This document shows positions 1-34,050 of a stretch of 34,050 nt of DNA, in pieces. The position numbers and the translations under genes are program-made. The notes below the pieces were generated by a model. The model was given only the letters and a program-made list of their open reading frames with translations. It made no database searches and was not told where the DNA came from. The stretch's first letter is position 1. Every line of letters begins with the position of its first letter. This stretch comes from a virus: positions 1-34,050 of the IMG/VR virus record IMGVR_UViG_3300017782_000090. One strand, 5' to 3'.

Positions 1-321
1 ATTGACGTTGGTTAAGGTGAGATCACCGCCGCCGCCGGTATTAGTCACAGTGCCTCTGAAGACTTCGGAGCCACCGCTAGTAAAGACTTTGAATTTAGAT
101 GCCGTACCCGCATTCACTGTGGTGTCAGTGGTGATAGTATTGGCAGAAACGGAGCCACTATCTGCGGCTCCGAATGCTGGGTTGGTTAAGGGCAGTGTCG
201 CTAACTCAGTATCGGAAGCATCTAGGATTTGCAGAGTACCTGCAGAACCGCCGCTGTCGATTTCGTCCACGATGCCGTTCAAGGCGGCATTCTTAGCACG
301 ATTGGTTAGAGTGATTGCCAC
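1..321 (-). CDS. Capsid-adjacent virion protein, partial (3' end off window)
   Basis: An open frame runs leftward off the window from a GTG at 319-321, 14 bases after the capsid stop. About 107 residues are visible, beginning VAITLTNRAKNAALNGIVDE. The rest is rich in Gly, Ser, Thr and Ala, with beta-strand-like alternation and no membrane segment. Small proteins of this appearance often follow the major capsid gene in marine phages and are usually listed as hypothetical or head proteins. The start choice rests on the purine-rich GGGTAGGGG just upstream and the lack of an in-frame ATG near the capsid stop. A head decoration or head-tail role is inferred from position only. Confidence 0.62.
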   Translation of the reverse strand, partial: MAITLTNRAKNAALNGIVDEIDSGGSAGTLQILDASDTELATLPLTNPAFGAADSGSVSANTITTDTTVNAGTASKFKVFTSGGSEVFRGTVTNTGGGGDLTLTNVN

Positions 322-335
322 TGCCCCTACCCAGA

Positions 336-1394
336 TTATGCGAGGTTATAGTTCGCTGTGAACAGAGCTTCTGGCCTCAGAATCTTGCGCCCATAGAGGC
401 TCATGCCGCGCACGATGTCCGCGAATGTAGTAGGTGACCGGAAGGTCTCAGTCTTAGCAATCTGTTGAGCCGTAGCTACCGCAGATGCGTGACCAGCAAC
501 CATCACCCCGAAGTTGGTTTCAGAACCCGCAGTCGCGGCTGTTCCAGCACCCGTACCTAAGTATGGAAGGTTGTTAGACTTGTAGATTGAGAACCCACGA
601 AGTGTTCCGGGCAAGCGTCCGTTACGCAACTCATCGCCGCCACCGAAGTCAGCGTTAATAAGTTTACTAGACTCGTCCATCAGTACTTCTGCAAATACCG
701 GATCGATTACCACCCAGCGGCCATCTGTGTCTACATTGGCTTGGTCCATTTGCCGTGCAATACGGTTTAGGATTGCCAATGGAGAAGTGATACCACCAGC
801 ACCACCGCCAGCGGCGATTGGAATAGATGTTACTTCTCCAACATTGCCCAAGTCTGAACCACCAAAATCTGTGATATCCAACTTGTTAGTTGCCAACATT
901 TCATCATTGCCAGCGTTAGTATCGGCTTTAGTACCGTTAATATCGCCAGATGCGGAACGCCGCGCCCATGATGAAGGTGTCTTCCAACCGGATAGATAGC
1001 CAAGTACTTCTGCATCAAATGTATCACGCAGCTTGTAACCTGCACGATCACTAGCAAGCTGACCGAACGAAACATGCGAATGCGCCTCTTCGATATCATC
1101 GATAGCGAACTGGAAGTAGTTTGCTTGATCAACGACCATAGTGAAATCGGCGTCAGTCAAGTCTTGTGTCGCCAATTGAGTACCACGCTCATAGGTTGTG
1201 ATAGTGATGTCGGGTTCTTTGATAATCTTAACAGAGTCACCGAAGTTAGCGATTTCTCCAGCATAGTCAGTGTTAGTAACTGACTCTACTACAGACGCCT
1301 TTCTTAGAGCCTTCTGTACTTGCTTGGAGTAGATTACTGGGCTGAAATTGCCCTGATTCAGGTTAGAATAACCGGATGCCTTTGGAAATGCCAT
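336..1394 (-). CDS. Major capsid protein
   Basis: A 352-residue protein that should form the icosahedral head shell. The N-terminal third has the pattern of phage coat proteins from marine podoviruses: a helical N-arm near residues 20-35, then a stretch with GDSVKI, a Thr-rich strand and DQANYFQFAIDD near residue 90. A Gly/Ala-rich loop lies near residues 195-205. The start has a good ribosome site (AAGGA) and follows a leader of about 240 bases with its own promoter. Order scaffold, capsid, capsid-adjacent protein is the usual head-gene order. Length fits an HK97-fold coat without a fused scaffold. The exact family could not be verified here. Confidence 0.88.
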   Translation of the reverse strand: MAFPKASGYSNLNQGNFSPVIYSKQVQKALRKASVVESVTNTDYAGEIANFGDSVKIIKEPDITITTYERGTQLATQDLTDADFTMVVDQANYFQFAIDDIEEAHSHVSFGQLASDRAGYKLRDTFDAEVLGYLSGWKTPSSWARRSASGDINGTKADTNAGNDEMLATNKLDITDFGGSDLGNVGEVTSIPIAAGGGAGGITSPLAILNRIARQMDQANVDTDGRWVVIDPVFAEVLMDESSKLINADFGGGDELRNGRLPGTLRGFSIYKSNNLPYLGTGAGTAATAGSETNFGVMVAGHASAVATAQQIAKTETFRSPTTFADIVRGMSLYGRKILRPEALFTANYNLA

Positions 1395-1639
1395 TGCTTT
1401 AAAATCCTTGTATGAAATGGCTTAAAATAAACTTCTAGGCACACGTAATTGTGTGATTAATAAAATGATTAAATAATTCTAGAAGCAGCTAGATCAGACA
1501 ATTAAACAACAGTGTCAGCTTGATTAGAGTATCGCTAATGGCGGGTCTAACGCACTGGTAGACTTTGTATCTATTATCTGGAGGGAGATGCGGGGTGTAC
1601 TCTCTAAGAGTGTCCTACATCTATGAAATCAATGGTTTC
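1395..1639 (-). other. Long structured leader of the capsid transcript
   Basis: No credible gene is seen. From the predicted transcription start to the capsid ATG the leader is about 240 bases. It contains a nested hairpin at about 1587-1624: the outer arms are AGATG and CATCT, and the inner stem is ACTCT-TAG-AGAGT. Such a leader could stabilise the capsid messenger or control its translation, but this is inference. No run of T follows the hairpin, so it does not look like a terminator. Confidence 0.45.
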
Positions 1640-1668
1640 ATTATAACACATTGACGCAACTAATACAA
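1640..1668 (-). promoter_or_regulatory. Capsid gene promoter, sigma-70 type
   Basis: On the minus strand the -35 is TTGTAT at 1663-1668 and the -10 is a perfect TATAAT at 1640-1645, with 17 bases between them. It lies between scaffold and capsid, so it would give the capsid gene extra transcription beyond read-through of the packaging operon. The prediction is from sequence alone. Confidence 0.7.
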
Positions 1669-1704
1669 TAGTTAATTACTAAGATACTGCACCCCCAAGG
1701 GCGC

Positions 1705-1760
1705 AGCCGTAGGCTATAGTTAAGTGGCTTAATTGTCAACCTAAGCCTACGGCTTTTTTT
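1705..1760. terminator. Long-stem hairpin with T-run on the plus strand, after the scaffold gene
   Basis: AGCCGTAGGCT at 1705-1715 pairs perfectly with AGCCTACGGCT at 1744-1754 across a 28-base loop. Seven or more T follow on the plus strand (1754-1760). That polarity faces against the genes around it. On the minus strand the same hairpin begins right after the scaffold stop and lacks a T-run, so it may act there as an RNA-stabilising or processing structure. A TTGACA on the minus strand lies inside the loop. Confidence 0.5.
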
Positions 1761-2535
1761 ATCTGGCAGCGCCAGAAATATCGTAGGAGAATGTACCGGA
1801 AGCAATTGCGGCTTGAATGGCTTCTTCATTGGCCTCATACTCACGATCACTCATGGCCTGTACCATACTCTCAGAGAAGGTGGCCTTGCTGCCGGTGGTT
1901 GGTGCAGAAGATGATGTACGGCCAACAGCTTCAGCGGCTGACTTAGTCTTCTTCGTGCGTTTACCTGTATCGATTTTATACAGATCAATTGTTCGAGCAG
2001 CCCACTTAGCGTCTGTAGTATTCTTATACACACTGTCTTGAAGGGCGGTTGGCTGTTCAGCCACCCACTCATGGAATGCTGCATCATTTCGTATTTCTAC
2101 AAAGTCAGGGTGCAGAGCCAGTAGCTCTTGTTCAGCCGACTGTTTGTGTAGATTACGTTCAAATTTCTCTACCTGCTTTAGACGCTCTTCGCCTTCTTGC
2201 AGAGCCTCGTTAGCCCGTTTTCTGGCTATAGTATCAACGATTTTGGCAACATCTGGGTAGCGGTTAGACCACGCCTCAACTTCTTCATCTGTCTTCGGGA
2301 AGCGTATTTGCTTCTTAGTGGCTGCATCTAGCTGTTTTTTTACTTCAGCTATTTCCTTATCTTTTTGATCGCGTACCGTCTGTATATGCCGCTGAATGTC
2401 CTGATACCGCTTCTTATAGCTTTCCTCTTCAGCGTTTAATTGCTCTTGAGGTTCAGGTTGCTGTTGAGCCATTTCTTCTGTGTAGGTTAAATCTTCTTCA
2501 GTATCGGGTGTACGAGTATACTTTTGTTTTAACAT
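1759..2535 (-). CDS. Scaffolding protein
   Basis: A 258-residue hydrophilic protein with no membrane segment. It has a long charged helical and coiled-coil stretch at about residues 35-150, rich in Glu, Lys and Gln, and a Ser/Thr-rich linker near residues 205-220. It sits immediately before the capsid gene, as phage head scaffolds do. Scaffolds guide coat assembly into a procapsid and then leave the head. The ATG has AAGGAAAC upstream. Assignment rests on composition and gene order, since scaffolds are poorly conserved in sequence. A Lys/Arg-containing C-terminal end would be the expected coat-binding part. Confidence 0.75.
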   Translation of the reverse strand: MLKQKYTRTPDTEEDLTYTEEMAQQQPEPQEQLNAEEESYKKRYQDIQRHIQTVRDQKDKEIAEVKKQLDAATKKQIRFPKTDEEVEAWSNRYPDVAKIVDTIARKRANEALQEGEERLKQVEKFERNLHKQSAEQELLALHPDFVEIRNDAAFHEWVAEQPTALQDSVYKNTTDAKWAARTIDLYKIDTGKRTKKTKSAAEAVGRTSSSAPTTGSKATFSESMVQAMSDREYEANEEAIQAAIASGTFSYDISGAAR

Positions 2536-2574
2536 TGAGTTTCCTTATGGGTCCGATAATCTTCGGGTATCCAA

Positions 2575-3537
2575 TTAAACCATGAATGCTATCTTCTGTT
2601 TCTTGAGCATTCCGGGTAGGGTTTTTGATACAGGCATAATCTCTTCAATATCGTCTGTATCGTCTAATTGATCGTCTACCTCGACGGCAGCGACCTCTAT
2701 ATCCATCTCTTCAGATGGAATTTCTTCTGATGCTTGGACTTCCTCGTAGGCTTCTTCTTGTTGGGTATCACCCTCATCCGAAACTTCGGTGTCCTCAGAG
2801 CTTTTGCTATTGGATTTTTCTTCGACATGCTGGATCAAACCGTCCATCTGCATAGCCATGAGACCCATCTCAGCTTCAGCTTGCATATCTTTAATATGCT
2901 TTAAGCCGTGCCATGAGACTACGTGAGCAGGTAAAACGTATTCGCCTTCTGAAATCATGGCCTCAATATCATCGCGCACATTAGTTGCGCTGGAGCCAAT
3001 TGGAATGGGATTGCCACTTACATCATCATAACCCATGATGCCGTCCATCATACCGCCGCAGGAGCCGTCACAGTCTCCCTCACAGCCGCAAGCCATGCCG
3101 CCGTGGTACATCTTTAGAGCAGTCTTCTGAGTAGCATCTCCGACTTCTTTTTCACGGGGAGACAGCATACCGTCTTCGTTGGTGTCGGCTTTTTTATCAT
3201 CACGCTGAAATTTCTTAGCTGCCATGTCTTTTCCCTCTTGTGTGGTAATTCCCTTAGTGGCGGTAGCTACGCCGCCTAATGCAAAGCCTGTTCCCTTAAT
3301 CGACTCCCAGACCGGACCCATGTTGAAGCCTAGCTTCTGACCGCCTAGCATCACGCCCATGAGACCTAACTTCGCAACATCTCTAAAGGTTACGTTACCG
3401 TCCTCATCTCTGGCGTCCTCTAAGGCATCCAGCCGGTCCTGCTCCTCAAAGTCTTCTGGGTAGCGTTCCCGTAAGTACTTCTGCTCCATCTCGTAGAGGT
3501 CACCTAAGTACTTCTCGTATTCAGCTTGTTCGCTCAT
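2575..3537 (-). CDS. Virion-operon protein with EF-hand-like loop and Cys-rich segment
   Basis: A 320-residue protein of unknown role. Residues 1-55 are charged and helical, and residues 56-100 are Gly-rich with a weak hydrophobic stretch. Residues 118-129 read DTNEDGMLSPRE, a canonical EF-hand calcium loop (acidic or Asn at positions 1, 3 and 5, Gly at 6, Glu at 12). A degenerate second loop lies near residues 42-53. Residues 150-160 hold four Cys in a Gly/Asp-rich run. Near residues 187-205 is ISEGEYVLPAHVV, a pattern I associate with phage virion-associated proteins. The last 80 residues are strongly acidic. It lies between scaffold and an 858-residue virion-type protein. A structural or ejection-linked role is inference. 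Confidence 0.6.
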   Translation of the reverse strand: MSEQAEYEKYLGDLYEMEQKYLRERYPEDFEEQDRLDALEDARDEDGNVTFRDVAKLGLMGVMLGGQKLGFNMGPVWESIKGTGFALGGVATATKGITTQEGKDMAAKKFQRDDKKADTNEDGMLSPREKEVGDATQKTALKMYHGGMACGCEGDCDGSCGGMMDGIMGYDDVSGNPIPIGSSATNVRDDIEAMISEGEYVLPAHVVSWHGLKHIKDMQAEAEMGLMAMQMDGLIQHVEEKSNSKSSEDTEVSDEGDTQQEEAYEEVQASEEIPSEEMDIEVAAVEVDDQLDDTDDIEEIMPVSKTLPGMLKKQKIAFMV

Positions 3538-3546
3538 AAAATTTCC

Positions 3547-6123
3547 TTACTGGGGAGTGGCAAAGCCTTCTTCTTCGGCAGGGGCTTCTTCTGCGGTAGC
3601 TAAACCAGCGGCTCCCATGAGACCTGCGGTTGCAATGCCAATATCTCTACGTTTGCCATCAAAGCTTTTCCAAGAAGGTACTAAGTTCTGACCGCCAGCA
3701 CCGTAATCATCAGCTATTTCAATAATTCTTTCTCTGGCCGCTTGTGAGGTTAATATACCCTCATCAACCATATTCCAGACGGCTTCTACGCTGGATACAA
3801 AGCTTTTGTTTGCCTTTAAAGTTTTTGGAAACAAAGTCCGTAATTGCTCCCACGAAACAGATTGCATTTCTCTAGGAAGTACGCCTCTAAGTTTAGCTGC
3901 TTCTGAGGTAGCATCGAAGTACAATCCGTAGCTTCCGCTAGTTCCTGAAAGCTTGTCTCCAGCATTTGACCACCTACGAGGGTCACCTTTGACGTTTGCT
4001 CCTGAAAGGCCTTGAGTAACTTCAGTAGCTTTTTGCCCTAAAGGTCTAAACAACCCCGCTGCAATCTGGTGCGTATCTACTGTAACATCTTTAGGGCTGT
4101 CAGGATTTAAAATATTGTTAAAGAAGTTACGGACTTTATGCGCGTTACCTAGCTCAGGGGAAATAGAATCTAACTCTCCATCACCATCTAATATACGAAT
4201 GGCCTTTTCCATATTAGGAAAGCTTTGATGTACAAGAGTGCTAGGACTACCTGCTTTATTAACATCATATCCTAGTAAATCACCTTCGGGGCTAACTTCT
4301 CTAAAGTTGCTACCAAAATGTGCCTCGTCATAGGCTCTTATCCATAGTGCTTTTTCCATAGGGGTTTCCATATCGCCCCAAGGTCTTCCCACCACATTTT
4401 CAAATTCTGGTTGTTTTTGCCAAGCTGTCTTAGCATCACCCTTAGCACTGGCTTTGACTGTATTAGATACCGCAGACATTTCAGAGGTCCACGGCGCATT
4501 TGGCCCTAATTCAGCATTATGTTTAATAATGCGTTCAGCCATTGCTACGTTTTGAAACCAGTCTTTCCCCGGAGATAGTGCAGCCAAAACACCTGCGGTC
4601 TTAGTATCCGAAACACCAAATCTATTTGCTAGACCCAGAGCAATTCTATTAGCCCCTTTATACCACTGAGCAGACTCTTCAGCGATACCTAGTTTGTCAG
4701 ACATATCATACAAACTGACAATGTTTTCAGTCATTCTATTGGTAATATTTGCCTGTGTTTCAGCTACATCGTCTGACCAAAGCTTATTAAATCCGGGGTA
4801 GCCCTCAATAATCATTTTGAAGTTTGCTTCATTGTTGAAGTTTTGTGCTAAACCTGCACCGTCTGAAATCAAAGTACCCGAACCTACTTTGTCAAAGTCT
4901 TCAGACTCTCGCCCAGCCATTGGACCCCTAGTCATAACGTCTTGAGTTGGTATGCGAGTATCTACCCGACGATCTATGTCGAGCATGTTTTCTGTCTGCT
5001 CGGCTACTGTAGCAGGTACTGTACCGGAACTTTTCTTACGAATAGTTACACCAGCGGCTCCAAGCTTATTATTAACAACCTCAAAATTATCGCCTAAAGT
5101 TTCTTGTACATATTCACGTAGTTCACTTTGGGTGAAACCTTTTTGATAAGTTCCTGCAGAAGTAATAAGAGACATTGCCTCTGGCCCTGCATCACCTTTG
5201 GCGTTTAAAACATCGCGGCCTCTAGTGGTTATGATGGCAGTGCCGTCTGGCTGTAATATACGGCCAATGTCTTTAACAATTTCATCCCGTGTTTCTTTAG
5301 GAACGACATTCAAAACATTTAGATTGGTAATACGTTTGTAAGAACCCTCTGGTATATCTGCACCGGAATTAAACGTAGGCTCAAAACCTTCACGGGGAAA
5401 TGGCTCAAAAGTATCATATCCCAGTTCCCTCTGAGATAGACCTAGTCCAGCACCATAGTCCAAAGTAGAGCCTTCTCCTGATAGATCGGTAAGAAGGGCG
5501 TCTGCTTTTTTATATGTGGGTAATGTACCCGCTATTTGGGTTCTTTGCGAATTAGACGCTGGTGGTAGTTCTATTTCAGGTTCATCTTTAGACTTAAATG
5601 AAACATTGCCCATATTCATGCCTACAGTATTAGGATCAAACTCAACTTCAGGCATTGCGTTGGCTAGTACCTTAGCTCCTTTGATACCCACACCCGCCGC
5701 GGGGATAAGAGCAGACGCACCTAATGCATCACTCATAACGCCTTCTCTTGCGGCTGTTATTTGCTCACCAGTAGCAGAAGTCATATCCACGCCGTACATT
5801 TCCTGTAGGCGTTCATCCAAGTCTTTAGTGAATAAGTCCTTAGTGCTAGTGGCTACTTCTTTTACCGCTTCTTTAGTAGTTTCTATGGGAGCCTTGATAA
5901 AGTCTTTGGCCCCTTCGTAGATGCCCTGACCAGCCTGTTTCATAAAGCCAATTTCATCTTCGTTGATGGTCCGTCCTAGCTTCTCCCCGAAGCTGTCATA
6001 CTCATTATCTAAGCCAATGACGTTGTCTAGAATTAGCTCGCCGTATCCCATGCCTTTTTGGGTTTCCTCAAGGTCATCATCTACCTTCTCGCCGCCACCA
6101 AACATGTACTCGTACAGACCCAT
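3547..6123 (-). CDS. Large virion-operon protein with methyltransferase-like domain
   Basis: An 858-residue multidomain protein. Residues 1-190 are low-complexity and helical, with a Gly/Ala-rich segment near 132-155. Residues 200-364 resemble an S-adenosylmethionine-dependent methyltransferase: motif I is TLDYGAGLG near 220-228, NVLNVVP near 269-275 would fit motif IV, and ILQPDGTAIITTRGRDV near 289-305 fits the late strand. Residues 400-760 are a separate helical domain with an ALSPGKDWFQN motif, of a kind I have seen in large phage proteins without known activity. The last 30 residues are Gly/Ala/Glu-rich. The start overlaps the next gene stop as TAATG. It is probably packaged or ejected, but the substrate is unknown. 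Confidence 0.65.
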   Translation of the reverse strand: MGLYEYMFGGGEKVDDDLEETQKGMGYGELILDNVIGLDNEYDSFGEKLGRTINEDEIGFMKQAGQGIYEGAKDFIKAPIETTKEAVKEVATSTKDLFTKDLDERLQEMYGVDMTSATGEQITAAREGVMSDALGASALIPAAGVGIKGAKVLANAMPEVEFDPNTVGMNMGNVSFKSKDEPEIELPPASNSQRTQIAGTLPTYKKADALLTDLSGEGSTLDYGAGLGLSQRELGYDTFEPFPREGFEPTFNSGADIPEGSYKRITNLNVLNVVPKETRDEIVKDIGRILQPDGTAIITTRGRDVLNAKGDAGPEAMSLITSAGTYQKGFTQSELREYVQETLGDNFEVVNNKLGAAGVTIRKKSSGTVPATVAEQTENMLDIDRRVDTRIPTQDVMTRGPMAGRESEDFDKVGSGTLISDGAGLAQNFNNEANFKMIIEGYPGFNKLWSDDVAETQANITNRMTENIVSLYDMSDKLGIAEESAQWYKGANRIALGLANRFGVSDTKTAGVLAALSPGKDWFQNVAMAERIIKHNAELGPNAPWTSEMSAVSNTVKASAKGDAKTAWQKQPEFENVVGRPWGDMETPMEKALWIRAYDEAHFGSNFREVSPEGDLLGYDVNKAGSPSTLVHQSFPNMEKAIRILDGDGELDSISPELGNAHKVRNFFNNILNPDSPKDVTVDTHQIAAGLFRPLGQKATEVTQGLSGANVKGDPRRWSNAGDKLSGTSGSYGLYFDATSEAAKLRGVLPREMQSVSWEQLRTLFPKTLKANKSFVSSVEAVWNMVDEGILTSQAARERIIEIADDYGAGGQNLVPSWKSFDGKRRDIGIATAGLMGAAGLATAEEAPAEEEGFATPQ

Positions 6124-6338
6124 TATTCGGCTCCCTTAATTACTTCATCCCGAAGAGTTTCAATCCGCTTCAATTCAGCGATAGCACCCTGAATCTCCAA
6201 CACACGGTGGTGGTCCTTCATGGTCTCCAAGAGGCCGTGGTACTGCTTGATACGAGCATTGGCGTAGTCCTTGAGAGATGCGTACTGATCCCTGTCATTG
6301 ACTAAGGGTAGGAGACCCCTGAAAAACTGCTTATCCAT
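6123..6338 (-). CDS. Small coiled-coil protein beside portal
   Basis: A 71-residue, highly helical, charged protein with no Cys and no membrane segment. It is joined to both neighbours by TAATG stop-start overlaps: the portal stop overlaps its ATG, and its stop overlaps the ATG of the 858-residue protein. That tight coupling supports a real gene and suggests fixed stoichiometry with the portal or internal proteins. Small helical proteins at this position are common in podovirus head operons. No function is assigned. Confidence 0.72.
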   Translation of the reverse strand: MDKQFFRGLLPLVNDRDQYASLKDYANARIKQYHGLLETMKDHHRVLEIQGAIAELKRIETLRDEVIKGAE

Positions 6339-8488
6339 TACTGTAGTGGACCCTGAGGCGGTTGCTGGGGCTGTGGTGCGTTACCGCCGTTGGCTCCCCC
6401 GCCGCCTCCTGTGAAGCCCTGTGCGTCTGGCTCTGGGGCTGCTCCAGCGACTATATTCCCGCCGCCGTTACCTGTGGGGTCAGCTACGGGTGGTGGACCC
6501 TGTGGAGCCTCTCCCTGAGCCTGTGGCTGCTCTGGGGGCGGTGGCATCATAGCTGCTATCTCAGCCATCATCTTCTGTTGAATAGCTGCCTCACGCGGAT
6601 CGTTGAGTATCTTGTCCTCATCCAAGTCCATAGAAGACGCAAGCTCTCTCAAGATGTAGTCATACTTAACAAACGGCTGCATCGAGGGATTGGCAGTCAT
6701 CTGCATGAACTGCAGGAGCCTCTGGCTGCGTACCTCATTCCGCATCAGGCTCTCAGTACCTCTAGCCTTAACGTCGAGGTCTCCGATAAACTCCTTGTCG
6801 AAGTTAAACTGCATGTTAAATGCGAAGAGGCTCTTACCTAGCGGCCCTAGTAAATAGTCATCAATATTCCTGACTACAGCCTTAATATTCTGTGCGGCTG
6901 CTCCCATTAGCATAGACATACCACTAGCGGTTCTACCAACCCCACCTACGGCTCCAGAACCGTGTGAGTAGCTGGGTATACCTGTAGCCTCATCAGCAAG
7001 CTGTCGGCTCTTATCGAACATCATTAATAGCTCTTGAGATACGTTAGGAAACTTAGTGCCGAAGAGTGCCTGTCCGGGCGCTCCAGCCTGTCTTCTAAAG
7101 ACTTTTCCCGGATATACAGACATATCCTGCCCCGGAACTAAGTTAGTCTCATCAAGCTCAATTAATAGGTTCCCTGATAGAGCGGCGTTATCTACTGCCA
7201 TCCGCATAAAGCCATTCATCAGCAATTGCGTGTCTGTCATGTTCTCAGCTACGCCAATTCCAAAGAAGCTGTATGGATTAAGCTCATAAGGTACGGATAG
7301 GTAGGGAATACGGCTAGGAGTGAATGGATTGAGTACTAGGCGTAGTATTTGCCCGTTACATACCCAGATGTTTACTTGTAGCTCATCCTTGTCGGCTAAT
7401 TCCTTTGGGATATCAATATCGGCCTCATCTGCAAGCTCTGCATCTAAAACACCCCAGTATTCCAGTACCTCAAACCTAGCCATCTCCGCAGAGATAGCGT
7501 CATCCTCTAGAGTGTCTTCCCAGTATTCTTTCTGGTAAGATGGTCCGTACTCAAGTGCTAATTCTATGCTCTCGTTACGGAAGTGAGGTCGTTTCTTTAG
7601 AGAACGCATCTGAGTGCGGTTTAGGCGGTGTCTCTGTACGGTAAACTCAGCCTCAGACATATTACGGGCGTCTGGGTCAGGGTAAAAATCCCAAATGCTG
7701 ACGTATTCCATCTTAGGGATGGTCTCAAACAGCGGATCGTAGTTACCATCCTCAGTCCAGCGGGGATATTCCTTGTCCATAGCAAATGGACCTTTGAATA
7801 CGCCGGTTCCAAAGAGAGTACACTCAAATGCTACTGATCGAAGGTGCTTAGGGGCGTCAGTCTCATCCAACTGATCGTGCATAAGCTTTTCCATCTTCTG
7901 AGCGGCGCGTTTAGCTGGCTCAAAGGTGATAGAACCTTCCATAGTACCTACGCCTAGCTCTAAATCCTTCTCAACAGGCTGTAACTTCTTTTTATACAGG
8001 CCTAATTGCTTGGCTAAGTCAGGCCGTGCAATAGAAGTAGGTACTTCATAGTCAACGTCAGTCTTTTCTTTGACTTTTTCGTCGGTGAGAGCGTTTGGAT
8101 TGTAATTTACGGCCCCAGCTACGTTATTTGGGAACTGTCTGGCCTCAATACCGATAGGAAACTTAGATCCAGCAAATAATACGTCCACAACTTGTGCGTA
8201 GGCAGCTAAGACCTTGGTTTTAGTGATCTTTACAAAGGCCTTAGACTTTTCAGATTCATTAAATTGCACTTCACTGGAGTATAGGCCGCGATAATTGCGG
8301 TAAGAATCCAGCCAACGCTCTTCATCTGTTAGTCTGGCGTCTTTTGAGCGGTTGTATTGGCTCTCTACGAAGGCAACTGTACCGGAATAGCCTATATTTT
8401 CCTCTTCTACATTACTGCCCTCTTCTAGAGGCACTACAATGTCAGTGTCGGTAGCGTCTTCCGGTATAGGTTTGTCCATTAATGCCAT
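6338..8488 (-). CDS. Portal protein (head-tail connector)
   Basis: A 716-residue protein that should form the dodecameric ring through which DNA enters and leaves the head. Typical portal features are the N-terminal region with ERWLDSYRNYRG near residue 58, the central CTLFGTGVFKG and WDFYPDPDARNMSEAEF segments, PYLSVPYELNPYSFFGIGVAENM near 400, and the conserved helix after DKSRQLADEATGIPSYSHG. The last 90 residues are Pro, Gln and Gly-rich and probably disordered. Its length resembles the P22-like and marine podovirus portals, longer than T7 gp8. It lies directly after terminase with a two-base gap. Only a weak ribosome site (GGGTACT) precedes the ATG, consistent with coupling. Confidence 0.9.
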   Translation of the reverse strand: MALMDKPIPEDATDTDIVVPLEEGSNVEEENIGYSGTVAFVESQYNRSKDARLTDEERWLDSYRNYRGLYSSEVQFNESEKSKAFVKITKTKVLAAYAQVVDVLFAGSKFPIGIEARQFPNNVAGAVNYNPNALTDEKVKEKTDVDYEVPTSIARPDLAKQLGLYKKKLQPVEKDLELGVGTMEGSITFEPAKRAAQKMEKLMHDQLDETDAPKHLRSVAFECTLFGTGVFKGPFAMDKEYPRWTEDGNYDPLFETIPKMEYVSIWDFYPDPDARNMSEAEFTVQRHRLNRTQMRSLKKRPHFRNESIELALEYGPSYQKEYWEDTLEDDAISAEMARFEVLEYWGVLDAELADEADIDIPKELADKDELQVNIWVCNGQILRLVLNPFTPSRIPYLSVPYELNPYSFFGIGVAENMTDTQLLMNGFMRMAVDNAALSGNLLIELDETNLVPGQDMSVYPGKVFRRQAGAPGQALFGTKFPNVSQELLMMFDKSRQLADEATGIPSYSHGSGAVGGVGRTASGMSMLMGAAAQNIKAVVRNIDDYLLGPLGKSLFAFNMQFNFDKEFIGDLDVKARGTESLMRNEVRSQRLLQFMQMTANPSMQPFVKYDYILRELASSMDLDEDKILNDPREAAIQQKMMAEIAAMMPPPPEQPQAQGEAPQGPPPVADPTGNGGGNIVAGAAPEPDAQGFTGGGGGANGGNAPQPQQPPQGPLQ

Positions 8489-8490
8489 TT

Positions 8491-10362
8491 TTAGTACCCA
8501 AATGTTGCGTCAGCGGGTTGCCAACTCTGTTGTGGAACGCCATTTCCCCAATCAAACGGGGAGTATGCTTTAGGTCTGCTCATAACTGCGTACCTGACGC
8601 TGTCGTATGCGTGATCTGTGGCGTAGCGGGGGTCTATATCATCCGATCCTCTAGGGTCTGCCGGTATGACGGGTAAGTCAGCAATGATTTGGCGGCAGGT
8701 ATTGAAGAATTGTATCCCCGGAATGCCTGTGTCCTCGTCTATTTTAAGGACTTCGTGCAGCCTGTTCTTGCCAGCTACTCTTGCGCCGTTGGTTCTGTCG
8801 CTAGGACGCCACCTACAGCCTTGTGAAATCATCTCTTCGGCTATGGATGGACCAAGCTGACCTCTCTGATGCCAACAACTGGAGTCGAGTACGCCGTAGT
8901 CTATACGCTCTGGACCTTCAGCTTCCATAACCGCCTTGGCTAGGTCTCTTCCGGTGTGCTTACTCAGGTATAATTCCCTGTAGCAGACTAAGGTGTTGTA
9001 ACTTGGGTCAATAGCAAACCAATGCACAGCGCTATAAGAAGAATATCCGTAGTCGCAGGACCGAAACCTACGCCAATCAGTCGGTATTTCATACGGCTCA
9101 ATAACGTGAACCTTTGACCTGAACTCTGAGAATGCCGCTCCGTCTGCAACTGCCCAGTCTCCTTCTAACAATTGACGCCTTTGCATCTCAGGGAGAGATA
9201 GCAAGTTAGCCTCGTACTGCCCGCCTTCCATCAGGTAGGGGTTATCCTTGAGGCTTGCCGGTATAAACCGACGATAGAACAGTGGCTCTCCAGCCTTCTC
9301 ATGGCCTTCTGGGTAGACCATGTCCTCGCCGCTCTCTATATCTTTAGCAACGAACTTTGAGTTTGCTGGGGCAGGGTCTATGAAGGTACGCTTTACCCAG
9401 CCGTGTCCACTACCGCCCGGATTGGTAGTAGCTCTCATGTAAATAGGCAGAGTAGGGTCTGTAGTCCTAAGTCTTGAGCGCATGTAGTTCCACGCGAAGG
9501 GAGTAGGGTACTGAGTTAGCTCATCGAAGGCCACGTAACTAAAGGCCTGACCCTGATAGCGAAGTACGTCTTGGTCTCTCTCTAAGTATGTTAGCCAGAG
9601 CTTGGCTCCGCTAGGAAACGTCCACTGAGACTTCTTCTCAGCCCACTTAGCTCCTTGGAATGCACGGGGATATAACTCCTGAGACTTCCATATAAGCTCC
9701 CTCAACTCATCATTGGTTCGACGTAGTATAAGGCCGTTGAAGTTAGGGTTGCTGAAGTAGCGCATCGGGTCTGCTAGTAAGCCAAACGACTTGCCGCCAC
9801 CGGCTGCACCACCATAAAGTACTTCACGCTCAGAGGCAGCTAGAAACTCTGTCTGTGGACCCTCGTTAGGTGCGAAGACTACTTCCTGCTTCTGCTTCTC
9901 GCTCTCAATAACAGAGAAGTCTAGATTAGCAGTGTCCAACTCTTCGTTGGGCTGTAACTCTGCTAACTGCTTCTTAGCGATAGTCAGTCTGCGTTTGGCG
10001 TCCGACTGCTTGCGCTTTGCAGTTGCTAGGGTCTTCTCTTCCTTAGTCTTTGGCTTACGCTTGCGGTTGTCCTTGGCAAGCTGCTTCAGGCGCTTGGATG
10101 GATTGTCACTCTTAGCCCCTCTGTGAGCCTTCCAAATGTGTATCAGACCTTGATGAGATATCCTATCTCCGGTCTTGGACGTTAACCACTCAGCGGTCTT
10201 ACGGCTGGAGTGACCCTCTTCCAAGTAGTCCATAGCCTCTTCGACTAGAGCGGCCTTCTCCATGTCAGCTACTACGACTAAGGGATCATGTTCAGAAACC
10301 TTGTAGGCGTAGGGTATTTTAGCTGTCTTGTTAGGTCTTGTCTTATCTAACCAGATACTCAA
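8491..10362 (-). CDS. Terminase large subunit
   Basis: A 623-residue DNA-packaging motor with ATPase and nuclease parts. Walker A is YGGAAGGGKS near residues 183-192, and Walker B is YVAFDELTQYP. Nuclease acidic residues are seen in CDYGYS, VLDSSCW and the C-terminal DHAYDSVRYAV, an RNase H-like arrangement. Residues 35-82 form a helix-turn-helix-like segment (SSRKTAEWL...ISHQGLIHIWK), followed by a very basic stretch to about 135 that is not part of the motor core. The predicted start is TTG, overlapping the small-subunit stop as TTGA. The next in-frame ATG is 33 codons on, which would remove part of the region before the helix-turn-helix. Confidence 0.93.
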   Translation of the reverse strand: MSIWLDKTRPNKTAKIPYAYKVSEHDPLVVVADMEKAALVEEAMDYLEEGHSSRKTAEWLTSKTGDRISHQGLIHIWKAHRGAKSDNPSKRLKQLAKDNRKRKPKTKEEKTLATAKRKQSDAKRRLTIAKKQLAELQPNEELDTANLDFSVIESEKQKQEVVFAPNEGPQTEFLAASEREVLYGGAAGGGKSFGLLADPMRYFSNPNFNGLILRRTNDELRELIWKSQELYPRAFQGAKWAEKKSQWTFPSGAKLWLTYLERDQDVLRYQGQAFSYVAFDELTQYPTPFAWNYMRSRLRTTDPTLPIYMRATTNPGGSGHGWVKRTFIDPAPANSKFVAKDIESGEDMVYPEGHEKAGEPLFYRRFIPASLKDNPYLMEGGQYEANLLSLPEMQRRQLLEGDWAVADGAAFSEFRSKVHVIEPYEIPTDWRRFRSCDYGYSSYSAVHWFAIDPSYNTLVCYRELYLSKHTGRDLAKAVMEAEGPERIDYGVLDSSCWHQRGQLGPSIAEEMISQGCRWRPSDRTNGARVAGKNRLHEVLKIDEDTGIPGIQFFNTCRQIIADLPVIPADPRGSDDIDPRYATDHAYDSVRYAVMSRPKAYSPFDWGNGVPQQSWQPADATFGY

Positions 10363-10733
10363 TCGTCGCTCTTCGGTGGCAGAATAAACATAGCCCCGCC
10401 CGTGTTCTTAACTTCTAGCTGTTCTTTCTTAATCAGACCGGTGCGGTCCAGTAGCTGAGAGGCGGCTGCAATAGAGTTACGTGCGCCCATAGCCCCCGGA
10501 TCGTCTAGCACATCAACCATGCTCCACGCTGCCTTAGTGGAGTTCATAGCAAGCACCATAGACGCTCGCTCGTTAATCTCATCTTTCAAGGCAGATACAA
10601 CTATGCGGCTGTGAGTACTGTCTGCGTAGCCAGCTACCTTCATGGCCTTCTTAATGTTACCCTTGCACTCGTCAGACATAAGGGCATCCAAGAAGAGCAA
10701 TTGCTTGTCGGTGTATTCCTTCTCAGTCTTCAT
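10359..10733 (-). CDS. Terminase small subunit
   Basis: A 124-residue protein. The N-terminal half reads YTDKQLLFLDAL then CKGNIKKAMKVAGYA, the pattern of small terminase DNA-binding domains, followed by helices and a short hydrophobic, acidic tail. It would recognise phage DNA and hand it to the large subunit. The ATG at 10731-10733 overlaps the upstream stop as ATGA, which decides this start over an upstream in-frame codon 20 residues earlier. The stop overlaps the large-subunit start. Assignment is from motif plus position, so it is fairly secure. Confidence 0.82.
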   Translation of the reverse strand: MKTEKEYTDKQLLFLDALMSDECKGNIKKAMKVAGYADSTHSRIVVSALKDEINERASMVLAMNSTKAAWSMVDVLDDPGAMGARNSIAAASQLLDRTGLIKKEQLEVKNTGGAMFILPPKSDD

Positions 10734-11005
10734 CCAATAGTCCTCATATACACAAAGCAAGCGCCGATAGATGCCGTGAAGACGATCCACCAAATGCGCT
10801 CAAAGAATTGCAGCTTTTGACCTCTGGAAGCAGTGATCTGATCCAGTTTTACAATACGATCCCACATAGCCTTTTGCTGATCGTCGATATTGTCCATACG
10901 CTTAAAAACAGTAATCATACGCTCTTCCATTCTGGCTAGAGTTACGACTGCGTGTGAGAGCTTATCCAATTTATCCTCAATTCTAGTGAGGCGTTCATCA
11001 GTCAT
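10730..11005 (-). CDS. Coiled-coil protein with C-terminal membrane segment, holin-like
   Basis: A 91-residue protein with heptad-rich helices (RLTRIEDKLDKLSHAVVTLARMEERM) over residues 4-65, then one hydrophobic segment WWIVFTASIGACFVYM near the end and a very short tail. This layout resembles XhlA-type phage membrane proteins and some holin or spanin partners. ATGA overlaps exist at both ends, with the basic protein before it and the small terminase after it. A lysis role is possible, but no endolysin is visible in the window to support it. Confidence 0.65.
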   Translation of the reverse strand: MTDERLTRIEDKLDKLSHAVVTLARMEERMITVFKRMDNIDDQQKAMWDRIVKLDQITASRGQKLQFFERIWWIVFTASIGACFVYMRTIG

Positions 11006-11247
11006 TTCTTCTTCCCTTTTGGTTTCCAATTAACCTTCTTAGAAGAAGTTTTCTTCTTGGTAGCAGCTTTACCTGCTTTGGTTTTACACTGAGCCATAGT
11101 AGGCCTACAGGCAGGGTATGAACCGCCACTCTTCTTTGACTTACGGCCACATGGGCCTCCTGTCTTACAATTTACCCAGCCCTTACCGTTGTTTTGACCG
11201 AACCACTTTTTTAAGCCGCCACTGGTACTACTTTTTTTTGCTGCCAC
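11002..11247 (-). CDS. Small basic Cys-containing phage protein (DUF5872-like)
   Basis: An 81-residue, very basic protein. The centre has WVNCKTGGPCGRKSKKSGGSYPACRPTMAQC, with Cys spaced as in the DUF5872 pattern as I recall it. The C-terminal third is nearly all Lys, Ser and Thr. The start is a GTG that overlaps the preceding small gene by 20 bases. The composition suggests nucleic-acid binding or packaging with the virion, which is inference. The family name is from memory of the pattern and was not checked. Confidence 0.66.
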   Translation of the reverse strand: MAAKKSSTSGGLKKWFGQNNGKGWVNCKTGGPCGRKSKKSGGSYPACRPTMAQCKTKAGKAATKKKTSSKKVNWKPKGKKK

Positions 11248-11392
11248 TTTTCTTACCGCCTATGTTGTAGTTCTTTGCCCCAACTTTGCGGCACTTAACC
11301 ATGTGACCGCTGCGGTAAGCAGAGTTTTGTGGCATCGCCCTCGATACCTTTTTGTAGCAAGCGTCCTTCTTAGTTTTCTTTTTAGCTGGCAT
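11228..11392 (-). CDS. Small basic protein, 54 residues
   Basis: An ATG at 11390-11392 opens a 54-codon frame beginning MPAKKKTKKDACYKKVSRAM and containing HMVKCRKVGAKNY. It ends in Gly, Ser and Lys. Lys-rich proteins with KDACYKKV and LVKCRKVGAKN patterns recur in marine phage genomes near terminase genes. It fills the gap between two clear genes and overlaps the next start. No function is known. A structural or DNA-binding role is only suggested by charge. Confidence 0.68.
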   Translation of the reverse strand: MPAKKKTKKDACYKKVSRAMPQNSAYRSGHMVKCRKVGAKNYNIGGKKSGSKKK

Positions 11393-11396
11393 CAGA

Positions 11397-11663
11397 TCAC
11401 CACTTCTTGCAGGACCAGTATCTGGCGGTTAGTTTACTCTTAGCCGTGTCACACTTGTGCCTAGCTCTGAATGATTTGCGGGCCTTGGGATTGTCCTTGC
11501 GGATTTCCATATTAGGGTCGCCAAAGGTGATGTACTTAACCGTATCGCCCTCTACAGCCAGTACCTCAAACTTCTTAGGACCACCTCTGCGCGGCTTATT
11601 TACCGCCGTAAATCCATGCCGCTTCTTACCGGCTGCTATCTTTTCTGCTTTAGTCTTTGCCAT
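11397..11663 (-). CDS. Small conserved phage protein, 88 residues
   Basis: A basic protein with a compact middle domain. After a Lys-rich N-terminus it has KFEVLAVEGDTVKYITFGDPNMEIRKDNPKARKSFRARHKCD and ends ARYWSCKKW. The GDP-M-IRKDNP and RKSFRARHKCD patterns, with two Cys, recur in phage proteins of unknown function and may bind a metal. The upstream stop directly precedes its ATG (TAAATG), so translation is coupled. No activity is assigned. Confidence 0.74.
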   Translation of the reverse strand: MAKTKAEKIAAGKKRHGFTAVNKPRRGGPKKFEVLAVEGDTVKYITFGDPNMEIRKDNPKARKSFRARHKCDTAKSKLTARYWSCKKW

Positions 11664-11924
11664 TTACGCCACCACAAAATCTACTATCTGACCGTCAGGC
11701 ATCCGAAGCTTATTAGGGTCAGGATTATAGGCATACCGCTGATCAACCAGCTTCAGGTTCTCTACTGGTGTATGCTCATCTATTGGCTCTACTGAGCCAG
11801 CTTCACCAGCCTGTGCCTTCTTCTCAACCTGCTCACCGCGCCCGCTCTCAAAGATCACATTCACATGAGTCTGAAAGGGCATACTAGGAAGCGGGAAGTG
11901 GCTTATGAGAGTTTCACCGGCCAC
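11664..11924 (-). CDS. Hypothetical protein, 86 residues
   Basis: Not recognised. It starts at a GTG inside the end of the upstream membrane-protein gene (11-base overlap) and stops immediately before the next ATG. The first 30 residues are beta-like, the middle is acidic and polar, and the end is PDGQIVDFVVA. It has no Cys, membrane segment or signal peptide. Tight coupling on both sides is the main support for a real gene. Confidence 0.62.
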   Translation of the reverse strand: MAGETLISHFPLPSMPFQTHVNVIFESGRGEQVEKKAQAGEAGSVEPIDEHTPVENLKLVDQRYAYNPDPNKLRMPDGQIVDFVVA

Positions 11925-12384
11925 TGGTTACCCAAGCCCACCAAATTAAACCTGTACAGCCAGCGCCTACAATTAGAACCACTATGAACCACTGGAATAT
12001 GTTTACTAGGAAGGCTCTGGCCTTGGCTTGCTCTTCAGCCTCTTCCCGCTTACGGACCCGCTCCTGAGCCTGAAACTTTACCCAGTCATCGTAGAGACCC
12101 GGACGCCCGTACAAGCGCATGTGAGACTCAATCTCCTTACGGGCTTGCTTGAGCTTGTCTAGGTGAAGGAACTCCTCGAAGCTGCTCTCGTCCTTGCCTA
12201 GAGCCGCAGAGAATAAGCTTCTCTTCTTACGGTCACCCTGCGCCTTTAGAGTTTCCTCAGCGGTGAGGATAGCCCCTAGCTGTCGCCCCATAGCAGATAT
12301 GTCTTGCCCATGCCCGATCAGAGTCTTTACCTGACCGATAGCGGCATTGGCGGCTCCTATAACCGCCAGTGTCTCTGCTATCAT
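11914..12384 (-). CDS. Helical protein with one C-terminal membrane segment
   Basis: A 156-residue protein. Residues 1-45 are a Gly/Ala-containing helix, and residues 45-125 are long charged helices with KREEAEEQAKARA just before one strong membrane segment (FLVNIFQWFIVVLIVGAGCTGLIWWAWV region, near 127-152). The tail is four residues. The ATG has a strong site, GGGGGAGAG. This architecture, a cytoplasmic coiled domain plus C-terminal anchor, is common in marine podovirus packaging-region genes. Lysis or virion membrane roles are possible but unproven. Confidence 0.7.
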   Translation of the reverse strand: MIAETLAVIGAANAAIGQVKTLIGHGQDISAMGRQLGAILTAEETLKAQGDRKKRSLFSAALGKDESSFEEFLHLDKLKQARKEIESHMRLYGRPGLYDDWVKFQAQERVRKREEAEEQAKARAFLVNIFQWFIVVLIVGAGCTGLIWWAWVTSGR

Positions 12385-12415
12385 CTCTCCCCCCGAAGAA
12401 TTAGCTAAGTGTTAT

Positions 12416-12610
12416 TTAAGTTGTTCCCTGCATCTGGTAGCACTGGTAACGGGCGTAGAAGTTTCTGCCGTTCCTCATTTTGGTAACGTCTTCCTCAACC
12501 TGAGCCTTGCAAGCAGCCTGACTGAAAAACCCCTGATCAGTGCGAACCAGTACGTCACAGGTTCTCACATCCATTGGAGAAGCGCAGATCAGGACAACGG
12601 CAATCCACAT
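12416..12610 (-). CDS. Small exported Cys-containing protein
   Basis: A 64-residue protein with a short hydrophobic N-terminus (MWIAVVLICASP) like a signal peptide, then a small domain with Cys in RTCDVLVR, AACKAQ and YQCYQM. This spacing fits an exported, disulfide-bonded miniprotein. Similar short proteins occur in marine phages with no known function. Its ATG overlaps the preceding stop as TAATG. A periplasmic location is inferred from the signal-like start. Confidence 0.66.
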   Translation of the reverse strand: MWIAVVLICASPMDVRTCDVLVRTDQGFFSQAACKAQVEEDVTKMRNGRNFYARYQCYQMQGTT

Positions 12611-12753
12611 TACTTTTTCTTTTTTGCCATGCCGCCGTACATCATCTTAGGCTTGCCCTTTTTAGCAGCCATGCCGCCGCCCATCATAGCTGGCTTCTTT
12701 TTCTTTGGCGGGCGTCCTACTTTAGAGCCGTATGTTCCCTTACCTTGAGGCAT
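12610..12753 (-). CDS. Tiny Met/Gly/Lys-rich phage protein, 47 residues
   Basis: The frame begins MPQGKGTYGSKVGRPPKKKK, then has repeated MMGGGM and MMYGGM blocks separated by Lys runs. I recognise this low-complexity type from many marine podoviruses, where it is small, basic and unannotated. GGAG precedes the ATG. The stop overlaps the next ATG as TAATG. It could bind DNA or the head, but the sequence gives no direct evidence. Confidence 0.7.
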   Translation of the reverse strand: MPQGKGTYGSKVGRPPKKKKPAMMGGGMAAKKGKPKMMYGGMAKKKK

Positions 12754-12764
12754 TCTAATTCTCC

Positions 12765-13016
12765 TTAATCATCAAAGTCTTCTTCTAATAACTCTGGTAT
12801 GAATCGCTTTGGATCTAATGGAACTTCTACTGAACAGTCTTCTGTTGCGAAGTATCTGCCGTAGCCGTCGAACTCTTGGGCTAAGGGATTATCCCTCAAC
12901 TCCTTCTCAGAGATCAGGCCTTCTTCCAGTAGTAGTCTTCTGATGTGATCGAACTTCAGGATCTGTCCTGTTCGTTCTTGGATCGCTGCACGAATATAGT
13001 ACAGGTTAAATGTCAT
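12765..13016 (-). CDS. Hypothetical acidic protein, first gene of packaging operon
   Basis: An 83-residue protein, not recognised. The N-terminal half is helical (YYIRAAIQERTG...FDHIRRLLLEEGLISEKEL), and the C-terminal half is acidic, ending ELLEEDFDD. It is the first gene after the promoter at 13035-13064, so it probably begins the leftward packaging and virion operon. A small helical, acidic protein in this position could be regulatory, but that is speculative. Confidence 0.65.
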   Translation of the reverse strand: MTFNLYYIRAAIQERTGQILKFDHIRRLLLEEGLISEKELRDNPLAQEFDGYGRYFATEDCSVEVPLDPKRFIPELLEEDFDD

Positions 13017-13034
13017 AATTTAACTAACCCCTTC

Positions 13035-13064
13035 ATTGTAACATTTTATATGGCCCTCGGTCAA
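13035..13064 (-). promoter_or_regulatory. Leftward promoter of packaging operon
   Basis: On the minus strand TTGACC (13059-13064) and TACAAT (13035-13040) are separated by 18 bases. Transcription would start near 13028, just before the ATG at 13016. The 12-base inverted repeat at 13071-13118 lies immediately upstream and may control it. Confidence 0.62.
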
Positions 13065-13070
13065 GGGCTT

Positions 13071-13126
13071 AATTAATCAGCTTGTTAAGTATTTTTATTG
13101 ACAACTAGCTGATTAATTTGTATAAT
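13071..13126 (+). promoter_or_regulatory. Consensus rightward promoter inside a 12-base inverted repeat
   Basis: TTGACA at 13098-13103 and TATAAT at 13121-13126 match the sigma-70 consensus exactly with the ideal 17-base spacer. The perfect inverted repeat AATTAATCAGCT (13071-13082) and AGCTGATTAATT (13107-13118) has one arm in the spacer, as expected for a repressor operator. A GTTAAC lies at 13144-13149 near the start of transcription. No plus-strand gene follows. The transcript would run antisense into the DUF1127-like and endonuclease VII genes. Confidence 0.7.
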
Positions 13127-13205
13127 GAATTGTCGGTTGAGTGGTTAACTATATAGATAGCCTAACTCACCCTAGTATGGGGTGTAGTAGTTTACTCTAA
13201 GTAAT

Positions 13206-13391
13206 CTACCCGCCATAGACCTTGTGGTAGATCTCTCCCCGACTAATTCCCATATCCTTTAACTGGTTGTCGGATAGGTTCTTCAACTGCCAGTAGTCTA
13301 CCCGCCGTTGCTGCATGTCCTGCATCTTTTTGACGATGGCCGCATCTCCTACAAAGGTGTGGACCATCACTGCAAACATCTTTCCAAACAT
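13206..13391 (-). CDS. DUF1127 (YjiS-like) small protein
   Basis: A 61-residue protein whose C-terminal half reads YWQLKNLSDNQLKDMGISRGEIYHKV. This is the signature of DUF1127: an aromatic-containing helix, LSD-QL-D-GISR and then I. In alphaproteobacteria such small proteins have been linked to RNA turnover and stress or phosphate physiology. The N-terminal half carries a Met/Phe-rich segment. The start is set by AAGGAG seven bases before the ATG at 13389-13391. A phage copy suggests interference with a host process, which is inference. Confidence 0.78.
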   Translation of the reverse strand: MFGKMFAVMVHTFVGDAAIVKKMQDMQQRRVDYWQLKNLSDNQLKDMGISRGEIYHKVYGG

Positions 13392-13419
13392 ATCTATCTC
13401 CTTAGCTGTATGTGGTATC

Positions 13420-13428
13420 ATTATACCA
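13420..13428 (-). promoter_or_regulatory. Extended -10 promoter for the DUF1127-like gene
   Basis: The minus strand reads TGGTATAAT, a perfect extended -10 (TG-N-TATAAT), about 30 bases before the ATG. The -35 is poor, as is usual for extended -10 promoters. A direct repeat of CTTAGTTGG lies just upstream. Confidence 0.6.
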
Positions 13429-13469
13429 ACTAAGCCAACTAAGTAGTAGATAGATAAGGCGAATACCCG

Positions 13470-13856
13470 CTATGCTTTCAGGTAATCGATAGCTCTTTGC
13501 AGACCGGCTTCGTTGTCACCCAACAATCCAATAGACAAGTTGCAGTGAGGACATAGCCATCCCCTAAACTTCTCTGTCTCATAACAGTGGTCCAGCACCA
13601 ACTTAGTGTCAGTCTTCCCGCAGCACTGGCAATGGTCAGTCATCGGCGGGGCAGTCTTCCTGATATCATTCACTACCGAATTGTTATACTTCTGGCAGTC
13701 CTTGCAAGAGGTACTCCGACTTTCCCTGTCTCCAGTAGCTCGTCTGTATAGCCTAAAGGATTCTCTAGGCTTAACCTGATAACAGTGTCTGCACTTTATG
13801 TCGCCGGTTTTAGCTGGATTATCTTCCCAGCCAAATAGGTTAGGCTGTTGGGTCAT
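13470..13856 (-). CDS. Recombination endonuclease VII-like nuclease
   Basis: A 128-residue protein with two zinc-type Cys pairs (CRHCYQV and CKDCQKY) and then the endonuclease VII core: CQCCGK, LVLDHCYETEKFRGWLCPHCNLSIGLLGDNE. The His-Cys pattern LDHCHxT-KFRGWLC is typical of T4 gp49-type His-Me finger nucleases. In T4 the enzyme resolves branched DNA before packaging. The ATG at 13854-13856 is preferred because upstream codons are not ATG, and it overlaps the previous gene by 17 bases. Alternatively it is a homing-type HNH enzyme, but the lone compact domain favours a junction resolvase. Confidence 0.82.
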   Translation of the reverse strand: MTQQPNLFGWEDNPAKTGDIKCRHCYQVKPRESFRLYRRATGDRESRSTSCKDCQKYNNSVVNDIRKTAPPMTDHCQCCGKTDTKLVLDHCYETEKFRGWLCPHCNLSIGLLGDNEAGLQRAIDYLKA

Positions 13857-14178
13857 AGTCAGCGTCAAAAAGATCAGCAACTACTTCGTCGCTTCCTTCT
13901 ATCGTCTGAGCTAATTCCCTGAGCTTAGTAGCTTCCTTAGTGAGTTCAGAGGCTATGTCGTATAACTCCCCGTACTCCGACTCCGCATTGTCCAAGACAA
14001 ACTGAGTAATCTCCCAGAATGGTTTATTAATAGTAACCTTCTCATCCTCACCAACTTCCAAAGTAGTCTGTAGGTACAGCATCCCTGAGTCCGGTACTTG
14101 AAGGTCGTGGTCTAAGAAGAACGGTAGCCCGTCAGCAAACAGGACTCCATCTTCTCCAAAGTCATTATCATTAGCCAT
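13840..14178 (-). CDS. Hypothetical acidic protein, 112 residues
   Basis: Not recognised. It is strongly acidic with no Cys. Residues 1-50 look beta-rich (GVLFADGLPFFLDHDLQV, TLEVGEDEKVTINKPFW), residues 55-95 are helical, and the end is DLFDADYDPTA. It is the first gene after the promoter at 14213-14241 and overlaps the endonuclease VII start. A small acidic protein could mimic DNA or bind a basic partner, but nothing specific supports that. Confidence 0.62.
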   Translation of the reverse strand: MANDNDFGEDGVLFADGLPFFLDHDLQVPDSGMLYLQTTLEVGEDEKVTINKPFWEITQFVLDNAESEYGELYDIASELTKEATKLRELAQTIEGSDEVVADLFDADYDPTA

Positions 14179-14212
14179 TGGTAATCCAAATCAATAAATA
14201 AAATATGCCCCA

Positions 14213-14241
14213 AGTATATACAACTTAGCAACACTTTACAA
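14213..14241 (-). promoter_or_regulatory. Leftward promoter of the endonuclease VII operon
   Basis: On the minus strand TTGTAA (14236-14241) and TATACT (14213-14218) are spaced by 17 bases, 35 bases upstream of the ATG at 14178. Two TTGCTAA-type repeats lie just upstream. Confidence 0.6.
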
Positions 14242-15009
14242 GTGCCTTTGCTAATTTGCTAACTACTGGAGTAGTACGTTGACGGATTATTTGCTGGAGT
14301 AATCGGCTGGGGGCCATTTACAGTTGCTATTTTCTAAAAATAGGTGGGAGTTGTACACAGATCTAGAGGGGTAGGGGGTGGCAGTCGCCCCGGTCGGCCC
14401 GACGATCAGAAAAATAGATTGATTTATGCTGATTTCTTTAAGTCATTGTTTTTATTATATTTTTTATAGATCGATGACTGAATAGTTCACGGGCTGACTG
14501 TGATTTTAAAAGTAAAATCAATTGCTTAGATAAAACTGGCTCATAGAATACTGGCAGAATATGCAATTAATCAGAATATTGTGACATAAAAGCACCAGCC
14601 CAGCCATCGATCCAAGCATCGCGCAGGGTGGCTGCTGGCTGACGATCACCAGACGCTGGGGTGGGAAGCGGCATTGTATACCCTCAGCCCTTTTCCTGCC
14701 TGCCCTCAGTCACCTGCTCGAACAGCCAGCCTGAGCAGCCGACACCAGCCCGCGCCAGATCTGCGCCCGCAGCCGTCATCCCTAAGCCCATGACCCGTGA
14801 TATGCTGCGCCTTGCTTTCGGCTTTGTGTGGCCGTCTCTGAGCCTCTGACAGGGTGTTTGCCCCGAAACTGCTATAGCCCTGAGAGGCGATATAAGCGCC
14901 ACTGAATAGGGGCAATTGTTTTGGGTATAATTATGCCAGTTAACTGTTTGGCTACTGTGTGAGGCTTACAGCGCCTCTCAGAGCATACTACATTCCGGTC
15001 TTCGGACAC
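14242..15009. other. Gene-poor region; possible short plus-strand transcript at its right end
   Basis: No coding frame is credible here. The left part (14400-14580) is AT-rich, and 14600-14900 is GC-rich with many CAGCC and GCTGG words. A plus-strand TATAAT is at 14926-14931, with the palindrome CAGTTAACTG at 14937-14946 where a start site would be. Downstream, 14937-15045 could fold into several small stems, including GAGGC...GCCTC, and then the CGAA hairpin at 15016-15033. The -35 (TGAATA) is weak. A small RNA is possible but not shown. Confidence 0.3.
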
Positions 15010-15033
15010 AAAAAAACCGGCTCGAAAGCCGGT
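15010..15033 (-). terminator. Strong minus-strand terminator
   Basis: The stem ACCGGCT-CGAA-AGCCGGT at 15016-15033 is perfect. On the minus strand it is followed by seven T (plus-strand A-run 15010-15016). It ends the accessory leftward operon, 30 bases past the stop of the last gene. Confidence 0.9.
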
Positions 15034-15063
15034 CTCTATGGTTTGTTTGTTTGGGCTGGCTGG

Positions 15064-15336
15064 TCAGGAATGCCTCGATCCATCAGCCTCGATGCCCACC
15101 CACATTAAGCCGGTGTTCACCATCACACTGCCATCGTTAAAACCTAGTTGAGGCTGGGCTGATAGCAGGAACTCGCAGAGCGGCTGCTTTACCTGATGCC
15201 AGTTATGCAGATTGCAAATCGATATGATCTGTTCGTTGGTCAGATGCTCAAGTTCGCTGTCAGGCAAAGCTTCGAGGCTGACGGCTGCGGGGCGGTTTTG
15301 CGCTGCCAGATCCATCATTTGCTGCTCCAGATCCAA
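15064..15336 (-). CDS. Hypothetical protein, 90 residues
   Basis: Not recognised. It is acidic, with a helical N-terminus (LEQQMMDLAAQ), a middle ELEHLTNEQIISICNLHNWHQVKQPLCEFLL and a beta-like end (GSVMVNTGLMWVGIEADG). It is the last gene before the terminator. Its start lies inside the preceding gene (22-base overlap), and an alternative start at the following Met residues would remove the overlap. No membrane segment or signal is present. Confidence 0.6.
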   Translation of the reverse strand: MDLEQQMMDLAAQNRPAAVSLEALPDSELEHLTNEQIISICNLHNWHQVKQPLCEFLLSAQPQLGFNDGSVMVNTGLMWVGIEADGSRHS

Positions 15337-15497
15337 GCGGCTGCGTTGGGCAAGTGGCCGATTTCATCCATCACAATGCTGTCTATGTCGGCATCTCTTT
15401 CGATGTCGATAGGCTCTTGGATTTCATTGAATTGAACTTGGGCTGACCACTGTGCAGACTGCGTGCCGGTGGTGGTTTCGAGAAATAGTTTTTCCAT
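15315..15497 (-). CDS. Hypothetical acidic protein, 60 residues
   Basis: Not recognised. It begins MEKLFLETTTG, then has an acidic run IEREDAD-like near residues 33-45 (DIERDADIDSIVMDEIGHL) and ends AAAWIWSSK. Its ATG overlaps the stop of a 28-codon membrane peptide gene as TGATG, so the two are likely co-translated. Small acidic early phage proteins often bind host factors, but there is no specific evidence here. Confidence 0.58.
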   Translation of the reverse strand: MEKLFLETTTGTQSAQWSAQVQFNEIQEPIDIERDADIDSIVMDEIGHLPNAAAWIWSSK

Positions 15498-15583
15498 CAG
15501 GATATACCCCAGAATAAATTGATAAGATTGATTGCGAACAGAATCGCAACCAGTGAAGCAGCGGCCCTATTGAGCCACCGCAT
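15497..15583 (-). CDS. Tiny single-pass membrane peptide, 28 residues
   Basis: The ATG at 15581-15583 opens a 28-residue frame, MRWLNRAAASLVAILFAINL then INLFWGIS. It is almost entirely one hydrophobic helix with an N-terminal Arg-rich end, so its N-terminus should stay in the cytoplasm. The stop overlaps the next ATG as TGATG. AGAGAAAAC precedes the start. It fills the 103-base gap between two genes on the same strand. The size makes it uncertain, but the membrane-like composition is not typical of noise. Confidence 0.5.
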   Translation of the reverse strand: MRWLNRAAASLVAILFAINLINLFWGIS

Positions 15584-15600
15584 TGTTTTCTCTGGATCGA

Positions 15601-15939
15601 TCACGCTCGAACCCGCGACACGGTGATCGGCTGGTCACGCTGCTCTTTTGCCTTTGCCATCGACATCGCAAAAGCATACCGGCGGGCTGCTCCCCACAAA
15701 TCAGGCAGTTGATCGATCCTGACGCAGTGGATGATGTCATCGTCTTCGAAGACCTGACCATCAAGATAAAACCGCTTTAACCCGTCTTCGGACCATGCCC
15801 AGAATTTAGGCGGCACAAATTGGTTTCCGAAGAATTCATCTCCACGCCCATCGATCAAGGCAAGCTCCCAATTACCGGCGGCGCTTTCATGGATTGAAAT
15901 TTTATAATCCTGCCCGATAGTTTTTTGAATGGTTTTCAT
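15601..15939 (-). CDS. Hypothetical protein, 112 residues
   Basis: Not recognised. It appears a mixed alpha/beta domain: MKTIQKTIGQDYKISIHESA then WELALIDGRGDEFF, WAWSEDGLKRFYLDGQVFEDDDIIHCV, and a helical end with QLPDLWGAARRYAFAMSMAKAKEQ. It contains one Cys. The start follows the previous stop by three bases. No motif suggests catalysis. Confidence 0.66.
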   Translation of the reverse strand: MKTIQKTIGQDYKISIHESAAGNWELALIDGRGDEFFGNQFVPPKFWAWSEDGLKRFYLDGQVFEDDDIIHCVRIDQLPDLWGAARRYAFAMSMAKAKEQRDQPITVSRVRA

Positions 15940-15942
15940 CTA

Positions 15943-16200
15943 TCAGCCCTCCACATAAACGATGGTGTCAGGCTTTAGCTCGATGTACCGCCCGATATCG
16001 TCGCCATCGATGCAAGTGAATGTGGCAGGTCCAAACTCATCCTTCCGATTGTAATGCGCTCGGACATAATACTTTTCAGAGGTGGGTTTGCGGCAGAACT
16101 CTTGCCCCTTTTTAACTGTGCGCAGCTTCACGGCTTTGAGGCCAGAGAAAATATCCTGCGCCATTTCATTGAGCAGGTTGAGGTTTGGTTGATTTGTCAT
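15943..16200 (-). CDS. Hypothetical small beta-rich protein, 85 residues
   Basis: Not recognised. After a helical N-terminus (NLLNEMAQDIFSGLKAVKL), the rest (VKKGQEFCRKP...YYVRAHYNRKDEFGPATFTCIDGDDIGRYIELKPDTIVYVEG) reads like a small beta barrel, with two Cys. The ribosome site is AAGGAAG in the recurring leader ending GACCAATG. It is the first gene of the sub-operon that ends at the terminator at 15010-15033. Confidence 0.68.
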   Translation of the reverse strand: MTNQPNLNLLNEMAQDIFSGLKAVKLRTVKKGQEFCRKPTSEKYYVRAHYNRKDEFGPATFTCIDGDDIGRYIELKPDTIVYVEG

Positions 16201-16483
16201 TGGTCTTCCTTTCGGTTCGTTGGTGTTCAGGCACAGATGCCCGTCACCCCTGTTAACATGTAAATATTAATTATGTCCACAATAAACTGTTAACAGACCG
16301 CGATAAGTTAACAGGCTAACAGAGCGCATATAACGGCCACTGAGTGCGTTAACAGTTTCTGCGACTTAGAGTTCATGAAATCTGCTAGACCCCACTCAGT
16401 GGCGATTTTCGGTTATTTTGCACCTATAAGTTGAATTAGAAAGTTTCCTGGCATACCCCATAGGTTGAGTGCCTGATTTTGCC
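16201..16483. promoter_or_regulatory. Gene-free control region with clustered GTTAAC sites and a long inverted repeat
   Basis: No coding frame is seen. GTTAAC sites lie at 16252-16257, 16289-16294 (within the perfect palindrome CTGTTAACAG, 16287-16296), 16307-16312 and 16348-16353, plus a GCTAACAG at 16315-16322. An 11-base inverted repeat, GCCACTGAGTG (16336-16346) and CACTCAGTGGC (16393-16403), spans 68 bases. The region separates two leftward sub-operons, so it probably holds the promoter of the 16200 gene. No convincing -35/-10 pair was found. An iteron-like origin is an alternative reading. Confidence 0.5.
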
Positions 16484-16511
16484 AAAAAAAAGCCCCATCC
16501 GAAGACAGGGC
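16484..16511 (-). terminator. Minus-strand terminator with UUCG loop
   Basis: On the minus strand, GCCCTGTC-TTCG-GATGGGGC folds with two wobble pairs and is followed by eight T (plus-strand A-run 16484-16491). It ends the operon that includes the DUF932-like gene. Confidence 0.9.
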
Positions 16512-16537
16512 CAGTTCAGGGAGAATTTATTGTTGAT

Positions 16538-16726
16538 CTAATCGTCTATCAGTTCGTTGTCGGTTAGCATGTCTTTGATGTCATCCTGTGACATATGGTT
16601 CAGGCAATTAATCAAGGCCAAGCGGCAATCAATTATTCCATCGTCAACCATTTCGATTGCCCGCTGCCGATAGTTCCATTGGTTCAATTGTCTGAATGCT
16701 GCAAGCCTCGCCTCATGCCCCTGCAT
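16538..16726 (-). CDS. Hypothetical helical protein, 62 residues
   Basis: Not recognised. It is all-helical in appearance (HEARLAAFRQLNQWNYRQRAIEMVDDGIIDCRLALINCLNHM) with an acidic end QDDIKDMLTDNELIDD and two Cys. It overlaps the upstream gene by 14 bases and is followed by the UUCG terminator. The size and helical content fit a small regulator or anti-host protein, but no motif decides. Confidence 0.62.
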   Translation of the reverse strand: MQGHEARLAAFRQLNQWNYRQRAIEMVDDGIIDCRLALINCLNHMSQDDIKDMLTDNELIDD

Positions 16727-16910
16727 TTTCTGATCCCCCTATGCTGTTTGCCAGCCGGTCTATTGATCGGTTTAGCTTGGCTGCTTTTCGTTGCAGGGAC
16801 AACAACCGGCGGCGTTCACTTCGACGGCTGCGGGCTGGAGTAGTGGCTGCATATGAGAACTGCCCTGTCATAAAATCAGATGGCTTATGTTTGAATCTTT
16901 TGCCCATCAT
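16713..16910 (-). CDS. Small basic protein, 65 residues
   Basis: Not recognised. It is very basic in the middle (ARSRRSERRRLLSLQRKAAKLNRSIDRLAN) with a helical, Arg-rich segment that could bind nucleic acid. The ATG overlaps the stop of the DUF932-like gene as ATGA, which supports translation. No Cys or membrane segment. Confidence 0.6.
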   Translation of the reverse strand: MMGKRFKHKPSDFMTGQFSYAATTPARSRRSERRRLLSLQRKAAKLNRSIDRLANSIGGSENAGA

Positions 16911-17794
16911 GCTGCCTCCAGAAAACGGTTGTCAGAGATCCACTTATTAACTTCTAACTCACGCTGCATCATATTGGCTGCGCGGTTCTGATTAGCAGCA
17001 TCAGTCTGGCGCAAGGCAAAGCCGTTTCGATCATCCGCATAACTGGCGTAATTGGTCCAAGCACTGAGCAAGGCAAACTTATTTTTGCCTCTGACTGCGG
17101 CCTCTGACTGATACAGCGAATACATTTTATCGGCTTTGTTTTCTACCTGCCGCTTGCTGTCGGGGTTGGGCTTTGGAGCCATCATAGAATTGAGCAGCGC
17201 CTTCACGGTGTCATCGGTCAGGCTAGTCTGAGCAAATACTTTCAGCCGTGCGCTGTCGGCATAAAAATCGTTCTTCGCTGTCCGAAGTTGTTTGATGAAA
17301 CCTTCCATTGAAAACTGGCTGCTATTCCTGCGCCGTACTTTTGAATGTTCGCCCGATACCATGCCATTGAGGCAAAACGCATCTATCGCGCCGAATAGCG
17401 TTGTGTTCGATCCACTGCCACCATCGATCGAGTGCAGGGCAATGATACGCTGCTTGATGGTTGTCTGGTGTTCGTCGGTTTCAATCTGTGTTGCGATAGA
17501 TGGGAATTGAACATCCATCATTCCAAAAGCACCATTTCTGCCAGACTGAAATCTAAGTTGCGCGCCTTCAGTATCGGCGGGGTCCATGTTCTCTGTGACC
17601 TGTTGCCATACACCCTCAAAGAAACTGCGGTGGCTCGCGCATGAAAACGTGTCGCCTACGTGACCCAGCACCTTGCCGGTATTACCGTCGATCACAAATT
17701 TGTGCCGATCCTGTCGGCTGGCCTCGAACACCGGATCGAAGTCTAAAGCGGTTGGCAGTTCGAGGTCTTGGCTGAAGTTTTGAAAATCTAACAT
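16907..17794 (-). CDS. DUF932-like protein
   Basis: A 295-residue protein matching the pattern of DUF932 (phage and plasmid-like) proteins: an N-terminal region with KFVIDGNTGKVLGHVGDTF, a beta-rich centre, then IIALHSIDGGSGSNTTLFGAIDAFCLNGMVSGEHSKVRRRNSS near residues 120-165, where the CLNG and RR-NSS segments are the most characteristic. The C-terminal third is helical. The function is unknown. Members occur on phages, plasmids and archaeal elements and are sometimes discussed with anti-defence genes, without proof. The ATG has GAAAGAGAG upstream within the CAAC-rich leader. It is the largest protein of the accessory block. Confidence 0.75.
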   Translation of the reverse strand: MLDFQNFSQDLELPTALDFDPVFEASRQDRHKFVIDGNTGKVLGHVGDTFSCASHRSFFEGVWQQVTENMDPADTEGAQLRFQSGRNGAFGMMDVQFPSIATQIETDEHQTTIKQRIIALHSIDGGSGSNTTLFGAIDAFCLNGMVSGEHSKVRRRNSSQFSMEGFIKQLRTAKNDFYADSARLKVFAQTSLTDDTVKALLNSMMAPKPNPDSKRQVENKADKMYSLYQSEAAVRGKNKFALLSAWTNYASYADDRNGFALRQTDAANQNRAANMMQRELEVNKWISDNRFLEAA

Positions 17795-17894
17795 AATTAC
17801 TCTCTTTCATTGATTGGTTGGTTTGTTCGTTGGTTGCTGACTGATCGTCAGACCGAAGGCATCACCCTCCGATAACGGCCCAAAGGCCGTTTCA

Positions 17895-18110
17895 CTATGC
17901 AACCGCAAATAGCTTTTCTTTTGCCAAGGCTAATTGCCAAGGCTTCAGGCTGGTTTCTTCGAACACCGGCACCAGACGCCCGCTGCGCTCCACTACAATG
18001 TAGTTTGCGCTGTAGAGTTCATAGCCTTTGATCGCGTGAAGCAACCGGCTGGCGTTTGCATATGATTTGGCTGATTTCAATTTGATCACGTTGCGATTAC
18101 GTTTTTGCAT
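17895..18110 (-). CDS. Hypothetical small basic protein, 71 residues
   Basis: Not recognised. It begins MQKRNRNVIKLKSAKSYANA and continues with an alpha/beta pattern (YELYSANYIVVERSGRLVPVFEET) and a helical end. The start at 18110 is chosen because the AAGGACC ribosome site of the shared leader lies seven bases upstream. A longer reading from 18128 would translate that leader itself. The preceding 39-residue gene overlaps it by 14 bases. Confidence 0.64.
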   Translation of the reverse strand: MQKRNRNVIKLKSAKSYANASRLLHAIKGYELYSANYIVVERSGRLVPVFEETSLKPWQLALAKEKLFAVA

Positions 18111-18216
18111 TTGATTGGTCCTTTTCATTTTGTGTCTGCTCGTTAAGCCAGACGTTTATGCTTTCAATTTCACCGAAGAATAAATCGTCGGGCATTTCCC
18201 GTAAGTCGTTTGACAT
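18097..18216 (-). CDS. Tiny acidic protein, 39 residues
   Basis: The frame begins MSNDLREMPDDLFFGEIESI, then NVWLNEQTQNEKDQSNAKT. AAGGATCC lies six bases before the ATG. The C-terminal codons pass through the conserved leader of the next gene in another frame. Small and not recognised, but the good ribosome site and overlap with the next start support expression. Confidence 0.55.
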   Translation of the reverse strand: MSNDLREMPDDLFFGEIESINVWLNEQTQNEKDQSNAKT

Positions 18217-18306
18217 TGTGGATCCTTTTTTGCTGTCAGTTAAAAATGATGCTCAAAACATCGAGCCAGCACGATAAAAACCCGTATAAGGCGAAGAAGT
18301 ATCTGA

Positions 18307-18516
18307 TTAGCGAACCGCCTTAATTAGGTGGTTTTCCATAGTTATGATGCCAAACCATTCGCGGCCTTGGTTTGTGATATGAGGCCTATTAGCTACGGTG
18401 ATTTCACCATCACCGCGATACTGTGGACCGAATAGGCTGGTCTCTATATACGCGAGCGGTTTGCCTATGTTTTCCCTACAAGCTTTTTTGCTTGGGTAAT
18501 TTGCAATCATTGTCAT
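18307..18516 (-). CDS. First gene of the leftward early operon, 69 residues
   Basis: Not recognised. MTMIANYPSKKACRENIGKP is followed by LAYIETSLFGPQYRGDGEITVANRPHITNQGREWFGIITMENHLIKAVR, a small beta-rich domain with one Cys. It follows the divergent control region directly, with AAAGGACC before the ATG. As the promoter-proximal gene it should be made early and strongly. That and its size suggest a host-takeover protein, which is inference. Confidence 0.66.
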   Translation of the reverse strand: MTMIANYPSKKACRENIGKPLAYIETSLFGPQYRGDGEITVANRPHITNQGREWFGIITMENHLIKAVR

Positions 18517-18545
18517 TTAATTGGTCCTTTTCATTTGTTGGTTGT
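18514..18545 (-). promoter_or_regulatory. Conserved leader and ribosome site, minus-strand copy
   Basis: On the minus strand the leader reads CAACCAACAA, AATGAAAA, then GGACCAATTAAATG. Apart from the short AATGAAAA insertion and one base it matches the plus-strand leader at 18841-18864. A third, near-identical 27-base copy is at 18108-18134 before another minus-strand gene. Confidence 0.7.
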
Positions 18546-18615
18546 AGACGCAAATCAAGCGTCTGTCGGAAGCCTACAGGAAACCCGTTAACAAATGCAA
18601 CAGTTAAATTGCTAA

Positions 18616-18643
18616 CTAATAACCTGACCAATTGGTCAATCAA
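18616..18643 (-). promoter_or_regulatory. Leftward early promoter with palindromic operator in its spacer
   Basis: On the minus strand TTGATT (18638-18643) and TATTAG (18616-18621) are 16 bases apart. The spacer is almost entirely filled by the perfect 14-base palindrome TGACCAATTGGTCA (18625-18638). This is the layout of a repressor operator. It would drive the genes from 18516 leftward. Confidence 0.6.
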
Positions 18644-18697
18644 CGATTTTAAAAAATCATTTTTATTTTTCCCACTCGCCTTCCCCTACGTCAGGTG

Positions 18698-18726
18698 ACT
18701 ACATGTAGTTGCAATATGGTCCATAT
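18698..18726. promoter_or_regulatory. Two adjacent palindromes in the divergent control region
   Basis: ACTACATGTAGT (18698-18709) is a perfect 12-base palindrome. ATATGG-T-CCATAT (18714-18726) is a perfect inverted repeat around one base. They are four bases apart, between the leftward and rightward early promoters. Candidate binding sites for a regulator; no protein is identified. Confidence 0.45.
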
Positions 18727-18783
18727 ATACTCAGTGAAGGTATGATTTGTTCGCGCAGGGAAATTTTTTTGGTCTCAATCTGA

Positions 18784-18829
18784 CTGTTAACTTATTTGAT
18801 TGACAACCTGTTAACTGGCGTAGTAGACT
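18784..18829 (+). promoter_or_regulatory. Rightward early promoter with paired CTGTTAACT sites
   Basis: TTGACA (18800-18805) and TAGACT (18824-18829) are 18 bases apart. The nine bases CTGTTAACT occur at 18784-18792, upstream of the -35, and again at 18808-18816 in the spacer, 24 bases apart. That is roughly two helical turns, as for cooperative repressor sites. It drives the genes from 18862. Confidence 0.66.
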
Positions 18830-18840
18830 AGTTATCTAAT

Positions 18841-18864
18841 CAACCAACAAGGACCAATCAAATG
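18841..18864 (+). promoter_or_regulatory. Conserved leader and ribosome site, plus-strand copy
   Basis: CAACCAACAAGGACCAATCA and then AATG, with AAGGA as the ribosome site. The same element precedes the first gene of the opposite operon at 18514-18545. Confidence 0.7.
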
Positions 18865-19050
18865 AAAGCTACTACGATTCACCATCTTATGAACGACTAC
18901 TTGGATAACCATACTCTGGTTAAGGCTTGGCGGCTGCTAAACTACGTGCGGAAGTACCCAACGGCACTCTGCGGCCTTAACCGCACTGAGTTGGCTATCT
19001 ACAAGGCCATCGTCAATAACTGTGGCGAGGAGATGTCGAATGCAAGCTAG
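18862..19050 (+). CDS. First gene of the rightward early operon, 62 residues
   Basis: Not recognised. It is helical (TIHHLMNDYLDNHTLVKAWRLLNYVRKYPTALCGLNRTELAIYKAIVNNCGEEM), slightly basic, with two Cys. The segment ALCGLNRTELAIYKAI could be a small winged or helix-turn-helix fold, but it is too short to assign. It is promoter-proximal with the conserved leader. Its end overlaps the next gene by 11 bases. Confidence 0.66.
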   Translation: MKATTIHHLMNDYLDNHTLVKAWRLLNYVRKYPTALCGLNRTELAIYKAIVNNCGEEMSNAS

Positions 19051-19378
19051 TATTAAAATCACTCAGCGTATGCTGAACAAGTCCATTATCGATGCGAACA
19101 AGTCAGTGGTGGAATTCGCCAAAGAGTATCTGCCACACGACTACGATTACATATCTACCCTGCCAAGTAGGAAGCTGGTTTTCATTGGTGTATGGACACA
19201 CGCCGATAATTTACCTGCTCCGGTACGGCTCTATCTAAGACCTCGCGGTGATAGGCTGCTATCTATCGGCAGTTTAAAGCTGTTTGCAAAGGCCGGTGAT
19301 ACTGTAACCTTCAGCCCAGCCTCTGACCCTTCCAACTACCAACTGGAGCTAAGTCTGATCGAAGGAGAGGCGGCATGA
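19040..19378 (+). CDS. Hypothetical protein, 112 residues
   Basis: Not recognised. Begins MQASIKITQRMLNKSIIDAN, a helix, followed by a beta-rich domain (RKLVFIGVWTHADNLPAPVRLYLRPRGDRLLSIGSLKLFAKAGDTVTFSP). GAGGAG seven bases before the ATG at 19040 decides this start over one 18 bases earlier. The compact beta domain with LYLRPRGDRLLSI might bind DNA, but no known motif is seen. Confidence 0.68.
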   Translation: MQASIKITQRMLNKSIIDANKSVVEFAKEYLPHDYDYISTLPSRKLVFIGVWTHADNLPAPVRLYLRPRGDRLLSIGSLKLFAKAGDTVTFSPASDPSNYQLELSLIEGEAA

Positions 19379-19689
19379 AGTTGTACACAAACAACCAAGG
19401 CCAGTGGTCAGGCACTCAGGCTGATGCTCGCAAGCGGTTCAAGAATGACATGCGCCTAGTCGAGGTTCCGGTAGACAAACCCAATCTGCTTGCCTTCCTC
19501 AATGATAACGCAGTGGGTTCTTTCGAGGCTCTTGGTCACAAGCCAGAGCCAAACCCTGATCAACTATCACCACACGCAACTAGCTGGGTGTCTTGGGCCT
19601 TAGAACGCCTACAGCACGGACAGAAGAAGGACGCAGAAGAGATGCTGATCAAAGGACTCAAGCTACAGAAGGAGATGGCTAATGGCTAA
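19375..19689 (+). CDS. Conserved phage hypothetical protein, 104 residues
   Basis: Begins MKLYTNNQGQWSGTQADARK, then VEVPVDKPNLLAFLNDN and a helical C-terminus with HATSWVSWALERLQHGQKKDAEEMLIKGL. The opening and the VDKPNLLAFLN pattern recur in marine phages without assigned function. The start overlaps the previous stop as ATGA-type coupling with GGAGAGG upstream. No catalytic motif. Confidence 0.74.
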   Translation: MKLYTNNQGQWSGTQADARKRFKNDMRLVEVPVDKPNLLAFLNDNAVGSFEALGHKPEPNPDQLSPHATSWVSWALERLQHGQKKDAEEMLIKGLKLQKEMANG

Positions 19690-19969
19690 AGAAGAAGTAT
19701 TCAGCAAATTCATATGGGCTATTGGTGGTCTTACTGAAGTAATCGGTCAAATGCACTGTAGTACGACTAATGAAGCTACGGCGCTGCACTGGCACGACGA
19801 TGAGAACTACTGGTTCACGTTAGAAATGCGGGAAGACGGTGTCTACGCAGAGATAGATGACAGTACGGATGCCAAGACTATGTATGCTGCTATCGGCTAC
19901 TGCCAGTATCATGGCATCTCCTACAGTCTTATTTGGCAAGACTACCGAAAGGAGAAGTCTAATGGCTAA
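19682..19969 (+). CDS. Hypothetical protein, 95 residues
   Basis: Not recognised. It is an acidic alpha/beta protein: FSKFIWAIGGLTEVIGQMHCS, then TALHWHDDENYWFTLEMREDGVYAEIDD and a C-terminal helix. A cluster of His, Asp and Glu (HWHDDEN) near residue 36 could bind metal. GGAG lies before the ATG. It overlaps the genes on both sides (8 bases with integrase). Confidence 0.66.
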   Translation: MAKEEVFSKFIWAIGGLTEVIGQMHCSTTNEATALHWHDDENYWFTLEMREDGVYAEIDDSTDAKTMYAAIGYCQYHGISYSLIWQDYRKEKSNG

Positions 19970-21098
19970 AGCTCCTTACGTGAGGCCGCGAGAGGTAGGT
20001 AATGGTTGGGTGTACGACATCAGGCCTACCGCTGAAGTGCTAGAGGCTTTTCCGCATTTGAATGTTAAACCTCGTGAAAACTACACCTGTATTAGAGATG
20101 CCAATGCCCGTGGCTATGAGATTAAGCGTCTGTTCGAGGCCCATAAAGCCGGTGAAGAAGTAGAGGTACGAGCAGACAGCCGTTCTGTCGCTGCGCTGGT
20201 GGACTACTACAAAGACAGCATGGCGTACACAAACATCAAGGCCGCTTCTACCAAGCGGTCATACGATGGTCATCTCAGTCATGTTCAACGTGTACACATA
20301 AGCGGTAAGCAGTTTAGCAAGATGTTTGTGTCACAGGTGGATTACGAATACGCACAAAGATTGTGGCTACACATACAGGATGACGTAAGTACACACAAAG
20401 CCAACCACACATTCAAGGTGCTGAAGCTAGTCTGGAACGAGGGTTTACGTGCGGGGAAAGTTAAAGCTAACCCGTTCTCTCTGGTTAGGATACCTAAGTT
20501 ACCTGACAGGCAGGTTATGTGGACCGTCGATCAGATCAAGGGCATGGTGAAGTACTGTGATGAGCAGGGCTACCCGTCGATGGGTACTATGATCGTCATG
20601 TGCTATGAGTTCTGCCAGAGACCAGTAGATGTAAGGACTATGAAGTGGTCTAACATCGATGGGCGTACTGGTGTGTCTAACTTCATCCAGCAAAAGACCG
20701 GCAAGCAGATGTCCATAAAGGTAACCAACGCCGTTCAGGATAGGTTACATCTACATCAGCACCGTAACTCCGATGACTACATTTTCGCATACGAAAATAC
20801 TGGGCGTCCATACTCTGACGATAGATGTAATAAGTTCTTTCGTAAGCTGGCTGACGGCTATGGGCTACCTGAAGTGCCTCTACACAGTCAGTTCAATAAA
20901 GATGGCAGTCAGATGTATTCTACTATCTGGTTAGCTGACTTACGACGAACTGGGATAACCCATGCCAGTCAGTCTGGCTGCTCAGACAGAGAGCTAATGG
21001 CTCTATCAGGCCACAAGAACCCTCAGATGCTGGTTGTCTATGCAGTAGAGGGCGAGATTGAATCTACCAATGCCAATATAAAACGAGGACTATTATAA
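19962..21098 (+). CDS. int: Tyrosine recombinase, phage integrase
   Basis: A 378-residue site-specific recombinase that should join attP to a host tRNA gene. The N-terminal 180 residues hold arm- and core-binding domains. The catalytic domain shows the first Arg in CQRPVDVRTMKW, the beta-turn Lys in QQKTGKQM, the second Arg in ADLRRTGITH, the His in LSGHKNP and the nucleophile Tyr in MLVVYAV. The usual first His of HxxR is Ala here (ADLR), an uncommon change. The start at 19962 is set by AAAGGAG. A longer reading would run inside the previous gene. The probable attachment site lies 1.5 kb downstream. Confidence 0.93.
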   Translation: MAKAPYVRPREVGNGWVYDIRPTAEVLEAFPHLNVKPRENYTCIRDANARGYEIKRLFEAHKAGEEVEVRADSRSVAALVDYYKDSMAYTNIKAASTKRSYDGHLSHVQRVHISGKQFSKMFVSQVDYEYAQRLWLHIQDDVSTHKANHTFKVLKLVWNEGLRAGKVKANPFSLVRIPKLPDRQVMWTVDQIKGMVKYCDEQGYPSMGTMIVMCYEFCQRPVDVRTMKWSNIDGRTGVSNFIQQKTGKQMSIKVTNAVQDRLHLHQHRNSDDYIFAYENTGRPYSDDRCNKFFRKLADGYGLPEVPLHSQFNKDGSQMYSTIWLADLRRTGITHASQSGCSDRELMALSGHKNPQMLVVYAVEGEIESTNANIKRGLL

Positions 21099-21842
21099 AT
21101 GGATCACGAACAAATTACTGTTCAGTACGTGCGGCACTCCGGTGATGACCTCTCAGTCGTAGATGCGGCTAGAGTGAGTTATGACGCTACGAGTGAGGCT
21201 CTAGGTTATACTGGTAAAGAAGGTGGCCCTATGGTTCCTGAGCTACATGATAAGGATAAGAAGCTCATTCGGTATCTGGCTGATCATAAGCACTACTCAC
21301 CATTTAACCATGCCTTCGTCACTTTCAGGTGTACCGCACCGTTGTTCGCTATAGCGCAACTCAAGAAGAGCGAGTATATGCCGTGGAATGAGATAAGCCG
21401 CCGGTACGTGGACAGTGAGCCTGAGTTCTACTGGCCTACTGAATGGAGAGGCCGTCCTCGCAAGGGTAACTCTAAGCAAGGCAGCGAGGGCCGCATCACT
21501 ATATCAGACGACATCATAGAGGATTCCTATGATGGCGCTATGCTCAGCTATCGGACGCTACTTGAAGTAGGTGTAGCTCCAGAAATGGCTCGCATGGTTC
21601 TGCCGCAGTCAATGTTATCGTCGTGGATCTGGAGCGGTAGCTTAAAAGCCATCAGCAAGATGTGTAGCCTTCGCTGTGCCTCTGACACTCAATACGAGAG
21701 CCGTGTGGTAGCCAATCAGATTAGCGACATCATGCGAGGGCTGTTCCCAGTAAGCTGGGCTGCGCTGATGGGAGAGGCTTACCCATACATACGTCCAATG
21801 AGTGACCAAGAGAGGCAGAGAGCTAAGGAGAAGGCGGCATGA
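21099..21842 (+). CDS. thyX: Flavin-dependent thymidylate synthase, atypical active site
   Basis: A 247-residue protein of the ThyX family, which makes dTMP from dUMP with FAD and methylene-tetrahydrofolate. Conserved parts are seen: HxSPFNH near residues 65-71, NEISRRYVDSEPEFY near 97-111, the ARMVLPQ segment and LRCASDTQYESR. The signature RHRxxSxNExSxR is degenerate. Positions of RHR read K90-S91-E92 and the following Ser is Pro95. N97, E98, S100 and R102 remain. Some marine phage ThyX proteins carry other substitutions here, so activity is plausible but not certain. It abuts the integrase and precedes small genes with ATGA overlap. Confidence 0.88.
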   Translation: MDHEQITVQYVRHSGDDLSVVDAARVSYDATSEALGYTGKEGGPMVPELHDKDKKLIRYLADHKHYSPFNHAFVTFRCTAPLFAIAQLKKSEYMPWNEISRRYVDSEPEFYWPTEWRGRPRKGNSKQGSEGRITISDDIIEDSYDGAMLSYRTLLEVGVAPEMARMVLPQSMLSSWIWSGSLKAISKMCSLRCASDTQYESRVVANQISDIMRGLFPVSWAALMGEAYPYIRPMSDQERQRAKEKAA

Positions 21843-21991
21843 GAAACGACATCAGAATCACAGAACTGGAAGAGCATGAAGACGGGTCAGCGACTATACA
21901 GCTAGACCTTAGCCCTGAAGTATTCGCGGAGATATTCCAAGCCGGTTTCATAGCATTGGTTAAGCGAGGTCTAGATGAAGAAGACAGGTAA
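21839..21991 (+). CDS. Small acidic conserved phage protein, 50 residues
   Basis: Begins MRNDIRITELEEHEDGSATI and continues QLDLSPEVFAEIFQAGFIALVKRGLDEEDR. A beta hairpin followed by a helix (LSPEV...LVKRGLDEE) is a pattern I know from small marine phage proteins of unknown function. The ATG overlaps the ThyX stop as ATGA, and its end overlaps the next gene. No motif indicates activity. Confidence 0.74.
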   Translation: MRNDIRITELEEHEDGSATIQLDLSPEVFAEIFQAGFIALVKRGLDEEDR

Positions 21992-22145
21992 CATCAACGG
22001 CGCAATCAAGGCGTCTGCCGTAGTCGCATTCCTTATAGCGGGCCTACCGATACTGATTGCTATGACGTATGATGAGTTCCCGCGCTACTGTAAGCAGACG
22101 ATCCTTCTGCCATGCTTAGGGGGTGGTGATGAAAAAGACAGATAA
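21975..22145 (+). CDS. Small single-pass membrane protein, 56 residues
   Basis: Begins MKKTGNINGAIKASAVVAFL, with a hydrophobic segment over residues 13-31 (ASAVVAFLIAGLPILIAM), then DEFPRYCKQTILLPCLGGG with two Cys. Either a membrane anchor or a cleaved signal peptide is possible. It overlaps both neighbours by 17 bases. Not recognised. Confidence 0.62.
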   Translation: MKKTGNINGAIKASAVVAFLIAGLPILIAMTYDEFPRYCKQTILLPCLGGGDEKDR

Positions 22146-22332
22146 AAAGCAGTACGCAATAACGTACTTGCATTATGTACTCGCACTTCGCGGCACAATC
22201 AAAGAAGCTGTGGCGTATGCTAAACAAGCTGAAAAGGATAGAGAGATATTGAGTGACATGAGCCAGAGAGATTTCTTAGGTCATGCCTCTGATTATATAT
22301 CTATCTCAGATGTCACTGGTCAGGATGTGTAA
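22129..22332 (+). CDS. Hypothetical helical protein, 67 residues
   Basis: Not recognised. KKQYAITYLHYVLALRGTIKEAVAYAKQAEKDREILSDMSQRDF is helical and basic at the N-terminus, followed by HASDYISISDVTGQDV. The ATG at 22129 is favoured over two GTG codons just before it because AGGGGG lies at a suitable distance. It is joined to the next gene by a TAATG overlap. Confidence 0.62.
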   Translation: MKKTDKKQYAITYLHYVLALRGTIKEAVAYAKQAEKDREILSDMSQRDFLGHASDYISISDVTGQDV

Positions 22333-22475
22333 TGATTAAGCTATGTTACTACTGCTCTCGCACCAACCAGCTACTGGCTCATAAGACAGTGCAGAGGTTG
22401 GTGGCTGAACGAGAGTTTAATAAAAACCGTGGCTGTGACTTCTACATTCGTTTGGAATCACTGGACGGATACTGA
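22332..22475 (+). CDS. Tiny Cys-containing protein, 47 residues
   Basis: Begins MIKLCYYCSRTNQLLAHKTV and ends RGCDFYIRLESLDGY. The CYYC pair and a third Cys could hold a zinc knuckle, but a fourth ligand is not obvious. It is the last small gene before the attachment-site region. Stop-start overlap with the preceding gene supports it. Confidence 0.6.
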   Translation: MIKLCYYCSRTNQLLAHKTVQRLVAEREFNKNRGCDFYIRLESLDGY

Positions 22476-22480
22476 TCACA

Positions 22481-22524
22481 GTGGCAAAAATGGCAGACTG
22501 CCACTCTGTAATCTGCCATGCCAC
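22481..22524. repeat. Nested inverted repeat beside attP
   Basis: GTGGCA (22481-22486) and TGGCAGA (22491-22497) are mirrored by TCTGCCA (22512-22518) and TGCCAC (22519-22524). It lies directly after the last small gene and 44 bases before the tRNA-derived core. It could be a weak transcript end or binding sites for integrase accessory factors. Confidence 0.5.
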
Positions 22525-22538
22525 TTTACCCATGTCGG

Positions 22539-22658
22539 AGGCATTTTATTGTTTAATATCAGTAATTTGGCTCCGGCGGTAGGGATCGAACCTACGACCA
22601 ATTGATTAACAGTACCCATTGATTTCATTGGATAATTCGGGATACCTGCAAAATGCCT
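22539..22658. repeat. Inverted repeat bracketing the attP core
   Basis: AGGCATTTT (22539-22547) and its exact reverse complement AAAATGCCT (22650-22658) lie on either side of the tRNA-derived core, about 20 and 37 bases away. Arm-type integrase sites are a natural explanation. A CTGTTAACA (22657-22665) overlaps the right copy. Confidence 0.5.
22568..22612 (-). other. attP: attP core: 3' half of a tRNA-Asn(GTT) gene
   Basis: Read on the minus strand, this 45-base stretch is the 3' half of a tRNA-Asn gene: anticodon loop CTGTTAA (anticodon GTT), 3' side of the anticodon stem TCAAT, variable loop TGGTC, T-arm GTAGG-TTCGATC-CCTAC, acceptor strand CGCCGGA, then G and CCA. No D-arm or 5' half is present, because pairing with the 5' anticodon strand fails after one base. 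Phages that integrate into tRNA genes carry exactly such a half to rebuild the gene. It lies between the integrase region and primase. The host target is predicted to be tRNA-Asn. Confidence 0.88.
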
Positions 22659-22788
22659 GTTAACACTAATTGTTTTTATATGCACCTAATTAAGTGTTGA
22701 CATATGCGAATAACTGTATAAGCTGACGCTGTCTCTTTGGAGAGGCAGAACCCCAAACCAACTACCAACCAACTACTATGAGTGACCA
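22613..22788 (+). promoter_or_regulatory. Leader region before primase
   Basis: No gene besides a four-residue frame (MSDQ, 22778-22792) whose TGA overlaps the primase ATG, which could couple translation since no ribosome site precedes primase. TTGACA is at 22697-22702 and TATAAG at 22717-22722, but only 14 bases apart, so the promoter is doubtful. A hairpin CTG-T-CTCT-TTGG-AGAG-G-CAG lies near 22729-22748. The CAAC-rich leader (ACCAACTACCAACCAACTAC) follows at 22758-22777. Confidence 0.45.
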
Positions 22789-23556
22789 ATGACCTACCTC
22801 GAACAACTAGAAGTCATCAAGGCTATCCCTATACGGGAAGGAGACACTAAAGTAATCCAGTGTCCTTTCTGTGGTGGCTTGAAGAAGCTTTCTGTTTCTA
22901 AAGTAGACGGCCAATTAAAGTGGTATTGCTTTAGAGCAAGCTGCAATGGCAAAGGCATATACCAAGGCAAGAGAAGTCTACAGGCAGCTAAGAATTATCT
23001 AGCAGATGCTGTACAGCAAAAGACTAGAGAGCCAAAGCCTATTCCTTCGATCACTACTCCAGCCCGTAATCATCAGCCAGCACTCGACTATCTAGATCAG
23101 AACAATAGCCTAGAGGCTTATGAAGCTGGATACATAGATGTCCGATACGCACCGGCAGAGGACAGAGTGCTATTTTGTACAGACACAGGCGCTGTAGGTA
23201 GATCACTAAAGAAGTATGGACCTAAGTGGCTTTCTTACGGTGTGCTGGAAGAGGGCATACACGTAGGTGTTGGATCAACAGCCGTGCTTGTAGAAGACAC
23301 TCCTTCTGCATGTTCTGTGAGCAGAGTAAAAGGCCTTGTAGGAGTAGCTTTGCTAGGTACTCGCGTAAGTAACTGCTTAAAAAAGTCGCTAAATAAATAC
23401 AATGCCTGTTATTTGGTCCTTGACAAGGATGCTTCGTCTAAGGCTATAAGCATAGGTAGGAGTATAGATAAAAGCTTACTTATTAGGTTTACTTCTGAGG
23501 ATTTAAAGAACCTATCAGTTAACCAGCTTGTAGAGGTGTTAAGTAATGAATTTTAA
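22789..23556 (+). CDS. DNA primase with zinc ribbon and TOPRIM-like domain
   Basis: A 255-residue protein. Residues 24-60 have the zinc-binding pattern CPFCGG ... WYCFRASCNGKG of phage primases such as the T7 gp4 N-terminus. The central part has ALDYLDQNN and YAPAEDRVLFCTDTGAVGRSL, and the second half resembles TOPRIM (VLVEDTPSACSV as the Glu motif, CYLVLDKDAS as the DxD-like motif). It lacks a fused helicase, which is encoded separately at 24168. It makes primers for the polymerase at 25512. Translation may be coupled to the MSDQ leader frame. Confidence 0.83.
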   Translation: MTYLEQLEVIKAIPIREGDTKVIQCPFCGGLKKLSVSKVDGQLKWYCFRASCNGKGIYQGKRSLQAAKNYLADAVQQKTREPKPIPSITTPARNHQPALDYLDQNNSLEAYEAGYIDVRYAPAEDRVLFCTDTGAVGRSLKKYGPKWLSYGVLEEGIHVGVGSTAVLVEDTPSACSVSRVKGLVGVALLGTRVSNCLKKSLNKYNACYLVLDKDASSKAISIGRSIDKSLLIRFTSEDLKNLSVNQLVEVLSNEF

Positions 23557-23761
23557 AAAATTTGAATTTACGAGGTCACTTCATATAGGTCTTGTAACAC
23601 ATAATTGGACAGGTTCGTATCTTAGAAAGACCTACGGCGCTCACTACAGAAAATATCTCCGCATACTTAGTAAGAAAGTTAGAACTACTTCTGATTGGGC
23701 GGGTATAGATGTTTGGTGCAGCCCAATAGTTCCCTTAGCTCCACCATATCCCTCAACATAA
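23546..23761 (+). CDS. Hypothetical basic protein, 71 residues
   Basis: Not recognised. The ATG lies 11 bases before the primase stop. The first 50 residues are basic (FKKFEFTRSLHIGLVTHNWTGSYLRKTYGAHYRKYLRILSKKVRT), and the end is Pro-rich (WCSPIVPLAPPYPST). Weak purine-rich sequence precedes the start. Kept because it follows primase with overlap and fills the space, but it could be spurious. Confidence 0.5.
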   Translation: MNFKKFEFTRSLHIGLVTHNWTGSYLRKTYGAHYRKYLRILSKKVRTTSDWAGIDVWCSPIVPLAPPYPST

Positions 23762-23848
23762 TTACCAGAATAAATTATGAAGAGGCCATTGTGGCCGTAA
23801 TATCGTCTACGAAACCAGTACAGACGTTAAAGCAAAGGGAATGGTAAA

Positions 23849-24055
23849 ATGAAAGCTAGAGGAATAGCGATTATTGACATGTCAATTGATGGGGGCTTTA
23901 AGGAAGCCGCCGCAGAAGAAGTAGCATTGGAAAAACTGATAGCAGACTACTGCAAGGGCAACCCACGCATAGTACACTATCAAGTTGAGTTGAGGGAGCG
24001 CAGAGGTGAACCCGGAGCCGTTGATCTGAATAAGATGAAGTTCAGAGCTAACTAA
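23849..24055 (+). CDS. Conserved small phage protein, 68 residues
   Basis: MKARGIAIIDMSIDGGFKEA then a helical middle and a conserved-looking end (ELRERRGEPGAVDLNKMKFRAN). The KARGIAIID opening and RERRG...MKFR ending recur in small proteins of marine podoviruses and cyanophages near replication genes. The function is unknown. AAAGGGAATGG lies upstream of the ATG. A strong terminator follows 26 bases after the stop. Confidence 0.76.
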   Translation: MKARGIAIIDMSIDGGFKEAAAEEVALEKLIADYCKGNPRIVHYQVELRERRGEPGAVDLNKMKFRAN

Positions 24056-24080
24056 CTAAAACTAAACGAAAAAGAAATTT

Positions 24081-24108
24081 AGCCCTCACTTCGGTGGGGG
24101 CTTTTTTT
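24081..24108 (+). terminator. Plus-strand terminator with UUCG loop
   Basis: AGCCCTCAC-TTCG-GTGGGGGCT forms a nine-pair stem with one wobble, followed by seven T. It ends the first rightward transcript, before the helicase promoter. Confidence 0.92.
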
Positions 24109-24121
24109 ATTCTATTGGCTG

Positions 24122-24154
24122 TGATACAATAACATCTTATTAATACGTTAACAG
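24122..24154 (+). promoter_or_regulatory. Extended -10 promoter of the helicase operon with GTTAACAG site
   Basis: TGATACAAT (24122-24130) matches an extended -10. No good -35 is seen, since the -35 position falls in the terminator T-run. GTTAACAG at 24147-24154 lies just after the expected start of transcription, a typical repressor position. The helicase ATG is at 24168. Confidence 0.6.
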
Positions 24155-24167
24155 CCGAAAGAGTTAA

Positions 24168-25382
24168 ATGGACCAATCATTGCTTAAAAGCTGCCTCAGT
24201 AATTCGTTCTATAGCGAAAATAAGGCAAAGCTTAGACCCTCACTTTTTGATGATACACTGAAAGAAGTCTACACAACCATCGTATCAATGCACGATGCAT
24301 TTGAAAAAGACCTCACCCCACTTGAGCTATTTAGTTACTGGAAGGCCAACAATCCTACTAGTACAGGTGCTTGGACAGCCGACATCCAAGATCTGATTAA
24401 CTCAGTATCCAATGCCGAAGTGATCGATGATGTAGTGGCTGTTGATGTCATCGAAAACCTATGGCGTCAGCACATCGGATTAGACATAGCCACCCTTGGC
24501 ATAAAGATGTCTGAGGGTGATGCCTCTGCAATGGACCTACTAAAGTCGCTACTAGACCGTGTCTCTGAAGGTTACATGCCTGATGACTTTGCTGATGAAG
24601 TAACTGATGACATCGATGAACTACTGGCCGTTGTCAGTAATGATAACCGTTTCAAGTTCAACATCGACACACTCTCCAGAGAGGTCTACGGAATTGGTAG
24701 AGGCGAGTTTGGTGTTATAGCTGCCTACTCTAATGTGGGTAAGACTGCGTTTGCTATTAGTCTGTGTGCTGCACCGGCAGGTTTCTGCGCCCAAGGTGCT
24801 AGAGTAGGTTACATAGCCAACGAAGAGATTGGTAAGCGTACCAAGTTACGTGCGGTACAAGCGTATACCGGTATGACCAAAGATGAGATTGCTTTTGACT
24901 CTCGTGGAGCCGCTGCCCGTTATGCAGGTATTAAAGAGAGGCTGACCTTTGTCGATGCTCAAGGCTGGGATATCCAGATGCTTGAAGCGTATCTCAATAA
25001 GAAGAAGTTCGATGTGGTCATCGTCGATATGGCCGACAAGATTGCCCTAACTCAGCAATTTAACTCAGGGCATGAACGCCTAAGAGAACTCTACTATCGT
25101 CTTCGTGAGGCCGCTAAGAAGTTTGACTGCGCTATACTAGGGCTATCCCAAGCATCCGCTGAAGCTGAAGGCAAGACCCGTATTACTATGTCGATGATGG
25201 AAGGTAGTAAGCTGGGTAAGGCGGCTGAGAGTGATGTCATGCTAGGCATAGGCCGAATGAATGATCCTGATAATCCTGATGACCCTAGTCGATGGATCAC
25301 AGTGATGAAGAATAAGATCAGTGGCTGGCACGGTACAGTTCTCTGTAACCTGAACTCACAGACCTCTCGCTATGAAGTGTGA
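24168..25382 (+). CDS. Replicative DNA helicase, DnaB-like
   Basis: A 404-residue ring-helicase-type ATPase. The N-terminal 150 residues are helical, as in DnaB. The RecA-like domain starts near 170 with GRGEFGVIAAYSNVGKTAF (Walker A, Gly191-Lys192-Thr193). Walker B is VVIVDMAD near 283-290, and later motifs include AILGLSQASAEAEG (residue switch Gln) and a C-terminal VMKNKISGWHG. It should unwind DNA at the fork with the separate primase. Shorter than bacterial DnaB (about 470), as usual in phages. AAAGAG precedes the ATG. Confidence 0.88.
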   Translation: MDQSLLKSCLSNSFYSENKAKLRPSLFDDTLKEVYTTIVSMHDAFEKDLTPLELFSYWKANNPTSTGAWTADIQDLINSVSNAEVIDDVVAVDVIENLWRQHIGLDIATLGIKMSEGDASAMDLLKSLLDRVSEGYMPDDFADEVTDDIDELLAVVSNDNRFKFNIDTLSREVYGIGRGEFGVIAAYSNVGKTAFAISLCAAPAGFCAQGARVGYIANEEIGKRTKLRAVQAYTGMTKDEIAFDSRGAAARYAGIKERLTFVDAQGWDIQMLEAYLNKKKFDVVIVDMADKIALTQQFNSGHERLRELYYRLREAAKKFDCAILGLSQASAEAEGKTRITMSMMEGSKLGKAAESDVMLGIGRMNDPDNPDDPSRWITVMKNKISGWHGTVLCNLNSQTSRYEV

Positions 25383-25518
25383 TGATCTGCCGCCGCACCT
25401 TGCGCTGCTTCTGGAAGAAGTTGGCGTAATTAACCCTGAGCCTGAGCCACAGCCTGTAGTGCGTGACCTCTCATTTAAACGTCCAGAGTTGGATGAGAAT
25501 GGAGAGCCGCCGTGGTAG
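25372..25518 (+). CDS. Tiny acidic protein between helicase and polymerase, 48 residues
   Basis: Begins MKCDDLPPHLALLLEEVGVI, then NPEPEPQPVVRDLSFKRPELDENGEPPW. It overlaps the helicase end by 11 bases and the polymerase GTG by 7. The Pro/Glu-rich linker and conserved position between two replication genes suggest a small accessory or interaction peptide, but the function is unknown. Confidence 0.6.
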   Translation: MKCDDLPPHLALLLEEVGVINPEPEPQPVVRDLSFKRPELDENGEPPW

Positions 25519-27755
25519 ATGATTTGGTAATGGATTTTAAGCCAGAGGCTAGTCGCTCTGATAACAAAAAGCCTAATACTTGCGTTGCTGATCCTGTTAA
25601 GTGGCTTGTTCTAGATCTAGAGACAACGGTCCAACGAATAGATGGCCGCATAGATAACAGCCCGAAAAACCCAGACAACCGGTGTGTGTCTGCTCACTAC
25701 GGCTGGCTTGGGCTGGAGACTGTAGATGAGGTTCATACAGACCTGTGGCATCATAAGGAGCTACAGTCTCCTGATGGGATAGACCGTTTAAAGCAGCACT
25801 TAGCTGAAGCTGACGGCATGATCTGCCACAACGTGAAGTTCGATGCTGAGTGGCTGCTAGAGATGGGTTTTGAATTACCGCCTATCGTCAGAGATACAAT
25901 GATAACAGAGTACCTGTTAGCCAAGGGCCAGCGTAGACTACTCAGTCTTAAAGAGAGTGCGTTACGTCGAAAGACTGCGAGCTTAAAGAAGTCTGACTTA
26001 GTAGATGAGCTATTCAGAGGCGGTACATGCTTCTCTGAAATGCCGTTGGATGTAGTAGTCGAGTACGCAGAGGCTGACGTTAAGGCCTGTGGTGAGTTGT
26101 ATATTGCCCAGCAAGACATCCTAGCCCGTGAGCATAATCTCAGCCTAAAGAAGGTCATTCCCTTTATGAATGAGATGCTGTTGTTTCTCTGCGAGATAGA
26201 GATGAATGGGGTTAAGATCGATAGGGTTGCTCTGGCAGAAGTTGAGGCGCAGTTTACCGAAGAGAAGGCCGCTTTAGAGATAGACCTGAAGCGTATTGTT
26301 GAACAGGTGATGGGTGACACTCCCATTAACCTAAATTCTGGCGATGATATGACTAGAGTGATCTACTCGCGGGAAGTCATCGACAAGGCCATACATAAGC
26401 AGACGTTTAACATCGGTACTAACGAAGCCGGTAAGTCACTCAGACCGCCGTTTGATTTTATAAAGTACCCTAATAAATTTTATGATGCAGTACGGACCAC
26501 CACCAGAGTTGTTATGAAGCAGTCTGCCTCTCAGTGTCCTGACTGTTCTGGTTCCGGTACTATACAGAAGTACAAGGTTAAGACGAAGACGAAGCTAGGT
26601 AAGAAGTATCGTGTGCAGGGTGAGCCGTATAAGAATAGGTCACGGTGTGCTGTCTGTAATGGCGTAGGAGCGATATACACCTCGAATGGAGTAGTTGCTG
26701 GCCTGAAGATGGCCCCTAGTACAGCCTACGATGCCAGTATCGGCGGGTTTAAGTCTGACAAGGTTACTATACAGCGTCTGATTGAACAGGCAGAGCGCAA
26801 GGATAATGCTACCGCCGTAGAGTTCCTGACTAAGCTGTCTCGCCTCAGTGCGGTCTCTGTTTATCTGGATAGCTTTGTGGCTGGTATTAAGAGGGGTACT
26901 CGCGCAAGCGGGTTTCTCCATGCAAACTTCAATCAGTGCATTGCCTCTACGGGTAGACTGTCGAGTGGCGGCGGTATGTCGCTGAACTTACAGAACCAGC
27001 CTAAGAGAGGTTTTCCAGTTCGTAAGTGCTTTGTCAGTCGGTTCCCAAACGGTCTCTTGATCGAAAGTGACTACTCCGCGCTTGAATTTAGAACGGCGTG
27101 TGAGTTGTCGAGAGACAGTCAAGGCTTGGCAGACGTACTAGAGGGTAAGGACATCCACAGACAGACTGCAAGTATCTGTCTACAGAAGCCGCCTAATGAA
27201 GTCAGCAAGGATGAGCGTCAGGGTCACAAGTGGGCCAGCTTCCAGCCACTATTTGGAGGCACTGGAGCCGGTCAACCAGAGCATATAAAGGCATACTTCA
27301 GCCGTTTCTATGAGATATACGAGGGTATATACGGCTGGCATCAGTCTCTAATGAACGGCACTTTAAAAGATGGCACAGTAACCACACCTAGTGGCCGTCA
27401 GTATTTCTGGCCGAATGTCATTAGAACCAAAGCAGACAGAGTATCGAATGCTACTCAGATACTAAATTATCCAGTCCAAGGCTTCAGCGCAGACTTAGTT
27501 CAATTAGCCTGTATAAGGGCGTTTAGGCTGTTTAAGGAAAGAAAACTACAATCAAAACTGATACTTACAGTACACGACAGTTTAGTGTGCGATACACATC
27601 CTGATGAGGTGGATCAGGTCAGAGAAGTTCTTACAGAGGCCATGACTAAGGTCAGCGAAGAGTCAAAAGAGCGGTTTGGTTACTCCCTTGTTGTGCCGCT
27701 CGACATAGAAATAAGTCGCGGTAAAAACTGGCTAGATCAGGAAGAATATGTTTGA
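25512..27755 (+). CDS. Family A DNA polymerase with DnaJ-like zinc insertion
   Basis: A 747-residue replicative polymerase. The 3'-5' exonuclease has WLVLDLETT (Asp35, Glu37), NVKFDAEW (Asp111) and YAEADV (Asp189). The polymerase has motif A ESDYSALEFR (Asp520), motif B DERQGHKWASFQPLFGG (Arg569, Lys573, Phe577) and motif C LTVHDSL (Asp689), where the usual Glu after HD is Ser. Between exonuclease and polymerase, residues 342-387 carry CPDCSGSG and CAVCNGVG, the DnaJ-type zinc motif twice. This matches the unusual polymerase reported for phage HMO-2011. The start is a GTG with GGAGAG upstream; the next ATG (six codons later) has no such site. Confidence 0.93.
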   Translation: MVDDLVMDFKPEASRSDNKKPNTCVADPVKWLVLDLETTVQRIDGRIDNSPKNPDNRCVSAHYGWLGLETVDEVHTDLWHHKELQSPDGIDRLKQHLAEADGMICHNVKFDAEWLLEMGFELPPIVRDTMITEYLLAKGQRRLLSLKESALRRKTASLKKSDLVDELFRGGTCFSEMPLDVVVEYAEADVKACGELYIAQQDILAREHNLSLKKVIPFMNEMLLFLCEIEMNGVKIDRVALAEVEAQFTEEKAALEIDLKRIVEQVMGDTPINLNSGDDMTRVIYSREVIDKAIHKQTFNIGTNEAGKSLRPPFDFIKYPNKFYDAVRTTTRVVMKQSASQCPDCSGSGTIQKYKVKTKTKLGKKYRVQGEPYKNRSRCAVCNGVGAIYTSNGVVAGLKMAPSTAYDASIGGFKSDKVTIQRLIEQAERKDNATAVEFLTKLSRLSAVSVYLDSFVAGIKRGTRASGFLHANFNQCIASTGRLSSGGGMSLNLQNQPKRGFPVRKCFVSRFPNGLLIESDYSALEFRTACELSRDSQGLADVLEGKDIHRQTASICLQKPPNEVSKDERQGHKWASFQPLFGGTGAGQPEHIKAYFSRFYEIYEGIYGWHQSLMNGTLKDGTVTTPSGRQYFWPNVIRTKADRVSNATQILNYPVQGFSADLVQLACIRAFRLFKERKLQSKLILTVHDSLVCDTHPDEVDQVREVLTEAMTKVSEESKERFGYSLVVPLDIEISRGKNWLDQEEYV

Positions 27756-27780
27756 TTACCGCGCTTAACTAATGTATAAT
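27752..27780 (+). promoter_or_regulatory. Internal promoter before the putative ssDNA-binding gene
   Basis: TTGATT (27752-27757) and a perfect TATAAT (27775-27780) are separated by exactly 17 bases, 27 bases before the ATG at 27807. The promoter overlaps the polymerase stop. Extra transcription here fits a protein needed in large amounts. Confidence 0.72.
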
Positions 27781-27806
27781 GTAAGTTCACTTTTGAGGAA
27801 ATAAGT

Positions 27807-28625
27807 ATGACTGACTTAGTACTGCAAGATAACAGCTTAACGATTGAAGAAATTAGCGCACAATTGGGTGCTGCCTCTACATCATCAGGGCCGTCAATCC
27901 CTGCCGTAGGGATGAATTATGATGGTGAAATGGGTCCAATGGGCGCATTCTATTTAAAGACCGGACAAGACCAAGTTTATGCCACAGAGAACGTAAGGTT
28001 CAGGGCATTTAGTAATCACATACAGTATCAGCACTGGGGTGATGACGGCCTAGTAAACAAATCCTTGCTGGTGAAAAATCAGCGTGAGGAAGCCCGTGAT
28101 CAATTGGGCGGTATCATGTGTGGGATGCCTACTTATGAACAGTCTATTCAAATGTCTCCCCAAGAGCGTGAGAAATACAAAGACATTGACCGTTACCGCA
28201 TTATTAGAGGTATAATTAATTACACTGGCAAGACATCGGATGACCGTGAGGTCACTATTGAAAACCAGCCTTGTATCATGTCTTTAAAGCGCAAGAACTA
28301 CGGACCCTTTTACCACGATGTGATGAAGAAGCTACCTCGCGGTATGAATCTTTGGGATTTTGAAAGCATTCTGTCCAAAGACACGCAAACAAGCCCGAAA
28401 GGTAAGAAGTACTACGTCATGCACTTCGCTCCGCAGTTCGGTAGTCCGATTCCAATGGACCAACTTACTTACGACAGTCTGGCTCATGTCAGTGGATTAA
28501 TTACCGCTGAAAATAAGAGGATTGAGGAAGCTTATAAAGAGGCGAGTATGCAAGCCGTCGATGAGGCTGAAGCCGCTAGAATTATGGATGAGGTCAACCC
28601 CTTAGAAGCGGATTACCGCGTATAA
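27807..28625 (+). CDS. Putative ssDNA-binding or replication-associated protein
   Basis: A 272-residue protein with no motif I can name. The first 35 residues are low-complexity. Residues 45-200 look beta-rich with many aromatic and basic residues (ENVRFRAFSNHIQYQHW, RYRIIRGIINYTGKT, CIMSLKRKNYGPFYHDV), and the tail is helical and acidic (EAEAARIMDEVNPLEADY). Position between polymerase and exonuclease, its own strong promoter and the acidic end fit a phage single-strand binding protein, such as T7 gp2.5 by analogy. GAGGAA precedes the ATG. The role is inference. Confidence 0.6.
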   Translation: MTDLVLQDNSLTIEEISAQLGAASTSSGPSIPAVGMNYDGEMGPMGAFYLKTGQDQVYATENVRFRAFSNHIQYQHWGDDGLVNKSLLVKNQREEARDQLGGIMCGMPTYEQSIQMSPQEREKYKDIDRYRIIRGIINYTGKTSDDREVTIENQPCIMSLKRKNYGPFYHDVMKKLPRGMNLWDFESILSKDTQTSPKGKKYYVMHFAPQFGSPIPMDQLTYDSLAHVSGLITAENKRIEEAYKEASMQAVDEAEAARIMDEVNPLEADYRV

Positions 28626-29395
28626 TGGGCATAGTCGAAGGCATGTCAAACGAGGTATATCACTCCCAAAGTGGTATATCCTCAACCGCCGTTAAGACGG
28701 TGTACAAGAAGTCTCTTGCCCATTGGAAGGGCGAGAAACGCAAGCAGACATCTGCTTTCTCGATGGGGTCTGCCGTTCATGCTCTTCTGTTAGAAGAAGA
28801 TCGTGACTTAGTGATCAAGGGTCCAAAGACTAGAGCATCCAAAGGCTTTAAAGAGCTTGAGGAGAATGCTGAAGATGATCAGGTGGTGCTTACTGAAGTA
28901 GAGTATCACGTAGCACACCGCATGGCTCAGGAGACCCTGAAGAACGAGACCTGCCTAACTGCTTTACGGCATCAAAACCGTAAGAATGAGGTCTCTGTAT
29001 TCGCTGAGTGTGAGCGTACCGGATTGATGCTTAAAACAAGGCCAGACCTCTACATACCTACAGAGGGTACAGTCTATGACGTTAAAACTACTCAAGATGC
29101 CAGCCCTACAGGGTTCGCACAGGAGTGCTGGAAGTACTCTTACGATTTACAGGCAGCATTCTACTTATACGTGTGCAACTTAGCTGGTATCTTAGTAGAA
29201 CGCTTTCATTTCCTTGCAGTGGAAAAAGCTGCTCCATACGCAAGCCATATGCACGTAGTTAGTCCAGAGCTACTAGCAAATGCTACAGAGCGTATGCATA
29301 GGACACTGGCTGTCATTAAGGATGCTAGTGATAAGGAAGATTTTGGTACTGGGTGGGGCGAGTATACAGTCCTAGACCTCCCGAAGTGGCTATAA
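28625..29395 (+). CDS. RecE/exonuclease VIII-like PD-(D/E)XK exonuclease
   Basis: A 256-residue nuclease. Typical parts are the N-terminal EVYHSQSGISSTAVK, SMGSAVHALLLE near residue 47, MLKTRPDLYIP near 135, TVYDVKTTQDA (Asp and Lys of the D-X-K core) and SYDLQAAFYLYV. These match the exonuclease VIII/DUF3799 group that resects double-stranded ends for recombination or degrades host DNA for nucleotides. The ATG overlaps the previous stop as TAATG. No partner annealing protein was recognised next to it. Confidence 0.87.
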   Translation: MGIVEGMSNEVYHSQSGISSTAVKTVYKKSLAHWKGEKRKQTSAFSMGSAVHALLLEEDRDLVIKGPKTRASKGFKELEENAEDDQVVLTEVEYHVAHRMAQETLKNETCLTALRHQNRKNEVSVFAECERTGLMLKTRPDLYIPTEGTVYDVKTTQDASPTGFAQECWKYSYDLQAAFYLYVCNLAGILVERFHFLAVEKAAPYASHMHVVSPELLANATERMHRTLAVIKDASDKEDFGTGWGEYTVLDLPKWL

Positions 29396-29763
29396 CCCCA
29401 CAGAGTGCCAAAGCGAAGGGCCGAAGGCATCAGCAATGGGTCAGAGATAAAATTCTCGCTCTCTTTCCCAAAGCACTCCTCCCAGATGATGTCAGAAGCA
29501 CTTCTTCAGGCGCTGGCGGCGAAGACGTACAACTTAGTCCTGCCGCCAGACGCCTGTTCCCATACTCAGTAGAATGCAAGGCATATAAATCATTCGCAAT
29601 CTACAAGGTGATGGACCAAGCGGCAGATAATTGTCCGAAGGGTGCGGAGCCAATCGCCATTATTAAAGCTGATCGCCAGAAACCTCTGGCTGTCATGGAC
29701 GCAGACCATTTCTTTAAATTGATTGGGAAAAATAGTGCCAAAAATAAACCTGCCCGAAAATAG
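29386..29763 (+). CDS. PD-(D/E)XK-type endonuclease, possible Holliday junction resolvase
   Basis: About 125 residues. QSAKAKGRRHQQWVRDKILALFP is followed by SGAGGEDVQLSPAARRLFPYSVECKAYKSFAIYKVMDQA. The GED and VECK motifs match the acidic and Glu-X-Lys residues of a PD-(D/E)XK nuclease, and the pattern is common in phage replication modules as a small endonuclease or junction resolvase. The start is uncertain: GTG at 29386 or GTG at 29353, both inside the exonuclease end, neither with a good ribosome site. It probably works with the exonuclease before it. It is distinct from the endonuclease VII-like gene at 13470. Confidence 0.75.
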   Translation: MAITPQSAKAKGRRHQQWVRDKILALFPKALLPDDVRSTSSGAGGEDVQLSPAARRLFPYSVECKAYKSFAIYKVMDQAADNCPKGAEPIAIIKADRQKPLAVMDADHFFKLIGKNSAKNKPARK

Positions 29764-30052
29764 TATCCACGTAATGATTACTCTCAACCCCGACGATGGC
29801 AGCATGACTCTGTCATCGCAGGGCAACATCCCAGAAGACTTAGATCCTGAATATGTGAAAGCCATGATGGATATATCCAACGGCCTCTGCATGATTTTGG
29901 AGAACGGTGTCGAGTACCTAGCCACAACAGGCTCCATTTTAACTGCTCTCGAAGAAGAGATGAGTGAAGAGGTGGTCTTTGAGCCTGACGATGAGCTTCT
30001 GGATGCAGTGTCTGACGCCAAGATTATAGATTTTAGCAAGAAGGTGCATTGA
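29735..30052 (+). CDS. Hypothetical acidic protein, 105 residues
   Basis: Not recognised. Acidic alpha/beta protein: INLPENSIHVMITLNPDDGSMTLSSQGNI, then EYVKAMMDISNGLCMILENGVEYLATTG and an acidic C-terminal tail (EEEMSEEVVFEPDDELLD). The GTG at 29735 is preferred because GGGAAAAAT lies upstream; an earlier TTG is possible. It overlaps the nuclease gene and is joined to the next gene by TGATG. Confidence 0.62.
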   Translation: MPKINLPENSIHVMITLNPDDGSMTLSSQGNIPEDLDPEYVKAMMDISNGLCMILENGVEYLATTGSILTALEEEMSEEVVFEPDDELLDAVSDAKIIDFSKKVH

Positions 30053-30354
30053 TGAACGCTCGCAGTAAAAAAATGACTTACGAAGATCACCTACGTGATT
30101 ACCCAATTGATGAAGATCCAATGCCCATAATGGATGTGGTACATAAGCCACCTCACTATAATAATGCGGGTATAGAGTGCATCGACGCTATGGAAGCTAT
30201 GGTAGAGGGCGCTGATGTAGAGCCTCACGCCGCCTACTGTTGGCAGAATGCTTTTAAGTATCTGTGGAGATGGCCTTACAAGTCTAAGCCTATCGAAGAC
30301 CTCAAGAAAGCCCGTTGGTATCTAGACCGGCTGATCGAGGAGCTTGAAGAATGA
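30052..30354 (+). CDS. DUF3310 protein
   Basis: A 100-residue protein with the DUF3310 pattern: VVHKPPHYNNAGIECIDAMEAM, then CWQNAFKYLWRWPYKSKPIEDLKKARWYLDRLIE. The KP-HY, NA-KYL-R and KA-WYL-RLI elements are typical. The family is common in phages beside nucleotide-metabolism genes; the activity is not established. Here it precedes MazG and ribonucleotide reductase, which supports a nucleotide-pool role. ATGA-type overlaps on both sides. Confidence 0.86.
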   Translation: MNARSKKMTYEDHLRDYPIDEDPMPIMDVVHKPPHYNNAGIECIDAMEAMVEGADVEPHAAYCWQNAFKYLWRWPYKSKPIEDLKKARWYLDRLIEELEE

Positions 30355-30836
30355 TCACTCAGGAAGATATCGACGCAGTGGCTGAACTAGCAGAGCCACT
30401 ATCACAGGCTGGCTTACATAATATGCCAGATGACTGGGATAAACACAGACATTTATCGCCTCTGGAAATGGTCTCTGACTTCGCATCCAGAATGGAGCAG
30501 CCACTAGGCGAGAAGTGGAAGTTCAGCAAGAAGCTGGAAGATTTTCGCTGGGATATGATTCAGGAAGAATACGGGGAAGCTTTTGATGAAAGCTGCAACG
30601 GCAATAGCCCTGAAAACATGCTCAAGGAATTAGCTGACTTAGTCTATGTGATCTACGGATACGCAGCCACATACGGCTGGAACTTAGACAAGGCAGTTCG
30701 CCGCGTACACCGCTCCAATATGAGCAAGCTGGGCTTAGACGGCAAGCCCCTGAAAGGACCAGACGGCAAAGTGCAGAAGGGTCCAAATTATAAAAAACCA
30801 ACACTTACGGATCTAGTGGAGACCAATGATGAGTAA
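30351..30836 (+). CDS. MazG-like nucleoside triphosphate pyrophosphohydrolase
   Basis: A 161-residue all-alpha NTP-PPase. The metal-binding signature is seen as QEEYGEAFDE (Glu72, Glu73, Glu76) and LKELADLVYV (Glu93, Asp96). The C-terminal part has VHRSNMSKLGLDGKPLKGPDGKV, frequent in phage MazG-type proteins. It hydrolyses NTP to NMP and pyrophosphate; in phages, MazG has been proposed to tune nucleotide pools or ppGpp signalling, still debated. It overlaps DUF3310 and ribonucleotide reductase, so the three are one cassette. Confidence 0.88.
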   Translation: MITQEDIDAVAELAEPLSQAGLHNMPDDWDKHRHLSPLEMVSDFASRMEQPLGEKWKFSKKLEDFRWDMIQEEYGEAFDESCNGNSPENMLKELADLVYVIYGYAATYGWNLDKAVRRVHRSNMSKLGLDGKPLKGPDGKVQKGPNYKKPTLTDLVETNDE

Positions 30837-32754
30837 TTTACTACCAACTGACTACCAGACCTTTATCGCAACCAGCCGCTATGCTAGGTGGCTTGAAGAA
30901 GAAGGCCGCAGGGAGAACTGGGGCGAGACAGTATCTCGGTACATGGATAACATCGTAAAGCCTGTAGCCGGTGATGATACCTATATAAAGAATATAGAAC
31001 AGGCCATCCTTAGCCTAGAAGTCATGCCCAGTATGCGGTCAATGATGACGGCTGGAAAGGCGGCTAACCGCGATAATACGTGCATGTACAACTGTAGCTA
31101 TCTAGCCGTAGATGACCCGAAAGCCTTCGATGAGGCTATGTTCATCTTGCTTTGCGGTACTGGAGTAGGTTTCTCTGTCGAGAGACAGTATATCAATAAT
31201 CTCCCTGAAGTTCCTACGCTCTTTGACAGTGATACTATCGTCATGGTCAGGGATAGTAAGGAAGGATGGGCCAAGGCTTTCCGACAAGTTCTTGCTCTCC
31301 TATGGGCTGGTGAAATTCCAAAATGGAATGTGGAAAAGGTTAGACCGGCGGGTGCGCGACTAAAGACATTCGGGGGCAGGGCGTCTGGCCCAGCGCCGTT
31401 GGTTGATCTGTTTAACTTTGCGGTTAAAACCTTTAAAGCTGCACAAGGTCGTAAGCTGTCTTCGATTGAGGCGCATGACCTGATGTGCAAAGTAGGTGAA
31501 GTAGTAGTCGTTGGCGGTGTACGCCGCTCCGCAATGATTTCTCTGAGTAACCTGTCTGATGATCGTATGCGACATGCTAAGAGTGGTAAGTGGTGGGATG
31601 AGCCGCAAAACAATATTTACAGATTTGGTTATCGTGCTTTAGCAAACAACTCTGTGGCATACTCGGAGAAGCCTGACAGCATAGCATTCATGCGTGAGTG
31701 GACTGCCTTAGTAGAGAGCGGGTCAGGCGAGCGAGGGATATTCAATCGTCAAGCAAGTAAGACGCAAGCTGCTAAAAATGATAGACGGGATAGTTCATAT
31801 GATTTTGGCACTAATCCTTGTAGCGAGATTATCCTTAGACCATCACAATTTTGCAACCTCAGTGAAGTAGTTGTACGGGCAACCGACACTATAGAAGACT
31901 TGGAGCGTAAGGTTCGTATAGCTACGATTTTGGGAACCATACAGGCCACATACACTAAGTTCCCATACCTTCGGAAGGTCTGGGAGAAGAATACTGCCGA
32001 AGAGCGTCTGCTTGGCGTCAGCCTGACAGGTATTATGGATAACCCTCTTATGACTACTGCTAACAAGGGTTTGGCTGAGACTTTAGAGCATCTAAAGCAG
32101 GTTGCGGTGGACACTAACAAGGAGTGGGCAGAGAGGCTGGGAATAGAGCAGTCGGCTGCTATTACGTGCATAAAACCATCGGGAACAGTTTCTCAGCTAG
32201 TAGATAGTGCTAGTGGAATACATGCACGACACTCTCCATATTACATTCGTACAGTAAGAGGTGATAACAAAGATCCGCTAACGAGATTTATGATAGACCA
32301 AGGCATTCCCAATGAGCCAGAGTCTCAGAAACCTGATCAAACGACTGTCTTTAGCTTTCCTGTGCAGTCTCCTGAAGGAGCGGTCTGCACCGCAGATGTG
32401 ACGGCTATTGAGCAGCTTGAAATGTGGTTGATGTACCAGAGGCACTGGTGCGAGCATAAGCCAAGCGTGACTATCAATGTGAAGGCAGATGAGTGGTTTG
32501 AAGTAGGCGCATTTGTGTATGAGAATTTTGATGAGATGTCTGGCGTATCGTTCTTGCCATTTAATGAGCATGTATATGTCCAAGCTGTTTATCAGGATTG
32601 TAAGGCTTCAGATTATCAAAGTCTTTTGGAAAAAATGCCTGATCGAATTGACTGGTCAAAACTTCAAGACTACGAAAAAGAGGACAACACAGTTTCCATG
32701 CAGACGATGGCTTGTACTGGAGACAGTTGCGAACTCGTTGATATTTCAGCATAA
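30826..32754 (+). CDS. nrdJ: Class II (adenosylcobalamin) ribonucleotide reductase
   Basis: A 642-residue enzyme that reduces ribonucleotides to deoxynucleotides using vitamin B12 coenzyme. It looks like the monomeric triphosphate type of Lactobacillus leichmannii. MYNC (Cys90), GTGVGFSVE near 111, NPCSEI (Asn330, Cys332, Glu334), FCNLSE (Cys343) and C-terminal Cys630/Cys635 keep the spacing of the catalytic and shuttle residues of that enzyme (Asn406, Cys408, Glu410, Cys419; Cys731/736). It is about 100 residues shorter. The host must supply or import cobalamin. Last gene of the rightward operon, starting at tandem ATG codons that overlap MazG. Confidence 0.93.
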   Translation: MMSNLLPTDYQTFIATSRYARWLEEEGRRENWGETVSRYMDNIVKPVAGDDTYIKNIEQAILSLEVMPSMRSMMTAGKAANRDNTCMYNCSYLAVDDPKAFDEAMFILLCGTGVGFSVERQYINNLPEVPTLFDSDTIVMVRDSKEGWAKAFRQVLALLWAGEIPKWNVEKVRPAGARLKTFGGRASGPAPLVDLFNFAVKTFKAAQGRKLSSIEAHDLMCKVGEVVVVGGVRRSAMISLSNLSDDRMRHAKSGKWWDEPQNNIYRFGYRALANNSVAYSEKPDSIAFMREWTALVESGSGERGIFNRQASKTQAAKNDRRDSSYDFGTNPCSEIILRPSQFCNLSEVVVRATDTIEDLERKVRIATILGTIQATYTKFPYLRKVWEKNTAEERLLGVSLTGIMDNPLMTTANKGLAETLEHLKQVAVDTNKEWAERLGIEQSAAITCIKPSGTVSQLVDSASGIHARHSPYYIRTVRGDNKDPLTRFMIDQGIPNEPESQKPDQTTVFSFPVQSPEGAVCTADVTAIEQLEMWLMYQRHWCEHKPSVTINVKADEWFEVGAFVYENFDEMSGVSFLPFNEHVYVQAVYQDCKASDYQSLLEKMPDRIDWSKLQDYEKEDNTVSMQTMACTGDSCELVDISA

Positions 32755-32762
32755 ATCACAAT

Positions 32763-32791
32763 AAAAAAGCCCTCAGACCGCTTGACCTGAG
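32763..32791 (-). terminator. Minus-strand terminator after the virion operon
   Basis: On the minus strand CTCAG (32787-32791) and CTGAG (32772-32776) close a ten-base loop, followed by GGGC and six T (plus-strand A-run 32763-32768). It lies past the stop of the virion gene at 32887, so it should end leftward transcription. Confidence 0.72.
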
Positions 32792-32854
32792 AGCGCATTT
32801 ACACTAAAATGTTCGTTGAATGGGGTTGAGATTGGTCCATCCTGTTCGTTGGTT

Positions 32855-32888
32855 GAGACCCCTGCTTTGGTTGGCGGGGGTCTCTTTT
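32855..32888 (+). terminator. Plus-strand terminator of the replication operon
   Basis: GAGACCCC (32855-32862) and GGGGTCTC (32877-32884) form a perfect eight-pair stem followed by TTTT and ATT. It lies 100 bases after the ribonucleotide reductase stop. The T-run overlaps the last codon of the opposing virion gene. Confidence 0.85.
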
Positions 32889-34050
32889 ATTGCATACCCA
32901 GATCCATCATCTGTTCGTCTATGCTGATAGTAGGAACACTTTCGTCTTCTGTATTACCTGTGACTGCAGAAGGATACGCAAGAGACATGGTTTCTAAGTT
33001 GTCGCCTACTTTTCTACCCGCGATTGTAACAGCGCCGCCCACACCAAGCTGCCTTGCCATACGGCTGTATTCTTTGATCGTTTCAATCACCGTTTTCTGC
33101 ATTGGACCACGGCTCTTAATTCCTGCCACAATTAATTCAGGCACTTTAAAGAGCAGTTCCATTTGGTTTTTCTGGTTAGCTATTGGAAGTTGGTCGATAT
33201 ACTTCTTAAAGAATGCGGAGCCAATGGCTGCAGCTTGTAGACTGGCATCACCCCTACCAAATAATACACCTACGTTAGCACCAATTAATCTAGCTAAGTT
33301 CTTTTGAAGATCTGGTGTATCTGACATTACCTGATTAAACGTCTTAGGGTCTGTCATTCTCTTTTCTAGTTGTAGGCCTTGAAAGATCATTTCTCCTATA
33401 GCATTTTTTTCGTCAGCACTTAAAATCCCAGTGTCTACCATCACATCTAGAATAGTAGGGTCTCCTGAGCGTCTACTCATAGGCTGTAACATACGTTTAG
33501 CTACCGTGGTGAAGTCTGGTGGATCACCCGCCCCTGCAAATATCTCATCGATTGTTGCATTTCTAAAATCAATCTTAGCTTCAGGAGAAATAGAACCCGC
33601 TTCGACAGCTTCCCTAGCCAGCCTTGAGTAACCCTCTACTGGGGTGTCTGTTGCTAATGTTTTCCCTATAGCGTCTGATAGTCTTTCGGTGTTTCTTACA
33701 AATCCTAACTCATCAATTAGCCTCGCTGCGGTTTTATTGGCCTCGTACAGCGTAAGCAGATCTCCTTTGAAGTTATCGAACTGATTAATAAGATTTTGGT
33801 TTTGATTGATAAATGTGTCTAAGGCTTTGAGGTCTAAAACGCCTGTAGTAACATCTTCAAACTCCATAATCTTAGATCGTAAGAAGTCTTCTTGAGCTTT
33901 GCTTATAGTTAATCCCAGCAATACAGGTTCGTCGGCTAGGGCAGGTGGCAAGTAGTCAGGAGTAGCCCCAGTCCTAGAGAAGTCTACTGTAGGGCCGTCT
34001 TCAGGAGCATTTTCAGGCTTAGGATCTCTACTGTAAGTCTCCCCTTCAGG
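32887..34050 (-). CDS. Large internal virion protein, 3' part (5' end off window)
   Basis: The open frame continues to the window edge. About 387 C-terminal residues are visible, including PEDGPTVDFSRTGATPDYLP upstream of any start codon that would be chosen inside the window, so this is not a complete gene. It is mostly helical, with EAVEAGSISPEAKIDFRNAT, GDASLQAAAIGSAFFKKYI and an end YPSAVTGNTEDESVPTISID then EQMMDLGMQ. Such long helical proteins at the end of podovirus structural operons are usually internal (ejection) proteins. It is the last gene of the leftward virion operon, with a terminator about 100 bases on. Confidence 0.72.
   Translation of the reverse strand, partial: PEGETYSRDPKPENAPEDGPTVDFSRTGATPDYLPPALADEPVLLGLTISKAQEDFLRSKIMEFEDVTTGVLDLKALDTFINQNQNLINQFDNFKGDLLTLYEANKTAARLIDELGFVRNTERLSDAIGKTLATDTPVEGYSRLAREAVEAGSISPEAKIDFRNATIDEIFAGAGDPPDFTTVAKRMLQPMSRRSGDPTILDVMVDTGILSADEKNAIGEMIFQGLQLEKRMTDPKTFNQVMSDTPDLQKNLARLIGANVGVLFGRGDASLQAAAIGSAFFKKYIDQLPIANQKNQMELLFKVPELIVAGIKSRGPMQKTVIETIKEYSRMARQLGVGGAVTIAGRKVGDNLETMSLAYPSAVTGNTEDESVPTISIDEQMMDLGMQ

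Follow-up and report, generated by a model that had tools for sequence, protein, structure and literature searches.

A tRNA-Asn 3′ half as the putative attachment site of a temperate-type HMO-2011-like podophage with a Rhodobacterales host

The segment at positions 22568–22613 of the window (the whole stretch of 34,050 nucleotides analysed here, which is IMG/VR record IMGVR_UViG_3300017782_000090) very probably serves as the core of attP in an HMO-2011-like podophage of temperate type. The integrase of this phage (encoded at 19962–21098), together with arm sites located on one side of the core, would recombine this segment with the matching 3′ portion of a tRNA-Asn(GTT) gene in a host that belongs to the Rhodobacterales.

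This 34-kb virus record encodes a family A DNA polymerase, ThyX, RNR, an SU10-type portal, and a large terminase. The polymerase (25512–27755, plus strand) carries two CXXCXGXG motifs (CPDCSGSG and CAVCNGVG), and a polymerase with such a partial DnaJ domain is the hallmark of HMO-2011-type podophages (PMC6918029; PMC9038755). Gene order and nucleotide homology agree with this assignment: among the isolates of the phage collection, Roseobacter phage CRP-738 is the closest, and it aligns with the window in collinear blocks of approximately 64–78 per cent identity (blastn). Judged by its sequence, the window is an HMO-2011-type podophage. The ThyX thymidylate synthase gene (thyX; 21099–21842, plus strand; PF02511, E = 9.6e-39) is located between int and attP, and a DNA primase gene (22789–23556, plus strand), assigned by its synteny with CRP-738 gp08, lies on the far side of attP. 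Because phage genes flank the core on both sides, the site is an uninterrupted attP, and neither an attL nor an attR. One relative, L310 (IMGVR_UViG_2823602183_000216), is 90 per cent identical to the window across 10 kb; its identifier differs from the metagenome form, and it may therefore originate from a genome project and offer a direct host link.

The reverse complement of 22568–22612 reads CTGTTAATCAATTGGTCGTAGGTTCGATCCCTACCGCCGGAGCCA and corresponds to the 3′ half of tRNA-Asn(GTT) on the minus strand, with the anticodon loop, the 3′ anticodon strand, the variable loop, the T-arm, the 3′ acceptor strand, and CCA following one another in this order. Identity with the common Rhodobacterales tRNA-Asn gene extends over 46 bp (22568–22613) and ends with a mismatch at the following base. 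Chance is far too small an explanation for an exact 45-bp match to a tRNA. An earlier note, made from the letters alone, had recognized this tRNA half and predicted that it serves as attP for the tyrosine integrase; its identity is now confirmed by the sequence and by the host genes, and the predicted role is supported. The 5′ half of the tRNA is absent at the core site, and neither ARAGORN nor Rfam detected a complete tRNA in the 34-kb window. At the site itself, Rfam returned no tRNA at the gathering threshold or in a permissive scan (a single snoRNA match is attributable to chance). A scan for promoters and terminators gave no signal exceeding chance. The core edge TTAACAG has an inverted copy, CTGTTAAC, at 22657–22664 (plus strand), which is kept in most relatives at a roughly constant position; in L254-type phages, both copies start with CTAC.

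The integrase gene starts at 19962, not at 19857, and encodes a tyrosine integrase of 378 amino acids on the plus strand (PF00589, E = 1.5e-13; phrog_1). The earlier note placed the core next to this gene, which holds loosely: the core lies 1.47 kb past the int stop, beyond thyX. The catalytic residues R220, K245, R328, H351, and Y360 are present, whereas Ala takes the place of the first HxxR His in the window (residue 325, LADLRRT); relatives have Asn or Ser there, and the His is not conserved in the clade. An AlphaFold2 model predicts a lambda-Int-like fold, in which the core-binding domain follows an N-terminal strand-strand-helix-helix region; the best structural matches of this model include full-length lambda Int. 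The alignment to full-length lambda Int 1z1b begins at residue 1 (Z = 18.6), with an rmsd of 9.3 that reflects domains not superposed as one body. The N-terminal region (residues ~1–66; 19962–20159, plus strand) is presumed to be the arm-binding domain, given the model and the covariation of residues 21–62 with the class of half-sites described below; taken in isolation, it matched no Pfam domain and returned nothing in a sequence search of the PDB. Lambda Int (1z1b, 1z1g) likewise has an N-terminal domain ahead of its core-binding domain and uses both arm-type and core-type sites, but it is only ~17 per cent identical to the window integrase, whose presumed arms were seen on one side only and whose target is a tRNA gene. 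Neither a repressor nor an excisionase was recognized among the genes tested. The window combines an integrase with a putative attP identical to the 3′ part of a host tRNA, as expected of phages that enter tRNA genes by means of a tyrosine integrase.

Relatives recruited with the core as bait cannot test the link between int and the core, and we therefore searched with the integrase only. This search identified 70 viral loci, 4 of which end less than 1 kb from int, leaving 66 usable. A tRNA 3′ half is present downstream of int, on the opposite strand, at 63 of these 66 loci, and at 62 it derives from tRNA-Asn; L294 has half of another tRNA at the attP place, and the three remaining loci (L246, L255, and L290) have int but no recognizable half. 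The tRNA-Asn halves of relatives represent three main alleles, all three of which recur as genuine tRNA genes in host genomes. Allele A corresponds to the common host tRNA-Asn gene; allele B, with the compensated T-arm pair GTTGG/CCAAC that is also found in CRP-738, matches the tRNA-Asn of genome G222; and allele C (TTCGACC, CGTCGGAG) matches that of genomes G375 and G089. At the homologous place, the half found in the isolates CRP-3, CRP-235, and CRP-212 is of the tRNA-Met type (at ~3198 in L225, ~3025 in L226, and ~2838 in L227, respectively), and in CRP-212 the T-arm GCAGG/CCTGC replaces GTAGG/CCTAC. For CRP-3, integration into tRNA-Met(CAT) has been demonstrated by sequencing and PCR (PMC6918029). 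At a single conserved genomic position, relatives that have an integrase thus appear to draw on two or more different tRNA genes. In six HMO-2011-type phages of the other integrase clade (HMO-2011, CRP-1, CRP-2, CRP-207, CRP-345, and CRP-603), a T-arm scan near int found no tRNA 3′ half. Taken together, the integrase-only search, the host alleles, and the homologous site of CRP-3 make the interpretation of the core as attP well supported.

The earlier note suggested looking for a bacterial tRNA-Asn identical over the 45 bases, and such a gene was found to be common in Rhodobacterales. Scanning genome contigs for exact copies of 42 core bases yielded at least 119 stretches; the named records among the listed matches are Rhodobacterales genera or alphaproteobacterial bins, and all 106 complete tRNA genes among the matches listed are tRNA-Asn(GTT), with 105 of them reading TCCGGCGTAGCTCAGCGGTAGAGCAGTTGACTGTTAATCAATTGGTCGTAGGTTCGATCCCTACCGCCGGAGCCA. 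A pattern covering T-arm alleles A and B is matched by 318 of 391 Rhodobacterales genomes. Of 385 genomes sampled across the class, 4 contain the exact core and 5 the minimal block (delimited below), and all of these genomes were also drawn in the Rhodobacterales sample (an overlap judged from genome handles). By this comparison, the core sequence is that of a normal Rhodobacterales tRNA-Asn, and the alphaproteobacterial origin proposed in the note is borne out by exact matches to alphaproteobacterial tRNA-Asn. The 5′ acceptor strand that it predicted for the host gene, TCCGGCG, matches the host genes as well, and the predicted 5′ strand of the anticodon stem, ATTGA, is off by one base (hosts have GTTGA, with a G-U pair). 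SAR11 and SAR116, also named there as places to search, are not indicated as hosts, since the class-sample matches are just the five genomes shared with the Rhodobacterales sample. The direct host link that was hoped for does predict the host gene, but, because the tRNA-Asn is identical across most Rhodobacterales genera, it resolves to the order and not to a species. Sequence identity thus indicates that the phage host is a member of the Rhodobacterales, probably a pelagic roseobacter, and an order-level host becomes available for an uncultured lineage within an abundant group of ocean phages. Uncultured marine phages have previously been given hosts through an integrase and an exact attP/tRNA match, with the caveat that tRNA conservation permits broad assignment only (PMC3861242); method and caveat are the same here, and additional support comes from numerous relatives, from host alleles, and from an isolate.

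That isolate, CRP-738 (MZ892992; host roseobacter FZCC0089), shares with the window its gene order, an integrase (72 per cent identical), a TGGCA array, and a tRNA-Asn half between int and primase (at 2934–2978). Its core differs from that of the window by a single compensated T-arm pair (GTTGG/CCAAC instead of GTAGG/CCTAC), and its annotation, unlike that of the window, has no thyX between int and attP. No report of a CRP-738 attP was found in the literature searched, and the comparison names a candidate integration gene for this isolate. CRP-3 (MK613345) resembles the window in where its tRNA half lies and on which strand, in the position of int upstream of the replication module, and in its DnaJ-motif polymerase, but it has a half of a different tRNA (tRNA-Met(CAT)), an integrase of ~30 per cent identity, and no TGGCA array. 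A tRNA-half attP is a known kind of site, whereas the tRNA-Asn target and the pairing of arms with Int are new; tRNA-Asn as a target of HMO-2011-type phages is absent from the literature searched, which excludes most subscription journals and all supplements.

Tyrosine recombinases require homology within the overlap. Some relatives are heterologous in the anticodon loop (L254-type and L281 relatives match the tRNA solely from TCAATTGG onward), and the loop is therefore unlikely as a family-wide crossover; we rejected it as the common crossover. The same limit of identity defines the smallest block common to the tRNA-Asn relatives (TCAATTGG through GGAGCCA; 22568–22605, minus strand), within which the crossover most likely falls, as far as can be judged from aligned sequences. 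The nearest relatives (95–99 per cent integrase identity) have CGGTTAATC where the window and hosts have CTGTTAATC. At position 22611, these nearest relatives (L234–L242, L270, and L279) read CGGTTAA, while the window and hosts read CTGTTAA, and the window may have acquired the host base there through integration and excision. In the proposed reaction, the integrase would bind both the core and the one-sided arm array (22482–22523), and recombination would take place between the core and the corresponding 3′ half of tRNA-Asn(GTT) in the host. Upon insertion, the phage copy would make the tRNA gene whole again. The restored gene would then border the arm array, thyX, and int, with the displaced half of the host gene located past the primase end.

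The arm array consists of five 5-bp half-sites (TGGCA at 22482 and 22491; TGCCA at 22499, 22514, and 22519), at offsets of −86, −77, −69, −54, and −49 from the core (45–86 bp away). Relatives hold this phasing within a few bases (with L293 shifted), and their half-sites include other letters (TCGCA, TGTCA, TGGAA, and GGTCA). When the whole viral collection was scanned with three array patterns alone, 36, 10, and 10 loci were found, and a tRNA-Asn half adjoins the array at all 56. In the 36 arrays of the window class, the array is separated from the core by 42–45 bp, a constancy that argues against the possibility that the array is a repressor operator or a replication origin whose proximity to the core results from gene order alone. 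The inverted-repeat array does sit upstream of replication genes, and tree-wide counts do not discriminate: changes of array class number 8 on the tree of the Int N-terminus and 9 on that of the Int body, and nearest-neighbour prediction of the class succeeds in 31 of 38 cases with the N-terminus and 28 of 38 with the body, which is no strong separation. However, between L288 and L011, the int body is 99 per cent identical in nucleotides and the core and primase side are 99–100 per cent identical, whereas the codons of Int residues 21–62 are 58 per cent and the array 68 per cent identical. These two segments (L288:4063–4182 and 6435–6545) diverge together, and the rest of ~5 kb is near-identical except for one indel region, an apparent coupled exchange of the arm domain and arm sites. 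Conversely, the same-class pairs L282/L011 and L285/L006 retain the array at 98–100 per cent identity despite 45–52 per cent in the adjacent 40 bp. We consider an operator or origin rather unlikely, and the best reading of the half-sites is as putative Int arm-type sites. The N-terminal motif of L288, STTALSQAFPNIKFPETY, recurs in the distant L256 group, also with a TCGCA array. The clean exchange is one event, to which the tree-wide counts add no support, and we give roughly even chances to a wider scheme in which the arm domain and the arm-site array are swapped together as one cassette, without change to the catalytic body or the tRNA target, so that related phages in the same hosts would differ in arm specificity (with TGGCA, TCGCA, TGTCA, and TGGAA as the minimum set). 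The covarying arm sites provide a natural data set on DNA recognition by the integrase N-terminus.

Two further explanations concern the core itself. An exact piece of tRNA sequence could be a host-derived functional tRNA fragment or small RNA, but this is very improbable for a segment that lacks a 5′ half, has no tRNA match in Rfam, and is tied to the integrase clade and the array, the more so as the half found there in other phages of the group comes from a different tRNA. Alternatively, the site could be a relic in a lineage that keeps int and attP yet is nearly always lytic, with integration rare or lost. The unconserved first His of HxxR is in keeping with such a history, as is the absence of a related integrase from all 391 Rhodobacterales genomes (at E = 1e-20, in a search that detected the integrase in four control virus records). 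Among viral contigs with the exact core, a full-tRNA junction beside a related integrase was likewise not found, every such locus having half a tRNA only, and the core-bounded prophages anticipated by the earlier note did not materialize in either data set. On the other hand, the integrase reading frame is open and conserved across the clade (at 54–99 per cent identity); core, array, and int remain together; the T-arm alleles track host alleles via compensated changes; and CRP-3, which is alike in layout, integrates (PMC6918029). We regard a relic as unlikely, and the integrase clade is predicted to be capable of lysogeny, with which absence from the reference genomes is still compatible.

Other elements do use the tRNA-Asn site, as several contigs have a complete tRNA-Asn and a displaced half ~10 kb apart. 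In L044, L048, and L082, elements of ~10.1–10.7 kb lie between the two; that of L044 has an integrase, a terminase, and weak portal matches, that of L082 has an integrase and a primase-helicase, and the three are possibly phage satellites.
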